NCBI RefSeq assembly: GCF_000153825.1
Contig: NZ_DS022299.1
Coordinates: 2,473,707 to 2,537,706, forward strand
Reading direction: 5' to 3'
DNA length: 64,000 bases
Source: Synechococcus sp. RS9916
GTDB taxonomy: Bacteria; Cyanobacteriota; Cyanobacteriia; PCC-6307; Cyanobiaceae
The position numbers and the translations under genes were made by a program. The notes below the pieces were generated by a model, which had not been told where the DNA came from, made no database searches, and was given only the letters and a program-made list of their open reading frames with translations. Below, piece by piece: positions 1-64,000 of this stretch (position 1 is its first letter; each line of letters starts with the position of its first letter).

Positions 1-108
1 TCTTTTTATTTCTGATTCTCCTCAAGTTTAAATCCCTTTTCTCTTCGGGCGGAAAGCCTGAGCTTTTTAGAGGTCTATGGGTTTAAGCTCCCCAATATCG
101 GCAAAGGT

Positions 109-567
109 CTATTGGCAGCAACTCACGGGGAATGAGCGATAGCCAAACAAATCGTTATTGATAATAAAGTCAACGTCGCCTGTGATGAATTGTTCGCTCT
201 TTCTTCCTCGAAGGCGGAAAGTGTAGGCTTCGCTTGGTCTTAGTTCTTGGTTGATTGTATAGGAGATTGTGTTGTCAATTGGGATGTAGTCTCCGTCTAT
301 TTTTGCAAGGGGCTGCAGGCTAAGTTTTTTGTGGAGCTCGTTGTCGATATCGATGTCTGACAATGTCTTCGTTTCGCCAGAATTGTTTGTGACTGTCGCG
401 ATTAGCTCTACTCTTCCGTCTCCGAAGTCTTGAATCGTTGCGTTAAAGCCCATTTGAGAGGTGTCTGCGCACGCTGCCAGCATGGCCGCTGCCGCAACGG
501 CTGCGCAACTTTTTAGTGATGTGCAAGCCGATTTGATTCTGTGCATTTTTGATCTGTAATTTCTCAT
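109..567 (-). CDS. Small predicted lipoprotein, function unknown
   Basis: A 152-residue product. The N-terminus is basic, followed by an Ala-rich hydrophobic stretch (about residues 21-32) ending in a lipobox L-A-A-C with the lipidated Cys at residue 33, so it is probably a membrane-anchored, periplasm-facing lipoprotein. The mature part looks beta-rich (FxATIxDFGDGRVELxAxVTNNSGE), which resembles small immunoglobulin-like or FxLYD-like domains in character, but I do not recognise a family. Met8 is a possible alternative start and gives a more typical signal length. The codon and base use is AT-richer than the core genes further right. It lies at the outer edge of the accessory zone in front of mpg. 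Confidence 0.6.
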   Translation of the reverse strand: MRNYRSKMHRIKSACTSLKSCAAVAAAAMLAACADTSQMGFNATIQDFGDGRVELIATVTNNSGETKTLSDIDIDNELHKKLSLQPLAKIDGDYIPIDNTISYTINQELRPSEAYTFRLRGRKSEQFITGDVDFIINNDLFGYRSFPVSCCQ

Positions 568-595
568 GACTATATCCCAGGTATTCCTTTGGCTG

Positions 596-917
596 CTACG
601 GCTTCCTTGGCTCTTCTGTCTTTCTCTTGTCGAGGTGGCTTTCCTCGGCCCAGTTGATCAAGGTTTCGCGAATGCAATTCTTGGCTTCGCTTGGTGTATG
701 AATCGTGAACTTCTCTTTTTCTTTGCTACTGACTTGCCCTGAAATGACACTCAGGTTCAGAGGATTTTGCTTGTTCTTTTGCGGCTTTTGAAGTTGTCGC
801 TAGGAAGCCTGGTGAGGGCTTTGCCTTTTCGCCTATCACGCTTTGGATGGCCCCAGTGATGACGAGCAGAAGATGCTTGCTGTGGTGCAGAAGAAAGGGA
901 AAATACGAGAGCTGCAA
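596..917 (-). pseudogene. Possible decayed small gene
   Basis: No intact gene covers the 568-935 gap. On the minus strand, a frame open from about 799 down to the stop at 596-598 encodes a protein-like C-terminus (about 50 residues, charged, ending KTEEPRKP) but has no start codon. A second frame, open at 726-917, overlaps its upstream end and could be the original N-terminus after a frameshift. I read this as a broken small gene, with low certainty. No family is recognised. Confidence 0.25.
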
Positions 918-935
918 GGATTCATTGGCAGGGTA

Positions 936-1379
936 TTAAGGCAAACTTTTTTCGCCTGCTGAGTCGGGTGGAATGATCCAGCTTGGATGCTGGAATGTGA
1001 CTCCATCGGCAAGTGTATAAGCGCGGTTTCCATCCTTTAGTTCAAGTGTGGCTTTTGTCTTGTACTGCTTCTTATCCCCGTATATGACCTCAATCTCATC
1101 TTCAGAGAGCCATTCAAGATAAAAAGTTCCATGTTCAAAAATTACTGCTGATAGTGCAGCTCCACCTCTGCCCCAAGCACATGGTTGGACAGCATTATTG
1201 ATGTAGCAGGCTTCGTAATCGGTGCAACGAGTCCTAGGTTGGCAAAAATGTGGTGAGGTCTGTTCCTCATAGTCTTGACTATGAGCAGGTGAGTTCAAGG
1301 TCATCGCTAGTGTGAGTGCAAGTATTTGAATCACTCTCCCATCCTTTTGAGAAGCTTTTCGATCATGTCTTCTGCTCAT
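936..1379 (-). CDS. Secreted hypothetical protein
   Basis: A 147-residue product when started at the ATG at 1379 rather than at the longer frame start at 1433. The shorter start gives a proper signal peptide: basic n-region (MSRRHDRK), hydrophobic core IQILALTLAMTL and an A-x-S-type cleavage site before QDYEE. The mature part has four Cys near its N-terminus (C-x5-C-x5-C-x7-C) that could form disulfides. No family recognised. Its start overlaps the start of the divergent neighbour: CAT of this gene and ATG of the other share bases at 1377-1380. Confidence 0.55.
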   Translation of the reverse strand: MSRRHDRKASQKDGRVIQILALTLAMTLNSPAHSQDYEEQTSPHFCQPRTRCTDYEACYINNAVQPCAWGRGGAALSAVIFEHGTFYLEWLSEDEIEVIYGDKKQYKTKATLELKDGNRAYTLADGVTFQHPSWIIPPDSAGEKSLP

Positions 1380-2061
1380 GATGCTTTCATACCTTAAAGC
1401 GATCTCCTCAGGAGTGCTTGTTTCGTTTCTCACGTCCTTGTCGCTAATTTTCGGTTCAGAGGCAAGCGAGAAGTCTGCGAGAAACTATCCACCGTTTTTC
1501 TACCGCTGCAACAACGGGCAGACGGTTGTTAGGCGTGCTGAGTACCAAAGAACTAAGGGCACAACTGTCTCCATTTATCCTTTTCCCGTTGAGGAGCAGT
1601 CACAGGTGCTACGGCGACGTCCTGCCAGGTTTACTGAGGGTCGCCACTCGGTTCGCTACTTCATTTCAGATCACGGTCAGGAGTACGACTGCAATCCGTG
1701 GAGTCGTTCTGATGGCGATGTCTTCGGAATCCCTGATCCTGCGGCTTTGCGACGGTATGCCAAGCGGTTCAACCCGGTGGCGAGGAACCGATTCATCTGC
1801 GCGGGCGGGCACTCTGTCGTCCTGCGGATCACGGACTTCGTGGATGCTGGACATCGCCACGGTCTGATGGAAGTGGGTGATGAAGAGCAAATCGGTCTTT
1901 ACTTCACCCGAGGTATATCAGGTCACTTCAACTCCAAGAGCACCTCAACACCAGGACTTTCCTTTGCCTGGGCTGTGCATTTGGATGACGCCCAAAGGTC
2001 TGTGATCAGGTGGTTTTTGTCCATTGACGACAAGTCCTTCAACTGCAAGCCACTCCCATAG
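1378..2061 (+). CDS. Secreted hypothetical protein, C-terminus running into mpg remnant A
   Basis: A 227-residue product with a predicted signal peptide (hydrophobic core about residues 10-28, cleavage near EASE). The mature part contains two similar Cys-containing segments (YRCNNGQTVV and FICAGGHSVVL, each followed about 55 residues later by a DCNP or NCKP motif), suggesting an internal duplication of a small disulfide-bonded domain. No family recognised. The start may be the ATG at 1378 or at 1381. The last codons and the TAG stop are supplied by the conserved left edge of mpg remnant A (CCACTCCCATAG), so the present C-terminus was probably set by the recombination event that placed the two together. 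Confidence 0.6.
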   Translation: MMLSYLKAISSGVLVSFLTSLSLIFGSEASEKSARNYPPFFYRCNNGQTVVRRAEYQRTKGTTVSIYPFPVEEQSQVLRRRPARFTEGRHSVRYFISDHGQEYDCNPWSRSDGDVFGIPDPAALRRYAKRFNPVARNRFICAGGHSVVLRITDFVDAGHRHGLMEVGDEEQIGLYFTRGISGHFNSKSTSTPGLSFAWAVHLDDAQRSVIRWFLSIDDKSFNCKPLP

Positions 2062-2235
2062 CCATCCAGCGCATCACCCAGGATTTCTCCGCCCTGTTCC
2101 ACGCTTTCTTCTGTCGCCCAGGGGAAGTCATCAGAACTGGCTTGGTGTGCTGCAGGTTGATGAAATGCCATGCCGATGCAAGCCTGCTCTGAGGCGTGGG
2201 CGTCGAAACGGAGGCCTATGACAAGGCCGTCACAG
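2052..2235 (+). pseudogene. mpg remnant A, 5' part
   Basis: This stretch aligns base by base with the first 185 bases of the mpg coding homology at 10246-10440, starting at the shared CCACTCCCATAGCC. It is clearly diverged and carries indels, so no functional frame remains. It is the oldest-looking of the partial mpg copies. The homology stops near 2235 and resumes at 2682, on the far side of an inserted membrane-protein gene. Confidence 0.8.
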
Positions 2236-2323
2236 CCTTTTCTGTTATTGCGAATTTTGTGAATATTGCCTGATGTCATGTTTTTTGGCTATTGATAAAT
2301 GGTCTTTAATGCCTCCCAGTGTC

Positions 2324-2680
2324 ATGACTGAAGCGGAAAAACTTCAAAAAGATGCCAAAAGAGCAGGCGTCAATTTGGTTGTAATGGGAGTTCTGCATTT
2401 CTTTTTTGCGTTCTTTGCGTCCCTTGGGTACGCGATTTATCTTGACTACTGGAAGCCGTTTTTGGTGGCTACCTTGACCGCGATTGTGTCGATTGTCGCT
2501 GCCGCCATTGTCGGTGGGGTTCTTGGGGCTGTTATTGGTGTTTCTGGTGGCACGGAAGAACTCGTAGGAGTGATTGGATTGGTGGTGGGTTTTCTGTTCG
2601 GTCTGATCGCCCCTTTGGTTTCTTTCTTGATGTTTAGATCCAGAGTCCTTGCTCTGCGTGATCGTGTGGCGAGTGCGTGA
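2324..2680 (+). CDS. Small multi-spanning membrane protein inserted into an mpg remnant
   Basis: About 118 residues from the ATG at 2324; in-frame ATGs at 2273 and 2309 would add 17 or 5 residues. The N-terminus is amphipathic and charged (MTEAEKLQKDAKRAG), followed by three to four hydrophobic segments: a Phe-rich helix (about residues 18-38), a long Val/Ala/Ile helix (48-75) and a Gly/Val/Leu helix (80-105), ending in a basic tail. No family is recognised. It occupies exactly the gap between the 5' and 3' halves of mpg remnant A, so it arrived by insertion into an mpg copy. Confidence 0.5.
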   Translation: MTEAEKLQKDAKRAGVNLVVMGVLHFFFAFFASLGYAIYLDYWKPFLVATLTAIVSIVAAAIVGGVLGAVIGVSGGTEELVGVIGLVVGFLFGLIAPLVSFLMFRSRVLALRDRVASA

Positions 2681-2681
2681 T

Positions 2682-2918
2682 TGGAGCCGTTTGATGTGTG
2701 TGTCAGCTATGGCTCCCCCACGGCTTGAATGTGGTGACTGATCGTGCAGAGTGGACGAATGGCGTGTTGCTTGCGCCATCGCTTTTCATGGAGAGTCTGA
2801 GTGAGGCGCGGCGGGGCCTGAGCTGCTTGCCAGGCGTATGGGTATGGATCGTGCCTATGACAGCTGCTTGATGTGTGGTGAGTGAGTTGTGGGCTGGCGC
2901 CACGACCCGCAGCAGCTT
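2682..2918 (+). pseudogene. mpg remnant A, 3' part
   Basis: Clear nucleotide homology to 10490-10735 of the intact mpg gene, including the conserved segments encoding the [15 protein letters not shown] and AHDSC regions, but with frameshifts. It continues remnant A after the insertion at 2236-2681. The part of mpg between about 10441 and 10489 is missing here. Homology fades near 2918, and 2919-2978 shows nothing recognisable. Confidence 0.78.
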
Positions 2919-2978
2919 TAATCCATCAGATTTGCCTGGCCTGTCAGTTGGCCTCAGGGAGATTATGTGGCTAGATGG

Positions 2979-5183
2979 TCAATACTGTTGGTAAGACTTC
3001 TCTTCCACAAAGACAGAGCCATAAGTGGTGTTGATCTCTTTCTTGATGGCCGCTCGTTGATCATTCTGCTGATAGACAGACCTTGCAAGGCGAATGAAGG
3101 TTTCGTCAAAGTTGTTGCGTCGTTCCTGGTCCCGAATCTCGTCTTCTATTTGCCAGAGATCTTGATTGACCTGTTTGAGGCGTTGGACGTGAGTGGGGTC
3201 AAGGTTGAGTTGGAGCTTGTTCAGTGTGGTCTCCAGGGCATTGAGCTCAGCCTTGACGTTCACCAGAGCAGCGCCTTGAAGATGCTGGGTCTTGATCTGT
3301 AGGATTGTGATCTTGTCAATCAGTTCGCCCAGAGAGATTGGGGCAAGAATGTCTTGTATTGGCTGAGGCTTTGCTGAAGGCTGAGGAGGTGGAGTTGGCT
3401 CGGTAGGCATTGCGGTGCTCCCGAATTGCTTCTGGAGTGCTTCCGCTACTCGCTCCATCAGCTCATGCCAGTTCCCTTGCTCCTTCTGACGAAAAAGGCG
3501 CATGGAGGGATACCAGAACGTCGTATCGCCTTCTAATCCCCAACGCCAATCCGGAACTTTGTGAAGTAGCAGCCAGGTGGTTTTGCCCATTCCTCCCGCC
3601 AGGTGTGCCACTGCGGTGTCGCTGGTGATGACGAGATCGCAATTGCCGATGATGGCAGCTGTCTCAAGAAAATCCCAGGTTTCGTTGATTTGATCTTGAC
3701 AGCTAACGAAACGCTCCTTGAAAGAGCAGGTGTCGAGTTGTTCGCTTCCGAATCCCTTCTGCAGTGAGAGTAGTGAGATAGAGGTGTTGTTGGCGATTGG
3801 GGCAAAAGCCTCTAGGGCTAAGGAGCGGCCCCTTAGCCCTGCCTTCTCAGCTTTTGGATTCCCTTGCCAGTTGATCCCTATGACTGGATGTGCTTTCTCG
3901 CCAAGGATGTCTGCCCACTTCTTGGTGAGTTCTTTTTTGGTGTTGATATAGGGATTGGTGAAGACCGGATTGCTTGGGCTGACCTCTAGCTGCCCAGGAA
4001 CTGAAAGGAGTGGCATCCACTCCCCCTCGGTCACTTGATTGGCTTGTTTTGGTGTGAGTGGTGAAGGATCAATTCCAGATGCTTTGATTAATGGGTGCAG
4101 CTTTGGCTGGGCGCAAAGTGAGATCGATATTCCTTTGTCTCTGAGGGCTATTGCATAACGCATGAACTGGAGTGTGTCTCCAAGTCCCTGCTCTGTGACT
4201 AATAGTAGTGGGTCTGATTGTCTGAGATCAAACTTGCCGCTCCTTTGCTTGCATTTGGGTATGGCATGGGGCTTTGCATGTTCTTTTTCTCCTTTGGTTC
4301 GCCATTCGTATTTCTCCCAGCCGCTCTTGTAGTCACCCCCAAGAAGCATCGTCAGCGCAGAGTTCCATTGAGCGTCGGGGAAGTTGGGCTTGAGCTGAAG
4401 GGCTTTGTTGAAGGAATCGATCGCAGCAGTTAGGTCGCCTTGTTCCTTAAGAGCATTGCCGAGATTGTTGTAGGTGTCGGCGTCGTTGGGTTTGAGCTGA
4501 AGCGCTTTGTTGTAGGAGGCAATGGCAGCAGTGAGGTCACCCTGCTCCTTGAAGGCAATGCCGAGGTTGTAGTGAGCCTCTGGGTAGTTGGGTTGGAGCT
4601 GAAGCGCTTGGTGATACGAGGTAATGGCAGCGGTTGGGTCTCCCTGCTTCTTGAGGACAACACCGAGATTGTTGTGAGTCTCTGGATCGTTGGGGTTGAG
4701 TTGAAGAGCGGAGTTGTAAGAGGCGATGGCAGCGGTTAAGTCACCCTGATCCTTGTAAGCATTGCCGAGGTTGTTGTGAGCCTCGGGGTAATTGGGCCTG
4801 AGTTGAAGAGCTTTGTTGTAGGAGGCAATGGCAGCAGTTAGGTCACCCTGCTCCTTCAGAGCAAGGCCGAGGTTGTAGTGAGCCTCGGGGTAGTTGGGCT
4901 TGATCTCGAGCGTTCGGCGCAGCAGTTTGATGAGCTCGGAAAATCTGCCTTGCATGCCGCAGAGTGCTGCAAGGTTCCCATAAACGATGTGATTGTTTGT
5001 CCCGGCTGCAATCAGTTCTCTGTAAATCGATTCTGCTTCTTGAAGCCTGCCCTGATCCATCAGAGCAACAGCCTCTTCCTCTTTGATGAAATGATCCTCA
5101 GAGCTCTGGCCAAGCTTTTTCCTTGAGGTGTGGCTTTTAGGCGTATTAGAGAAACCAGAGCTCTTCCGTTTGGACTTACTCAC
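2979..5183 (-). CDS. TPR-glycosyltransferase-like protein with DUF6165-type tail
   Basis: A 734-residue three-part protein. Residues about 35-275 are tetratricopeptide repeats, five of them almost identical 34-residue units (NLGxALKEQGDLTAAIxSYN pattern). Residues about 275-590 resemble the TPR-linked GT9/GT41-like glycosyltransferase fold: an EQGLGDTLQFMRYA segment like the nucleotide-sugar site loop, GINWQGNP, and CDLVITSDTAVAHLAGGMGK, the conserved late loop of GT9 enzymes. Residues about 610-734 match the DUF6165 type found on such proteins. The likely role is cell-surface or protein glycosylation; the acceptor is unknown. The gene lies between mpg remnants A and B and probably belongs to one of the accreted segments. 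Confidence 0.75.
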   Translation of the reverse strand: MSKSKRKSSGFSNTPKSHTSRKKLGQSSEDHFIKEEEAVALMDQGRLQEAESIYRELIAAGTNNHIVYGNLAALCGMQGRFSELIKLLRRTLEIKPNYPEAHYNLGLALKEQGDLTAAIASYNKALQLRPNYPEAHNNLGNAYKDQGDLTAAIASYNSALQLNPNDPETHNNLGVVLKKQGDPTAAITSYHQALQLQPNYPEAHYNLGIAFKEQGDLTAAIASYNKALQLKPNDADTYNNLGNALKEQGDLTAAIDSFNKALQLKPNFPDAQWNSALTMLLGGDYKSGWEKYEWRTKGEKEHAKPHAIPKCKQRSGKFDLRQSDPLLLVTEQGLGDTLQFMRYAIALRDKGISISLCAQPKLHPLIKASGIDPSPLTPKQANQVTEGEWMPLLSVPGQLEVSPSNPVFTNPYINTKKELTKKWADILGEKAHPVIGINWQGNPKAEKAGLRGRSLALEAFAPIANNTSISLLSLQKGFGSEQLDTCSFKERFVSCQDQINETWDFLETAAIIGNCDLVITSDTAVAHLAGGMGKTTWLLLHKVPDWRWGLEGDTTFWYPSMRLFRQKEQGNWHELMERVAEALQKQFGSTAMPTEPTPPPQPSAKPQPIQDILAPISLGELIDKITILQIKTQHLQGAALVNVKAELNALETTLNKLQLNLDPTHVQRLKQVNQDLWQIEDEIRDQERRNNFDETFIRLARSVYQQNDQRAAIKKEINTTYGSVFVEEKSYQQY
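4402..4911 (-). repeat. Five tandem 102-bp TPR-coding units
   Basis: Five consecutive units of 102 bases (34 codons) start at about 4402, 4504, 4606, 4708 and 4810. They are similar enough at DNA level (recurring GCTTTGTTG and GGCAGCAGTTA blocks) to look like recent expansions or homogenised copies. Copy-number change by slippage would keep the reading frame. Confidence 0.75.
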
Positions 5184-5219
5184 GCATAGTCAATGGAATT
5201 GCCTCAATGTTACGCCGGT

Positions 5220-5356
5220 CTTCACGCCAATCCCATAGCCACCAAGTCCATCACCCAAGATTTCCCAGCCCTGCCCCACGCCTTCTTCTGCCGCCCCGCA
5301 GAAGTCGTCGGACCAGACTTGGTGGGCTGCAGGTTGGTGAAACGCCAAACAGACAT
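5220..5356 (+). pseudogene. mpg remnant B, 5' end only
   Basis: About 137 bases homologous to the 5' end of mpg (10246-10382), beginning at the same CCCATAGCC edge as the other copies. It is diverged from the live gene, but less so than remnant A. The GGACCAGACTTGGTGGGCTGCAGG region is nearly unchanged. Homology ends just before the stop codon of the minus-strand secreted-protein gene at 5363. Confidence 0.8.
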
Positions 5357-5362
5357 AAGTAT

Positions 5363-5740
5363 CTAGAGGGTGTAGCTGAACTTTCCGCCGTCTACAAAGA
5401 TTGTAATCGTTGCTCCTGTCTGGGAGTAAGTGCCTTGGTGGAATGATCCTTTGGTTTGCCCTGGTGCGTACAAATTAATTTGCACATTATTGCCTCTCAT
5501 TTCCCTGGAGATGATCCTTAGAGTTCCGTTGGGTTCTCGTAGGAACTCTTTTGTCCACCCGCCTGCATTGGGCTTTCTGGAGATGGTGCAAGTATTGGTT
5601 GATGTTCCCTCAAATTTGCATCGTGATGTGTCTGCATTGGTGGGCAATCCATGTAATCCAATCATGCTTATTGAAGTCAAGAGTGCGAAAATAAGTTTTT
5701 GAGTGTTGAGAGTCATAAGGGTCTTGGTCTTGTAGGTCAT
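5363..5740 (-). CDS. Small secreted protein, function unknown
   Basis: 125 residues from the Met at 5740 (a longer start at 5782 and a shorter one at 5716 are possible). It has an N-terminal signal peptide: basic n-region, hydrophobic core [14 protein letters not shown], cleavage near TNA-DT. The mature domain is about 85 residues with two Cys close together (RCKF, TCTI) and a run of short beta-strand-like segments with Gly turns. No family recognised. It sits between mpg remnants B and C. Confidence 0.5.
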
Positions 5741-5782
5741 TTCTCGCAAATTGCGTAATTGGTTGGTTTGAAGACGAGGCAC

Positions 5783-6119
5783 TCTGGGCTTTTCCCGGTT
5801 ATCCAGTTGTCTTGCCGCTCAGTCACAGTTGTTGGATTTCCTCTGCCAGGTGTATCTCCTGCAAGGTAGTTAATGGAGTGAATCTTTCCTTTCTTCCAGC
5901 TGGTTCTGTAAGATTCCCTCCTTAGTGCTTCGCCTTTGAATCAGAATAAGCACTGTATATTCTTGAAGTGTTGAGCGTGTCTGACTTCGGTGCCTGAGAG
6001 TGCCAATATCGCGAGTAATCCCACCTGGCGAATTCTACTCGTTGTTTCGGGTCTTTGTTTGTAGGAGCAGTAAGTCTTATGCAGATTATACGGTCTATGT
6101 AACGACTCTCAGTCAACCC
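5783..6119. other. Intergenic stretch without a supported gene
   Basis: About 335 AT-rich bases between the secreted-protein gene and mpg remnant C. Short open frames exist on both strands, but none has a convincing start, composition or homology. In the mpg frame, an in-frame TAA lies a few codons before remnant C, so the remnant cannot be translated from upstream. Confidence 0.5.
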
Positions 6120-6401
6120 CATAGCCAGTCAGCACATCGTCAAGGATTTCCCAGCTCTCCCTCAATCCTTCTTCTGCCGCCCTGCAGAGGTAGTGGGACC
6201 TGACTTGGTGGGCTGCAGGTTGGTGAAACGCCAGGCGGATGGCAGCTTGCTCTGGGGCGTGATTGTGGAGACGGAGGCGTATTCACAGGATGAGCCTGCC
6301 TGTCACGGTTACCGGCGCCGCTCACCGCAAAACGAAACCCTGTTTGGAGAGCCAGGGCGGTTTTATGTGTATGTGAGCTATGGCATCCACCACTGCGTGA
6401 A
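6120..6401 (+). repeat. mpg remnant C: 282-bp direct repeat of the live gene's 5' end
   Basis: This segment matches 10254-10535 inside the intact mpg with no gaps and only four mismatches that I can find, all near its right end. It covers codons from ATA-GCC to about the SYGIHHCV region. It has no start codon (in-frame TAA just upstream), and the frame runs on after 6401 into unrelated sequence before a stop near 6438. It marks the left end of the youngest inserted element; its partner marks the right end. Confidence 0.9.
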
Positions 6402-6658
6402 GCGAGCCGTGAGCTCAAGCAGCTCAGGCTGGGCTTGATTTTTGAAAGTTTGCTCTGGGTCAGTCAGCCAAGGTTCAAGCCACTGCAGCTGATTTGAGTG
6501 ATTTGTCTTGCTTGCAGATGCTCAACGGCTAAGTAGGGCTACAAGCTCTGGTGAGGTTGATGGATAAATCAGTGGTGCAGCCGTAGCTCTGGTGACAGCA
6601 GCAATCCAGCACCCTGCTCAAGCCGCCATCGCTCCGCAACAACAACGGCACGCTCCAG

Positions 6659-7687
6659 GTGAGGGTGCGGATTGATGGCAAGGATGCGTTTATCAATCGC
6701 CTGGGACGCTGGAACGACCCAGTGGCGGTGGCTAAAGCCCACGCCATCAGCGCCCAGATTTGGAGTGATTACCAGCAGGGCAGCTTTGACCGCTCCCTGA
6801 TGGCATATCAGCCGCTTGTGAATGGCAAGCAGGTGGCACTGCTGGAGGCGCTGAGGGTGAGGGCAGAGACCAAACGCCAGGCTGCTGCAGTTCACGCTCA
6901 CAAGCTGCTGGAGCGATATGGAAAACCCATCCGCAATCGCAGTGAAGCAGAGGAGTTTCTGCGCTGGTTGAGAGAGAAGTGTGGATTGAGCGACTGCACG
7001 ATTGCTGGGTTGATGAGCCATTACCGCCAGTGCAGTGGAGGCAATCGCCATCTCTTTTCCCACAAGCTCAAGTGGCAGCGGCGGTCGGTGCAGAGCGATG
7101 TGTTGAGCGTGGAAGAAATCCAAGCCGTGCTGGCTGACCTGGAGCGCAATGAGAGCTGGTATTACCCACTGTTTCTGCTGTGGCTCAGCACAGGGATGCG
7201 CAATGCAGAAATCAGGGGATTGACCTGGGATTGCATTCGCTGGGAAGAAGGTGAGGTGCTGGTTTGTAAGAGCTTGCGGCGTGATGGCTATTCATCAGGT
7301 CATCACAGCTGGGCAACGACGAAGACAGGGAGAGAGCGGGTTGTGCCACTGACCGCTCAGGTGCTGGAGGTGTTGAGGCAGCACAAGGCTGAGATGGAGC
7401 TGCTGGGGATTGATGACCCTTATGGGCTGGTGTTTGTAACCCCTACCAGCCACACCAACATCTACGACCACCTGGTGGGTCGTGTGTGGAAGCGGTCGCT
7501 TGAGCGTTGTGGCTTGAAGCTCCGCCGCCTTTACGCCCAGCGTCATAGCTTCCTGTCTCACGCTTTAGCGATGGGAAACTCCCCTGCTGATTTGGCAGCG
7601 GCAGCAGGGCACTCCACCAAGATGCTGCTTGATACTTATGCCAAACCAACAGGCAGATTGAAGATGCCGAGCTGGCAGACAGCTTGA
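6659..7687 (+). CDS. Tyrosine recombinase (phage-type integrase)
   Basis: A 342-residue tyrosine recombinase, expected to catalyse integration or excision of the surrounding element. Catalytic residues visible: box I Arg181 in STGMRNAEIRGL; Lys222 in TKTGRERVVPL; Arg295 in LYAQRHS, where the usual His of the HxxR motif is Tyr292; His318 in AAGHS; nucleophile Tyr327 in LDTYAK. The N-terminal 140 residues are the arm- and core-binding domains. The first usable start is a GTG at 6659, but an in-frame, homologous-looking stretch (KPPSLRNNNGTLQ) continues upstream to a TGA at 6593 without ATG, GTG or TTG. Either initiation is non-standard or the true N-terminus has been lost. Confidence 0.85.
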   Translation: MRVRIDGKDAFINRLGRWNDPVAVAKAHAISAQIWSDYQQGSFDRSLMAYQPLVNGKQVALLEALRVRAETKRQAAAVHAHKLLERYGKPIRNRSEAEEFLRWLREKCGLSDCTIAGLMSHYRQCSGGNRHLFSHKLKWQRRSVQSDVLSVEEIQAVLADLERNESWYYPLFLLWLSTGMRNAEIRGLTWDCIRWEEGEVLVCKSLRRDGYSSGHHSWATTKTGRERVVPLTAQVLEVLRQHKAEMELLGIDDPYGLVFVTPTSHTNIYDHLVGRVWKRSLERCGLKLRRLYAQRHSFLSHALAMGNSPADLAAAAGHSTKMLLDTYAKPTGRLKMPSWQTA

Positions 7688-8005
7688 AAAGAAAACTAAA
7701 AAGGATGCTTATTTCAAAGCTATAAAAGTGGGTGCGTCAGTGCTTGAAGTGCTGCGGAAATAGTAATAAAAATAAGCCTGCGTGATGTATTGCTTTCGTT
7801 GTCTTTGCCTGCGGAGATTGGAGTGTTGGTCAATCGTCAGCGACAGACCCTGTAAAAACAACAACTTGTATAAATAACTATCGCCTGCAGTGCTTACTCG
7901 GTGGATTGAGAAGCGACCGCTGCTAGCAATAGCAGAAGAGATGTGCTGGATGCCAAGGGATTGGTGTCAGGTGTCTCTGCGTGAGAAGAAACAGGAGAAA
8001 CTCAA
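7688..8005. other. Intergenic region between integrase and Rep-like gene
   Basis: 318 AT-rich bases without a supported gene. It contains AT-rich patches (TAGTAATAAAAATAAG; a TATAAA-like -10 box at 7869-7874) and short direct repeats of AGTGCTTGAAGTGCT type. This is the natural place for the promoter of the Rep/RHH operon and possibly for an origin or nick site used by the HUH protein, but no defined iterons are visible. Confidence 0.35.
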
Positions 8006-8548
8006 ATGAAATCAATACAACAAGAAGAGCGAAAGCAAGCCCAAAGGTTGAAGCGGAATGTCAAACGCCTCATCACAGGTGAGCTCCAAAGTATCAACCC
8101 TTGGTGGTTTATTAGCTTTCACTACCGAGACCACCACGGCAAAGAAGATGAGTTGCTCCAAGATGTTGCCGACCTCAAGCGAAAACTGCATCGCATCATT
8201 TATAAGAGCCGTGATAGGAGCATCAAGGGTGCTGGTGAATATCCATACCCAAGAATGTTGTTTTTCCACGAAACTAGCCATCAGGGCACGGGTCAGTTTC
8301 ACACCCATCTGATTGCAGAAAAGTTGCCAGCAAGGCTAAATACTCAAGTTGAGATGGAAGTCTTATTCCGCAAGCGATTGCCCCATAAGGTCAAGGCGTT
8401 GTCTAAGTGGAAATCCATTGATATTCAACGCATCAACCAACAGGATGATGACTACAGATGCATTAGCAGTTATTTGGGCAAACAGACGAGTTTGGAGCTG
8501 ATTGCCCTTGACCCATTCAACAGCGACCTATCAGCAAGAAAGCAATGA
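8006..8548 (+). CDS. HUH-type replication/relaxase-like protein
   Basis: 180 residues. A His-x-His motif (H99 and H101 in GTGQFHTHLI) sits on a predicted strand, followed by a Y-x5-Y-x2-K arrangement (Y150, Y156, K159 in DDDYRCISSYLGK). This order, HUH then the tyrosine helix, is that of rolling-circle Rep and related single-strand nicking endonucleases, so it probably nicks and joins DNA of the element. It is very small for a Rep and lacks a helicase domain. The start codon is an ATG close to a GGAGAAACT Shine-Dalgarno-like stretch. Its stop overlaps the start of the next gene (ATGA at 8545-8548), so the three genes form one operon. Confidence 0.6.
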   Translation: MKSIQQEERKQAQRLKRNVKRLITGELQSINPWWFISFHYRDHHGKEDELLQDVADLKRKLHRIIYKSRDRSIKGAGEYPYPRMLFFHETSHQGTGQFHTHLIAEKLPARLNTQVEMEVLFRKRLPHKVKALSKWKSIDIQRINQQDDDYRCISSYLGKQTSLELIALDPFNSDLSARKQ

Positions 8549-8721
8549 GAAGAAATCAACTCACCATCACTTACCCAGAAGGTGATGCCCAGCAACTGCA
8601 TCAGGCACTTCTGCTCCTAAAGAGAAGCCGTTGCCTGAATATTTCAGCCTTCTGTCGTGCAGCGATTGCAGAAAAGCTGGAGCGATTGGAGCCAGTGGAA
8701 ACCCAAGAGCTCGTCAAATGA
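8545..8721 (+). CDS. Small ribbon-helix-helix-like protein (first of pair)
   Basis: 58 residues, starting at the ATG that overlaps the Rep-like gene's stop and ending in a TGA that overlaps the next ATG. The pattern is a short beta strand (NQLTITYPEGD), then two helices (LHQALLLLKRSR and NISAFCRAAIAEKLERLE), which is the CopG/Arc ribbon-helix-helix layout. Likely role: DNA-binding regulator of the Rep-like gene or an accessory protein of nicking. Translational coupling on both sides indicates it is made in step with the Rep-like protein. Confidence 0.55.
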   Translation: MRRNQLTITYPEGDAQQLHQALLLLKRSRCLNISAFCRAAIAEKLERLEPVETQELVK

Positions 8722-8873
8722 AGACCATCACCATTCGCCTACCTGATGTGGAGGCAGCAATGCTGGTGGAGGTGCAGAAGGTCAATCGGGCGTATAGAGA
8801 CATCCAAGGTTTTCTGGTGAGTCAAATCCAGCAGGAATATGCCAAGACCGCTAAGGGCAGAGCATCAAGTTGA
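8718..8873 (+). CDS. Small ribbon-helix-helix protein (second of pair)
   Basis: 51 residues from the ATG at 8718 (ATGA overlap with the preceding stop); an upstream in-frame start at 8631 would run through the previous gene and is less likely. The N-terminal strand KTITIRLPD followed by helix VEAAMLVEVQKVNR and helix IQGFLVSQIQQEYAK is a clear RHH signature. Two RHH genes in a row behind a Rep-like gene may form a heteromer or bind separate operators. Confidence 0.6.
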   Translation: MKTITIRLPDVEAAMLVEVQKVNRAYRDIQGFLVSQIQQEYAKTAKGRASS

Positions 8874-8896
8874 AAGTGTCAGCCTGATCAGCCGCA

Positions 8897-9682
8897 ATGT
8901 CCCGCTCACCACGCCATCTGCCTCAGGGCTATTCGTTTCACATCACCTTGAGGTGCAACAGCCGTCAGTTTTTGATTGCGAAAGGATTGAGGCGGGATGT
9001 GCTGCTAGCAGTGCTCGCCAAGGCACAAGCCAAGGTGCCTCATAGGTTGTATGCCGTGTGCTTCATGGCAAATCACCTGCACTTGCTCATAAGACCTGAC
9101 GATGCATCCAAGCTGCCAAAGCTGATGCATTGGTTTGGCTGGTATTCAGCGATGGCACTCAACCGCTTGAGTGGTCGTTGCGGGCATTTTGGGGAAGCGA
9201 GGTATTACGCCACTGCCATCGCAGCTAAAGACCACAGACGAGTGCTGAATACCTTGCGGTATATCCACGCCAACCCGAAAGCAGCTGGAGTGCGACAGGG
9301 GTTTTATGACCCCTATTCCAACTACGGGCACTACGGCAGGTTGGCGTGTGATGGCATCAGCGAATGGCACCCCAGCTTTCTGCAACTGGCATCAAGCCTG
9401 AAGGGATGCTCCAGGCGATATGAGCGGTTTTGCCAGAAGTATCGCCATCACGCCAAGGGAGTCGCTAAGTGCCATTGGGGCTCAAGGATGCTGAAGCGAT
9501 TGGTTGGGAGCAGTAGAAGCAAGAAGAAACGGGTCTCACCAGGTCAACAGCAACTCCCATTTGCATTTGATGTGCGGCTCAATCAAATCCCTGACGAGTG
9601 GCATCAGGTGGCGGCGAGATTTCGCAAGGCGAATGGCATCCGTGATGGTGATAGGGAGCGAATTATTTGGCAGTTGCGTTGA
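8897..9682 (+). CDS. Y1 transposase, REP-associated (RAYT/IS200-like) type
   Basis: 261 residues. The N-terminal domain is the IS200-like Y1 fold: ITLRCNSRQF strand, HUH pair H60 and H62 in FMANHLHLLIRP, and the catalytic tyrosine Y122 in the helix LRYIHANPKAAG. These are features of TnpA_REP proteins, single-copy domesticated relatives of IS200/IS605 transposases that act on short palindromic REP hairpins. The basic C-terminal third (about 170-261) is an added DNA-binding region. No flanking IS200-type ends or REP pairs were recognised nearby. It stands 23 bases after the RHH pair. Confidence 0.8.
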   Translation: MSRSPRHLPQGYSFHITLRCNSRQFLIAKGLRRDVLLAVLAKAQAKVPHRLYAVCFMANHLHLLIRPDDASKLPKLMHWFGWYSAMALNRLSGRCGHFGEARYYATAIAAKDHRRVLNTLRYIHANPKAAGVRQGFYDPYSNYGHYGRLACDGISEWHPSFLQLASSLKGCSRRYERFCQKYRHHAKGVAKCHWGSRMLKRLVGSSRSKKKRVSPGQQQLPFAFDVRLNQIPDEWHQVAARFRKANGIRDGDRERIIWQLR

Positions 9683-9856
9683 GGGAATAAGGGTAGAAGT
9701 AGGACTAAAGAAAGCTGAGGCTTTATTTGCTCTGCCTTGTGTTTTTTGTGGATGGATTAGGCGGTTGGATGGGTGAAGCTAGTGACTATTTTATGGATAA
9801 TGGTGCCAGGTATTGGGAGTTGATTGATGGTCTTTTTGGGGTGATTGAAGAAATGA
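9683..9856. other. Short intergenic stretch after the transposase
   Basis: About 170 bases between the transposase stop and the hairpin at 9857. No gene or repeat is visible. Confidence 0.4.
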
Positions 9857-9882
9857 AAAGCCCTTGTTAATGCAAGGGCTTT
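9857..9882 (-). terminator. Stem-loop terminator of the Nif11-peptide gene
   Basis: A perfect 10-bp inverted repeat, AAAGCCCTTG / CAAGGGCTTT, with a 6-base loop. On the minus strand it is followed by a short T-rich tail and lies 26 bases past the peptide gene's stop, as expected for an intrinsic terminator. It could also act on rightward transcription. Confidence 0.65.
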
Positions 9883-9908
9883 GCTGTGCTAGTTATGCAA
9901 CCAAAGAA

Positions 9909-10163
9909 TCAACAATTCCATGCACAAGTGTGATTCCAGTTGCTACAGTAAAAGTTCGTCTTCTCCCCCCCAGCCACGCCTTCCAGCTCTTCTTCTGAAA
10001 CCTCTGATTGAGCGTTCTTCAAGTCATCAGCAGAGATGCTAAATCCCGCCTCTTTCGCAATCGCAAGAACAGCGTCTGAATCAGCTGCAGCTTTCAGCTT
10101 CTCCTGAAGCGTGGTGTCAGCTTTGACTTTTTCAAGGAACGCTTTGAGCTGTTCTTCTGACAT
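9909..10163 (-). CDS. Prochlorosin-like lanthipeptide precursor (Nif11-type leader)
   Basis: 84 residues. Residues 1-64 form a Nif11/N11P leader (starts MSEEQLKAFLEKV, contains AIAKEAGFSISADDL) ending with the double-glycine site VAGG at 63-66. The 18-residue C-terminal core has three Cys (73, 80, 84) and three hydroxy residues (Thr69, Ser74, Thr79). This is the layout of ProcA peptides of marine Synechococcus and Prochlorococcus, which a single promiscuous ProcM synthetase dehydrates and cyclises before cleavage at GG and export. No LanM or exporter gene is in this window, so the peptide is an orphan that would depend on enzymes elsewhere. Confidence 0.85.
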   Translation of the reverse strand: MSEEQLKAFLEKVKADTTLQEKLKAAADSDAVLAIAKEAGFSISADDLKNAQSEVSEEELEGVAGGEKTNFYCSNWNHTCAWNC

Positions 10164-10224
10164 CTGAGAGAAAGGGCTTCGTTCATTTCATTGTCGTTCC
10201 TCCAAGCAGCGTTGTCAGACTTCG

Positions 10225-10893
10225 GTGAAGAAGGTTGTTGTTCCAGCCACTCCCATAGCCAGTCAGCACATCGTCAAGGATTTCCCAGCTCTCCCTCAAT
10301 CCTTCTTCTGCCGCCCTGCAGAGGTAGTGGGACCTGACTTGGTGGGCTGCAGGTTGGTGAAACGCCAGGCGGATGGCAGCTTGCTCTGGGGCGTGATTGT
10401 GGAGACGGAGGCGTATTCACAGGATGAGCCTGCCTGTCACGGTTACCGGCGCCGCTCACCGCAGAACGAAACCCTGTTCGGTGAGCCAGGTCGGTTTTAT
10501 GTGTATGTGAGCTATGGCATCCACCACTGCGTGAATGTGGTGACTGATCGTGCCGAGTGGGCGAATGGCGTATTGCTGCGCGCCATCGCTCTTCCTGGCG
10601 AGCCTGAACGGGTCGCGGCTGGGCCTGGGCTGCTCGCTAGGCGCTTTGGGATGGATCGAGCGCATGACAGCTGCTCGGTGTGTGGTGAGAATGAGTTGTG
10701 GCTGGCGCCGCGACCAGCAGCTCTCGAGCACCCCGCGCTTGTGACCACCACTCGGATCGGAATTTCTCAAGCCCAGGAGTTGCCCTGGCGTTGGTATTTC
10801 CAGGCCAGTCGCAGCGTCAGCAAACGCATGCGGGGTGATCGCATGCCATCGCGATCGTCTTGTTGGATTCCTGAGGGAGCCATCGGCGCATGA
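10225..10893 (+). CDS. mpg: 3-methyladenine DNA glycosylase (AAG/MPG family)
   Basis: 222 residues, usual length for the family. It removes alkylated purines (3-methyladenine, hypoxanthine) from DNA in base excision repair. Visible motifs: [20 protein letters not shown] at the N-terminus, the catalytic Glu in GVIVETEAY, the base-pocket region [16 protein letters not shown] and the C-terminal RIGIS...PWRWYF. The start used is a GTG at 10225, lying 24-30 bases upstream of the sequence shared with the partial copies, so the first nine codons come from the inserted element. The stop overlaps the pyrB start (ATGA at 10890-10893). This is the only intact copy of four. Confidence 0.93.
10254..10535 (+). 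repeat. Right-hand 282-bp direct repeat (inside live mpg)
   Basis: Partner of 6120-6401, same orientation, offset 4134 bases, no indels and about four mismatches. It lies wholly within the intact mpg. Recombination between the two copies would delete the element and restore mpg with the upstream region of remnant C. Confidence 0.9.
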
Positions 10894-11936
10894 GCACTTG
10901 GACCCATCGCCACATTCTCGATTTAGCGGCTTTTTCTCGCGATGATTTCGCGATGGTGCTGGAGCTGGCCCACCGCTTCCGCACCATGCCTCTCACCGGG
11001 GCCCGCAAGCTTCCTGCCCTCCAGGGGCGGCTGGTGGCAACTCTGTTTTTTGAGCCCAGCACCCGCACCCGCAGCAGTTTTGAGTTGGCAGCGAAGCGGC
11101 TATCGGCGGATGTGCAGAGCTTTGCGGCCGCCAGCAGCTCCCTCAGCAAGGGGGAATCCCTGCTCGACACCGCCCGAACCTATGTGGCCATGGGGGCTGA
11201 CATGTTGGTGGTCCGTCACCAGAACACCAGCGTTCCCCAGCAGTTGGCCGAAGCGCTTGAGGCCGCAGGTGAACGCACGATGGTGCTCAACGGTGGCGAT
11301 GGCCTGCACAGCCACCCCAGCCAAGGTCTGCTCGATCTCTATACGCTCGCCCACCACTTCGATCCCAGCAACGCTTCGATCGCGGCCCTGCAGGGCAAGC
11401 GTCTGTTGATCGTGGGCGACATCCTCCATTCCCGTGTGGCCCGCTCCAACCTTTGGGCCCTCACCGCCTGCGGCGTGGATGTGGTGCTTTGTGGCCCCCC
11501 CAGCCTGGTGCCCGACGCCTTTGCCGGCTTTGTGGACGCTCCGCCGCCTGGCCAGGCCAACGATCCGGTGCCCCAACGGGGGAGGGTGAGCGTCACCCGT
11601 GATCTGGATGCAGCCCTGGCGGATGTGGATGCGGTGATGACGCTGCGCTTGCAGAAGGAGCGCATGAGCCAGCACCTGCTCACGGACCTTGACCGCTACC
11701 ACCGCGACTTCGGCCTGACTCACCAGCGTCTTCAGCAGTGCAAGGCCACGATCCCTGTGCTTCACCCCGGCCCGGTAAACCGTGGTGTGGAGATGAGCGG
11801 CGCCTTGCTGGATGACACCGCTCGTTGTCTGGTGGAAGAGCAGGTGCGCAACGGCATCCCGGTGCGCATGGCCCTGCTTTATCTGATGGCAGCGGCTGAA
11901 TCGCCTGCCGAACCTTCCGTGGTTCCGTCGGCTTGA
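10890..11936 (+). CDS. pyrB: Aspartate carbamoyltransferase, catalytic subunit
   Basis: 348 residues. It joins carbamoyl phosphate to aspartate, the committed step of pyrimidine synthesis. The carbamoyl-phosphate site [13 protein letters not shown] is at about residues 51-63; the [12 protein letters not shown] and aspartate-binding [11 protein letters not shown] segments follow. It is translationally coupled to mpg by an ATGA overlap. The 3' end overlaps the convergent NADH dehydrogenase gene by 58 bases. Confidence 0.95.
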
Positions 11937-13387
11937 TCCCGTTGACCTGACATCTGGTTGGAGTAGTACTCCATCGCTGCCTTGAGGGCGGCATCGGGGG
12001 CTGCAATCGAGGGGCCAGTGCCGCTGTGCATTGGGAACGGCGCATCAGGGGCATCGAGCCCGATGTGTTGGCTGGGCATGCCGGTGAGCAGCATCGAGGC
12101 CCGTTTCTGCGACACCACCGCAAACATCCACTTGATCAGCAGCGTCCAGCGGTTTTCCCGTTCGGGCATGAACGCCAGGTGCGCGAGAGCCCAGAGGATC
12201 CAGCCGATGCCGCCGCTGAATTTGAAGCCGCGCAGATCGGCCACCGCATCAACGCGGTCGAGCACGGCCATGCTGCCGAAGTCAAACCAGTTGAAGTTGG
12301 GTCGCTTGCTGCCGGCCACGATCGCGGCAATGTCTTTGCCCACAAAGCCCCCCGCCTGAGTGGCGGGACCAGCCATGCCTGGCAACGGGTTGCCGCTGCT
12401 GGTGTGGTGATACGAGCAGAGGTCGCCCACCACGCGGATTTCGGGGTGCTCCTTGATCGAGAAATCGGGTTGCACGACAACGCGGCCGTGGTTGAGCTCG
12501 CAGCCAGTGGCGTCGGCCAGTTTTTTCCCCAGGTGCGACGGGCGCACGCCGGCAGTCCAGATCACGGTGGCAGCTTGAAGGCGGAGGTCCCCCTCGGGGG
12601 TGCTCATCGTCACCTCACCGGGTTGCATCGTTTGCACCCGCGCCTTGAATTGCATCTCCACCCCCAGCTTTTCGAGCGTGGTCTGGGCTTGTTTCGACAG
12701 CGACTCGGGCATCGCTTTCAGCAGCCGTTCGCCGGGATCGACCAGCACGATCCGCGTGTGGTCGGGATTGAGCTGCTTGAACTCCCGGCGCATGGCGTTG
12801 CGCATCAGTTCAGACACGGCTCCCGCCATCTCACAGCCGGTGGGGCCACCCCCAACGATCACCACCGTCTGCAGGAATTGGCGTGCGGCTTCATCGGGTG
12901 ATTGTTCCGCCTGCTCGATCGCCATCAGCAGCCGCCGGCGGATTTCTTCCGCGTGCTCGAGGATCTTCATCGGCGGCGCAAATGTGCGCCACTGTTCATG
13001 GCCAAAGAAGGTGCTCCCGGAACCGGTGGCCAGCACCAAATGGTCGTAGTCGTAGGCCTTGCTGTTGAAAACGATCTGTTTGTCTGTCGGGTTGATCTCG
13101 GTGACTTCGCCGAGCAGCACCTGCACGTTGCGCTGTTTCCCCACCAGTTGACGCAGCGGTGTCGCCACGTCTCCCCGCGATACCAGACCGGTGGCGACTT
13201 GATACAGCAGTGGCTGAAACAGGTTGAAGTTGCGCTTGTCGATCAAGGTGACGCGTACGTCGGCGTTGGCCAGAGCCTTGCAGGCGCTTACACCGGCAAA
13301 ACCACCCCCCACAATCACCACGTGGGGTGCGTGGCGAAGTCGCTCTTCCGGCGGCTCCAGTTCAAGAAAAAAATGCTCTGCGGCCAT
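11879..13387 (-). CDS. Type 2 NADH dehydrogenase (NDH-2)
   Basis: About 502 residues from the ATG at 13387 (a TTG at 13402 is also in frame). A two-dinucleotide-binding flavoprotein: FAD-binding [18 protein letters not shown] near the N-terminus and the NAD-binding [17 protein letters not shown] at about 170, plus the ATG motif [12 protein letters not shown]. These and the length fit NdbB/Ndh-type enzymes that oxidise NAD(P)H and reduce plastoquinone without proton pumping. The C-terminal region ([11 protein letters not shown], hydrophobic [13 protein letters not shown]) would attach to the membrane. The gene converges on pyrB. Confidence 0.85.
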
Positions 13388-13500
13388 AGCTGCTCGACAC
13401 AACGGTCCTATTCCGAAGGGTATGGACGGTGATCAGATCTGACCGTTTGGGGTCGAAACTGTCGATTTGATTCCGAATTCCCACTTCGTTAGCCCGGGCC

Positions 13501-13842
13501 TTAGAGCAACTTGAATCCCTCAAGCAGCAAGCCGTAAATCAGCCCGATTCGGGTCATATCCAGCATCTGAAGGCCCAGAAGGGTGTCGGCCCGCTTGGGC
13601 CATGGTCTGCGCAGCCGCACCATGGTTTCCCAGGCCGCCACAGTGATCAGCGCTGCCACTGGATCCATCAGTCCGCTGACGCCGGCAATGGCGCCAACCG
13701 AGCTTCCGACCACAAAGCTGGACAGCATCACAATCAACAGCAGTGATGCTTTCCGCCAAGGGTTTGTCGACCAACGATTCAGCCGCTCCCATCCATTGCC
13801 GAGGCTGCGCTGTAGCCGGGTGGCCTGAAGACGCTGACTCAT
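13501..13842 (-). CDS. ycf20: Ycf20-like (DUF565) membrane protein
   Basis: 113 residues from the ATG at 13842; the frame is open further upstream but that part is not protein-like. There are two or three membrane segments (KASLLLIVMLSSFVVGSSVGA, DPVAALITVAAWE, GLIYGLLLEGF) preceded by a basic N-terminus with NPWR, as in the DUF565/Ycf20 family of cyanobacteria and chloroplasts, linked in algae and plants to non-photochemical quenching. The exact biochemical role is unknown. Confidence 0.65.
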   Translation of the reverse strand: MSQRLQATRLQRSLGNGWERLNRWSTNPWRKASLLLIVMLSSFVVGSSVGAIAGVSGLMDPVAALITVAAWETMVRLRRPWPKRADTLLGLQMLDMTRIGLIYGLLLEGFKLL

Positions 13843-14058
13843 GAGAAAAAGAGGCAGGGTTGGAGGCCGATGGTCCCCATCACCCGGCCCAGTGCCCTGC
13901 CAAACACTGTATACACCATTTCTGGTGTTCGTGCTGTAACAGAGGACTACATGTGGGGGCAAGGGATGGTGATTCGCCCAGAGCGATCTTCCGGTCCATC
14001 TCATGCTGTGCCCCAAGCAAACCCTGGGATCGCCGGGTTGGCAAGGGGCAAGCGCGAC

Positions 14059-14259
14059 TTATTTCGATTCCGCTTTGGCTTTGCGTGAGCCCTTGCCTTC
14101 CAGGAGCTCCAGCAGTGCTTCCATCTGAGCCATCACACCGCGAACCTCACCGGCTTCGGGAAGCAGGCCATCTTCCATGACACCTTGGTGCATTTCCCGC
14201 AGTTCTTGACGGATATATCGCAGGTGGCTGACCACCTGTTCGCGCTTCGACTGCGACAT
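14059..14259 (-). CDS. Small conserved-type hypothetical protein
   Basis: 66 residues, mostly charged helices (SHLRYIRQELREMHQ, MAQMEALLELLEGKG) ending in a basic Lys-rich tail. It looks like a cytoplasmic coiled-coil peptide of the type conserved among picocyanobacteria. No function is known to me. Confidence 0.55.
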   Translation of the reverse strand: MSQSKREQVVSHLRYIRQELREMHQGVMEDGLLPEAGEVRGVMAQMEALLELLEGKGSRKAKAESK

Positions 14260-14302
14260 AAATGAGCTAAGGCTGTTGCCCTCCCTTTTACCGCATGAAC
14301 CG

Positions 14303-14455
14303 TTAGTGGGTGGATCGCTTGCTGTTGAGGGTCCCTGCCAGGGCGATTAATCCAAAGGTGAGGAGCGCTGTCGGCCTGGCCAGCACAGTGACAGTGACCA
14401 CAGCTGCCAAGCCTGCGAGCAAGGGCATGCGCGGTCGTCGCGACAGAGGCGTCAC
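14303..14455 (-). CDS. Tiny membrane protein coupled to PCP_red gene
   Basis: 50 residues from a GTG at 14455 that overlaps the preceding gene's TGA (GTGA at 14452-14455). A basic N-terminus (PLSRRPR) is followed by two hydrophobic segments (MPLLAGLAAVVTVTVLA and ALLTFGLIALAG) and a basic end. The tight overlap and the fully open, membrane-like frame argue for a real gene. No family recognised. Confidence 0.5.
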   Translation of the reverse strand: MTPLSRRPRMPLLAGLAAVVTVTVLARPTALLTFGLIALAGTLNSKRSTH

Positions 14456-14613
14456 TTGCTGCCGAATTGGGCTCGGGCTTCGGCGTAGAACCCTTGGTCG
14501 ATGCTGCTCAGACCTGCGTCCTTGGCCATTGATTCGATCCGTTTGCGCACTGCGGGACGGACAAAGAAAGGCACTTCCTTGAGGGCCTTTTCTGCATCAG
14601 CGCTCCAATTCAC
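14452..14613 (-). CDS. PCP_red-domain protein
   Basis: 53 residues from a GTG at 14613 (the frame runs further upstream into the tRNA gene, which cannot be coding). The sequence WSADAEKALKEVPFFVRPAV followed by RKRIESMAKDAG matches the short PCP_red domain found at the C-terminus of ChlB, the light-independent protochlorophyllide reductase subunit, and as stand-alone proteins in cyanobacteria. The role of the stand-alone form is unclear. It lies 22 bases from tRNA-Ala and is followed by a coupled small membrane-protein gene. Confidence 0.75.
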   Translation of the reverse strand: MNWSADAEKALKEVPFFVRPAVRKRIESMAKDAGLSSIDQGFYAEARAQFGSK

Positions 14614-14635
14614 GGACTGAATGCATGCGTATGGA

Positions 14636-14708
14636 TGGAGAATAGGGGACTCGAACCCCTGACCTCTGCGGTGCGATCGCAGCGCTCTACCAGCTGAGCT
14701 AATTCCCC
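14636..14708 (-). tRNA. tRNA-Ala (CGC)
   Basis: A complete 73-base cloverleaf on the minus strand: acceptor stem GGGGAAT/ATTCTCC with the G3-U70 wobble pair that identifies alanine tRNAs, D-arm TTAGCTCAGCTGGTAGAGC, anticodon stem CTGCG/CGCAG with loop ATCGCAC (anticodon CGC) and T-arm GGTTCGAGTCC. The 3' CCA is not encoded. Confidence 0.95.
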
Positions 14709-14770
14709 GGCGGCAGAAACCTAGCGTCAGAGCCCAGGCACAATAAGCCTGTGTGCGGCAGTGATGCCCA

Positions 14771-14983
14771 GTGGCGAGCCCAGCGATCACGTCCGAGCAG
14801 TTGGAGAGTTTCGATGAAGCCTCCGTGGCCGTGCTGGCTCAGCGCCTCGAAGACGATGACTATCCCAACCCCTTTGCTGGTCTCGGAGACTGGCACCTTT
14901 TGCGGGCCCTGGCCATTCATCGACCTGAGCTCACACGTCCTTACGTCCACCTGATTGATCAGGAACCCTTCGATGAAGACTGA
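14771..14983 (+). CDS. DUF2555 protein
   Basis: 70 residues from a GTG start. The central stretch LAQRLEDDDYPNPF followed by GDWHLLRALAIHRPEL is the hallmark of the cyanobacterial DUF2555 family, acidic small proteins of unknown function. The 3' end overlaps the coaBC start by 11 bases, so the two are co-transcribed and probably coupled. Confidence 0.8.
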   Translation: MASPAITSEQLESFDEASVAVLAQRLEDDDYPNPFAGLGDWHLLRALAIHRPELTRPYVHLIDQEPFDED

Positions 14984-16235
14984 GTCCGGGGCGCTGCAGG
15001 GGCGCAGGATTCTGGTGGCTGTCAGCGGCAGCATCGCGGCGGTCAAGACGCCCCTGTTGGTCAGTGCTCTGGTCAAGGCCGGTGCTCAAGTGCGCTGCGT
15101 GGTCACCCCAAGTGCGGCGCAGTTGGTCAGCCCCGTGGCCTTGGCCAGTCTTAGCCGGCATCGCTGCTATCAGGACGACGATCAGTGGGATCCACGCGAG
15201 CCCAGGCCGTTGCATGTGGCGTTGGCGGAATGGGCTGAATTGGTGATCGTGGCGCCTCTCAGCGCCAGCACGTTGGCCCGCTGGACCCAGGGCATGGGCG
15301 ATGGCCTTCTGGCCAGTCTGCTGCTGGCCTGTGAACGCCCCGTTGTGGCGGCGGCGGCCATGAATACAGGCATGTGGAGCCAGCCTGCGGTGCGGCGTAA
15401 CTGGGCTCTGCTGGCTGACGATCCCAGGGTCCTGCGACTGGCGCCAGAGTCGGGCCTATTGGCCTGTGATCGTATTGGCGATGGGCGCATGGCGGATCCA
15501 GAGCTGATTCGCCTGGCCGCGGAGAGCGCGTTGCTCACGCAAGCCTCTAATGGTTCACTCCCTTGGGATTGGCAAGGTCGCACCGTGTTGGTGAGTGCTG
15601 GTCCCACCGTTGAGGGCATTGATCCAGCGCGGGTGCTCAGCAACCGCAGCAGTGGTCGTATGGGCGTGCTGATTGCTCAAGCAGCGCGTTTCCGCGGCGC
15701 TTCAGTGCACTTGGTGCATGGCCCACTGCAGTTGCCTCTGGCCTGGCTCGAGGGTCTGCACTGCCAGGCGATTGAATCTGCTGAGCAGATGCAGGAGCAC
15801 TTGCACCGCCTCCAGGCCAATGCCGCTGCCGTGGTGATGGCGGCCGCGGTGGCGGATTGGCGTCGTCAAGGAGGAGCGTCCGTGCAGAAGGCCCCCAAGG
15901 CGGACCTGCAGCGCACCCTGGCCGAGCAGCTCGAGCCGGTGCCAGATCTGCTCAAGGAATTGCAAGCCACCAAGCCTGACGGACAGCGGTTGCTGGGTTT
16001 TGCCGCACTCAGCGGTTCAGATGACGAAATTCAGGCTCTGGCCCGTGACAAGCGCGCCGCCAAAGGCTGCGATCTGTTGATGGCCAACCCAATTGATCGC
16101 AACGGCCAGGGGTTTGGAGCGGCCATGAATGGGGGGTGGCTCGTCAAAACTGATGGCTCCACGGAAGGGGTGCCTGTCATGGACAAACTCGCTCTGGCCC
16201 ACCGCCTTTTGGATCAGCTTGTTGACTGCTTCTAG
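14973..16235 (+). CDS. coaBC: Phosphopantothenoylcysteine decarboxylase / phosphopantothenate-cysteine ligase
   Basis: 420 residues from the ATG at 14973. It is a bifunctional coenzyme A synthesis enzyme: the N-terminal flavoprotein CoaC part (VAVSGSIAAVKTP FMN site, HVAL region, AAAMNTGMW substrate clamp at about 135) decarboxylates, and the C-terminal CoaB part (VLVSAGPTVEGIDPAR at about 225, NRSSGRMG, AAAVADW, KxP motif in KAPKAD) ligates cysteine. The downstream minus-strand gene overlaps by 4 bases at the stop. Confidence 0.95.
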   Translation: MKTESGALQGRRILVAVSGSIAAVKTPLLVSALVKAGAQVRCVVTPSAAQLVSPVALASLSRHRCYQDDDQWDPREPRPLHVALAEWAELVIVAPLSASTLARWTQGMGDGLLASLLLACERPVVAAAAMNTGMWSQPAVRRNWALLADDPRVLRLAPESGLLACDRIGDGRMADPELIRLAAESALLTQASNGSLPWDWQGRTVLVSAGPTVEGIDPARVLSNRSSGRMGVLIAQAARFRGASVHLVHGPLQLPLAWLEGLHCQAIESAEQMQEHLHRLQANAAAVVMAAAVADWRRQGGASVQKAPKADLQRTLAEQLEPVPDLLKELQATKPDGQRLLGFAALSGSDDEIQALARDKRAAKGCDLLMANPIDRNGQGFGAAMNGGWLVKTDGSTEGVPVMDKLALAHRLLDQLVDCF

Positions 16236-16555
16236 GCCGCCATGTCAGCAGGCGGTTGATCGAGCATGGCGATGAACGTTTTGAGCTGAAGGCGCGGGAT
16301 GTAGGGCCAGCCGCCGCTGCGCTCCATCGTCTGCAGCAGAGTGAAGAGTTGCTGGCGGTTTTCAGGCAGACTGTTTCTGAACGCATCGTCCTGGATGCTG
16401 CGATGAAGCGCTTCCAGGCTGCGCAGAAGGGTCAACAGGGCTTCCGGGTTGCCACGCAGGTCGTCGGCCAGGCCAGTCAGTTCAGCCAGCAATCCGTCCA
16501 GCCGTTCCTGCTCAGCTGCAGGACTTGCTTGGGTCTCGGAACTGGGGGCAGACAA
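16232..16555 (-). CDS. Conserved-type hypothetical helical protein
   Basis: About 107 residues if started at the TTG at 16555; the frame is open further upstream across the psbO start but that part is not credible. The protein is alpha-helical and acidic, with LEALHRSIQDDAFRNSLPEN, LFTLLQTMERSGGWPYIPR and LKTFIAMLDQ, a composition typical of small cytoplasmic picocyanobacterial proteins. Function unknown. It is divergent to psbO and its stop overlaps that of coaBC by 4 bases. Confidence 0.55.
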   Translation of the reverse strand: MSAPSSETQASPAAEQERLDGLLAELTGLADDLRGNPEALLTLLRSLEALHRSIQDDAFRNSLPENRQQLFTLLQTMERSGGWPYIPRLQLKTFIAMLDQPPADMAA

Positions 16556-16666
16556 CGCGACGGGTTGTTTAGAGCTGCAAAAGGCTAACCGGAACGCTGG
16601 TTTTCCCCTTGTAAGATCCGCCTTATCGGTGGATCCCGTCTCCGTTCTGCCATTCGGCTTTATTCC

Positions 16667-17488
16667 ATGAGCATCCGTCCCCTGCTGGCCCTGGTGCTGG
16701 CTTTCTGTCTCACCGTGGTGACCGCCTGCAGCGGTGGTGCCGATGCGGTGGAGCGTTCCAACATCACCTACGACGACATTCGCAACACCGGCAAAGCCAA
16801 CGATTGCCCGGTGCTTGCTGAGTCGGCCCGTGGCTCGATCAGCCTCACGCCCGGCGGCTCCTATGAGCTCAAGGGCATCTGTATGCACCCCACTCGTGTA
16901 TTCGCGAAGGGTGAGCCTTCTAACAAGCGTCAGGAAGCCCAATTTGTTGAGGGCAAGATCCTCACCCGCTTCACCTCGAGCCTCGACGAGGTCTATGGCG
17001 ACCTGACCGTGAGCGACAGCGGCATCACCTTCGAAGAGAAGGGCGGCATTGATTTCCAGCCCATCACTGTCCTGGTGCCCGGTGGTGAGGAGTTCCCCTT
17101 CACCTTCTCCAGCAAGAGCCTGAATGCTTCTGCTGATGGTGCTGCAATCACCACCAGCACCGACTTTGAGGGCACCTACCGCACCCCCAGCTACCGCACC
17201 AGCAACTTCATCGACCCCAAGGGTCGTGCGTTGACCACCGGCGTGCAGTACGCCCAGGGTCTGGTTGCGTTGGGTGGCGATGAGGAAGGCCTCGAGAAGG
17301 ACAACACCAAGCGCTACATCGACGGCGTTGGCCAGATGAGCCTGTCCATCACCAAGGTTGATCCTGAAACCGGAGAGTTCGCTGGTGTGTTCTCTGCGAT
17401 TCAGCCTTCCGACTCCGACATGGGTGGCCGTGAAGTGGTTGACATCAAGATCAGCGGTGATCTCTACGGCCGTCTTGAAGAGGCTTGA
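16667..17488 (+). CDS. psbO: Photosystem II manganese-stabilising protein PsbO
   Basis: 273 residues. An extrinsic lumenal subunit that stabilises the Mn4Ca cluster of the oxygen-evolving complex. The signal peptide (residues 1-20) ends in a V-T-A-C lipobox with Cys21, as in lipid-anchored cyanobacterial PsbO. Conserved features: ITYDDIRNTG near the mature N-terminus, a Cys pair (DCPVLAE ... GICMHP) that forms the known disulfide, GGIDFQPITV, and FEGTYRTPSYRTSNFIDPKG. It is a single gene followed by a strong terminator. Confidence 0.98.
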   Translation: MSIRPLLALVLAFCLTVVTACSGGADAVERSNITYDDIRNTGKANDCPVLAESARGSISLTPGGSYELKGICMHPTRVFAKGEPSNKRQEAQFVEGKILTRFTSSLDEVYGDLTVSDSGITFEEKGGIDFQPITVLVPGGEEFPFTFSSKSLNASADGAAITTSTDFEGTYRTPSYRTSNFIDPKGRALTTGVQYAQGLVALGGDEEGLEKDNTKRYIDGVGQMSLSITKVDPETGEFAGVFSAIQPSDSDMGGREVVDIKISGDLYGRLEEA

Positions 17489-17513
17489 TCCTCGGCCCGT
17501 GCAGCCAACTCCG

Positions 17514-17541
17514 AAGGGGGGCCACCAAGGCCCCCTTTTTT
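17514..17541 (+). terminator. Intrinsic terminator after psbO
   Basis: An 8-9 bp GC stem (GGGGGCC/GGCCCCC, extended by an AA/TT pair) with a 5-base loop followed by six T residues, 25 bases after the psbO stop. A canonical rho-independent terminator. Confidence 0.93.
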
Positions 17542-17586
17542 AATGCCGTCTGGGAGAATCTCCCGGTTTCTCTCCGCAGGTCAGCC

Positions 17587-18747
17587 ATGACTGTCAGCTC
17601 CGCGCCGAACGGCGTGATCGCCCCTTATGGCGGAACCCTGGTGGATCTGATGGCCCCGGATGCGGAGAAGGCCGCGATCAAGGCCTCAGCGACCAAAACA
17701 CTCGAGTGCTCCGATCGCAATGCTTGCGATGTGGAGCTGCTTGTGGTGGGTGGTTTTTCCCCCGAGCGTGGCTTCATGCATCAGGCCGATTACGACGCCG
17801 TCGTGGCCGGCCATCGCACCACCTCGGGTTATCTGTTCGGTCTGCCGATCGTGATGGACACCGATAGCGACGACGTTGCTGTTGGCGACAATGTGCTGCT
17901 CACCTACAAGGGCCAGGATCTGGCGGTGCTCACCGTTGAGGACAAGTGGGAGCCCAACAAAGTGGTGGAGGCCAAAGGCTGCTACGGCACCACCTCCATT
18001 GAGCACCCTGCGGTTCGCATGATCACCATGGAGCGCAAGCGCTTCTATCTCGGTGGTCTGATCCAGGGCTTGGAGCTGCCCAAGCGTGTGTTCCCTTGCA
18101 AGACCCCTGCTGAAGTGCGTGCAGGTCTCCCCAACGGTGAAGACGTGGTGGCATTCCAGTGCCGCAACCCGATTCACCGCGCCCACTACGAGCTGTTCAC
18201 CCGTGCTCTGCATGCCCAGAACGTGAGCGAGAACGCCGTGGTGCTGGTGCACCCCACCTGTGGTCCCACCCAGCAGGACGACATCCCCGGCACCGTGCGT
18301 TTCCAGACCTACGAACGCTTGGCGGAAGAGGTGAACAACGAACGGATTCGCTGGGCCTATCTGCCCTATGCCATGCACATGGCTGGACCCCGCGAGGCGC
18401 TTCAGCACATGATCATTCGCCGCAACTACGGCTGCACCCACTTCATCATCGGCCGCGACATGGCCGGGTGTAAGTCGTCCCTCACCGGTGACGATTTTTA
18501 TGGCCCTTACGACGCGCAGAACTTCGCCAAGGAGTGTGCGCCTGAGCTCTCGATGGAGACGGTTCCTTCGCTCAACCTCGTTTACACCGAGGAGGAGGGC
18601 TACGTCACCGCGGAGCATGCCGAGACCCGTGGGCTGCACGTCAAGAAGCTGAGCGGCACCCAGTTCCGCAAGATGCTGCGCAGTGGTGAGGAGATTCCCG
18701 AATGGTTCGCCTTCAAGAGCGTGGTCGACGTGCTTCGCGCCGCCTGA
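17587..18747 (+). CDS. sat: Sulfate adenylyltransferase (ATP sulfurylase)
   Basis: 386 residues from the ATG at 17587; the open frame begins earlier, inside the psbO terminator region. It activates sulfate with ATP to form APS, the first step of assimilatory sulfate reduction. The signature AFQCRNPIHRAHYELF (ATP-binding Q-x-R-N-P-x-H) is at about residues 189-204, followed by HPTCGPTQ, GREALQHMIIRRNYGCTHFI and GRDMAG. Length and motifs fit the homomeric enzyme without a fused APS kinase. Confidence 0.96.
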   Translation: MTVSSAPNGVIAPYGGTLVDLMAPDAEKAAIKASATKTLECSDRNACDVELLVVGGFSPERGFMHQADYDAVVAGHRTTSGYLFGLPIVMDTDSDDVAVGDNVLLTYKGQDLAVLTVEDKWEPNKVVEAKGCYGTTSIEHPAVRMITMERKRFYLGGLIQGLELPKRVFPCKTPAEVRAGLPNGEDVVAFQCRNPIHRAHYELFTRALHAQNVSENAVVLVHPTCGPTQQDDIPGTVRFQTYERLAEEVNNERIRWAYLPYAMHMAGPREALQHMIIRRNYGCTHFIIGRDMAGCKSSLTGDDFYGPYDAQNFAKECAPELSMETVPSLNLVYTEEEGYVTAEHAETRGLHVKKLSGTQFRKMLRSGEEIPEWFAFKSVVDVLRAA

Positions 18748-18794
18748 TCCCTGAGGATCTCTATTAACATTCCTTCATCAGAGGCAAGAGAACC

Positions 18795-20642
18795 TTGAAC
18801 AAGCGTTGGCGCAACGTCGGCCTTTACGTCCTTCTGGTGGTCGTTGTGATCGCTGTGGGTACGGCCTTCCTTGACAGGCCTGACCCAGCGACTGCTGCAC
18901 GAACCCTCCGCTACAGCGATTTCGTTGAGGCGGTTCAGGAGGACCAAGTCAGTCGCGTGACCATTTCCCCCGATCGGGGATCGGCTGTGATCGTCGAAAA
19001 CGATGGGCGTCGCGCTGAGGTGAATCTCGCCCCTGATAAGGATCTGTTGAAGCTGCTCACCGACCACGACGTCGATATCGCAGTGCAGCCGACCCGTCAG
19101 GCTGGCGCGTGGCAACAGGCAGCGGGGAGTCTGGTGTTCCCCCTCCTCCTTCTTGGTGGCCTGTTCTTCCTCTTCCGCCGTTCCCAAGGCGGTGGTGGTG
19201 GGAACCCTGCCATGAATTTCGGCAAGAGCAAAGCCCGGGTTCAGATGGAGCCTTCCACCCAGGTCACCTTTGGTGATGTGGCTGGGATCGAGGGCGCCAA
19301 GCTCGAGCTGACCGAAGTGGTCGACTTCCTCAAGAACCCCGATCGTTTCACCGCTGTTGGTGCCAAGATTCCCAAGGGTTGTCTCCTTGTGGGCCCTCCT
19401 GGCACTGGTAAAACTTTGCTGGCCAAGGCGGTCGCTGGCGAAGCAGGGGTTCCCTTCTTCTCGATTTCCGGTTCGGAGTTCGTTGAAATGTTCGTGGGCG
19501 TTGGTGCAAGCCGCGTCCGTGATCTCTTCGAGCAGGCCAAAAAGAACGCGCCTTGCATCGTTTTCATCGACGAAATTGATGCGGTGGGCCGTCAGCGCGG
19601 CGCCGGTCTTGGCGGCGGCAATGACGAGCGCGAGCAGACCCTCAACCAGCTGCTCACCGAAATGGATGGCTTCGAGGGCAACACCGGAATCATCATCATC
19701 GCGGCCACCAACAGGCCTGATGTTCTTGACGCTGCATTGATGCGCCCCGGTCGTTTTGATCGCCAGGTCACCGTCGACCGTCCTGATTACGCCGGTCGTC
19801 TCCAGATTCTTGGTGTTCATGCCAGAAGCAAAACGCTTGCCAAAGACGTCGACCTCGACAAAGTGGCTCGCCGTACCCCTGGCTACACCGGTGCCGACCT
19901 CGCCAACCTGCTGAACGAAGCCGCCATCCTTGCGGCCCGTCGTCAACTCACTGAGGTGAGCAATGACGAGATCAGCGATGCCATTGAGCGCATCATGGTT
20001 GGTCCCGAGAAGAAAGACCGCGTGATGACTGAGCGCCGCAAGCGTTTGGTGGCTTATCACGAGGCTGGTCACGCCTTGGTCGGTGCCGTGATGCCTGATT
20101 ACGACGCGGTGCAGAAAATTTCGATCATCCCCCGCGGGAATGCAGGTGGATTGACGTTCTTCACCCCGAGCGAAGAGCGGATGGAATCTGGTCTCTACTC
20201 CCGTTCCTATCTCCAGAGCCAGATGGCGGTTGCCCTTGGCGGTCGTGTCGCCGAGGAGATCATTTACGGAGAAGACGAAGTCACAACGGGTGCATCCAAC
20301 GATCTGCAGCAGGTGGCGCAAGTCGCCCGCCAGATGGTGACCCGCTTCGGCATGAGCGACACCCTGGGCCCTGTGGCTCTGGGTCGTGCTCAGGGCGGCA
20401 TGTTCCTTGGTCGCGATATTGCTGCAGAGCGCGATTTCTCTGAAGACACGGCAGCCACCATCGATTCCGAGGTGTCTGAACTGGTGGATGCTGCCTACAA
20501 GCGGGCCACCAAGGTGCTGGTTGACAACCAGGCCGTGCTCGACGAACTGGCAGAAATGCTGGTCGAGCGGGAAACCGTCGATGCTGAAGAGCTGCAAGAG
20601 TTGTTGATTCGCCGCGACGTGCGCGTTGCCGAGTACGTCTGA
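18795..20642 (+). CDS. ftsH: ATP-dependent zinc metalloprotease FtsH
   Basis: 615 residues from a TTG start. A membrane-bound AAA+ protease of the thylakoid or plasma membrane; family members degrade damaged D1 during photosystem II repair. Layout: transmembrane helix 1 at about 8-26, lumenal domain to about 110, helix 2 at 111-128, AAA domain with Walker A GPPGTGKT (200-207) and Walker [13 protein letters not shown], arginine-finger region [10 protein letters not shown], and the zinc site HEAGH (422-426). The 3' end overlaps the next gene by 17 bases. Confidence 0.96.
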
Positions 20643-21303
20643 CTCAGCTCTTGATGGTCAGAGCCGCTGGCGGTCATGCCAGCGGCAGCTGATCGACTCA
20701 CTGCGCAGCCACCCTTTGCTGGTGGTGTTGCGTCCCTCCCAAGCCGATTGTTCAGCGCCGTTGTTGGAGCAGGCTCCCTTGCTTCGGCTGATCGATCAAC
20801 TCACGGCAGCGGGTGTTATTCACCTCGAGATTGCCTGGTCTGCCCATCCCCGATGGCTGGTCTTGATGCGGGAACTCAAAGTCCGTTATCCAGGTCTGCA
20901 TCTCGGGGTTGCGTCGATCACCAGCGAGGTGGCGTTGCGAAGCACTCTTGAGCTCGACTTGGCCTACGCCATGTCGCCTTGCCTCGATCTCGAGTTACTG
21001 GCCATGGCGCGTCGCCATGGCCAGTTGCTGGTCCCTGGAGTCTTCTCCCCCTCAGAGTTTCTGCAGGCCGCAAAAGCGGGATGCGAACTGGTGAAACTGT
21101 TCCCCGCCGGAACATTGGGGATCGACTATTTGCGCCAGTTATCGGCGCCGATGGAGCCTCTTCCGCTTGTGATTGCGGCTGGCGGTCTTGGCGCTGCGGA
21201 TCTGGATCCTTGGCTGTCAGCCGGTTATCACGCTGTGGCTCTTGGTCGGGGTGTGATTCGAGGTGATGAACTCGATCCCCACCTCTTAGCGTGGTTATCT
21301 TGA
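20626..21303 (+). CDS. KDPG/KHG aldolase-like protein
   Basis: 225 residues from a TTG overlapping the ftsH end. A class I (beta/alpha)8 aldolase of the Eda type: the strand with the catalytic Glu (GVIHLEIAWS), LGVASITSEVAL, a proline-containing VPGVFSPSEF and the Schiff-base lysine in CELVKLFPAGTLG. Eda cleaves 2-keto-3-deoxy-6-phosphogluconate in the Entner-Doudoroff route, described in cyanobacteria. The overlap with ftsH suggests co-transcription without an obvious functional link. Confidence 0.82.
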   Translation: MPSTSDSALDGQSRWRSCQRQLIDSLRSHPLLVVLRPSQADCSAPLLEQAPLLRLIDQLTAAGVIHLEIAWSAHPRWLVLMRELKVRYPGLHLGVASITSEVALRSTLELDLAYAMSPCLDLELLAMARRHGQLLVPGVFSPSEFLQAAKAGCELVKLFPAGTLGIDYLRQLSAPMEPLPLVIAAGGLGAADLDPWLSAGYHAVALGRGVIRGDELDPHLLAWLS

Positions 21304-21342
21304 GAATCAGATGCTACAGATGAGATAGATATTGTTGCTTCG

Positions 21343-22005
21343 ATGTCTCAGTTGTCGATCAAGCTGTCCGATAAGGCTGATGCCTTGATCGCTCAGCTGC
21401 AAAAAGAGATTTTCAATCGCCGCCGTAAGAAGGTCACCGCTGCAGGTGTGGTGGAGACCCTGGTGGAAAGTGGGGCTCGCTCCCAATCCGACAAGCGTTT
21501 CTCAACGTCGTGGACCAATCTGATCAAAGACATTGAGAAGGCGGCCAAGCTGGCCAATGCCCATGGCAGTAAGCCATCCACGCTTAGCGACGCTGAGTGG
21601 GCGATGGTGCTGAGTCATCGGCAGAAGGCGGCAACCGCGGCACCGGCGAAATCGGCTGCTCGCAAGCGCACCGCCAAGGCTGCTGCACCAGCCAAGACTG
21701 CGGCGAAAGCGAAGACGGCTGCCTCAGCAAAGACCACCGCTGCTGCGAAGACCACCGCTAAACCGAAGGCCGCCAAGCCGAAAGCTGCTGCCAAGCCCGC
21801 CAAGACGGTGCGCAAGGCAGCTGCCACGTCGGCAACAACAACCAGCACCGCAGCTCGCAAGCCCAGGCCAGCGAAGCGAGCCCGCAAAACCACCACGGGC
21901 AGTGGCACCACATCGGTCGCCAAGCGCATGGCCAAAGCCGCAGGCCGACTGAGCAGTGGATCGTCGCTGTCAGCGAGCGGTATCAGCTCACCGGCTCGGA
22001 GCTGA
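21343..22005 (+). CDS. RHH-like protein with histone-H1-like Lys/Ala tail
   Basis: 220 residues in two parts. Residues 1-95 are a folded domain: a strand LSIKLSDKADALIAQLQKE, basic RRRKKVTAAGVVETLV and a helical end, suggestive of a ribbon-helix-helix DNA-binding unit. Residues 96-220 are low complexity, made of Lys, Ala, Pro and Thr (repeated AKT, AKP and AAK units), very like the C-terminal tail of eukaryotic histone H1 and bacterial H1-like proteins. I infer a nucleoid-associated or DNA-condensing protein. No named family is certain. Confidence 0.6.
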   Translation: MSQLSIKLSDKADALIAQLQKEIFNRRRKKVTAAGVVETLVESGARSQSDKRFSTSWTNLIKDIEKAAKLANAHGSKPSTLSDAEWAMVLSHRQKAATAAPAKSAARKRTAKAAAPAKTAAKAKTAASAKTTAAAKTTAKPKAAKPKAAAKPAKTVRKAAATSATTTSTAARKPRPAKRARKTTTGSGTTSVAKRMAKAAGRLSSGSSLSASGISSPARS

Positions 22006-22055
22006 TACCGCTTGGCGGGTTTCTGTGGGGATTGGTCAGTGCGGCCTGGTGCGAC

Positions 22056-23144
22056 TCACCAGAGGCTGCACTGACCCTGCTGGCGTAGGAGGTGGTCGGC
22101 GAGCACCAGATTCACCATCGCCTCCACCATCGGCACAGCGCGTGGCAACACGCAGGGGTCATGACGCCCCTTGGCCGCCAGGGTGGTGGCTTCGCCTGCG
22201 GCGTTAATGGTCTGCTGCTCTTTGCGGATCGTGGCGGTGGGCTTGAAGGCCACGCGAATCACGATCGATTCGCCGTTACTGATGCCGCCCTGGATCCCAC
22301 CGGAGTTGTTGGTGACGGTGCGAAGGCGACCGTCTTCACTCGGTAGGAATGCATCGTTGTGTTCGCTCCCTTTCAGGAAGGTGCCTGCGAAGCCGGAGCC
22401 GATCTCAAACCCCTTGGTGGCCGGCAGCGACATCACTGCTTTGGCCAGATCCGCCTCGAGCTTGTCGAAGACCGGCATGCCCAGGCCGACGGGCGGACGG
22501 CGCACCACGCATTCGATCACGCCGCCGCAGGAATCACCATCGCGGCCAATCGCCTCGATCCGCTCGATCATGCGGTCCGCCATCGGCTGATCCGGGCAGC
22601 GCACGATATTCGCCTCCACCGCTTCGCTCGACACCGTGCTGGGGTCGATCACGGCTTCCAGGTCGTGGATGCGCTTGACCCAGGCGATCACTTCCGTGCC
22701 CGCCACCTTCTTCAGCAGCTGCTTGGCGATCGCACCGGCGGCGACACGGCCGATGGTCTCGCGAGCCGACGCACGGCCACCACCGCTGCGGGCTTGGATC
22801 CCGTATTTCACCTGGTAGGTGGCATCGGCATGGGAGGGGCGGAAGGCCACCTCCATTTCCTTGTAGTCCTGTGGGCGCTGATCCTTATTGCGCACCACCA
22901 TCGCGATCGGTGTGCCCAGCGTTTCGCCATCGAGCAGACCGCTGAGAATTTCCACCTGATCCGCTTCTTTGCGTGGAGTGGTGATCTTGCTCTGGCCGGG
23001 TTTGCGCCGGTCGAGCTCGGCCTGAATGGCATTGAGATCGAGCGCTAGGCGGGGGGGGCAGCCATCCACGATCACGCCGACCCCACCACCGTGGGATTCG
23101 CCGAAGGTGCTGATCCGAAACAGATCGCCGAAGCTGCTACCCAT
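22056..23144 (-). CDS. aroC: Chorismate synthase
   Basis: 362 residues. It converts EPSP to chorismate, the branch point for aromatic amino acids, with reduced FMN. Signatures: [19 protein letters not shown] at the N-terminus, [19 protein letters not shown] at about 120-138, and [14 protein letters not shown] with [16 protein letters not shown] near the C-terminus. Full family length. Confidence 0.97.
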
Positions 23145-23205
23145 GCCGCTCTCCTGATCCGTCGAGCGTAATGACTCGTCTGCGCTGTCGCCCTAGCACC
23201 TTGTG

Positions 23206-23706
23206 TCAGACCAGCTCGGGGCGTGCCCCTGAGGGCCAGTCCTCCTGCGGGAGGTTGTGCAGCATCGTGAAATCGTCGAAGTCGAATCCTGGGCCGACGC
23301 AGCAGCTCACCAGGCAGTAGGGGCCTTCCGGTGTTGCCGCTTGCCAGTGATTGGCCGGGATGACCTGAATGGGCTGTTGCAGGGAAAGCATCTTGTGGGT
23401 CGCTGTCCCTCCGTGCTCAGGCAGATCCCAGAGGCTCAATGGAGAACCCTGAAGGTGGATCCACACTTCATCGGCATGGCGCACCTGGTGCCATCGACTG
23501 ATGGAGCCGCGTTCGAGCAGGAACAGGATGGTGGTGAAGCCCGATCGCTGGGCACCATCGCTGCGCGTAACGCTCTCAGAACTGCGGTGCATTTCGCGGT
23601 ACCAGCCCCCTTCGGGATGGGGCTGCATCTGCCATTCCTTGATCAAACCGTCGATCACAGCCTGGGCACTGTGCTCGTTTGCTCCGGGAGCCTTGGCGTT
23701 GGTCAT
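23206..23706 (-). CDS. Cupin-like DUF985 protein
   Basis: 166 residues. It matches the DUF985/Cupin_5 pattern: HPEGGWYREMHRS, TTILFLLERGSISRWHQVRHADEVW (the cupin metal-type motif with H-x-V-x-x-x-D-E), VIPANHWQAATPEG and LVSCCVGPGFDFDDF. The family folds as a single cupin barrel; activity is not established in cyanobacteria, though some relatives act on nucleotide-sugars. Confidence 0.8.
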   Translation of the reverse strand: MTNAKAPGANEHSAQAVIDGLIKEWQMQPHPEGGWYREMHRSSESVTRSDGAQRSGFTTILFLLERGSISRWHQVRHADEVWIHLQGSPLSLWDLPEHGGTATHKMLSLQQPIQVIPANHWQAATPEGPYCLVSCCVGPGFDFDDFTMLHNLPQEDWPSGARPELV

Positions 23707-23760
23707 GCTCTTGCTCCCATCAACCTGTCTTCTTGTAGCCCCTTTTGGAGGGTCTGGTGA

Positions 23761-23889
23761 TTAGCCGTGTTTGCTCTCTGCAGTAGCCAGGGCCTTGGCA
23801 GGATCGCCTTTGAGATCCGCAGCTCGGGCCCGTTTGCGATCCACTGATTGCGGTCTGCGTGGGTGGGACCGATGTGGAGCCGTGGTCAT
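23761..23889 (-). CDS. Possible small basic protein
   Basis: 42 residues from the ATG at 23889 (a second in-frame ATG lies at 23895). The composition, rich in Arg, Lys, Ala and His with RPQSVDRKRARAADLKGDPA, is protein-like and the frame fills most of the otherwise empty gap between the DUF985 and SDR genes. No family recognised and no strong ribosome site, so this is tentative. Confidence 0.3.
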   Translation of the reverse strand: MTTAPHRSHPRRPQSVDRKRARAADLKGDPAKALATAESKHG

Positions 23890-23987
23890 GGCCATGGATG
23901 CCGGAATGGTTCGCTCACCATGACCACAGGGCTGAAGTGGTTTTCGCCCCGTTTTGTTTTTTTTGGTTTGTGCCTGTCGAGGTGGCG

Positions 23988-24764
23988 TTAGGCGTTGTGT
24001 TGCACCATGAATCCCCCATCCACCAGCAGCATGGATCCGGTGATGAACCCCGCCTGATCCGAGAGCAACCAGGTCACGGCATGGGCCACATCGGCGGGCA
24101 TGGCCATGCGCCCGAGGGGATGCAGACGCTTGGCTTTTGCCCGTAAGGCCTCGGGTTCGGGGCAGGCCCTCAGGGCCTGATGGGTGAAGCCACCATCGAC
24201 CCAGCCAGGGGCGACGTTGTTCACCCGGATGCCGCGACTGGCGAGTTCACCGGCAGCGGCGTAGGTGAAACTCAAGACGGCACCTTTGGATGTGGTGTAG
24301 GCCCCGCCGTCACTGGAGCCGATGAAGGCCGACACGCTGCCCAGGGTGACAATCGCTCCTCGGCTTGCCGTGAGATGGGGAATCGCCGCTTGGACGGCAT
24401 GAAGGGTTCCGTTCACATTGACGGCCATCAACTCCTGCCAATCGCTGCTGTTTTGTTCAGCGAGCGGCCCGGTGTGCAGGATGCCGGCCGCCGTGACCAG
24501 GCCGCGCAAGCATCCCAACTGCTCCACGGCCTGTTCGGTGGTTGCAACGACGTCGTCGCGGTTGCGCACATCGATGGGGAAGGCAACCGCAACACCTCCT
24601 TGGCAGCGGATCGCGGCGGCCACTGTTTCTGCAGCCTCCTGGTTGCTGTCGCAGACCGCGACAGCGGCGCCAGCTGCTGCTGCATCGATGGCGATTGCAC
24701 GGCCAATGGCACCGGCTCCACCGGTGACCAGCACCAGTCCACCACTGAGATCGATCGTTTTCAT
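23988..24764 (-). CDS. Short-chain dehydrogenase/reductase (SDR)
   Basis: 258 residues from the ATG at 24764. A classical SDR: cofactor loop TGGAGAIGRAIA (TGxxxGxG type), the Asp at the end of strand 2 (VCDSN) favouring NAD(H), NVNGT, the active-site Ser in GSVSAFIGS and Y-x3-K in YTTSKGAVL, then NNVAPGWVDG. The C-terminal SGFITGSMLLVDGG-like segment is present. Substrate unknown. It sits between DUF985 and the psbA terminator. Confidence 0.85.
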   Translation of the reverse strand: MKTIDLSGGLVLVTGGAGAIGRAIAIDAAAAGAAVAVCDSNQEAAETVAAAIRCQGGVAVAFPIDVRNRDDVVATTEQAVEQLGCLRGLVTAAGILHTGPLAEQNSSDWQELMAVNVNGTLHAVQAAIPHLTASRGAIVTLGSVSAFIGSSDGGAYTTSKGAVLSFTYAAAGELASRGIRVNNVAPGWVDGGFTHQALRACPEPEALRAKAKRLHPLGRMAMPADVAHAVTWLLSDQAGFITGSMLLVDGGFMVQHNA

Positions 24765-24803
24765 GAAGGCTGGCCACCTCTTCCGGCTTAGCCACGCCGC
24801 ACA

Positions 24804-24834
24804 ACAAAAAGCCCCCACCTTGCGGAGGGGGCTT
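24804..24834 (-). terminator. psbA copy 1 terminator
   Basis: On the minus strand a stem AAAGCCCCC/GGGGGCTTT, with an inner CC/GG extension, is followed by a T-run, 39 bases after the psbA stop. An identical hairpin follows the other full psbA and the truncated one. Confidence 0.92.
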
Positions 24835-24872
24835 TCCGATTCAGTTGACCTGAATCGTTTGTTGATTCCAGA

Positions 24873-25952
24873 TCAACCGATGGCGGGAGCTTGCAGAGCC
24901 ACAGGAGTGGACTCAGCAGCAGCCAGGTCGAGGGGGAAGTTGTGAGCGTTGCGCTCGTGCATCACTTCCATGCCGAGGTTGGCGCGGTTCAGCACATCAG
25001 CCCAGGTATTCAGGACGCGGCCCTGACCATCAAGGATGGACTGGTTGAAGTTGAAACCGTTGAGGTTGAACGCCATGGTGCTGACGCCCAGGGCAGTGAA
25101 CCAGATGCCAACGACAGGCCAGGCAGCCAGGAAGAAGTGAAGGCTGCGGCTGTTGTTGAAGGAGGCGTATTGGAAGATCAGGCGACCGAAGTAACCGTGG
25201 GCAGCCACGATGTTGTAGGTCTCTTCCTCTTGGCCGAACTTGTAGCCGTAGTTCTGGGACTCGCTCTCGGTGGTTTCACGCACCAGGGAGGAGGTCACCA
25301 GGGAGCCGTGCATGGCGGAGAACAGGCTGCCACCGAAAACACCAGCCACACCCAGCATGTGGAAGGGGTGCATCAGGATGTTGTGCTCGGCCTGGAACAC
25401 CAGCATGAAGTTGAAGGTGCCAGAGATGCCCAGGGGCATGCCGTCAGAGAAGGAACCCTGACCGAAGGGGTAGACCAGGAAGACTGCAGAAGCAGCGGCC
25501 ACGGGTGCGCTGTAAGCAACGCAGATCCAAGGACGCATGCCGAGGCGGTAGGAGAGTTCCCACTCGCGACCCATGTAGCAGAAGATGCCGATCAGGAAGT
25601 GGAAGACAACCAGCTGGTAAGGACCGCCGTTGTACAGCCACTCATCGAGAGAAGCAGCTTCCCAGATGGGATAGAAGTGCAGGCCGATGGCGTTGGAGGA
25701 AGGAACAACAGCACCGGAGATGATGTTGTTGCCGTAGATCAGGGAGCCGGCGACGGGCTCACGGATGCCGTCGATGTCGACGGGGGGAGCTGCGATGAAC
25801 GCAACGATGAAGCAGGTGGTGGCGGCCAGCAGGGTGGGGATCATCAGCACACCGAACCAGCCCACATAGAGGCGGTTGTTGGTGGAGGTGACCCACTCGC
25901 AGAACTGCTGCCAGCCAGTGGCGCCGGAGCGCTGCTGAATGGTGGTGGTCAT
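24873..25952 (-). CDS. psbA: Photosystem II D1 protein, D1:2 type (copy 1)
   Basis: 359 residues starting [10 protein letters not shown] at 25952 (the frame is open further upstream but D1 starts here). D1 binds the reaction-centre chlorophylls, pheophytin, QB and the Mn cluster. Residue 130 is Glu (CYMGREWEL), which marks the high-light D1:2 form. The C-terminal processing site follows Ala344 ([11 protein letters not shown] region). The protein is identical to the copy at 34344. The upstream region differs from that copy and contains a 15-bp palindrome at 26001-26015. Confidence 0.97.
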
Positions 25953-26000
25953 GAGAACGGAAAACGCCGTTGGGCTTGCGCCCGATGGCAAATAAGGAAG

Positions 26001-26015
26001 GTCGGATAATCCGAC
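26001..26015. promoter_or_regulatory. Perfect palindrome upstream of psbA copy 1
   Basis: GTCGGATAATCCGAC: two 7-base arms around one central base, about 50 bases upstream of the psbA start codon. It is not present upstream of the second psbA. It may be a regulator site or part of the 5' leader; which one cannot be decided from sequence. Confidence 0.4.
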
Positions 26016-26106
26016 TAAACAAATGTAAAGGCGTTTTGCGCAATGTGTACAACTTGTCCGCTTGTTGGCGGTCAGCCCTGCTGATTTCACTGATCAGCCC
26101 CGCTGA

Positions 26107-27690
26107 TCAGTGCTGGGAGGTGCGCAGTTCTTGGGCTTGCTCGGGGCTGATCCGTCCAGCCGCTTCGAGCACATCGCCGATGGTGTCCAGCGTCAGCACC
26201 GCTTGGAGGTGAAGACCCTGGTCTTCCAGTCGTTTCTTGGCGCGGGTGTCATCACGGCCGCCATGGTCGAGAAACACCACCACATCCTTCACACTCAGGC
26301 CAGAGTCTTTGAGTTTGGCGATCCCTTCCAGCACGCTGCCCCCGGTGATCAGGATGTCGTCGACCACCGCAACGGTTTCTCCTTCGTTGAACTCACCTTC
26401 GACGAGTCGCCTGGTGCCATGGGCTTTGACTTCCTTGCGTGGGTAGATCAGCGGTTTGTGCAGCTGCAGTGACAGACCGGTGGCGGTTGGTAAGGAGCCA
26501 TAGGGGATGCCGGCGATGCGATCGAAGCTCAGCGGTCGCAGCACCTGGGCGTAGCAGTCGAGAACCCGGTGGAAGAGCGCTGGATCGGAAATGATCTGGC
26601 GAAGATCCACGTAGTAATTGAAGATTGCCCCACTGGCTTGCTTGAACTCGCCGAACAGCAGACAGCGGATGTCGAACAGATCAATCACCAGCTCCCGCAG
26701 TTCTGGGTCGATGCTGGTGGTGACTGCGGAGCGGTTGGAATCCGCTAACGCAGGTGGGGTTTGCTCGGCATGGGGCCAGATCCTGCATTGATCGGAAGGC
26801 GCGTCCGGTTGTTGCTGATGGCGCAGGTGGTCTTCCCGTATCTGGTTGATCCTCTGTTTGAGCGCCTTGGTTTGGCCGTTGATATCGCTGTCATTGAGGA
26901 GGCTTTGGGGTAGAGGCAGCAGAAGTCCATCCCCGGCTTGGTTGAGGCCGCTGGCCAGAAGGCGTTGCAGGTTGCCTTCTTCTCCCCAGAGCGAGCGGAG
27001 CATGACAAACCGTTCTGGAGCGGCCTGGCGAACCCGCTCCAGGATTGTGGGGTCACTCGTGCCAACCTCCAAGAGCAGTTGATCCGGGGTGCCCCAGCTC
27101 TGGCTTTCTTTCACCAGCTGCAGATACAGAGGTCGGTCCTCATCGGGGTGATGTTGCAGCACCCGTGCAGCGGGATTGGAGCTGTGGCAATTGATCACCA
27201 CTCCCTTTCCCGGGTAGAGCAGAAACGGGGCAGCGATGTCTTGGCCGGCCAGCGGATTGAGAGTGACAGCGTCTGCCTGCAGGGTTTTGAACAGGTAGGC
27301 CGCAATGGCGCTGGAGCTGTTCAGGTCACCGTGCTTGATGTCGATGATCAGAGGTAGATCGGGAGGGAGCAGTTCGCGCACCTCCATCAGAAGTTCAACC
27401 CCCGCCGATCCCATGGCTTGATAGAAGCCAAGGCTGGGCTTGTAGGCGCAAACGTGATCCTCCGTGGCTTCAATGACTGATTTGCACCACGACCGGGCCT
27501 GACTCAGCAGTGAGCTCCCGCCTAGGCCTCTCGGGGATGCCCAGTTGCGCAGCATTTCCGGGTTGGGATCAAGGCCGGTGACCAGGAGCGACTGACGGCT
27601 AGTCATGGCCTCGGTGAGTGCCGTGAAGAATCCCATGGCCCTCGCTGTGGGTCTCATCAGATTGCGCGCTTGCTCGAGCTCATGTCCCAT
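26107..27690 (-). CDS. pyrF-pyrE: OMP decarboxylase - orotate phosphoribosyltransferase fusion
   Basis: About 527 residues from the ATG at 27690. The N-terminal half (about 20-300) is a type-2 orotidine-5'-phosphate decarboxylase (VTGLDPNPEML; IIDIKHGDLNSSS with the Lys/Asp catalytic set; LNPLAGQD; EVGTSDPT). The C-terminal half (about 335-520) is an orotate phosphoribosyltransferase with the PRPP loop AVVDDILITGGSVLEG. The two last steps of UMP synthesis are thus joined in the order PyrF-PyrE, opposite to the eukaryotic UMP synthase. Confidence 0.9.
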   Translation of the reverse strand: MGHELEQARNLMRPTARAMGFFTALTEAMTSRQSLLVTGLDPNPEMLRNWASPRGLGGSSLLSQARSWCKSVIEATEDHVCAYKPSLGFYQAMGSAGVELLMEVRELLPPDLPLIIDIKHGDLNSSSAIAAYLFKTLQADAVTLNPLAGQDIAAPFLLYPGKGVVINCHSSNPAARVLQHHPDEDRPLYLQLVKESQSWGTPDQLLLEVGTSDPTILERVRQAAPERFVMLRSLWGEEGNLQRLLASGLNQAGDGLLLPLPQSLLNDSDINGQTKALKQRINQIREDHLRHQQQPDAPSDQCRIWPHAEQTPPALADSNRSAVTTSIDPELRELVIDLFDIRCLLFGEFKQASGAIFNYYVDLRQIISDPALFHRVLDCYAQVLRPLSFDRIAGIPYGSLPTATGLSLQLHKPLIYPRKEVKAHGTRRLVEGEFNEGETVAVVDDILITGGSVLEGIAKLKDSGLSVKDVVVFLDHGGRDDTRAKKRLEDQGLHLQAVLTLDTIGDVLEAAGRISPEQAQELRTSQH

Positions 27691-27707
27691 TCCATCCAAG
27701 AAATGAA

Positions 27708-28220
27708 TCAATTGGCGCGCGCGTCGATCCATACCGCCAGAAGCACGATTGTGGCGGCGATGGTGGTGTCGATCATGCGGTTGCTGATGCTGTTGGCCAC
27801 CGGATCTCCCACCAGGGCAAAAGCGGCGACGATCCAGATGGTCACACCAACGACAGCTGTGGCGTAGTGCACCCAGACGTAGGCGATCAACAGTCCTGCT
27901 CCCAGGAGAGAGAGCGGTAACCAGTCCGCTCCTTGTGGGTTGCTCCACCGCACCACCAGTTCGATGAACCCCAGTCCCAGGAGGGTGCCATGCAAGCGAT
28001 GGGCCACACGATTGCAGGTGCTGGGCAGCTGGGCTCTGCTCATCCAGGCCACCGACATGGGCAGCCAGTACTGATGGGGCCAGCCTGTCGATTCCGAGAT
28101 GGCTGTTGCAACCATGAGGCTCATGGCCAGTCGAATGCCATGACGCACGTGCACGTCTGACGGATTGAAGGCCTTCAGATCAGTCCAGAGCGGAGGGCTG
28201 CGCAGGCGTTCATGCTTCAC
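27708..28220 (-). CDS. FUSC-family membrane protein, C-terminal half after an in-frame stop
   Basis: 170 residues from a GTG directly following the TAG of the upstream half, in the same frame. It contains HVRHGIRLAMSLMVATAIS, WLPMSVAWMSRAQLPSTCNR and three further hydrophobic segments, which is the second membrane bundle of FUSC/YccS-like aromatic-acid exporters. Read with the upstream frame, the total is about 350-359 residues, a normal size for the cyanobacterial family. It may be separately translated from the GTG, a pseudogene half, or read through. Confidence 0.65.
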   Translation of the reverse strand: MKHERLRSPPLWTDLKAFNPSDVHVRHGIRLAMSLMVATAISESTGWPHQYWLPMSVAWMSRAQLPSTCNRVAHRLHGTLLGLGFIELVVRWSNPQGADWLPLSLLGAGLLIAYVWVHYATAVVGVTIWIVAAFALVGDPVANSISNRMIDTTIAATIVLLAVWIDARAN

Positions 28221-28757
28221 CTATTGGCAGGCAAGAACCACTGCGCAGCCAATGGTTTGAAGCAATCTCCCCAGCAGAATCAGCCCCATGTCGTGCAGAG
28301 CCGAGACCATCGGGCCGGGATAGCCCACGTAAATCGTGAACACCACCAACGTGAGCAGGCTGGTGACAGCCGTTCGCGTGTGGTGGGTTGCTGCAGAGGC
28401 GCAGATCAAGTCCATGGCGCCACTGGCGAGAACGGCCAGTGGCGCGTTTTCACCAACAGCGGCCCCGAATCCAGTGGCGAGTGTGAGCCAGCTGGTGGTC
28501 CAGGTCATCGTGCGCCAGGGATGCTCGCGTCCCTGGCCGGTTTCGGCGATTGCCGTGAACACCGACCCCAGGGTGAGGGGCAGCAGGGCCCGGGGGGCAT
28601 TCAGGGTTAGAGCGATCCAGCCCAGCAGGGTGGTGATGCCAGCTCCACGCACCACATCAGCCCAGGCGGCATGGGAGGGCCTGGCAAAGTCCAGCAGTGA
28701 AGGAAGGTCCCAGAGGCCATGGCCGCCTTCAGGTCGGTGCATCGCTGCGGCCTTCAT
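28221..28757 (-). CDS. FUSC-family membrane protein, N-terminal half ending at in-frame amber codon
   Basis: 178 residues from the ATG at 28757 (the frame is open to 28787). Several hydrophobic helices: GAGITTLLGWIALTLNAP, LLPLTLGSVFTAIAE, SWLTLATGFGAAVG and a C-terminal LILLGRLLQTIGCAVVLAC, typical of the first FUSC bundle. It ends in TAG at 28221-28223, and the very next codon continues the family sequence in frame, so a single base change (for example TGG to TAG) probably split one gene. Confidence 0.65.
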   Translation of the reverse strand: MKAAAMHRPEGGHGLWDLPSLLDFARPSHAAWADVVRGAGITTLLGWIALTLNAPRALLPLTLGSVFTAIAETGQGREHPWRTMTWTTSWLTLATGFGAAVGENAPLAVLASGAMDLICASAATHHTRTAVTSLLTLVVFTIYVGYPGPMVSALHDMGLILLGRLLQTIGCAVVLACQ

Positions 28758-28783
28758 CGTGGCCGTGTATCGATCGCCGCATA

Positions 28784-28815
28784 ACAAAAAGCCCCCACCT
28801 TGCGGAGGGGGCTTT
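28784..28815 (-). terminator. Terminator of the truncated psbA
   Basis: The same stem (AAAGCCCCC/GGGGGCTTT) and T-run as at the two intact psbA genes. It probably now ends the lyase transcript, which runs through the psbA remnant. The 3' UTR between this hairpin and the psbA stop differs from the other two copies. Confidence 0.88.
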
Positions 28816-28868
28816 CCGATTCAACCGAAGCTGAATCTTTTGGAGACTTCAGCCTCAGGCTGTCTCGA

Positions 28869-30429
<1,561 letters not shown>

Positions 30430-30687
30430 TTGCCAACGCTATCCAAACCTAAAGCTAACAAAAATGCCACCTGAATATCAGAAAAAAAGCAACTCATAAA
30501 AGCAAACCATCAGACCCATGATATGAACATCCACAAACTAAAATTTCCCAAAAAGAGAAAAAGCAAAAACAAGAACCGCACAACTGCGCCGACTCACAAC
30601 TGCGCTCATCGCTACACCTCCGAACAAGCCAAGCTACTCAATGCCAACGTAATGCTGGCAGAATCAAGCAGCCCCGAACTTAGGCGA
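30430..30687. other. Gap between fciC-like gene and lyase gene
   Basis: 258 AT-rich bases with no supported gene. It should contain the light-colour-regulated promoter of the lyase gene; no clear operator repeat was recognised by eye. Confidence 0.4.
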
Positions 30688-30855
30688 CTACTTAACTCGC
30701 TTATCGATTATCTCAATCAAATGAGCATCATGCTTGGCACAAAAATCGACCACGCACTCACGAAGAATATGACCTATAGAAACTGATTCTGTATAACAAA
30801 GAAGCTTTAGTTTCTTGTGGAGCTCATCACTAAGCTCAAAGGTCACCCTTTTCAT
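30688..30855 (-). CDS. fciC: Small RHH regulator, fciC-like
   Basis: 55 residues from the ATG at 30855. A complete ribbon-helix-helix motif: strand KRVTFELSDE, helix LHKKLKLLCYTES, helix SIGHILRECVVDFCAKH. A short third regulator gene, fciC, is described in CA4-A islands between the AraC genes and mpeZ, which matches this position. The name rests on position, size and fold, not on a direct comparison. Confidence 0.6.
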   Translation of the reverse strand: MKRVTFELSDELHKKLKLLCYTESVSIGHILRECVVDFCAKHDAHLIEIIDKRVK

Positions 30856-31101
30856 ACCAAGACGAGACGACGATGAGCCAAAGGGATCAACTCCCAGGTT
30901 GAACCCATTTTACTTCTTCTGATAAGAAGTGGATAGGCACCTCGCCCTGCTTTACAAAGCGCAATAGCCAGGTAAGTAAAAATACTTACCCCATGCAGCA
31001 ATCCCGAACTCCTGAGTCATCGATCCATCAAAGGCTGACCGTGAATGGCCTACTCCCCAACACCAAACAAAATCATGATTCCAAGGATCAACATCGATAA
31101 A
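30856..31101. other. Intergenic stretch upstream of the fciC-like gene
   Basis: 246 AT-rich bases with no supported gene. It probably holds the promoter of the fciC-like gene and the end of the regulator operon. Confidence 0.4.
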
Positions 31102-32052
31102 CTACGAGGCTTGGATAGTTTGACTGGGAAGCTCACCAAAACTTGTGAAATACCTTCGCGCGAAACGACCTGCATGCTTAAAGCCATAGCGTATTGCAAC
31201 TGCACGGATAGTGGATTCATGGGATTGTGAATGATTGCCTTGCATCAACAAAGCTCTCCGAGACTCTTCTAACCTGACCTGCATCATCATCTCCATGATT
31301 CCCATACCAAAATATTCCTGACAAACTCTGTAGAGGGAGGCTTGGCTAGCGCCTAAATGCTTACAAACATCAGTCAATGACATTGGCGATTTCATAGCAT
31401 CATAGCTATGAGAAAGATGTACGATTTCAGACAGCAAGCCTTGATTTCTTAACTCGGCTTTCCTATATCGCCTTACTGTTCCTTCTTCTAAACAACAAGT
31501 GATCAGGTCATAGTACTTCGTAGCATTGACAATCCCTTGGTGCATATCTTTTCTTGCCAACTTTCTAAGTTGCAAGGCAGCGGGATGATCCACATCAAGC
31601 CCTCGCTTGTTGGTGAGATTATCTAGAGCGACTTGGGCATTACAAGCTTTTAATGAATCAATTAAAAGAGCTTTATCAAGCATGCATGCCGTAGATGAAC
31701 AAAATTCTGAATATTTACCCCAAGAGCTTGCAGTCGTGGAATTAAGAGTATTAAGACCTCCAATACTATTGGAACGCATCTCATAACCTTCACAATAACC
31801 AAGAGGATCAGCAGAGCTTTTCAACGGCGTAATCCAATTAAAATCAATTGACCAATCCGTACCCCAGCCTTCATAAAGAAGGGTTTTTGAAGCCTTGATT
31901 TCAGCAATTGAGACACCTGATGCGATTGCATGGCTCATGGAGTAGGTCCCTTCACCACGATCTAATTGTGTGATTCTTGTCTGCTGACCTAACTCAGCAA
32001 GGGTTTCTGACAAATGAAGGGGATCTTTATAAGAGAGAGAGAGTTTTATCAT
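31102..32052 (-). CDS. fciB: AraC-family regulator of chromatic acclimation (second of tandem)
   Basis: 316 residues. The N-terminal 200 residues form a sensor or dimerisation part without a recognised ligand site; the C-terminal about 95 residues are a double helix-turn-helix AraC domain (SLTDVCKHLGASQASLYRVC and RAVAIRYGFKHAGRFARRYF followed by GELPSQT). Tandem AraC genes next to a phycobilin lyase are the defining regulators of type IV chromatic acclimation, with opposite effects on the blue/green state. The start overlaps the upstream gene's stop (TAATG). The fciB label follows gene order and could be swapped with its neighbour. Confidence 0.75.
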   Translation of the reverse strand: MIKLSLSYKDPLHLSETLAELGQQTRITQLDRGEGTYSMSHAIASGVSIAEIKASKTLLYEGWGTDWSIDFNWITPLKSSADPLGYCEGYEMRSNSIGGLNTLNSTTASSWGKYSEFCSSTACMLDKALLIDSLKACNAQVALDNLTNKRGLDVDHPAALQLRKLARKDMHQGIVNATKYYDLITCCLEEGTVRRYRKAELRNQGLLSEIVHLSHSYDAMKSPMSLTDVCKHLGASQASLYRVCQEYFGMGIMEMMMQVRLEESRRALLMQGNHSQSHESTIRAVAIRYGFKHAGRFARRYFTSFGELPSQTIQAS

Positions 32053-33080
32053 TATCTATACCGCATAAGATCAGAAACCAAAACCGATACACTCCCAGCC
32101 TTATCAATAGTTTCTTCTGGGCTTTCGCCAAATGTTGCAAAGTAAAGCTTGCAAAATGTGTTCCAGTTGTTAAAGCCGTAATACAGGGCATTCTGCTTCA
32201 TTGTAAATATACGCAATCCCTTGGGAACATGTGGATTTAAATATGATTTTTTTACTTGTTCTAGCCTGATACTCTTGATAAGACCAAGAATGCTCATGTC
32301 AAAACTAGCTCGACAAGACTCTCTCAGTGATTTTGCGTCTGAATTAAGGTATTTAGTAATTTGAGAAATGGTCAAAGGGGGTAATCCCGGACGGTCCTCA
32401 TGAAGGAGCTTGACCAAGTCCTCAATCAAATCAGTTTTGTCAGACCTAACCGTACACAGATTTTCAATCTCTGGCGATTCTTCTAATGTTGCGATTGCTA
32501 GGTCATAGAAACTTTGACTGCATTTAACACCCTGCTTAAAATGCTTTTCAAAAAGTGCTTTTAACTGAGAGCTTGATGTAGCTTCTGAATCAATGCCAAT
32601 ACACTCCTCAAGTCTGGCATATGCGTTGTAGGCATTCATCTTATCTATTTGCTCTTTCAACTTATCCCACTTCAGACTCATGCAACACAAGACAGTGTTG
32701 GCACCAACAATGTCCCATGTATTGCCGCCAGTTTTATTCAAGCGATTAAATCCAGCGATGCTGAATTCCCGCATTTTGTGGCCACCAATAATTGTGTTAC
32801 TTTTAGAAACGCCGTTCGGATCGTTGATCCAGCAAAATGCAACCGAATTCTGATTGGCATCCTCTTCGTAGAGAAGAGTCTGGTTTGACTTAAAGATCTC
32901 AAGATGCACATGATTAATTGGCGCACAAATCGAGCTTGTCAAAAGCTCGCCTTTGGTTAACTGGGTGACATTGCAAGAGAAATTAGACTTGGAGTAATAT
33001 TCAGCATAGTGACTCTTGCAGTACTCCTCCATGCCCAATAAATCGCTAAAAATATATTCTTTTGCCTTTTTTGATCTCAT
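32052..33080 (-). CDS. fciA: AraC-family regulator of chromatic acclimation (first of tandem)
   Basis: 342 residues, same layout as its downstream neighbour: about 230 N-terminal residues of unknown fold, then an AraC-type DNA-binding domain (TISQITKYLNSDAKSLRESC; NALYYGFNNWNTFCKLYF, GESPEET). The two N-terminal parts share short similarities (LLYE, WI, MR-S-IGGLN/FNRLN), so the pair arose by duplication. It is translated first in the operon. The label fciA is assigned by order only. Confidence 0.75.
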   Translation of the reverse strand: MRSKKAKEYIFSDLLGMEEYCKSHYAEYYSKSNFSCNVTQLTKGELLTSSICAPINHVHLEIFKSNQTLLYEEDANQNSVAFCWINDPNGVSKSNTIIGGHKMREFSIAGFNRLNKTGGNTWDIVGANTVLCCMSLKWDKLKEQIDKMNAYNAYARLEECIGIDSEATSSSQLKALFEKHFKQGVKCSQSFYDLAIATLEESPEIENLCTVRSDKTDLIEDLVKLLHEDRPGLPPLTISQITKYLNSDAKSLRESCRASFDMSILGLIKSIRLEQVKKSYLNPHVPKGLRIFTMKQNALYYGFNNWNTFCKLYFATFGESPEETIDKAGSVSVLVSDLMRYR

Positions 33081-33413
33081 GCTGATGTTCGCTGAAAGTG
33101 TGGCACCTCAGCAAAAACTATTATTTAATTTTAGCCAGTTTAGCTTCAGCAACAAGATTTATGTATTTCCCTAAAGGGGGCGCTCCGATCACGACGCTGT
33201 GCTTGCGCCAGGAGCTAAGCATTTCTTGATATAATTTCTTGTTAATTGACTGCCTGCCTGCAGAGTCTCGTGTTACAAGTCAAAGCGGAATGGGTCATTG
33301 TGCCAGGTCGCAATTCATAAGTGCGGTATTGCATTCCTATTAATTGTAATACTGTATTTCTTGTCCTCGTTTAAGCATGAAAAGCGGTAGAAGAGGCAGA
33401 GGCTTTAATTCAG
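33081..33413. promoter_or_regulatory. Divergent control region between fci operon and Nif11 gene
   Basis: 333 AT-rich bases separating divergent starts at 33080 and 33414. A TATAAT box lies at 33230-33235 (plus strand) with no good -35; a second AT-rich stretch is at 33330-33365. It also contains GGGGGCGCTCC and TTGCGCCAGGAGC G/C islands. It is the likely binding region for the Fci regulators on the Nif11 gene and on their own operon. Confidence 0.45.
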
Positions 33414-33737
33414 GTGTCAAAATCCGAATTGCATGCGTTTATCGACAGAGGGCTTTCTGACGAGGCGTTTAGGAATGGGTTAAAGGAGCTTGGACCAGAG
33501 GAAATTATTGACTATGCCGCCAAAAATGGATTTAGCTTTTCAGATGAAATCAAAGGTCGGTTCATCAACCGCTGGAAAGGTGTTTATTTCTGTCCTCAGG
33601 CAATCATCGTAGGAGAATTGTGCCCAGGGCTTATACCAGCAGGTTACAAGAATCTCATTCATTACGCTCAAACAACATGTAGCTCTTCAAATTTAAAAGA
33701 GGAAGAGGGCGATTTTAGATCAGGAGCTCGATACTAG
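33414..33737 (+). CDS. Nif11-domain protein of the CA4 island
   Basis: 107 residues from a GTG start. Residues 1-48 match the Nif11 leader-like helix bundle (SKSELHAFIDRGLSDEAF, GPEEIIDYAAKNGFSFSDEI). Unlike lanthipeptide precursors, there is no GG cleavage site; the C-terminal half has scattered Cys (CPQ, CPG, TTCSS) and is not core-like. Published CA4 and phycobilisome regions contain a Nif11-type gene of unknown function (I recall it as unk10), to which this probably corresponds. Its TAG stop shares the palindrome CTAG at 33734-33737 with the convergent DUF2237 gene. Confidence 0.7.
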   Translation: MSKSELHAFIDRGLSDEAFRNGLKELGPEEIIDYAAKNGFSFSDEIKGRFINRWKGVYFCPQAIIVGELCPGLIPAGYKNLIHYAQTTCSSSNLKEEEGDFRSGARY

Positions 33738-34108
33738 CCTCTTGAATAAGCATGGCCTTGCAGGATCTCCAGAGAAATCGCCCGTAGCGTTGAGACATGA
33801 GTAGATTCAAGAATCACTGGAGGTGCCATGCAATCATTCCTTGCCTCCTTCCAGCGAGAGACGCACAAACACCAATGGTCGCCAGCTTTTAATCCGTCAA
33901 ACTGAAATATCGGATTTGGATCAATAAGATTATTCCCTTGCGCAAAGGTGTATGTCAGGAAGCCTTCGGTCATGACGCTGCAAATTGCATGTTGACCAAT
34001 GTCTGAATCATCTGTTCTGCAAAATCCGTCTTGGTACCAGCCCGCCATTGTCCGACAGCCGCATGGTCGGAGCGTCTCTCCTAAGACATTAATTAGCTCC
34101 ATATTCAA
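33734..34108 (-). CDS. DUF2237 protein
   Basis: 124 residues. Conserved segments: GWYQDGFCRTDDSDIGQHAI, CSVMTEGFLTYTFAQGNNL, DHWCLCVSRWKEA and APPVILESTH followed by a Leu-rich end, all characteristic of DUF2237. The Cys and His residues suggest metal binding; the function is unknown. It converges on the Nif11 gene with a 4-base overlap of stop codons and may be part of the acclimation island or its flank. Confidence 0.8.
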   Translation of the reverse strand: MNMELINVLGETLRPCGCRTMAGWYQDGFCRTDDSDIGQHAICSVMTEGFLTYTFAQGNNLIDPNPIFQFDGLKAGDHWCLCVSRWKEARNDCMAPPVILESTHVSTLRAISLEILQGHAYSRG

Positions 34109-34273
34109 GCAATCGTGCGATTTGCTTCTCGGTTAAGCATTCCTAGTGATAAGTCGGCTCGAGCGATTTCTTCAATCTGTATAACCACTCACAGCACAAC
34201 TTAGCACTGCACTAACGCATCGCTGCATGTGCAGCAGGCAAGCGCTAATCGACTTCTTCGGAGGCGTTTAAGC
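34109..34273. other. Island edge before psbA copy 2
   Basis: 165 bases with no supported gene, between the DUF2237 start and the psbA terminator. It contains the DUF2237 promoter and the island's right boundary. Confidence 0.4.
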
Positions 34274-34274
34274 A

Positions 34275-34305
34275 ACAAAAAGCCCCCACCTTGCGGAGGG
34301 GGCTT
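34275..34305 (-). terminator. psbA copy 2 terminator
   Basis: Same hairpin and T-run as copy 1, 39 bases after the stop codon on the minus strand. Confidence 0.92.
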
Positions 34306-34343
34306 TCCGATTCAGTTGACCTGAATCGTTTGTTGATTCCAGA

Positions 34344-35423
34344 TCAACCGATGGCGGGAGCTTGCAGAGCCACAGGAGTGGACTCAGCAGCAGCCAGGTC
34401 GAGGGGGAAGTTGTGAGCGTTGCGCTCGTGCATCACTTCCATGCCGAGGTTGGCGCGGTTCAGCACATCAGCCCAGGTGTTCAGGACGCGGCCCTGACCA
34501 TCAAGGATGGACTGGTTGAAGTTGAAACCGTTGAGGTTGAACGCCATGGTGCTGACGCCCAGGGCAGTGAACCAGATGCCAACGACAGGCCAGGCAGCCA
34601 GGAAGAAGTGAAGGCTGCGGCTGTTGTTGAAGGACGCGTATTGGAAGATCAGGCGACCGAAGTAACCGTGGGCAGCCACGATGTTGTAGGTCTCTTCCTC
34701 TTGGCCGAACTTGTAGCCGTAGTTCTGGGATTCGCTCTCGGTGGTTTCACGCACCAGGGAGGAGGTCACCAGGGAGCCGTGCATGGCGGAGAACAGGCTG
34801 CCACCGAAAACACCAGCCACACCCAGCATGTGGAAGGGGTGCATCAGGATGTTGTGCTCGGCCTGGAACACCAGCATGAAGTTGAAGGTGCCAGAGATGC
34901 CCAGGGGCATGCCGTCAGAGAAGGAACCCTGACCGAAGGGGTAGACCAGGAAGACTGCAGAAGCAGCGGCCACGGGTGCGCTGTAAGCAACGCAGATCCA
35001 AGGACGCATGCCGAGGCGGTAGGAGAGTTCCCACTCGCGACCCATGTAGCAGAAGATGCCGATCAGGAAGTGGAAGACAACCAGCTGGTAAGGACCGCCG
35101 TTGTACAGCCACTCATCGAGAGAAGCAGCTTCCCAGATGGGATAGAAGTGCAGGCCGATGGCGTTGGAGGAAGGAACAACAGCACCGGAGATGATGTTGT
35201 TGCCGTAGATCAGGGAGCCGGCGACGGGCTCACGGATGCCGTCGATGTCGACGGGGGGAGCTGCGATGAACGCAACGATGAAGCAGGTGGTGGCGGCCAG
35301 CAGGGTGGGGATCATCAGCACACCGAACCAGCCCACATAGAGGCGGTTGTTGGTGGAGGTGACCCACTCGCAGAACTGCTGCCAGCCAGTGGCGCCGGAG
35401 CGCTGCTGAATGGTGGTGGTCAT
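34344..35423 (-). CDS. psbA: Photosystem II D1 protein, D1:2 type (copy 2)
   Basis: 359 residues, protein identical to copy 1, with Glu130. DNA differs at only a few silent sites (for example near 34479, 34634 and 34731). The 5' region is unrelated to that of copy 1: it carries a GC hairpin at 35466-35481 instead of the palindrome, so the two genes probably respond to different conditions while making the same protein. It is divergent from the radical SAM gene. Confidence 0.97.
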
Positions 35424-35465
35424 GAGAACGGAAAAGAAGGTCTCCGAAGAGACGGGTTACGGAAG

Positions 35466-35481
35466 GGCAGGAAGCCCTGCC
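35466..35481. promoter_or_regulatory. GC hairpin in psbA copy 2 leader
   Basis: GGCAGG-AAGC-CCTGCC, a 6-bp stem with a tetraloop about 45 bases upstream of the psbA start. It could be in the 5' UTR of this psbA or mark the promoter region. Absent from copy 1. Confidence 0.35.
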
Positions 35482-35643
35482 GTCTTGCACTGTAACGGAA
35501 GATTGAGCGTTGTAACGCAAATGAGATCTCGCCCACGCAAGGGGTGAAAAGCGCCTCTCCGGCTCGGTCGTCGCTGTGAGGTGCCAGCGATTGTTAGCGT
35601 CGATTCCTGTTTGAGCCGCTGCTGAGACGCCGCGACCCGCTGC

Positions 35644-37251
35644 ATGGTTTCCGCTTCGTCGTCTTCAGCATCAGCGCCCGCTGCAGGCGAGCGCGTCCTG
35701 CTGGTACGCCTCCCTTGCAATCCGATCTTCCCGATCGGCCCCATCTACCTGGCCGACCATCTGCACAAGTGTTTTCCAGGGTTGCCGCAACGGATTCTTG
35801 ACCTGGCTGCACTGCCCGTTCTGGATGTGGAGCGGGTGCTTCGCACCGTGGTCGATCAGTTCCGCCCCACGTTGTTGGTGTTTTCGTGGCGCGATATTCA
35901 GATTTATGCGCCCGTCGACGGACGCGGTGGCAATCCGCTTCAGAACTCGTTTGAGGTGTTTTATGCCCGCAATCCGCTAAAGCGTTTGCGGGGTGCCCTC
36001 GGCGGCCTGCGTTTGATGACCAGCCACTACGGCGAGCTTTGGCGCAATCAGCGCTTGGTCAGTCAGGGGTTGCAGATGGCCAGGCGGCATCACCCGGATG
36101 CTCGTGCCGTCTTGGGCGGTGGTGCCGTGAGCGTGTTCTATGAGCAGCTCGGCCGCTCGTTGCCCAAGGGCACGATCGTCTCGCTGGGTGAAGGGGAGCC
36201 TCTGCTTGAGAAATTGCTCTCAGGAGGTTCGCTGGCTCAGGAGCGTTGCTTTGTGGTGGGTGAGTCTCCACGTCCTGGTTTGATCCATGAGCAGCCGGAG
36301 AGTCGCCCAAAAACGGCTTGCGATTACGACTACATCGCCTCGATCTGGCCCCAGCTGAATTGGTATCTGGAAGGTGGTGATTTCTACGTGGGCGTGCAGA
36401 CCAAACGAGGTTGCCCCCATAACTGTTGCTACTGCGTCTATACCGTGGTGGAGGGCAAGCAGGTGCGCCTCAACCCAGTGGCTGAGGTCGTGAAGGAGAT
36501 GCGTCAGCTGTATGACCGGGGAGTTCGGGGCTTCTGGTTCACCGATGCCCAGTTCATTCCGGCGCGGCGTTACATCGAGGATGCCAAGGAGCTTCTGCGG
36601 GCGGTCAAGGCGGAAGGGCTGACAGGGATTCGCTGGGCTGCCTATATCCGTGCCGACAATCTGGATCCCGAATTGGCTCAGCTGATGGTGGAAACCGGCA
36701 TGAGCTATTTCGAGATCGGCATCACCTCAGGCTCCCAGGAGCTCGTGCGCAAAATGCGCATGGGTTACAACCTGCGCACCGTGCTCGAGAGCTGCCGCAT
36801 GTTGGCTGCCGCCGGTTTTCGTGATCACGTGTCGGTCAACTACTCTTTCAACGTGATTGACGAGCGTCCGGAGACGATCCGACAGACCGTGGCGTATCAC
36901 CGTGAGATGGAGCGGATCTTTGGTGCCGATCGGGTTGAACCCGCCATCTTTTTCATCGGCCTGCAGCCGCACACCCACCTTGAGCAATACGGCTTCGATC
37001 AGGGCCTAATCAAGCCGGGCTACAACCCGATGAGCATGATGCCCTGGACAGCCCGCAAGCTGCTCTGGAATCCGGAGCCCATGGGCAGCACCTTTGGTCG
37101 GATTTGTTTGGAAGCCTTTGACCGTGATCCCAGCAACTTCGGTCGCACTGTGATTGACCTGCTCGAGAGGGATTACGGCAAAGCCCCTCTCGAGCAAGCC
37201 CTGCGCGCGCCTGTTCAGGGACGCGCTGCCCTCGCCAACGCTGTGAGCTGA
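35644..37251 (+). CDS. B12-binding-type radical SAM protein
   Basis: 535 residues. The radical SAM cluster motif is C257-x3-C261-x2-C264 (RGCPHNCCYC). The N-terminal about 200 residues have the shape of a B12-binding domain (LLVRLPCNPIFPIGPIYLA; VLGGGAVSVFYEQ; SLGEGEPLLEKLL), as in BchE-like and methylthiotransferase-like proteins, though a full D-x-H-x-x-G motif is not evident. FEIGITSGSQELVRKMRMGY and IFFIGLQPHTHLE follow. Substrate unknown. It is divergent from psbA and convergent with the CPBP protease gene (overlap 37 bases). Confidence 0.8.
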   Translation: MVSASSSSASAPAAGERVLLVRLPCNPIFPIGPIYLADHLHKCFPGLPQRILDLAALPVLDVERVLRTVVDQFRPTLLVFSWRDIQIYAPVDGRGGNPLQNSFEVFYARNPLKRLRGALGGLRLMTSHYGELWRNQRLVSQGLQMARRHHPDARAVLGGGAVSVFYEQLGRSLPKGTIVSLGEGEPLLEKLLSGGSLAQERCFVVGESPRPGLIHEQPESRPKTACDYDYIASIWPQLNWYLEGGDFYVGVQTKRGCPHNCCYCVYTVVEGKQVRLNPVAEVVKEMRQLYDRGVRGFWFTDAQFIPARRYIEDAKELLRAVKAEGLTGIRWAAYIRADNLDPELAQLMVETGMSYFEIGITSGSQELVRKMRMGYNLRTVLESCRMLAAAGFRDHVSVNYSFNVIDERPETIRQTVAYHREMERIFGADRVEPAIFFIGLQPHTHLEQYGFDQGLIKPGYNPMSMMPWTARKLLWNPEPMGSTFGRICLEAFDRDPSNFGRTVIDLLERDYGKAPLEQALRAPVQGRAALANAVS

Positions 37252-38069
37252 ACGCCTAACAGCAGTCCCATCGCCAGGATTCCCACCAGCCCCCCAAGGG
37301 GATTACCCCCTGGGCCGACCAACCAGAGCGGGGCTTGTGGTGACCACTGCAGCAGTCCTGCCTGCAGCACAAACCAGCCTCCAACCAGGCCGCCGTGCAG
37401 TCCGACGCACCCCCACAGCGATCCCTGGTCGAGGCGCCGACGGGTGGCCAGTGCCATTCCTAGCAGGAAGAGGCCGAGCAGGAGCCCGAGCATGGGCCAG
37501 ACCCCCAGGTTGAAGCGGGTGTGCACCAGGCTGAAAATCAGAGCCTGGGCCGGCACGGCACGACGCGCACCGATCAGCAGCGTCAATTCTCCCCAGAGCC
37601 ATCCGCGAAACAGCAGTTCCTCGGCCAGGCCCACGCCGAAGCAGAGCAACAGTGCGTTCAACCACTGTCCTGGACCGGTATCCCCAAGCCAGTAGGCCCA
37701 GCGTCCAGCGAAGCTGATCAGGCTGATCAGCAGCAGCAGGCCGGCGGCAGACGTCAGGCCAAAGATCAACCCCAAACGCTTGGCCGGCGCATCGTTGGAT
37801 CGCTGCAGTCCCAGTTGCTTCCAGGGGTGACGGGTGCTCCAGCGGATGCGGACCCAGCTCGGCAGCACGACCAGGAACAGCACAAAACTGATCACGGTGC
37901 CCAGCAGGTCCCGGCTGGCGGTGGGCAGGGTTGGAATTAGGCGCGCCACCGGTTGCATCACCAGCCAGCCCAGTCCGTAGAGCAGTGGGATCAGAGTGAT
38001 GGTGGGAATCCAGCGCCAGCGTTGGCCGAGCCAGCTGGTCCAAGCTGGATGAAAACGAGGGCTGCTCAG
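37215..38069 (-). CDS. CPBP-family intramembrane metalloprotease
   Basis: 248 residues if started at the ATG at 37961. The same frame continues upstream without stop through a further membrane helix (WIPTITLIPLLYGLGWLV) to a CTG at 38069 that overlaps the clpS stop (CTGA), giving 284 residues. I use this longer form because the extra helix looks real. Motifs of CAAX/bacteriocin-processing proteases: AEELLFRGW (Glu-Glu-x3-Arg), FSLVHTRFN and GLHGGLVGGW. It has six to seven membrane segments. Confidence 0.75.
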   Translation of the reverse strand: MSSPRFHPAWTSWLGQRWRWIPTITLIPLLYGLGWLVMQPVARLIPTLPTASRDLLGTVISFVLFLVVLPSWVRIRWSTRHPWKQLGLQRSNDAPAKRLGLIFGLTSAAGLLLLISLISFAGRWAYWLGDTGPGQWLNALLLCFGVGLAEELLFRGWLWGELTLLIGARRAVPAQALIFSLVHTRFNLGVWPMLGLLLGLFLLGMALATRRRLDQGSLWGCVGLHGGLVGGWFVLQAGLLQWSPQAPLWLVGPGGNPLGGLVGILAMGLLLGVQLTALARAARP

Positions 38070-38380
38070 CTCTCTGGCTCCAGCGTGCTGGTCAGTCCCT
38101 TGGCCTTGAGGGTTTCGCAGTAGAACTCAGCCGGTTCGAGGTCGCAGACGATCACCAGACCGACACCTGAGTTGTGGGCTTCGAGCATCACGGCCATCGC
38201 ATCCTGCTCACTCAGCTGGGGAACCACCTGCTGAAGGGTGCTCACCACATATTCCATGCTGTTCACCGGATCGTTGTGCAGGAGCACCTTGTAGCGGGGT
38301 GACCGCTTGCGGACCCGTTCGGTTTGCTTGTCGAGAACGGCAGCCCCACCTGGGCCTGGGCTCGTGGTGTTCACCGCCAT
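38066..38380 (-). CDS. clpS: ATP-dependent Clp protease adaptor ClpS
   Basis: 104 residues. It delivers N-degron substrates to ClpC/ClpP. The signature YKVLLHNDPVNSMEYVV (N-degron pocket), MLEAHNSGVGLVIVCDLEPAE and the C-terminal LKAKGLTSTLEPE are all present. The N-terminal about 25 residues are a disordered Gly/Pro tail. Confidence 0.95.
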   Translation of the reverse strand: MAVNTTSPGPGGAAVLDKQTERVRKRSPRYKVLLHNDPVNSMEYVVSTLQQVVPQLSEQDAMAVMLEAHNSGVGLVIVCDLEPAEFYCETLKAKGLTSTLEPES

Positions 38381-38428
38381 AGCCGACTCCCTTCGAAGGC
38401 TCCAATCTACGTGGCGGGATTAAGGAGG

Positions 38429-38460
38429 AACCCCTCCCTACAGGGATTGGTGGGGAGGGG
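38429..38460 (-). terminator. GC hairpin after dapL
   Basis: A CCCCTCCC / GGGGAGGGG inverted repeat just past the dapL stop on the minus strand. It lacks a long T-run, so it is either a weak terminator or an mRNA-stabilising stem-loop before clpS. Confidence 0.45.
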
Positions 38461-38468
38461 GCGATGGC

Positions 38469-39695
38469 TCAGAGGGCGCGGATCCGGCGCATGGCCTCGT
38501 CAACATTGGCGCGGCTGTTGAACGCGGAGAGTCGGAAGTAACCCTCACCGGCGGCGCCGAAGCCGCTGCCAGGCGTTCCCACCACGTGGGCTTTGTTGAG
38601 CAGGTGATCGAAGAAGCCCCAGGAGTCCATGCCAGTTGGGGTTTTCAGCCAGACGTAGGGCGCATGCTCACCACCATGAACCTCGATGCCTGCGGCACTC
38701 AGTTCCCGACGAATGATGGCAGCGTTCTCCATATAGAAGCCCACCAGCGCTTTGATCTCTAGTTGGCCCTGATCGGAGTAGACCGCCTCAGCCCCTCGCT
38801 GGATGATGTAGCTGACGCCGTTGAACTTGGTGCTCTGACGGCGATTCCACAGGCCCCAGAGTTCAACGTCGGAGCCGTCTTCAGCTTTTCCTTTCAGCCC
38901 CTTGGGCACCACGGTGAGAGCACAGCGGGTGCCGGTGAAACCGGCGTTCTTCGAGAAGGAGCGGAACTCGATGGCGCACTCGCGAGCACCCTCAATCTCA
39001 TAGATGGAATGCGGCAGTTCGGGGTCCTGGATGAAGGCCTCATAGGCCGCGTCAAACAGGATTAGCGCCTTGTTGGCACGGGCGTAATCCACCCAGGCTT
39101 TGAGCTGGGCCTTGGTGGCCACCGCGCCTGTGGGGTTGTTGGGGAAGCACAGGTAGATCAGGTCCACCGGCTCGCTGGGGATCTGGGCGGTGAACCCGTT
39201 CTCGGCACTGATCGGCAGATAGGTCAGACCGCCATAGCGACCGTTGTCGCCGGCGTCGCCGGTGCGGCCCGCCATCACATTGCTGTCGACGTAAACGGGA
39301 TACACCGGGTCGGTGACCGCGATGCGATTTCCGCTGCCCAGGATGTCGAGGATGTTGCTGCTATCGCACTTCGAGCCATCGGAGACAAAGATCTCTTCCG
39401 CCGTGATGTCGCAACCGCGTGACTGGAAATCGTGCTTGGCGATGGCTTCCCGCAGCCAGCCGTAGCCCTGCTCAGGGCCATAACCGTGAAAGCCTGCATT
39501 GGTGCCCATCTCGTCGACGGCGGCCTTCATCGCCTCGCGGCAAGCGAGGGGCAGGGGCTCGGTGACATCGCCGATGCCCAGACGGATCAGAGCCGCATCA
39601 GGGGTCGCCTCGCTGAAGGCCTTGACCCGCCTTGCAATCTCGGGGAAAAGGTATCCGGCCTTGAGTTTGAGGTAGTTGCTGTTGACCTGAACCAC
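38469..39695 (-). CDS. dapL: LL-diaminopimelate aminotransferase
   Basis: 408 residues from a GTG at 39695 ([20 protein letters not shown]...). It makes LL-diaminopimelate directly from tetrahydrodipicolinate in lysine and peptidoglycan synthesis, the route used by cyanobacteria and plants. Fold-type I PLP features: [34 protein letters not shown] and the PLP-lysine in [14 protein letters not shown]. The start is divergent from the next radical SAM gene, 97 bases away. Confidence 0.95.
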
Positions 39696-39792
39696 GGAAT
39701 AACGGGATGTCTTGCCCGGCATCCTGCTACGCGGCGCGGCGTGCTGTCGGTTTGCGGTCGGTCCATACGATGGAATCACTGCCCTGCTGGCC

Positions 39793-42441
39793 ATGACCGT
39801 CGCGTCCCCGAGTCTGGAGCCGGTCGATTTCGACAGCCTGGTGAATGCCGGCATCAATCGACCTGCCCGCTACATGGGCCATGAACTGGGAGTCGAGCCT
39901 CGCGATTGGTCGGCTGCCCGTGTGCGCTGGGCTCTCACTTATCCCGAGATCTACGAGGTGGGCTCCAGCAATCTGGGCCACATCATTCTGTATTCGATTC
40001 TTAACGCCGTACCTGGCCAGCTTTGTGACCGTGCCTATCTGCCGGCCCCGGATCTGGCGGAACGGTTGCGGGAGCGGCAGCAACCGTTGTTTGCGGTCGA
40101 AAGTCGCCGTCCCTTGCCGGCTTTCGACATCCTCGGCTTCAGTCTCAGCTACGAGCTCGGGGCGACCAACATCCTGGAAATGTTGGATCTCGCGGCAGTG
40201 CCTCTGCGCGCTGCTGACCGCGGCGATCTCCCCCTCAGCGATCCCGAGGCGCCACCGCTGATCTTTGCCGGTGGTCCAACGGCGACCAGCAATCCTGAGC
40301 CCTATGCGGCCTTCTTTGACTTCATCGCCCTTGGAGACGGGGAGGAGCTGCTGCCGGAGATCGGTCTGGTGGTGGCGGAAGCGAAGGCTGCCGGTTGGTC
40401 CCGTTCACGCCTGCTACGTGATCTGGCGCAGGTGCCTGGGGTCTATGTGCCGTCTCTGTATGCGCCCGGAGCGGATGGAGTCACGGTGGAGCCGTTGCAC
40501 CCAGAGCTGCCATCCCGCCCTCTGCGGCGGGTGGCCACGCCCATGCCCCACTACGCCATGGGCCTTGTGCCCCATGTGGAGACGGTGCATGACCGACTCA
40601 CGGTGGAGATTCGACGCGGTTGTACCCGTGGGTGCCGTTTTTGCCAGCCCGGCATGCTCACCCGGCCTGCTCGCGATGTTGAGCCCGAGGCGGTGATTGA
40701 AGCGGTTGAAACCGGCATGAAGCAGACCGGCTACAGCGACTTTTCGTTGCTCTCGCTGAGTTGCAGCGACTATCTGGCGCTTCCGGCCGTTGGGGTGGAG
40801 CTGCGCAATCGGCTCGCGGATCAGAACGTGACGCTGCAGCTTCCCAGCCAGCGGGTGGACCGGTTTGACGACGACATCGCCCACATCCTCGGTGGTGGTC
40901 GTCAGGCTGGGCTCACCTTCGCTCCCGAGGCCGGCACCCAGCGCCTGCGCGACATCGTCAACAAAGGACTGACGGATGACGACCTGCTGAATGGCATCCG
41001 CACGGCGATGCAGAACGGCTACCGCAAGGTGAAGCTCTATTTCATGATCGGTCTTCCTGGCGAGACCGACGCCGACGTCCTCGGCATCGCCGAGACCTGC
41101 GTGATGCTTCAGCAGCGGTGCAGAGATCTGGGGCGGCTGAGCCTCAACATCACGATCAGCAATTTCACGCCGAAGCCCCATACACCGTTTCAATGGCACA
41201 GCGTTTCCACCGCTGAATTTCAGCGACGGCAGGGCTTGCTGCGGGAGGCTACCCGCCGGTTGCGTGGGGTGCGCTTCAACTTCACGGATGTCCGTCTGTC
41301 GGCGATGGAGGACTTCGTGGGCCGTGGCGATCGCCGCTTGGCTCCAGTGATTGAGGCTGCCTGGCGGGCCGGCGCGGGCATGGATGCCTGGTTTGAAGCA
41401 TTGGATCGCACCTACGAGGCCTGGACCGGTGCCATCGCTGCGGCCGGATTGGACGGGCGTTATCGCGCGTTGGAGCTGGGGGGCTGGGGCGCGGCCAATG
41501 CGCTGAGCCCGGAGGATCTCGACAGTTTTTGTGCCCAGCCGCTGCCCTGGGATCACATTGACTCAGGCATTGATAAAAGCTGGCTGGCGGAGGACCTGCA
41601 GCGGGCGCTGGCGGCGGCTGTGGTGCCTGATTGTTCCTTCGATGGCTGCAGCACCTGCGGGGTGTGTGGCCCTGACCTGGGTCACAACGTGGTGGTGCCG
41701 CCACCGGTGATCCCGACCCAGGTGCCCACCCAGCCGCCGGCCAGTGAACGGGTTTCCCGGTTGCGTTTCCGGTTCAGCAAGACCGGAGCGATGGCGTTGC
41801 TCAGCCACCTGGACGTGGTGCGCATGCTTGAGCGATCCCTGCGCCGTTCCGGGTTGCCGGTGAGTTTCACCGGTGGTTTTCACCCTCTTCCCCGGCTTCA
41901 GCTGGCTCTCGCACTTCCTCTGGGGGTGGAAGCCCATGGCGAATGGATGGATCTGGAGTTTCTGAAGGCCATGGACCCTGAGGAGGTGATGCAGGCATGG
42001 CAACAGACCCTCCCCGATGACTTTCGGTTGTTGTCAGCCCAGTCGGTGCCTGTGTCGGATCCCAGCCTGTCGCAACGTTTGGCTTCGGCCCAATGGCGAT
42101 TCAGCCTGTCACCGGCATCCAGTGATGGCGGGCGGGATGCGTTTGTCGAGAGTGTTGCGTTGGCTTGCCGGGGCCTGATGGAAAGCGGTCAGTTGATGTG
42201 GCACGACACCGACAAGAAGGGTCGGCCTCGGGAACGGGATTGTCGACCGTCGCTGCTTGATCTGCGCTGTCAACCCTGCAATGGGGTGGGTGCCCCTGTG
42301 GCCGAACTGGAGCTGCACGCTGCGATCGATGCCATGGGACGCAGCCTCAAGCCATCTCAGATTCAGCATTGGTTGCAGGAGCAGCTCAACCAGGATCTGC
42401 AGATGGAGCGGGTGCAACGCCTTGCGCTGCTGCTGCAGTGA
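39793..42441 (+). CDS. TIGR03960-type radical SAM protein with DUF2344 tail
   Basis: 882 residues from the ATG at 39793. An N-terminal B12-binding-like region (about 1-230, [25 protein letters not shown]) is followed by a radical SAM core with C277-x3-C281-x2-C284 ([13 protein letters not shown]), [25 protein letters not shown] and [15 protein letters not shown]. The last about 230 residues ([39 protein letters not shown]) are the DUF2344/TIGR03936 domain. Fused two-part members are common in cyanobacteria. The function is unknown; in many bacteria the gene precedes rne/rng, as here. Confidence 0.88.
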
Positions 42442-42720
42442 ACAAAGATCCCCGGTGCTAAGTTGACTTCAAGACGAAAGGCTTTGGGCGTTTGCGCCAC
42501 TGCCGCGTCCCGGTCTTTCTATTCCCAGATCCTGAGGAACGAGAGGCCCATCGCCTCCGGTACTTCGACCCGTTCGCGTCGAAGCCGAGTGCTGATTCTC
42601 AGAGGAGTCACGACTCCGTTTCATTCCACGGCTCCGGCCTCAATCTTTTTTTCACCCGATTGATCGACCGCGTGTCGTCGATCGGATTTACGTCCCTGCG
42701 GGCGATCGACCGACTTATCC
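42442..42720 (+). promoter_or_regulatory. Long 5' leader of rne
   Basis: 279 bases without a coherent gene between the radical SAM stop and the rne start. It shows several GC-rich inverted segments (for example GTACTTCGACCCGTTCGCGTCGAAGCCGAG-like arms around 42560-42590 and CGATCGACC/GGGCGATCG near 42665-42710) and a U-rich stretch AATCTTTTTTTC at 42646-42655. RNase E mRNAs in bacteria often have long, cleavable leaders for autoregulation; this fits that pattern. Confidence 0.45.
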
Positions 42721-44739
42721 ATGCCTCAACAGATCATCATCGCCGAGCAGCTGCGTATCGCAGCAGTGCTCTCTGATGAACGGGTTGATGAACTGATCGT
42801 TGCCCAGGGTCGCTATCAAATTGGCGATGTGTATCTGGGCACGGTTGAGAACGTGCTTCCCGGCATCGATGCCGCCTTTGTGAACATTGGCGAGAGTGAA
42901 AAAAACGGCTTCATTCACGTCACGGATTTAGGCCCCTTGCGGCTGAAGAAAGGGGCCGCAGGCATCACGGAGCTCCTGGAACCACGCCAGAAAGTGCTGG
43001 TTCAAGTGATGAAGGAGCCCACCGGCACGAAGGGCCCCCGTCTCACAGGCAATCTGGCCTTGCCGGGTCGCTACCTGGTGCTTCAGCCCAGTGGTCAGGG
43101 GGTGAACATCTCGCGGCGGATCTCTGCAGAAGGGGAGCGCAACCGTCTGCGGGCCCTTGGAGTTCTGGTCAAACCCCCTGGTGCTGGCCTGTTGATTCGC
43201 ACTGAGGCGGAGGGTGTCAGCGAAGAGTTGCTGATCGATGACCTCGAAACGCTTCTGCGCCAGTGGGAAGCCATCCAAAAGGCGGCGGAGTCAGCGGTGC
43301 CACCCGTGCTGCTCAACCGCGATGAAGATTTCATCCATCGCATCCTGCGTGACCATGCCGGTCCCGACCTGGTGCGGGTGGTGCTGGACGATCCCGGCGC
43401 TGTCGACCGGGTGCGTGACTTCCTGGGCCAGGACGACAACAACGTGTTGGTCGAGGCCCACAGTGAACCCGCTGAGATCCTCGAACATTTCAAGGTCAAT
43501 GCCGCGATCCGCGATGCTCTCAAGCCTCGTGTGGATCTTCCTTCTGGCGGCTACGTGATCATCGAGCCCACCGAGGCGCTCACGGTGATCGATGTGAACT
43601 CCGGTTCATTCACCCGCTCGGCCAACGCCCGGGAAACGGTGCTTTGGACCAATTGCGAAGCGGCCGTTGAAATTGCCCGCCAGCTCAAGCTGCGCAACAT
43701 CGGTGGCGTGATCATTGTCGATTTCATCGACATGGATTCCCGTCGTGATCAGCTCCAGTTGCTGGAGCATTTCACCGCGGCGATCCGTGATGACGCGGCG
43801 CGCCCACAGATCGCGCAGTTGTCTGAATTGGGCCTGGTCGAGCTCACACGCAAGCGTCAAGGCCAGAACATCTACGAACTGTTCGGACGGGCTTGCCCCA
43901 GTTGCGGTGGCCTGGGCCATGTCGCGGTGCTGCCGGGCAAAGATCTGATGCAGCCTCTGGCTGCGGCGACCGGTCTGGTGCGTTCGGCGGCCTCGGCCCG
44001 TGCCGAAGCGGCTCCACCAGCGGAGTCCGGCGGTGGCCGCCGCCGCCGTGGTGGTCGCGGTCGCGCTGCAGCTGCAGCCGTCTCTGCGCTTGATGAAGGG
44101 GTGGATTCGTCCACCAAGGCTGATGACGTCACGGGATCGTCTGCCGAGTCCAATGGGGCTTCGCTCAGCGCAGCTGTCGAGGCTCCCGTGCGTCGCCCTG
44201 AGCCTGAACTCCTGGCAGTGCCCATGAGTGATGCGCAGGAGCAGGTGTTTGGCTGGCTGGGCCTCAACCCGGCTTTGCTGCTCGATACCCCGCCCGACAG
44301 TGACAACCTGATGGTGCGGGTGGTGCGTCCCGGAGAACGTGAGGAGGAGGTTCTCGAGCAGGCCCGTCAACAGTTGGCGGCGAACTCCGGACGCCGTCGT
44401 CGTCGCGGTGGCCGCGGTGGTGGTCGTTCCGGTGGAGGCCGGTCCAGTAGTGCCGCTGAAGGTGCGACCAAAGCCAACGCCTCCGCATCCGAACCGTCCA
44501 CACCGCTGTTGGTGGAAATCACTCCTCTGGAGGTCACAACGTCCAGTTTTGAAGAACCATCCATCACGATCACGCCGGCTCCTCATGACGCTGTGGCCTC
44601 TTCTGTGAAGGCCACCCCTGTCGCTGCGACGGTGACGAAACAGGCCTCACCTGAACTTGCTGCTGATGGCGATGCCGACGCCGGAGATCAGGAACCGCGC
44701 CGCCGTCGCCGCCGATCGTCGGCTGCTGTCGCTGACTGA
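42721..44739 (+). CDS. rne: Ribonuclease E
   Basis: 672 residues, a compact cyanobacterial RNase E. It cleaves single-stranded RNA in mRNA turnover and rRNA/tRNA maturation. S1 domain at about 35-120 (DVYLGTVENVLPGIDAAFVN), RNase H-like and DNase I-like parts with catalytic D in VIDVNSGSF and IVDFIDMD, and the Zn-link CPSCGGLGH at about 392-400. The non-catalytic tail has two Arg/Gly boxes (GRRRRGGRGR; GRRRRRGGRGGGRSGGGR) and ends RRRRRRSSAAVAD, the short Arg motif known in cyanobacteria to bind PNPase. Confidence 0.96.
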   Translation: MPQQIIIAEQLRIAAVLSDERVDELIVAQGRYQIGDVYLGTVENVLPGIDAAFVNIGESEKNGFIHVTDLGPLRLKKGAAGITELLEPRQKVLVQVMKEPTGTKGPRLTGNLALPGRYLVLQPSGQGVNISRRISAEGERNRLRALGVLVKPPGAGLLIRTEAEGVSEELLIDDLETLLRQWEAIQKAAESAVPPVLLNRDEDFIHRILRDHAGPDLVRVVLDDPGAVDRVRDFLGQDDNNVLVEAHSEPAEILEHFKVNAAIRDALKPRVDLPSGGYVIIEPTEALTVIDVNSGSFTRSANARETVLWTNCEAAVEIARQLKLRNIGGVIIVDFIDMDSRRDQLQLLEHFTAAIRDDAARPQIAQLSELGLVELTRKRQGQNIYELFGRACPSCGGLGHVAVLPGKDLMQPLAAATGLVRSAASARAEAAPPAESGGGRRRRGGRGRAAAAAVSALDEGVDSSTKADDVTGSSAESNGASLSAAVEAPVRRPEPELLAVPMSDAQEQVFGWLGLNPALLLDTPPDSDNLMVRVVRPGEREEEVLEQARQQLAANSGRRRRRGGRGGGRSGGGRSSSAAEGATKANASASEPSTPLLVEITPLEVTTSSFEEPSITITPAPHDAVASSVKATPVAATVTKQASPELAADGDADAGDQEPRRRRRRSSAAVAD

Positions 44740-44752
44740 ATGAGGCCCCGAG

Positions 44753-45334
44753 ATGGTGGCCTGGGAAGCGGGTGTGGATGAAGTGGGACGGGGCTGTTGG
44801 TTTGGTCCCGTTTTTGCTGCTGCGGTTGTGCTCTCCGAGGCTGCAGCGTCTGCGCTGACCGCCGAAGGACTCACCGACAGCAAGGCCCTGACAGCCCGAC
44901 ACCGGGCTCGGCTCGTGCCCCTGATCGAAGACGCGGCCGAGGCCTGGGCTCTGGGGCAAGCTTCAGCCCGGGAAATCGATCATCACGGCATCCGCAGGGC
45001 CACTGAACTGGCCATGCTGCGGGCGTTGCAACGGCTGCCGCAGCAGCCCGCCCTGGTGCTGGTGGATGGGGTGCTGCCGCTGCGGCTCTGGCCGCACTCG
45101 CAGCAGACGATTGTGCGGGGAGACAGCAGCAAGGCCTCAATTGCTGCCGCCAGCGTGCTGGCCAAGGAGTCTCGGGATGCACTGATCCGTCGCCTGGCCG
45201 AACGCTTTCCGGGTTACGGATTGGAACGTCATGCCGGTTACGGCACGGCAGTGCATCGCCAGGCTCTGCTGGCCCATGGGCCGACTGCCATGCACCGATG
45301 TTCCTTTCTGAAGAAGGTGCTGCCCCCAGGCTGA
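44753..45334 (+). CDS. rnhB: Ribonuclease HII
   Basis: 193 residues. It removes RNA from RNA-DNA hybrids and single ribonucleotides from DNA. The N-terminal [14 protein letters not shown] holds two acidic active-site residues; [33 protein letters not shown] and [12 protein letters not shown] follow. It starts 13 bases after rne and is probably co-transcribed with it. Confidence 0.95.
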
Positions 45335-45336
45335 TG

Positions 45337-45879
45337 TCAGGCCGCCTGCTCGGAGCTGCACCAGTCGCGGAAGTCACCCACCAGTTGCTGACCAACACGA
45401 CCTTTGATGGTCAGCAGGATCCCGTTCAGAATCGATTCCCCCGTGCTCTCAAGCACTTTGCGGGGGATCAGACGCAGCAAGGGGGGTTGGCTCACTTTCA
45501 CCCCCAGGGTGGCCACACCTTTCAGCCCGGTGCCGCTCGCTTCCAGCACGGATTCCAAACTGAGCGCGAAATCATCGACTAAACCCAGCCCTTCAAGTTG
45601 GGCATCCACCGCGCGCATGATCAGGGTCTGACCTTCCCTGTGCACGTTGAGCGACACCACCGGTTTGACCTGCAGCTGAAACACCTGAATCGTGGTCACG
45701 GTGTAGCGGTACCGCCCTGGCTCCAGTCGTTCGAGCTGACTGGGATCGAGCAGGGCCTTCACCACCCGGTCTTCTTCCTGCAGGTAGGCCGGCAGGCGGT
45801 CGATCTGGGTCTGAACAGGCAGATCCAGCTTCTGGCTGGCGCTGAAGGCCAGGGGCATGGGCGGTGGCTGACGCGGCAT
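45337..45879 (-). CDS. DUF1997 protein
   Basis: 180 residues. The pattern SQKLDLPVQTQIDRLPAYLQ, RLEPGRYRYTVTTIQVFQLQ and VKPVVSLNV fits the DUF1997 family shared by cyanobacteria and plastids, a SRPBCC-like beta fold with no established activity. Convergent with rnhB (2 bases between stops). Confidence 0.75.
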   Translation of the reverse strand: MPRQPPPMPLAFSASQKLDLPVQTQIDRLPAYLQEEDRVVKALLDPSQLERLEPGRYRYTVTTIQVFQLQVKPVVSLNVHREGQTLIMRAVDAQLEGLGLVDDFALSLESVLEASGTGLKGVATLGVKVSQPPLLRLIPRKVLESTGESILNGILLTIKGRVGQQLVGDFRDWCSSEQAA

Positions 45880-45908
45880 GATCCTATCGAGTGTTTCTGC
45901 GCTGATCG

Positions 45909-46751
45909 ATGCCCATCTCTGTGGCGTTCCTGGGCCCTGTGGGCACCTACGGAGAGAAGGCGGCTCGGGCGCTGCTTCAGCTCGAGCATCAGGACGAGGC
46001 GCGCTTGGTGCCCTGTGTCGGCCTGCGGTCTGTCGTGGAGCATGTGGCCGATGGTCGTTGTGACGCGGCCGTGGTTCCGGTCGAGAACTCTGTGGAGGGG
46101 GGCGTGACCGCCAGCCTGGATGCGCTTTGGTCGAACCCAGACCTTTGCATTCGAAGGGCCCTGGTATTGCCCATTCGTCATGCCCTGCTCAGCAGTGGTC
46201 GGATGGAAGAGATTTCCGAGGTGTTGTCCCATCCGCAGGCACTTGCTCAATGCAGTGGGTGGTTGGCGCGCCATCTCCCCAATGCACTGCAGCTGGCTAC
46301 CACTTCCACAGCTGAGGCTGCCCGCATGGTGCAGGGCAGTCGCTTCCGGGCCGCAATCGCCAGTCGTTCACTACATCAGGAGTGTGAACTGACTGAGCTG
46401 GCCTATCCGATTAACGATGCGGCAGGCAACTGCACCCGGTTTCTGTTCCTGCAGCGTGGTGAGCGGCGCCCCCATGGTGATGTCGCCAGTTTGGCATTCT
46501 CGCTGCACCGCAATGCGCCAGGGGCGCTGCTGGAGGCCCTTGCAGCGGTAGCGGATCTGGGGCTCAACATGAGCCGGATTGAATCCAGACCGTCCAAGCG
46601 GGAACTGGGTGAGTACGTGTTTTTTGTCGATGTCGACCTCCCCGCAGGTGAAGGCGGCCATCTGCAGCAGCTCACCGAGCGGCTGATGCCTCTTTGTGAG
46701 CACTTAGCCCAGTTCGGGGCTTACCCCAGCAGCGAATGGGTCGAGGACTGA
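45909..46751 (+). CDS. pheA: Prephenate dehydratase
   Basis: 280 residues. It converts prephenate to phenylpyruvate for phenylalanine synthesis. Catalytic domain: AFLGPVGTYGEKAA at the start, DAAVVPVENSVEGGV, HPQALAQC, AAIASRS and NCTRFLFL (the T-R-F active-site motif). C-terminal ACT domain: NAPGALLEALAAVADLGLNM and the ESRPSKRELGEYVFFVD phenylalanine-binding segment, so feedback control is expected. The 3' end overlaps the convergent phosphoribosyltransferase gene by 31 bases. Confidence 0.95.
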   Translation: MPISVAFLGPVGTYGEKAARALLQLEHQDEARLVPCVGLRSVVEHVADGRCDAAVVPVENSVEGGVTASLDALWSNPDLCIRRALVLPIRHALLSSGRMEEISEVLSHPQALAQCSGWLARHLPNALQLATTSTAEAARMVQGSRFRAAIASRSLHQECELTELAYPINDAAGNCTRFLFLQRGERRPHGDVASLAFSLHRNAPGALLEALAAVADLGLNMSRIESRPSKRELGEYVFFVDVDLPAGEGGHLQQLTERLMPLCEHLAQFGAYPSSEWVED

Positions 46752-47287
46752 TGGGTGCCAATGGGCTCGAGCTGTTGGGGGCGCAGCTGATCCCAGTGTT
46801 CAAAGGGCTGCAGCACCCAGGGGTTGTGGGGAAGCTCCATGGCCCAGAAGTCCGGTTGGACGGTGCTGCTGGCTTTGTGCCAGAGCACGGCAGTTTTGAT
46901 CTCGGCGCCTGGGAGGGTGTCGGCTAGCCATTGGCGGGCTGCGATCAGAGTGGCGCCACTGTCGGCCAGATCGTCCACTAACAAGAGTCGTGGACCGAGC
47001 TTGCTGCAGGTGTGGGCTAATTGGCTGCCAAGCGTCAGGGACCCTTGGTTGCGATCACCTTCGCCTTCGTAACTGCTGGCTGCCATCACAACCAGTGGCG
47101 TCTGGAAGATCCGGGACAAGGCATCGCCCACGCGCAGGCCACCGCGGGAGAGGGCCACGACTTGATCGAACCCGGCTTGCGCGTTGTGGACTTGCAGGGC
47201 CAGATGTTCGATCAACCGGTGGTACTGCTCCCAAGTGATCGCCAGTTCACCGCTGGTGTGATCCACCAGGGGAGGGGCTTGGGTCAT
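46721..47287 (-). CDS. Phosphoribosyltransferase (Gpt/xanthine type)
   Basis: 188 residues. A type I PRTase fold: VVALSRGGLRVGDALSRI and the PRPP-binding loop LLLVDDLADSGATL. The arrangement is like archaeal/cyanobacterial Gpt-like purine phosphoribosyltransferases; the base specificity is not determined. The start overlaps the end of the methyltransferase gene by 4 bases, so the two form an operon. Confidence 0.8.
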   Translation of the reverse strand: MTQAPPLVDHTSGELAITWEQYHRLIEHLALQVHNAQAGFDQVVALSRGGLRVGDALSRIFQTPLVVMAASSYEGEGDRNQGSLTLGSQLAHTCSKLGPRLLLVDDLADSGATLIAARQWLADTLPGAEIKTAVLWHKASSTVQPDFWAMELPHNPWVLQPFEHWDQLRPQQLEPIGTHQSSTHSLLG

Positions 47288-48237
47288 GGCTCCTGCTGGC
47301 GGGTGGTGCGGAACACTCCGAACTGCATCAGACCGGTGGCGAAAGCCCAGTGCATCAGCAGCAGGGTGGGTGTTTCGCGCAGGCCCTGAAGCACGGCGGA
47401 AGGACCAAGGCCGAGCACTGCTCCGGGGCGCCGAAGGCCTTCAACGACGGAATCGATCCACGAAGGAAGTGTGGCTCGGGTCCAGTCACCCACCTCAATG
47501 GTCCCGCGCTGATGGGGGCTGGCCTCCAGATTGCGATGGAATCCTTTGATGCTGGAAAATTCGGGGTGGGCCCATTGGGTGAGCAGTTGGTGCATCACCC
47601 AGCGTTCGCGGCGATTCATCTCGCCGTCACTGGGATCACGCCTGTTCCAGTCGGCCACCGCCAACGTTCCACCGGGCTTGAGCACGCGCAGCAATTCGTC
47701 GGCGTAGCGCTGCTTGTCGGGCATGTGCGGTCCTGCCTCCACGCTCCACACCGCATCAAACTGTTGGTCTGCCAATTGCAGATCAAGGGCATCCATCACA
47801 GCGAAGCGGCAGCTGAGTCCTGCAGGCGTTAGGGCTGTGGCCCTGGCCACCTGGGCGGGACTGATGCTGATGCCCAGCACATCGAAGCCATAGTCGCGGG
47901 CCAGGATGCGCGCACTGCCGCCAATGCCACAGCCCACATCAAGGATCTTCGTGCCTGGTGATAAGCGATCCAGGCCACTCCAGTGCACGAGAGCATGCAC
48001 AAAATCGGCTTTCGCTTCGCGAAAATCCCGTTGTCGCGGTGGATCTCCGTAGTGGCCGAGGTGGACGTGCTCACCCCAGAGGTTCTCCAGTAAGCGATCT
48101 TCGGTCCAGGCGTCATAGGCCGCGGCGACGCTTTCACTGGAGTGATAGGCGCGGTTGCGCTTCGCCCACAGCAGAACGCCAGCAGCAACCGCCACGGGCA
48201 GGCCGATCACCAGCCCAAGAACAGCAGAGGAACTCAT
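47284..48237 (-). CDS. MPBQ/MSBQ methyltransferase (Sll0418-like)
   Basis: 317 residues. An N-terminal membrane anchor (VLGLVIGLPVAVAAGVLLWA) precedes a SAM methyltransferase: YDAWTEDRLLENLWGEHVHL, motif I ILDVGCGIGGSARILA, VWSVEAGPHMPDKQRYADEL and VLKPGGTLAVADWN. This layout closely resembles Synechocystis Sll0418, which methylates 2-methyl-6-phytyl- and solanyl-benzoquinol in tocopherol and plastoquinone synthesis. It overlaps the LON gene by 1 base and the PRTase gene by 4. Confidence 0.85.
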   Translation of the reverse strand: MSSSAVLGLVIGLPVAVAAGVLLWAKRNRAYHSSESVAAAYDAWTEDRLLENLWGEHVHLGHYGDPPRQRDFREAKADFVHALVHWSGLDRLSPGTKILDVGCGIGGSARILARDYGFDVLGISISPAQVARATALTPAGLSCRFAVMDALDLQLADQQFDAVWSVEAGPHMPDKQRYADELLRVLKPGGTLAVADWNRRDPSDGEMNRRERWVMHQLLTQWAHPEFSSIKGFHRNLEASPHQRGTIEVGDWTRATLPSWIDSVVEGLRRPGAVLGLGPSAVLQGLRETPTLLLMHWAFATGLMQFGVFRTTRQQEP

Positions 48238-48896
48238 CAGTCGACGTTGGCCAGGGTGTCGCGCAGCACGGTGCGTGCCGCCAGTTGGCGCCGGGTCTCA
48301 TCCAGCATTTCAAATTCAAGCTGCAGACGCTCACGGGTGTCGGTGAGTTCCAGAAGCTCCTGCTGCTGTTCTGCGACGGGGCCTCCCAGATGGGCACCGA
48401 TCCAGAAGGACAGCTCCCGGGGCAGATCGGGAAGATCGTCGGGAAGAGATGCTGCCGAACCGGTCAGTTTGCCGGTGAGTTCGACCACGTCCTTCAAGGC
48501 TTGATCGACGCTCTGCGACAGGGTCTTGAGCTGCTCTGAGTCCTCCACGGGCTCATCTTCGATCCAGCTCACCATCGCCGTGCGGAACGGCGTCTCCCTC
48601 ACCACATCCAGCACGCGAAAACGTTGCTGTCCCAGCGTGACGATGTTGCTGCGACCGTCTTCCGCAGTCTGATGCTGGAGCACTTCCGCACAACAACCCA
48701 CCGTGGCCATGGTCTGGGTCTGAGGATCCCAGCGCACCACGCCAAAGCGGCGATCATCTTCAAGCACGCTCTGCAACATCATTCGGTACCGCGACTCGAA
48801 GATGTGCAGTGGCAGGACATCCCTCGGAAACAGGACAACATCCGGCAGAGGGAAGAGGGGCAACTCTCTGACGGACAGGTCAGCCACGCAGAACAA
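48237..48896 (-). CDS. LON N-terminal-domain protein
   Basis: 219 residues. Only the substrate-binding N-terminal domain of Lon is present (ELPLFPLPDVVLFPRDVLPL, HIFESRYRMM, GCCAEVLQHQT, FRVLDVV), with no ATPase or protease part. Such stand-alone proteins occur widely in cyanobacteria and plastids; the function is unclear. The C-terminal third is a helical bundle with coiled-coil character. First gene of a three-gene overlapping operon with the methyltransferase. Confidence 0.85.
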   Translation of the reverse strand: MFCVADLSVRELPLFPLPDVVLFPRDVLPLHIFESRYRMMLQSVLEDDRRFGVVRWDPQTQTMATVGCCAEVLQHQTAEDGRSNIVTLGQQRFRVLDVVRETPFRTAMVSWIEDEPVEDSEQLKTLSQSVDQALKDVVELTGKLTGSAASLPDDLPDLPRELSFWIGAHLGGPVAEQQQELLELTDTRERLQLEFEMLDETRRQLAARTVLRDTLANVD

Positions 48897-48944
48897 TTTC
48901 AGAAGAAATAATCCTAGGCAGCTGACCTGGGCGACGGCTGAAGC

Positions 48945-49265
48945 TCAGAGCTTCACTTCAATATCAACACCACTGGGGAGGTCCAGCTTCATCAGGGCGT
49001 CGATGGTTTTAGCCGAAGGGCTGTAGATATCGATAATGCGGCGATGGGTGCGCGTCTCGAAGTGCTCACGGGAGTCCTTGTCCACGTGGGGAGAACGCAG
49101 CACGCAATAGATCTTGCGCTTGGTGGGCAGGGGAATGGGGCCGATGGCGGTTGCAGCCGTGTTATCGGCGGTTTCAATGATTTTGTCGCAGGACAGATCC
49201 AGCATGCGGCGGTCAAACGCCTTCAGGCGAATGCGGATCTTCTGCTGAGCAATAGCGGTGGACAT
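48945..49265 (-). CDS. rpsJ: 30S ribosomal protein S10
   Basis: 106 residues. Small-subunit head protein, also the NusE antitermination factor. Conserved [54 protein letters not shown]. It follows tuf but is separated from it by a strong terminator, so it may have its own promoter in the 49266-49351 gap. Confidence 0.98.
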
Positions 49266-49351
49266 AGGGGGCGCAGAACGGGTCCTGTCAAGGACGAAAA
49301 GGGTGAATTGTCGAGGTTCAATCTGTGCTGGAGCTCAGCTCACTAACACCA

Positions 49352-49395
49352 GAAAAATTTAAAGGATGGGCAGGTCGCGAACGACCCACCCATCC
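49352..49395 (-). terminator. Intrinsic terminator after tuf
   Basis: A long stem on the minus strand: GGATGGG/CCCATCC outer and GGTCG/CGACC inner arms around a small loop, then a T-rich tail (CTTTAAATTTTTC). It lies 20 bases after the tuf stop and separates the str operon from rpsJ. Confidence 0.88.
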
Positions 49396-49415
49396 CGTCA
49401 ATCAAGCGACTGGGA

Positions 49416-50615
<1,200 letters not shown>

Positions 50616-50657
50616 TTTGGTTAAAGAATCGGGGGTGAAATTAGGGTTGGGTAGAGA

Positions 50658-52733
50658 TCAGGAATTGCCCTGATTCTTGGAGATGATGGCTTCTGCCACG
50701 TTGCGAGGAACATCCTCGTAGTGGCTGAATTCCATCGAGAAAATACCCCGACCCTGGGTCATGGATCGGAGCTCGGTGGCGTAGCCGAACATCTCGGCCA
50801 AGGGCACCTTGGCCGAGACCTTTGACGTGCCGTCGTCAATGGCCTGACCTTCAACCTGTCCCCTGCGGGAGGACAGGTCGCCGATGATCGAACCGAGGAA
50901 CTCCTCGGGGACCTCGACCTCGACCTTCATCATCGGCTCAAGCAGAACAGGGTTGCACTTCTTGACCGCATCTTTGAAGGCCATGGAGCCGGCGATTTTG
51001 AACGCCATCTCCGACGAGTCCACATCGTGATAGGAACCGTCAACCATGGTGACTTTGATGTCAATCATGGGGAATCCAGCGATAACACCGGACTCACAGG
51101 TCTCCTTCATGCCCATTTCAGAGGGCTTGATGAATTCCTTGGGAACGACGCCGCCAACGATTTTGTTGACGAATTCGAAACCGGATTCGGGCTCGCCCGG
51201 CTCCATTTCGATCACCACATGGCCGTACTGGCCCTTACCACCGGTCTGACGGGAGAACTTGCCCTCGCCCTTGGACGAAGCACGGATGGTTTCTCGGTAG
51301 GAAACCTGAGGAGCGCCAATGTTGGCTTCCACTTTGAATTCGCGCAGCATTCGGTCCACCAGAATTTCCAGGTGGAGTTCGCCCATGCCGGCGATCACGG
51401 TCTGGCCAGTTTCCGCATCGGTGTTGACGCGGAAGGTGGGATCTTCTTCCGCCAGAGCGACCAGAGCTTTGGAGAGTTTCTCCATGTCTCCTTTGGTCTT
51501 GGGCTCGACAGCCACGGAGATCACCGGTTCGGGGACGAACAGGGTCTCAAGGACGATCGGGTCGTCGGCCGAACAGAGGGTGTCACCGGTGGTGGTGGCT
51601 TTCAGGCCCAACACAGCACCGAGATCGCCAGCACGCAGTGCGTCAACTTCCTCGCGGTCGTCAGCCTTCAGCACCACCAGGCGGGAGATGCGCTCCTTCT
51701 CGCCTTTGGTGGAATTGAGCACGTAGCTGCCTTTCTCAAGGACGCCGGAGTACATCCGGACGAAGGTGAGCTTGCCGTAAGGATCGGCCATCACCTTGAA
51801 GGCCAGAGCGCTGAAGGGAGCCTTGTCGTCGGAAGGACGGACTGCTTCCTTGCCGTCGGGCAGCACGCCCTGAATCGGGGGGACGTCGACAGGAGCAGGG
51901 AGGTAATCAACAACCGCGTCGAGCACCAGCTGCACGCCTTTGTTCTTGAAGGCAGAGCCACAGAGAACGGGAACGAGACCGTGCTTCAGCACGCCTTCGC
52001 GAATGCCCTTCTTCAGCTCTTCAGTACTGAGTTCGCCTGATTCCAGGAACTTTTCGATCAGGGCCTCGTCGGTCTCGGCAACGGCTTCCATCAGCACATT
52101 GCGCCATTCCTCAACCTGGTCCTGCATGTCGGCAGGGACTTCGGTCACCTCGATGTTCTGACCCAGGTCATCCTTATAGATGTGAGCCTTGTTCTCAACG
52201 AGGTCGATAATGCCGCTCAGTTCACCTTCAGCACCGATGGGGAGCTGGATGGGAACAGCATTCGCCTTAAGGCGATCCTTGATCTGGCCGTGGACTTTCA
52301 GGAAGTCAGCGCCGGTGCGGTCCATTTTGTTGACGAACACCATCCGGGGCACGGAATAGCGATCGGCTTGGCGCCAGACAGTTTCTGACTGAGGCTGCAC
52401 GCCACCCACGGCGCAGAACACTGCAATCACGCCATCGAGCACGCGCATGGAACGCTCCACCTCGATGGTGAAGTCCACGTGACCGGGAGTGTCGATGATG
52501 TTGATCCGGTGGTCATTCCAGCTCGTGGAAATGGCCGCAGCGGTGATGGTGATGCCCCGCTCACGCTCCTGGGCCATCCAGTCGGTCACAGCTGCACCGT
52601 CGTGCACCTCGCCGATCTTGTGCACCACACCGGAATAGAACAGGATCCGTTCGGTCGTGGTGGTTTTGCCCGCGTCAATGTGGGCAGCAATACCAATATT
52701 TCTGACGCGTTCCAGGGGAAAGGCGCGAGCCAC
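50658..52733 (-). CDS. fusA: Elongation factor G
   Basis: 691 residues. GTPase that drives translocation. [42 protein letters not shown], then domains II-V ([33 protein letters not shown]). Full length. Confidence 0.99.
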
Positions 52734-52820
52734 AGAAAACTCCGGGGTGGGGCGTAAAAAGGCGGTGGAGATCCTACAGGTCCGTCCCGGCTGATCGAGG
52801 CTGCCGGGACGACTGCTGGA

Positions 52821-53291
52821 TCAGTAGCGGTAGTGGGCGAAGGCTTTGTTGGCTTCGGCCATCTTGTGGGTCTCTTCGCGCTTGCGAACAGCGTTACCGG
52901 CTTCGTTGGCGGCATCCATCAATTCGCCGGCCAGTTTCTGGGCCATGCTGCGGCCGTTGCGGGCACGGGAGAAGCTCACCAACCAGCGCAGGGCCATCGC
53001 AGTGCCGCGCTCCTGGCGAACTTCCATGGGCACCTGATAGGTGGCACCACCAACGCGTCGGGCGCGTACTTCCACCAGAGGAGTGGCGTTCTTGACGGCG
53101 GTTTCGAACAGCTCGATGGGGTCATTGCCAGTGCGTTCGCCAATCAGGCCGAAGGCGTCGGACAGGATCCGCTGCGCAGTGGACTTCTTTCCGTGCTTCA
53201 TCAGACGGGCCACCATCATCGTGGCGAGACGGCTGTTGAACTGAGGATCGGGAAGGATCGGGCGCTTGACTGCGGTGTTACGGCGTGACAT
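52821..53291 (-). CDS. rpsG: 30S ribosomal protein S7
   Basis: 156 residues. Primary binder of the 16S rRNA 3' domain. [39 protein letters not shown] and the C-terminal FAHYRY are typical. Second gene of the str operon. Confidence 0.98.
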
Positions 53292-53335
53292 GAACTGTCA
53301 GTGGAAGGGAACTTGATCTGCGTTGGGATGGGTTG

Positions 53336-53358
53336 GGGCACCGCTCATCGGGTGCCCT
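53336..53358 (-). other. Stem-loop between rpsL and rpsG
   Basis: GGGCACC/GGTGCCC with an 8-base loop in the 74-base space between the two ribosomal protein genes. No T-run, so it is more likely an mRNA processing or translational control element than a terminator. Confidence 0.35.
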
Positions 53359-53365
53359 TCGCGCA

Positions 53366-53740
53366 TCACTCCTTAGGCGTCTTGGCGCCGTACTTGGAGC
53401 GGGACTGACGACGGTCCTTGACACCGGCGGTGTCAAGGGTGCCGCGGATGATGTGGTAGCGAACACCGGGCAGGTCCTTGACCCTGCCGCCGCGAATCAG
53501 CACCACGGAGTGCTCCTGGAGGTTGTGACCGATGCCACCGATGTAGGCGGTCACCTCGAAGCCTGAGGTGAGGCGCACACGGGCCACCTTGCGCAGGGCC
53601 GAGTTGGGTTTCTTCGGCGTGGAGGTGTACACGCGAGTGCACACGCCGCGGCGCTCAGGGCAGGAACGCAGAGCAGGCGATTTGGTCTTCGCCTTGACGC
53701 TCTGGCGCTCGTTACGGATCAGTTGTTGGATAGTTGGCAT
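53366..53740 (-). CDS. rpsL: 30S ribosomal protein S12
   Basis: 124 residues from the ATG at 53740 ([12 protein letters not shown]). Decoding-site protein: [57 protein letters not shown]. The Lys of PKKPN and of the KDLPGVRYH region, sites of streptomycin resistance changes, are wild type. First gene of the str operon. Confidence 0.99.
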
Positions 53741-53815
53741 CGACGGTCGGGTTGCGGCCGGAGACCCGACCTGGTTCGACAATCCACCACCATACCGGGT
53801 CGCCTGATCCCCACC

Positions 53816-54142
53816 TCAGAGGCGCGTGAAGGCACTGCCGCAGGCGCAGCTGCGGATGCCGCTGCGTGCTGTGACGAGGAAGCCGCCGCCGCTGAGATCA
53901 CTTCTGTAATCAAGGCAGAGGCCCCCGAGCTTGGTCACTTGTGCTGCCGGGGCATGCAGGGTGATCCCATCGCCACGGGCCACGGGAATCCCGCCCATGG
54001 CGCCTGGTTGCAGGCGGATCACGTGGGCTTCACAACTGCCTGAAACCAGATCAAGATGCATCTGGCCCGGGGTTCCCGCAACGGCAGCCTGGCGACCCAG
54101 TTCGGCGGCGGCGGCGGGTGTGATCTGCAAATTGGCGCCCAT
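53816..54142 (-). CDS. A-type Fe-S cluster carrier (HesB/IscA family)
   Basis: 108 residues. The three conserved cysteines of the family are present: one in VSGSCEAHV and two in the C-terminal SCACGSAF. It delivers or assembles Fe-S clusters. The spacing after the first Cys is shorter and less conserved than in SufA/IscA, so the subgroup is uncertain. It lies upstream of rpsL on the same strand. Confidence 0.78.
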   Translation of the reverse strand: MGANLQITPAAAAELGRQAAVAGTPGQMHLDLVSGSCEAHVIRLQPGAMGGIPVARGDGITLHAPAAQVTKLGGLCLDYRSDLSGGGFLVTARSGIRSCACGSAFTRL

Positions 54143-54169
54143 CGGCCCGGAGTCAGACAGGGAATGCCC

Positions 54170-55900
54170 TCACTTTGACACCAGTCCAACAGCGTTTTGC
54201 ACCCTTGGGGCGATCCCTCGACCGGTCATGACCAGCCGATTGGCGACCAGGAGCGATGTGGAGCTGCCTCCATCGAGGTTCAGGGCATCGCTGATGCCGA
54301 GTTGGCGGAGGGCAAGGCTGCTCTCCAGAAGGGTTGGATCACTGCCGCCGGCACCTTTCAGCGTCAGCAGCCACAGACGGGATTGGTCCTGAGCGATCAC
54401 CGTGCGGGGTGCTCCTTGGTTCAGGAATCCAGCGCTGAATCCTTCCTGTCGGCCATTCAGGACTACCCGACCGTCTTTCAGCAGCAGCGGACCCCCGCCC
54501 AGCACATTCGGTTGGTTGCCCAAAGGGTCTGAACTCGTGGTGCGGATCGTGACCTGTTGACCCAGTTGGGCTGGGAGTGGAGCGCCAGCACGGGCCACCA
54601 CCAAATCGCCTTCCCGAGGAATCGGTACGCCTCGACTGAGCGCTGCGCGGTCATGAACGGAGCTCACGCGCCCATCGATCACCGTCAGGGCCTGTTCATG
54701 GCCGCTCAGGGCCCGATAGACCGGGCCCCATGCCCGGTCGTAGCGGCTGAAGCCCCGTTGTACGTAGCCGCTGTTCAAATAGCCAAGGCCCCATTTGCGC
54801 CCACCTTCGACACGCAGTTCCTGATACAGACGCAAGCGGCCGAACTGCAGGCGGTTGTCATTGCTCCATCCCACCGCTCCTCTGTTCAGGATTGGTCCTG
54901 ATAGCCAGCTGCCATCACGTTTGACAGCGCCCAGTGGGATCTGACGCACTCTGTTGAAGAAGCCACCGTTGATGGACACAAGGGCACCAGCGGGCTGGGA
55001 TAGCTGGTTCAAGAAGCGCAACCCCTGTTGCCCACTGGTGGGTGCGAGGGGACGCAAGTCCAATCCCTGAATATCTGGATCAGTGCCAACCCTGTAGATC
55101 ATCAAGGGTTTGACTCCCACCTTCACGACGCGCCGATCGAGCACCAGTCCCCGGCGCATCAATCCTTGAATCGTCGGGTTGAGAAGCGAGCTTGCGAAGG
55201 GGTCTCGCCCATGACGGGGCGCTTGCCCCGCTGTGCTGAGTCCATCCAGCACGATCCGCCAGGGGCGCGACAACGTGAGGGTGGAGAGGGCGGTGCCTTG
55301 CCCCTCCAGGGTGAGGGTGTTGTGCCGACGCCGTGGCTTCAACCCCATCGCCCGCAGCTGGCCTTCCTGTGTGGGTGTGGCGCGGAGCCCCAGCAGCAGA
55401 TCATTTCCTTGACGTTGCAACAGCGCTGGCCCATTGAGGTCGAGCACCAATCGGTTGGCTGTGCTCCCTTTGCCTCGCCTCAGGCCAGTCACTCGCGGAG
55501 CCGAGAGCTCGATGGAGAGGCTGTTGCCGCTGCGATGGAAGCGCACGCCAGTGCTGCTGAGCCATCGACTGACATCGATCCCCACTTCGTCGTCGATGGT
55601 GCGTTGGGGCAGGCTGCTTAGCAGGGCTTTATTGCCGTACCACTCCAGTTGTTCCCCGGCCCGGCTCTGCTGGCGTTGAAAGCCGAAGCGGCCGACCAGC
55701 ACATCGAGCGGTAGCCACAACTGCTCGGGCTGACGTTGGTCGCTGCCGACCCACAGCCATGGGCTCTTGATGATGGCTCCGCCAAGGCGCAGTTGGGATC
55801 CCCGCGTCGGTTGGGCGGCCCGGACTTCCGGGATCGGCGTGGGAAGCGGCGGAGGCGAAACCATGGCTTGGACGCTAGCCGGATTTCGTGAGCGCACCAT
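54170..55900 (-). CDS. Phosphodiester glycosidase (NAGPA-like) domain protein
   Basis: 576 residues. The C-terminal 300 residues are the phosphodiester glycosidase/DUF2233 domain related to the mammalian 'uncovering enzyme': ALVSINGGFFNR, LPAQLGQQVTIR, NVLGGGPLLLKDG, PRTVIAQD and ISDALNLDGGSSTSLL (calcium and active-site loop). The N-terminal 270 residues resemble an AMIN-like/copper-amine-oxidase-N-like cell-wall or sugar-binding part. A strong AAGGAGG site directly precedes the start, favouring ATG 55900 or GTG 55897. No clear signal peptide, which is odd for this family. Confidence 0.8.
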   Translation of the reverse strand: MVRSRNPASVQAMVSPPPLPTPIPEVRAAQPTRGSQLRLGGAIIKSPWLWVGSDQRQPEQLWLPLDVLVGRFGFQRQQSRAGEQLEWYGNKALLSSLPQRTIDDEVGIDVSRWLSSTGVRFHRSGNSLSIELSAPRVTGLRRGKGSTANRLVLDLNGPALLQRQGNDLLLGLRATPTQEGQLRAMGLKPRRRHNTLTLEGQGTALSTLTLSRPWRIVLDGLSTAGQAPRHGRDPFASSLLNPTIQGLMRRGLVLDRRVVKVGVKPLMIYRVGTDPDIQGLDLRPLAPTSGQQGLRFLNQLSQPAGALVSINGGFFNRVRQIPLGAVKRDGSWLSGPILNRGAVGWSNDNRLQFGRLRLYQELRVEGGRKWGLGYLNSGYVQRGFSRYDRAWGPVYRALSGHEQALTVIDGRVSSVHDRAALSRGVPIPREGDLVVARAGAPLPAQLGQQVTIRTTSSDPLGNQPNVLGGGPLLLKDGRVVLNGRQEGFSAGFLNQGAPRTVIAQDQSRLWLLTLKGAGGSDPTLLESSLALRQLGISDALNLDGGSSTSLLVANRLVMTGRGIAPRVQNAVGLVSK

Positions 55901-55977
55901 GCCTCCTTAGGATCATCAATCGCGTCAGCACCGACAGGTGCATGCGTTGCGGCTGACGAACGATTCGACCGAAAGAC

Positions 55978-58900
55978 ATGACCCAATTTTCCTCCTCTGT
56001 TTGGCCCCACTGCGATACCCCCGCTCCTGCAGCGGTGGCCGGAGAGAAGGACGCCTGTGGCGTGGGTTTTCTGGCTCAATTGCAGGGCCAAACCAGCCAT
56101 TGGTTGCTTCAGCAGGCCCTGCGGGGTCTCGGCTGCATGGAGCACCGCGGTGGTTGCGGAGGAGATAGCGATTCCGGGGATGGTGCCGGCGTGCTTTGTC
56201 AGATCCCTTGGGCTTTCCTGAGAGAGGTCTGGCCTGAGGCAGAAGCGGCCAAGGGACTGGGCATGATGTTTATGCCGACGGATGCCGTCGGTCGTGAAGA
56301 CGTCCGCCGCCTTTGCGGCGAGGAAGCCAAGGCGCTTGGCCTGCGTTCGTTGGGCTGGCGCGTGGTTCCGGTGGATGCTTCGGTTCTGGGCCCCCTGGCC
56401 CGGGCGACGGCCCCGGTGATCGAACAGTGGGCGCTCGACACCGATGCAGGCGATGCCGACTTCGAAGGATTGCTGCTGCGTCTGCGCCGTCGCATCGGAG
56501 CTCGCATCCGTGCCGCTTTTGGGGGCGACCCTGCCCATGAGCTCTACGTCGCCTCCTTGAGCAGCCGCACCGTCGTTTACAAGGGCATGGTGCGCTCTGA
56601 GGTGCTGGCGCAGTACTACGCCGACCTCCGCGATCCCCGGTTCGCCGTGAGCTTCGCGGTGTATCACCGCCGTTTCAGCACCAACACGCTGCCGCGCTGG
56701 CCGCTGGCCCAGCCCATGCGTCTGCTTGGTCACAACGGTGAAATCAACACTCTCCTGGGCAACCTCAACTGGGCGAAGGCGTCCGAAGCCAGCCTGGAGA
56801 ACGTCTGGGGCGATGCCGCTGACGACCTCATTCCCGTCGTGAATCCTGCGTTCAGTGATTCGGCCAACCTGGACGCCACGTTGGAGCTGATGGTCCGCAG
56901 CGGTCGTTCGATCACCGACAGCCTGATCACGTTGGTGCCGGAAGCATTCCGCAATCAGCCCGATCTCGACAGCCGTCCAGATGTGACGGCCATGTATGAA
57001 TTCAATGCCGGCATTCAGGAGCCCTGGGATGGCCCGGCCCTGCTGGTGTTTGCCGATGGCAAGCGGGTCGGCGCCACCCTCGATCGCAATGGTCTGCGTC
57101 CCGCCCGCTGGTGCACCACCGCTGACGGTTTCGTGATCATGGGATCCGAGACCGGTGTTGTTGATCTCAGCGACAAAACCGTTGTGCAGAAAGGGCGTCT
57201 CGGCCCTGGTCAGATGCTGGCCGTTGACCTGGAGAGCGGTCAGTTGCTGGATAACTGGTCCGTCAAGGAGGACGCAGCAAGTCGTTTCCCTTACAAACAG
57301 TGGCTGCAGCAGCACCGCCGCAGCGTTGCGCCGCAGCCCTGGACCCAGACCCGTCAGGTGGGCGAGCTTGATCTGCTTCGGCTGCAGACCGCCATGGGTT
57401 TCACGGCTGAGGACTTCGATCTGATCATCGAAGACATGGCGGCCCTCGGGAAAGAGCCCACCTACTGCATGGGAGATGACATCCCACTGGCGGTGCTCTC
57501 CGACAAGCCCCATCTGCTTTACGACTACTTCAAGCAGCGCTTCGCCCAGGTCACGAATCCGCCGATTGACCCGTTGCGCGAGAAGCTCGTGATGAGCCTC
57601 GAGATGCATCTGGGGGAGCGTCGCCCGGCGCTCAAGCCCCAGCCCGAGGCGGCTGCCGTGATTCATCTCGAAACCCCTGTTCTGAACGAAGCCGAACTGA
57701 CCGCGATCGCTCAGCAGGGCCTGCCGGTGACAACCCTTTCAACCCAGGTGGCGGTGGAAGCCTGCACCGGTGGTCTGAAGGCATCGCTTGATGCGCTTTG
57801 CCAAGCCGCGGAACAGGCGGTGCGCGGTGGTGCCCAGGTGCTGGTGCTTTCGGATCGGGTTGATGCCTCCGGAGCCTCTGCTCAGCTGAACGCCACCACG
57901 GTGGCGATGCCGGCTCTGCTGGCCGTCGGTGCGGTTCATCACCATCTGCTGCGTCAGAAGCTGCGCCTGCAGTGTTCGCTCGTAGCGGACACTGCCCAGT
58001 GCTGGAGCACCCACCACGTGGCCTGCTTGATCGGCTATGGAGCCAGTGCGGTCTGTCCCTGGCTCACCTGGGAGACCACGCGTCACTGGCTGGAGCACCC
58101 CAAAACCAAGAAGCGGATCGAGCAGGGCAAGCTTCCCGCTCTGGATCCCGATCAGGTGCAGGCCAATGTCCGCATCTCCCTGGAGAACGGGCTACGCAAG
58201 ATCCTTTCCAAGATCGGCATTTCACTGCTCGCCAGCTACCACGGCGCGCAGATTTTCGAAGCGATCGGTCTCGGTGCCGATGTGATCGAAACCGCCTTCA
58301 GCGGCACCACCAGTCGCGTTGCCGGCATGACCCTGGCGGAGCTGGCTAACGAAACCCTGTCGATGCATGCCAAGGCGTTCCCCGAGCTGGATCGCACCAA
58401 GCTCGAGTTCATGGGTTTCGTGCAATATCGCAGCGGTGCGGAATACCACCGCAATAACCCGGAACTCTCCAAGGCCCTGCATAAAGCGGTGGCCCAAGGT
58501 CCTGGTTACGACCATTTCTCCACCTACCAGGGGCTGCTCGAGAACCGTCCAGTGATGGCCCTGCGGGACCTCCTGGAGTTCCAGCTGGCTCCCACGCCGG
58601 TGCCGCTCGACCAGGTGGAGAGCGTGGAGAGCATCTGCTCTCGCTTCTGCACCGGGGGCATGAGTCTCGGAGCTCTGTCCCGGGAAGCCCATGAAGTGCT
58701 CGCGGTGGCGATGAACCGCATCGGTGGGAAGAGCAACAGCGGCGAAGGGGGAGAGGATCCCGCCCGTTTCCAAGTGCTCAACGATGTCGACAGCGAGGGA
58801 CGCTCCGCCTCCTTCCCGAGCATCGGTGGCCTGCGTAATGGCGACACCGCCTGTTCCGCCATCAAGCAAATCGCCTCAGGTCGTTTCGGTGTCACGGCCG

Positions 58901-60576
58901 AATATCTGCGCAGCGGTAAACAGCTGGAAATCAAGGTGGCCCAGGGGGCCAAGCCCGGAGAAGGCGGCCAGCTGCCTGGCCCGAAGGTCGACAAGTACAT
59001 CGCCTGGCTGCGCAACAGCAAGCCGGGGGTGGCACTGATTTCCCCCCCGCCGCACCACGACATCTATTCCATCGAAGATCTGGCACAGCTGATCCACGAT
59101 CTGCACCAGGTGCATCCCGCCGCTCCAGTCAGCGTCAAGCTTGTGGCCGAGATCGGTATCGGCACCATCGCTGCTGGTGTGGCCAAGGCCAATGCCGACG
59201 TGATTCAGATTTCCGGTCACGACGGCGGCACCGGGGCCTCACCGCTGAGTTCGATCAAGCACGCCGGTGGGCCCTGGGAGCTGGGTCTCACTGAGGTGCA
59301 TCGCGCCCTGCTGGAGAACGGTCTGCGCGACCGGGTGCTGCTCCGGGCCGACGGTGGTCTCAAGACCGGCTGGGACGTGGTGATCGCTGCGTTGCTGGGG
59401 GCTGAGGAATATGGCTTCGGTTCGATCGCGATGATCGCCGAGGGCTGTGTGATGGCCCGTGTCTGCCATACCAACAACTGCCCGGTGGGCGTGGCCACGC
59501 AGAAGGAGAACCTGCGCAAGCGCTTCACCGGTGTGCCCGAGCACGTGGTCAATTTCTTCTGGTATGTGGCCGAAGAGGTGCGCCAGCTGATGAGCCTGTT
59601 GGGCGTGACCCGCCTCGAGGAGCTGATTGGTCGCACCGATCTGCTCAAGCCCCGTCAGGTGTCTTTGGCCAAGACCCAATCCGTGGATCTCTCCAGCCTG
59701 CTGGCACCAATCTCCGGCTCGGAAGACCGCAGCTGGTTGCGTCACAGCGCCGAGGCCCATGGCAACGGTGTGATCCTGGAGGATCAGCTGTTGGGGGATG
59801 CCGAGCTGATGGCCGCTTTGGAAAACCATGGCAGCGTCAGCCGCACGATCGAGATCATCAACACCGATCGCAGTGTCTGCGCTCGCCTGGCGGGTGAAAT
59901 TGCCCAGCGTCACGGCAACCGTGGCTTCAAAGGACAACTGGATCTCAACTTCCGTGGTGCCGCCGGCCAGAGCTTTGGAGCGTTCCTGGTGCAGGGGCAG
60001 AACGTGCGTCTCGAAGGAGAAGCCAACGACTACGTCGGCAAGTGCATGAACAGTGGCCGCATTACCCTGGTGCCAGCCGATGGCTGTGCTGCCCCTGGCG
60101 AGCAGGTGATCCTTGGTAATACCTGCCTCTATGGCGCAACCGGTGGTGAGTTGTTCGCCCATGGCCGTGCCGGTGAGCGCTTCGGTGTCCGCAACAGTGG
60201 AGCTCGCACTGTGGTGGAAGGAGCCGGTGATCACTGCTGTGAGTACATGACCGGTGGTGTGGTGGTGGTGCTGGGCAGCACCGGCCGCAACGTCGGCGCC
60301 GGAATGACCGGTGGTGTCGCTTTCATCCTCGATGACAGCGGCGGCCTCAACGCGCGTGTGAATCACGAAATCGTTGAGGTCTGCCCCCTCAGCACCTCTG
60401 AGCAGGAGTCCATGCTCAAAGGCCTGCTGGAGTCGCATGTGGAGGCGACGGGCAGTGAAAAAGCGTCCGCACTGCTGGCCGACTGGGGTGCGGCTAAGGC
60501 CCGCTTCAAGGTGCTGGTGCCTCCGAGCGAGCGTGCTGCCATGGGTCTTGTGGATCGGGCGGCCGTTGCCGCCTGA
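55978..60576 (+). CDS. gltB: Glutamate synthase, large subunit (ferredoxin-type)
   Basis: 1532 residues. It makes two glutamates from glutamine and 2-oxoglutarate. N-terminal class II glutaminase with nucleophile Cys27 (GEKDACGVGF) after a short propeptide and RRFSTNTLPRWPLAQPMRLL; central domain; FMN-binding synthase domain (GGKSNSGEGGED; HDGGTGASPLSSIKHAG; the 3Fe-4S cysteines in CHTNNCPVGVATQ); C-terminal GxGxG beta-helix (GGVVVVLGSTGRNVGAGMTGG). No GltD gene is adjacent and photosynthetic cyanobacteria normally use the ferredoxin enzyme (glsF/gltS), which I infer here. Confidence 0.95.
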   Translation: MTQFSSSVWPHCDTPAPAAVAGEKDACGVGFLAQLQGQTSHWLLQQALRGLGCMEHRGGCGGDSDSGDGAGVLCQIPWAFLREVWPEAEAAKGLGMMFMPTDAVGREDVRRLCGEEAKALGLRSLGWRVVPVDASVLGPLARATAPVIEQWALDTDAGDADFEGLLLRLRRRIGARIRAAFGGDPAHELYVASLSSRTVVYKGMVRSEVLAQYYADLRDPRFAVSFAVYHRRFSTNTLPRWPLAQPMRLLGHNGEINTLLGNLNWAKASEASLENVWGDAADDLIPVVNPAFSDSANLDATLELMVRSGRSITDSLITLVPEAFRNQPDLDSRPDVTAMYEFNAGIQEPWDGPALLVFADGKRVGATLDRNGLRPARWCTTADGFVIMGSETGVVDLSDKTVVQKGRLGPGQMLAVDLESGQLLDNWSVKEDAASRFPYKQWLQQHRRSVAPQPWTQTRQVGELDLLRLQTAMGFTAEDFDLIIEDMAALGKEPTYCMGDDIPLAVLSDKPHLLYDYFKQRFAQVTNPPIDPLREKLVMSLEMHLGERRPALKPQPEAAAVIHLETPVLNEAELTAIAQQGLPVTTLSTQVAVEACTGGLKASLDALCQAAEQAVRGGAQVLVLSDRVDASGASAQLNATTVAMPALLAVGAVHHHLLRQKLRLQCSLVADTAQCWSTHHVACLIGYGASAVCPWLTWETTRHWLEHPKTKKRIEQGKLPALDPDQVQANVRISLENGLRKILSKIGISLLASYHGAQIFEAIGLGADVIETAFSGTTSRVAGMTLAELANETLSMHAKAFPELDRTKLEFMGFVQYRSGAEYHRNNPELSKALHKAVAQGPGYDHFSTYQGLLENRPVMALRDLLEFQLAPTPVPLDQVESVESICSRFCTGGMSLGALSREAHEVLAVAMNRIGGKSNSGEGGEDPARFQVLNDVDSEGRSASFPSIGGLRNGDTACSAIKQIASGRFGVTAEYLRSGKQLEIKVAQGAKPGEGGQLPGPKVDKYIAWLRNSKPGVALISPPPHHDIYSIEDLAQLIHDLHQVHPAAPVSVKLVAEIGIGTIAAGVAKANADVIQISGHDGGTGASPLSSIKHAGGPWELGLTEVHRALLENGLRDRVLLRADGGLKTGWDVVIAALLGAEEYGFGSIAMIAEGCVMARVCHTNNCPVGVATQKENLRKRFTGVPEHVVNFFWYVAEEVRQLMSLLGVTRLEELIGRTDLLKPRQVSLAKTQSVDLSSLLAPISGSEDRSWLRHSAEAHGNGVILEDQLLGDAELMAALENHGSVSRTIEIINTDRSVCARLAGEIAQRHGNRGFKGQLDLNFRGAAGQSFGAFLVQGQNVRLEGEANDYVGKCMNSGRITLVPADGCAAPGEQVILGNTCLYGATGGELFAHGRAGERFGVRNSGARTVVEGAGDHCCEYMTGGVVVVLGSTGRNVGAGMTGGVAFILDDSGGLNARVNHEIVEVCPLSTSEQESMLKGLLESHVEATGSEKASALLADWGAAKARFKVLVPPSERAAMGLVDRAAVAA

Positions 60577-60591
60577 TCCGGCAGCGCTGCC

Positions 60592-60900
60592 GTGCCCTGG
60601 TTCATCAAACAGGAAACCTTCACGACGGCCATGACGACGCTGCCCGCTGAGCAGCGTCGTCAGCATTGCGAGGACCATCGCGCCTGGGTTGAGGCTCAGC
60701 GGAGTTCGGGTCTGCGCATCGCTACTGGTTTTCTGGTGGATGGGGACCACAAGCCCGGTGGCGGAGGCCTGCTGGTGTTTGAAGCTTCCAGCTATGCGGC
60801 TGCTAAAGAGCTGATCCAGCAGGACCCGATGATCGCCCGCGACCTTGTCGAGTGGAGCCTTCACGCCTGGAGGCCGGTGAGCGGTGATTTGCAGGCCTGA
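60592..60900 (+). CDS. YciI-family protein
   Basis: 102 residues from a GTG, 15 bases after gltB. A dimeric ferredoxin-like YCII fold: PWFIKQETF strand, HCEDHRAWVEAQ helix with the conserved His/Asp, GGGGLLVFEASSYAAAKELIQQDPM and WSLHAWRPV. Members are small enzyme-like proteins of mostly unknown activity. It is probably co-transcribed with gltB. Confidence 0.75.
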   Translation: MPWFIKQETFTTAMTTLPAEQRRQHCEDHRAWVEAQRSSGLRIATGFLVDGDHKPGGGGLLVFEASSYAAAKELIQQDPMIARDLVEWSLHAWRPVSGDLQA

Positions 60901-60910
60901 AGGGCTCAGC

Positions 60911-61789
60911 TCAGCGAGGGTGCGCCAGCATCAACCGCTGTACTTCGCCAGCGTGATAGCTGCTGCGGGTCAGTGGGGTGCTGACCACCTGGAGAAAGCC
61001 CAGATCGGCTTCTCCGGTGTGGCGATACCTGTCGAATTGCTCAGGCGTCACAAACCGATCCACCGGCAGATGTTTGGGCCCGGGTGAGAGGTATTGCCCG
61101 ATGGTGACGATGTCGACCCGATGGTTCCGCAGATCGCGCAACACGTCGATCACTTCGGCGTCGGATTCGCCGAGGCCCACCATCAGTCCTGATTTGCTGT
61201 AGGCCCGTGGCCAGCCATCGCGAACTCTCTGGAGCAGCTCCAGGGAACGCTCATAGATCCCTTGAGGCCTGGCTTTTCGGTAAAGCCTGGGCACGGTCTC
61301 GATGTTGTGGTTCAGCACATGGGGGGTCGCCTCCATCACAGTGGCGAGGGCATCCCAATTGCCGCAGAAGTCGGGGATCAGCAGCTCGATGGTGGTGAGC
61401 GGTGAGCGCTGTTTGACCTGTTCGATGCAAGCCACGAACTGGGAGGCTCCACCGTCCTCGAGGTCATCGCGGTTCACCGAGGTGATCACCACGTGCTTCA
61501 GGCCAAGCCTGGCGACCGCTTCGCCGAGCCGTTCGGGCTCCGATGGATCAAGCGTGCGCACGCTCTTGTCGAAGTCGATGTCGCAATAGGGGCAAGCCCT
61601 GGTGCAGCCCGGGCCCATGATCAGGAACGTGGCGGTGCCCCCGGCAAAACACTCGCCGATATTGGGGCAGCTTGCTTCCTGGCAGACCGTGTTCAGGTTC
61701 AGGTCGACCAGCATGTCGGCGACAGCGCCGATGCGCTCCCGTTGCGGTGCCTTCACGCGCAGCCAGTCGGGTTTCTGCAGGGAGGTCAT
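60911..61789 (-). CDS. lipA: Lipoyl synthase
   Basis: 292 residues. A radical SAM enzyme that inserts sulfur into octanoyl groups of 2-oxoacid dehydrogenases and the glycine cleavage H protein. Auxiliary cluster motif C-x4-C-x5-C ([12 protein letters not shown]) and radical SAM motif CTRACPYC, then [31 protein letters not shown] and [11 protein letters not shown]. Cyanobacteria often have two LipA types; the other is not in this window. Confidence 0.95.
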
Positions 61790-61807
61790 CTTCTAAAGTC
61801 CCGTCAT

Positions 61808-61881
61808 CGGGATGTAGCGCAGCTTGGTAGCGCACTTCGTTCGGGACGAAGGGGCCGCAGGTTCGAATCCTGTCATCCCGA
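61808..61881 (+). tRNA. tRNA-Pro (CGG)
   Basis: A 74-base cloverleaf: acceptor CGGGATG/CATCCCG (the C1-G72 pair is typical of proline), D-arm TAGCGCAGCTTGGTAGCGC, anticodon stem CTTCG/CGAAG with loop TTCGGGA (anticodon CGG), T-arm GCAGGTTCGAATCCTGT and discriminator A. CCA is not encoded. Confidence 0.96.
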
Positions 61882-61944
61882 CTGCACGGTTCAGTCGAGC
61901 CGATCCGTCGCTCCCTTGTTGTGAGCTCGGTTGATTGGTTCTAC

Positions 61945-63711
61945 TTAGCTCAGCTCGGCGCCGGGGTAACCCCGTGGTGTGACCAGCTTTCCTGCGGAGG
62001 CGCGGCTACTGCTATTGCCGATCACCAGCACGGTGAGCATGTCGACAGCCTCCACGGGCAGTGAACCCAGTTCCTGCAGTTCCACGGACTCCTCACGCCG
62101 ACCCAACTGCCGTGCCAGGACTACTGGTGTGGATCCGGGGCGTCCTTTGAGCAGAATCTGGCGGGCCTTCTCAAGCTGCCAGTCACGGCCCTTGGAGCGC
62201 GGGTTGTATAGGGTGACCACGAAATCTCCGGATGCGGCGGCTTCTAGCCGTTTCTCAATCACGTCCCAGGGGGTCAGTCGGTCGCTAAGGCTGATGGTGC
62301 AGAAATCGTGCATCAGCGGTGCTCCGGCCCTGGCGGCGGCTAGTTGCAGGGCGGAAATTCCAGGGTGCACCGTGAAGCGAGGCCGCTCCTGCTCCGGAAG
62401 AGAAAGCCAAAGTTCCAAGGCCAGGCCGGCCATGCCATAGATGCCGCTGTCGCCCGATGACACCAGCGCCACCTTGGTGCCCTGGCGGGCCAGCTCCAGA
62501 GCCTGCAGACAGCGGTCCCGTTCCCGGGTGAGTTGCCCATCGATCCGCACTTGATCGGCACGGCGCAAGGGTTCGAGCAGATCGAGATAAAGGCCATAGC
62601 CCACCCAGGCCACGCAGCGGCTGAGGGCACTGCGGGCATCCGGGGTCAGCAAGGCCAGATCACCAGGCCCGCTGCCGATCAGGTGCAGCTCACCGCGTTG
62701 GGGTGCAAAGGGTTCCGGGGCTTCCGCGATGGCCACGGTGACGGCTCCCTGCTCACCCGGGCCGGCTTTTTCAATCCGTTTGGGCAGTCGCAGTTGGGCT
62801 TCGGGCCCGGCGGCTCGCAGGGCGGCCGCTTCGGCCACCGATCCCGTGCCCATCTCCGCCTGCACCACCGGGGATGGCGTGGGCACTGTGATGGCGTCCA
62901 GCTCAGCAGCGGTGTGAAGTCTGAGGGGCCATTCCCGCTGGTTGGTCAGTTCCAGCAGCGCGGTTTCATCCCCCTTGCGGTCGATGGTGCTCAGGCCTGC
63001 CACCGCTTGCTGTGCCAGTCCCGCCTCCTTCAGGGCCGCCGCGATGGCACGTTCGATCAGGCTGAGGCTGGTGTTGCGTTCACACCCCACTCCGAGCCAG
63101 AGCACGGGGGGGTGCCAGCGACACGGTATTGCCCCACGGCCGGTGGCCCGTTCACTCGTGATCAGCAAGCCTTGCTGTGGATGCGTGCTCTCGGTGCTGT
63201 TTGCGCTGTCGCTGAGGCTGGCCGCGGCGCCCTTGGATTGGCGCCAGAGCAGGCTTCCGCAGTTCTGCTCGGCCGCCAGCTGCTCTCCCTGAGACTGCCC
63301 CACCATCAGCTGCCGCCAGCTGCTGCTGTCGCCGCTGGGTGTCCAGCCCCAGTCGCGCCCGAAGGCATCGAGTGCCAAGCGCTGCTGGCTGGTGCAGTCG
63401 CCGGTGATCACCGCTGTCGCACCCAAGAGGCTGGCGAGTTCCTGGGCCAGGGCTTCTCCTCCAGCCTGATGCCCTCCCAGCAGTGGCACCACCATCTGTG
63501 CCGATGCATCCAGCACCAGCACCGCTGGATCCTCTTGCTTGGTGCCGATCAAGGGCGCAATCAGTCGGGTCACGGCCCCGATCGCCCCAATCACCAGCAC
63601 AGTCCCGTGCCAGTGCTGCTGCAACAGCTCCGCAGCCTTGCCTCGAATCAGATCGCTGGGAACTGTCGTCAGTGTTGAAGCGGCCCCTGCGCTAAGGGCG
63701 ATTTGATCCAC
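61945..63711 (-). CDS. CbiG-CobJ fusion (cobalamin synthesis)
   Basis: 588 residues from the GTG at 63711. The N-terminal about 340 residues are CbiG, which opens the C-20 lactone ring (VLVIGAIGAVTRLIAPLIGT; LGGHQAGGEALAQELA; LGVGCERNTSLSLIERAI). The C-terminal about 250 residues are CobJ/CbiH precorrin-3B C17-methyltransferase (LHLIGSGPGDLALLTPDA; SSGDSGIYGMAGL; TLYNPRSKGRDWQL). Together they do ring contraction of the B12 precursor. The frame is open and CbiG-like (RFALGLSRSALPLLERLQQA) upstream of 63711 to about 63835, with no ATG/GTG/TTG, so the true N-terminus is probably longer. Confidence 0.88.
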   Translation of the reverse strand: MDQIALSAGAASTLTTVPSDLIRGKAAELLQQHWHGTVLVIGAIGAVTRLIAPLIGTKQEDPAVLVLDASAQMVVPLLGGHQAGGEALAQELASLLGATAVITGDCTSQQRLALDAFGRDWGWTPSGDSSSWRQLMVGQSQGEQLAAEQNCGSLLWRQSKGAAASLSDSANSTESTHPQQGLLITSERATGRGAIPCRWHPPVLWLGVGCERNTSLSLIERAIAAALKEAGLAQQAVAGLSTIDRKGDETALLELTNQREWPLRLHTAAELDAITVPTPSPVVQAEMGTGSVAEAAALRAAGPEAQLRLPKRIEKAGPGEQGAVTVAIAEAPEPFAPQRGELHLIGSGPGDLALLTPDARSALSRCVAWVGYGLYLDLLEPLRRADQVRIDGQLTRERDRCLQALELARQGTKVALVSSGDSGIYGMAGLALELWLSLPEQERPRFTVHPGISALQLAAARAGAPLMHDFCTISLSDRLTPWDVIEKRLEAAASGDFVVTLYNPRSKGRDWQLEKARQILLKGRPGSTPVVLARQLGRREESVELQELGSLPVEAVDMLTVLVIGNSSSRASAGKLVTPRGYPGAELS

Positions 63712-63830
63712 CTGGCCGGCCTGCTGAAGACGCTCCAGCAGGGGCAGGGCACTCCGCGATAGGCCGAGGGCAAAGCGATGGTTCGCCAGGGAGGGAGAAG
63801 TGGGGGCGTTCAGGGCGGCAGGCTCGTAAC

Positions 63831-64000
63831 TCAGCGCTGGGTGCCGTCAGGGTTCAACAGCTCCCGCGCTGATCCTCCCAGGCTGCTGGTGGGCCCCAAG
63901 CGCTCTTCCTTGGAGTCGGGCGTCAAGGGTGCGGGTGGGCGAGGCTTGCTGCTGGTGGTGTTCTGTGGTGCAGCGATGGCAGCTTCCTGCTGCTGTGGCT
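63831..64000 (-). CDS. 3' end of an unidentified gene (partial)
   Basis: An open frame enters from the right edge and stops at TGA 63831-63833. The visible 55 residues are Pro/Ser/Thr/Gln-rich and look disordered (TTSSKPRPPAPLTPDSKEE, LGGSARELLNPDGTQR). No family can be named from this tail. Its stop is next to the possible upstream start of cbiG-cobJ. Confidence 0.5.
   Translation of the reverse strand, partial: PQQQEAAIAAPQNTTSSKPRPPAPLTPDSKEERLGPTSSLGGSARELLNPDGTQR

Follow-up and report, generated by a model that had tools for sequence, protein, structure and literature searches.

Results

A putative integrative element at mpg

We found that a 4134-bp unit in Synechococcus sp. RS9916, bounded on either side by a copy of the 5′ part of the 3-methyladenine DNA glycosylase gene mpg, is very probably a site-specific integrative element of picocyanobacteria with mpg as its site. 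By sequence comparison the unit is a member of an integrative-element family in Cyanobiaceae, and the varied cargo at this one site suggests a route by which prochlorosin genes travel.

In the window (the whole 64,000-nucleotide stretch of DNA that was analysed), the two mpg copies appear as 292-nt repeats at 6110-6401 and 10244-10535, which are 98% identical and 4134 nt apart, in agreement with the near-identical repeats around a 4.1-kb unit described in an earlier note on this DNA. The unit encodes a tyrosine recombinase, an HUH-type Rep, two small RHH-like proteins, a RAYT-like Y1 transposase and a prochlorosin precursor, arranged as follows.

6110..6401, + strand: left-hand mpg 5′ fragment on the attL side, approximately codons 7-104, terminating in the 43-nt core
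6359..6401, + strand: left copy of the att core, identical to 10493-10535
6402..6441, + strand: element-side arm beside the core, reading GCGAGCC...GGCTGGGCTTGA; 8 genomes have GCGAGCC exactly
6659..7687, + strand: tyrosine recombinase (integrase) of the mpg-site group, which may instead start at a CTG at 6614
8006..8548, + strand: HUH-type Rep, with H99-x-H101 and Tyr156
8545..8721, + strand: small RHH-like protein 1, gene order conserved
8718..8873, + strand: small RHH-like protein 2, gene order conserved
8897..9682, + strand: RAYT-like Y1 transposase (IS200-like)
9800..9883, + strand: 84-nt sequence following the RAYT ORF on its 3′ side and ending in a terminator-like hairpin
9909..10163, − strand: prochlorosin precursor with Nif11 leader, GG site and core EKTNFYCSNWNHTCAWNC
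10493..10535, + strand: right copy of the 43-nt att core
10225..10893, + strand: regenerated mpg gene, taken as element-borne up to 10535 and chromosomal thereafter

The earlier note had set the unit at 6120-10253. Its length was correct and its position was not: because the mpg fragments of relatives have the 3′ end of the repeat as their common end point, we set the crossover there, so that the unit would span about 6402-10535. We rejected the 5′ end of the repeat as the boundary on account of this common 3′ end point and because several of the relatives' fragments run into the element arm. Searches of the element proteins with Pfam and PHROGs recognised no packaging or capsid gene in the 4.1 kb, matching the earlier remark that phage structural genes are lacking, and no relaxase family was among the Pfam matches. 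PADLOC gave zero matches, and Rfam, run on 6000-11000, gave one sub-threshold match (SCARNA18), which we took as chance.

Most mpg fragments share one junction

The recombinase matches PF00589 (E 2.3e-17, Pfam) and two integrase families in PHROGs. Nineteen mpg 5′ fragments extend as far as the crossover region; 14 of them leave mpg at one common base, the end of the 43-nt core, and the same element arm then follows in 8 of those 14. The other five extend beyond the core, four by 7-15 nt and one by more than 100. In 11 genomes an mpg fragment has a recombinase, or what is left of one, beside it. Among the 26 congeners examined the mpg site is empty in 14 and filled in 12, so that the empty sites whose complete absence the earlier note named as refuting do exist; at one of the filled sites (G213, 1.4 kb) no hallmark was seen. 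In a tree, the recombinases group by target gene (mpg, uvrA or a PLD-like nuclease), and for the uvrA and PLD-like nuclease targets Pfam confirmed one intact gene.

The genes are also linked, which the earlier note had treated as a test: the recombinase lies upstream of Rep in nine of ten close Rep loci, the tenth being cut by a contig end. Neither this test nor that of the empty sites refuted its proposal of a small integrative element that has a tyrosine recombinase and regenerates its target gene, and the proposal is supported.

The mpg gene itself has a mosaic appearance. Compared with that of G289, it is 92% identical before the core and 63% after it, the largest 5′-3′ excess among 325 pairs. 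Over all these pairs, 5′ halves are generally more conserved than 3′ halves (mean excess 9.7 points), with means of 11.4 where both sites are filled and 7.7 where both are empty (s.d. 7-9). In G306, G303, G277 and G265 the site is now empty, yet 5′ identity to the window's mpg is also high. Given this general excess and these four genomes, part of the mosaic signal is, on sequence comparison, background or old exchange. Three genomes have element genes closer to those of the window than pyrB is: G239 (INT 88%, REP 89%, pyrB 73%), G126 (81%, 82% and 73.5%) and G260 (83%, 82% and 76%).

The Rep and RHH-like proteins

Family matches of Rep are weak (PF23343, E 0.015, 16.0 bits against a cut-off of 27.8), and its HxH (H99, H101) and Tyr (Y156) are invariant in 13 aligned rows. 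An AF2 model (pLDDT 83.7) had as its first structural neighbours AAV Rep (Z 8.0) and, ahead of it, SIRV1 ORF119 (Z 8.7), which we take to be an HUH-type Rep; Z values near 8 are modest, and Foldseek returned no match for the Rep at E <= 0.001. We describe the predicted fold as HUH-like. PHROGs gave weak matches (E 0.012-0.09) for Rep and the second small protein. What the earlier note called twin RHH proteins look RHH-like by eye, but neither has a significant Pfam match.

The RAYT and its 84-nt companion

The RAYT matches Y1_Tnp (PF01797, E 1.8e-10, 41.4 bits against a cut-off of 23) and reaches 54.3 bits with NCBIfam REP_Tyr_transpos, under the curated cut-off of 80. Two HUH-type proteins are present, as first noted: this Y1 transposase and the Rep with its invariant HxH and Tyr. 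The RAYT occurs in only five of the ten Rep loci and is an optional passenger of the element.

The 84-nt sequence was found in 19 copies in the RS9916 genome. In two genomes, 41 of 41 copies found adjoin the hypervariable tails of two unrelated gene families, the prochlorosins and a barrel-like protein, making the sequence a simple marker for hypervariable 3′ ends and a handle on tail change. The window holds one copy, on the 3′ side of the RAYT and not as an inverted pair (for this kind of repeat). In G075 there are 11 RAYT copies or pieces, each followed by the sequence. At G123, G271:C28 and G169:C17 only part of it, by eye, follows the RAYT, so that a full link to the RAYT is seen only in the two genomes that were searched throughout. 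RNAalifold gave a poor consensus of 3 pairs for the set. A longer hairpin was read from the alignment by eye.

We collected 129 distinct copies from the loci examined and parsed the tails of 89 (58 procA, 31 barrel), leaving out 40 unparsed. Among the 89 there were 13 same-family matches, one a 100% copy and most others short and towards the 84-nt sequence, and 0 cross-family matches; tail exchange between the prochlorosin and barrel families is thus not supported.

Prochlorosin and other cargo

The peptide gene reported earlier was confirmed and could be identified: it encodes, by its leader match, a prochlorosin (lanthipeptide) precursor. The Nif11 leader matches PF07862 (E 3.2e-19) and TIGR03798 (96.7 bits against a cut-off of 32.3) and ends in a double Gly (...EELEGVAGG), and the core, EKTNFYCSNWNHTCAWNC, contains Cys and Ser/Thr. 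The genome has a LanM at G000:C1:1460934-1463801 (867 bits vs 304).

Related mpg-site elements carry prochlorosin genes, the barrel-like protein with its hypervariable tail, TPR proteins and methyltransferases, and in two strains a lanthipeptide synthetase lies within the same mpg interval. Elsewhere, mpg fragments are also found inside prochlorosin arrays; an ectopic fragment in G295 (46% identity) lacks a prochlorosin gene in its vicinity, and one in G156 has a different neighbour. In RS9916 all mpg fragments found lie in the mpg island, and this argues against mpg-site elements as the vehicle of the strain's other prochlorosin arrays. We disfavour the view that a prochlorosin gene had always stood upstream of mpg, since the stretches examined in the 14 congeners with an empty site gave no prochlorosin match.

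Discussion

We infer that the element is mobile. The tyrosine recombinase would join the element's core to the identical core within mpg, at about codons 90-104. Comparative anatomy supports the view that the old mpg 5′ part remains at the left of the element, and that at its right end the element-borne 5′ part continues into the chromosomal 3′ part, restoring the gene. The element would be excised as a circle; going by their families, the HUH Rep probably nicks this circle so that it can replicate as a rolling circle or be transferred as a single strand, and the RHH-like proteins are probably regulatory. Cargo lies between the Rep module and mpg, mostly on the opposite strand, here the RAYT, the 84-nt 3′ sequence and one prochlorosin gene. 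Repeated insertions would build an island upstream of mpg, leaving mpg 5′ fragments as scars.

It is exceedingly improbable that homologous recombination tandemly duplicated the mpg 5′ part and unrelated genes ended up between the copies, with no site-specific element involved. A 292-nt repeat could recombine, and the fragments vary in length, five of 19 passing the core; but one end point beside a recombinase recurs in many genomes, empty sites exist and the recombinase groups track the target gene. Alternatively, the RAYT, the 84-nt sequence and the tail gene might transpose together, mpg being merely a landing place, which would fit the 11 RAYT copies or pieces of G075, the occurrence of RAYT 3′ pieces and of mpg pieces within prochlorosin arrays, and a preprint whose title names a lanthipeptide/TnpA-REP association (bioRxiv 2020.03.09.984088). 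We consider this very improbable for the element, since mpg elements in G260, G249, G171, G134, G141 and G207 have no RAYT match and the common junction is the core, not a RAYT end; RAYT movement may still account for spread within genomes.

A phage satellite or tycheposon-like element, transferred by phage, is unlikely. Small size, a tyrosine recombinase, a replication gene and variable cargo would suit it, and satellite families, tycheposons included, have been proposed in marine bacteria (PMC11389934). Against it, the element ends lack a tRNA (the only two in the window, at 14636-14708 and 61808-61882, do not border the element), and packaging and capsid genes were not recognised. No close relative was found in viral contigs, no Rep match in phage records and no close Rep relative in plasmid records, and integrase matches in phage records were all below 60% identity. 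The satellite status and rolling-circle replication suggested by the earlier note thus gained no direct evidence.

The site-specific element that we favour resembles the tycheposons of Prochlorococcus in its tyrosine recombinase, variable cargo, reuse of one site and picocyanobacterial hosts. Tycheposons adjoin tRNA genes (PMC10872708), whereas the present element has a protein gene, mpg, as its target, supplies a new 5′ part for it and encodes an HUH Rep. Like known RAYTs, the one here is a Y1 transposase related to IS200/IS605, and the short repeat adjoining it far outnumbers the gene. On either side of known RAYTs, REPs form inverted pairs and carry a GT(A/G)G head (PMC2817692), whereas here a single 84-nt copy without that head lies on the 3′ side only and borders tail genes. 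Judged by title alone, the RAYT-prochlorosin association seen here is already the topic of an existing preprint, on the association of lanthipeptide genes with TnpA-REP transposases (bioRxiv 2020.03.09.984088); with that source taken at its title, we did not find the mpg vehicle, the 84-nt sequence or the second (barrel-like) family in print.

One strain can hold dozens of unrelated prochlorosin genes. The element would give them a concrete, testable carrier whose attachment site is defined; in its relatives, the mpg site gathers prochlorosin genes, the synthetase and other cargo. Some integrative elements, for example those with dusA integrases, insert into a gene's 5′ part and bring along a replacement for it. 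The present element is like these in that element-borne sequence restores the target gene, and unlike them in its target and gene set.

More tentatively, and less likely than not, the RAYT and its 84-nt 3′ sequence could be a tail-exchange device and the mpg-site elements, jointly with it, a prochlorosin vehicle. If so, the former would diversify the 3′ ends of prochlorosins and the barrel-like protein as an HUH-nuclease-based protein-diversifying system, and the latter would bring prochlorosin genes, in some strains with synthetase and exporter, to picocyanobacteria, seeding arrays.

Traces of what may be earlier insertions lie upstream in the window.

2048..2219, + strand: older mpg 5′ fragment
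2689..2913, + strand: old internal mpg fragment, beginning at the core
2979..5183, − strand: TPR protein, probably carried as cargo by an earlier element
5226..5347, + strand: older mpg 5′ fragment, a probable scar of an earlier insertion

The homologue of this TPR protein is cargo beside mpg in G260, with 68% identity over 699 aa.

Organization of the element and point of crossover

The window lies in a single-contig genome of 2.66 Mb (G000:C1:2473707-2537706). We found that it carries two copies of a 292-nt repeat, at 6110-6401 and 10244-10535, which are 98% identical and spaced 4134 nt apart. The right copy is included in an intact mpg (3-methyladenine DNA glycosylase; PF02245, E 8.8e-49), and the left one is a fragment from the 5' part of mpg. 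Between them lie genes for a tyrosine recombinase, a Rep-like protein, two very small proteins and a Y1 transposase (RAYT), with a Nif11-leader peptide on the opposite strand. This peptide is built like a prochlorosin, with a double-Gly site and three Cys in its core. The unit is an integrative element. The one match to a lanthipeptide synthetase (LanM) in this genome is ~1 Mb away. At 6614-6659 the recombinase has no ATG, GTG or TTG for the first 15 residues common to its relatives, and CTG at 6614 was the sole other in-frame start candidate among those checked.

We surveyed the junctions in the window and 60 larger loci, where 19 mpg 5' fragments reach the repeat end. Fourteen of them leave mpg exactly after a 43-nt core (6359-6401 and 10493-10535 in the window; ...GTGAA or GTCAA), and eight of these 14, in eight genomes, continue into the same element arm, GCGAGCC. 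Four overrun the core by 7 to 15 nt (L066, L112, L113 and L136:3704) and one by more than 100 nt (L136:2202-2615). The 43 nt ahead of the exit point are identical between the two window copies. This pattern maps the crossover to the repeat's 3' end, which means that the right end of the element supplies a new 5' half of mpg.

Occupancy of the mpg site

Upstream of mpg there is a conserved neighbour, the transporter gene yhhQ (PF02592, Vut_1). In 26 of the 31 genus genomes (five drafts were left out; distances were taken from tblastn ends), the two genes are 33-188 nt apart in 14; in the other 12 the distance ranges from 755 nt to 17.3 kb, and it is 14.4 kb in RS9916. A VanW gene (PF04294) makes up part of this distance in RS9916, G169, G156 and G075, and just 380 nt is left beyond it in G075. 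At 11 of the 12 filled sites we found at least one hallmark, namely an mpg fragment, a recombinase, a RAYT or a prochlorosin-type gene; at the remaining one, G213, none of the four was found.

Conserved gene module and related recombinases

A search of 300 Cyanobiaceae genomes (E <= 0.001, weak matches included) gave Rep matches in 17 genomes and recombinase matches in 42. Ten Rep loci were close (~53% identity or more): those of RS9916, G239, G203, G081, G126, G260, G105, G254, G025 and G249. The recombinase lies upstream of Rep on the same strand in nine of the ten, although G260 has a truncated copy, G105 one cut off at the contig end, G081 and G025 interrupted copies, and G249 a badly broken one; in the tenth, G203, the contig starts 270 nt ahead of Rep. 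The first RHH-like gene follows Rep in 9/10, and a RAYT is present in 5/10 (RS9916, G239, G081, G126 and G105). These frequencies indicate a core module of recombinase, Rep and RHH, with RAYT optional. The recombinase or its remnant adjoins an mpg fragment in 11 genomes (RS9916, G239, G126, G171, G134, G141, G260, G249, G207, G247 and G203). In L061, L062 and L066, a Cys-rich zinc-finger-like protein, to our eye reminiscent of primase zinc domains, lies near the position that Rep holds in other mpg elements.

Recombinase relatives at ~50-60% identity adjoin direct repeats of other host genes, which we read as uvrA and a PLD-like nuclease; one intact copy of each was confirmed in Pfam, and the remaining labels were assigned by eye. 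Judged from sequence, these genes are two further putative integration sites of related recombinases. Most of the loci (uvrA: L063, L065, L120 and L121; PLD nuclease: L059 and L069-L075) have direct repeats, some with tandem insertions. In a tree of 24 recombinases, the six uvrA rows form one clade (98/95), the nine PLD rows lie on one side of a branch (62/80), and the seven mpg rows group with L067 (80/78), whose left flank we read as a decayed mpg fragment. The Rep module is also paired with uvrA- and PLD-type recombinases (G254 and G025).

H99-x-H101 and Y156 are common to all 13 aligned Rep rows. With an AlphaFold2 model (pLDDT 83.7), Foldseek returned nothing at E <= 0.001, a circovirus Rep domain topping the list at 0.028, and the top two in VIA-align were SIRV1 ORF119 (Z 8.7) and AAV Rep (Z 8.0). 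We take Rep as a predicted HUH nuclease, which may be used in a rolling-circle mode. It had zero matches in plasmid and phage records and no close relative in the viral contigs searched.

Variable cargo

The position between the replication module, or what remains of it, and mpg holds varied cargo: a whole or partial RAYT with a prochlorosin gene (RS9916, G169, G239, G271 and G289), a barrel-like protein with a variable tail (G126 and G156; one also adjoins mpg in L169), TPR proteins (G141, G260 and, with a sulfotransferase domain, G207), a methyltransferase (G249) or a cytosine DNA methylase (G134). The window contains further mpg pieces at 2048-2219, 2689-2913 and 5226-5347. In this older island (2048-6401), mpg pieces alternate with an ORF at 2273-2680, a TPR gene at 2979-5183 and an ORF at 5363-5782. 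The first of these ORFs has a homologue that adjoins another mpg piece in L237. The product of the TPR gene shares 68% identity over 699 aa with the TPR cargo of G260, so an older element's cargo has been kept in the window.

In 8 of 26 genomes, the gene immediately upstream of intact mpg is of prochlorosin type and on the opposite strand. Of the seven whose sequence was readable, each has a different core region, and the one in G075 lacks both double Gly and Cys. LanM exceeded the cut-off in 12 of 31 genomes and lies within the yhhQ-mpg interval in two of them. In G239 this interval (12 kb; L131/L239) holds a prochlorosin gene, RAYT, an outer-membrane efflux protein, a C39-peptidase ABC exporter and LanM, and that of G253 (17.3 kb; L136) contains LanM together with seven prochlorosin matches and four pieces of mpg. 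The same interval is empty in other strains. The LanM search gave no match in three genomes with prochlorosin-type genes at mpg (G246, G075 and G156).

A mosaic mpg

Compared with G289, the RS9916 mpg is 92% identical before the core and 63% after it (69% by local alignment), the largest 5'-over-3' excess of 325 mpg pairs (mean 9.7, s.d. 7.8). Compared in 60-column windows, the two genes match at 95-98% across the final four windows ahead of the core end and at 48-75% beyond it. The left mpg fragment is as close to G289 as mpg itself, as it would be had the 5' half been replaced in an earlier insertion. Against this mosaic signal, higher conservation of mpg 5' halves is seen everywhere, and the same pattern with the window recurs in four genomes whose site is empty (G306, G303, G277 and G265). 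The 5' excess is 11.4 among filled sites, just slightly above the 7.7 among empty ones. Between-strain identity is higher for the element genes than for pyrB, which is in line with horizontal transfer.

An 84-nt sequence beside hypervariable tails

Downstream of RAYT, 117 nt past its stop, starts an 84-nt sequence (9800-9883) with a terminator-like hairpin at its end. Using a model built from 47 copies, and scoring up to 146 candidates per genome, we found it in 23 of 31 genomes in 1 to at least 145 copies (maximum in G289, a lower bound). All copies found in RS9916 (19/19) and G075 (22/22) lie within 330 nt of the 3' end of an opposite-strand gene with a hypervariable tail: 17 prochlorosin precursor (procA) and 2 barrel-like genes in RS9916, and 2 and 20 in G075. 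In these two genomes, all 12 RAYT copies or pieces lie upstream of the sequence at similar spacing (203-231 nt from RAYT match end to the end of the 84-nt element).

The barrel-like family (ending NRDVRVHD) has hypervariable C-terminal tails, often with Cys, and each gene adjoins the 84-nt sequence and often a RAYT (G075, L172-L179 and L214-L235; RS9916, L148 9784 and L150 5682). Pfam gave a weak hint alone (IAT_beta, E 0.061), and none for the G156 protein. Comparison of tails gave no demonstration of direct tail exchange. In G075, RAYT-side and barrel-side identities are discordant, with the break at the tail: L173:6769 and L175 are 97% and 80% identical on the RAYT and barrel sides, and L175 and L178 exceed 90% on both sides of unalignable tails.

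Relation to known elements

The working mode of the mpg element is like that of other gene-targeting tyrosine-recombinase elements; by the tRNA criterion it is not a tycheposon. In view of PMC10783134, we do not claim the RAYT-prochlorosin link as new. In the open-licence literature, we found no paper joining prochlorosin, 3-methyladenine and DNA glycosylase and, among the papers listed, no title or abstract opening describing such an element. Nor did we find in that literature the mpg site combined with an HUH Rep, an mpg element as carrier of prochlorosin genes, or the 84-nt sequence common to two hypervariable-tail families.

mpg fragments beside prochlorosin genes

We counted 12 mpg fragments outside the mpg locus, in seven genomes; the count excludes two in G301, a 58%-complete draft, and split contig G239:C10, whose sequence overlaps the mpg contig. 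In RS9916 none was found outside the mpg island. Ten of the 12 have a prochlorosin gene less than 150 nt away (six in G193, the others in G289, G169, G253 and G265), where sequence within 500 nt of a Nif11 gene makes up 1-5% of the length; because they are clustered, the fragments are not independent. The G156 fragment adjoins a homologue of the window ORF at 2273-2680, and a weak one in G295 adjoins neither. The array pairs of mpg and prochlorosin are divergent, as at the right end of the element, and several mpg fragments are joined to a RAYT 3' piece. These arrangements fit mpg elements that inserted and then decayed, or RAYT-prochlorosin-mpg pieces that were copied in some other way. In L165 (Cyanobium sp. 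T1B-Tous), mpg codons up to 51 are joined to RAYT residues 124-261, the 84-nt sequence and a prochlorosin gene, and these units are repeated in tandem with an identical fusion point.
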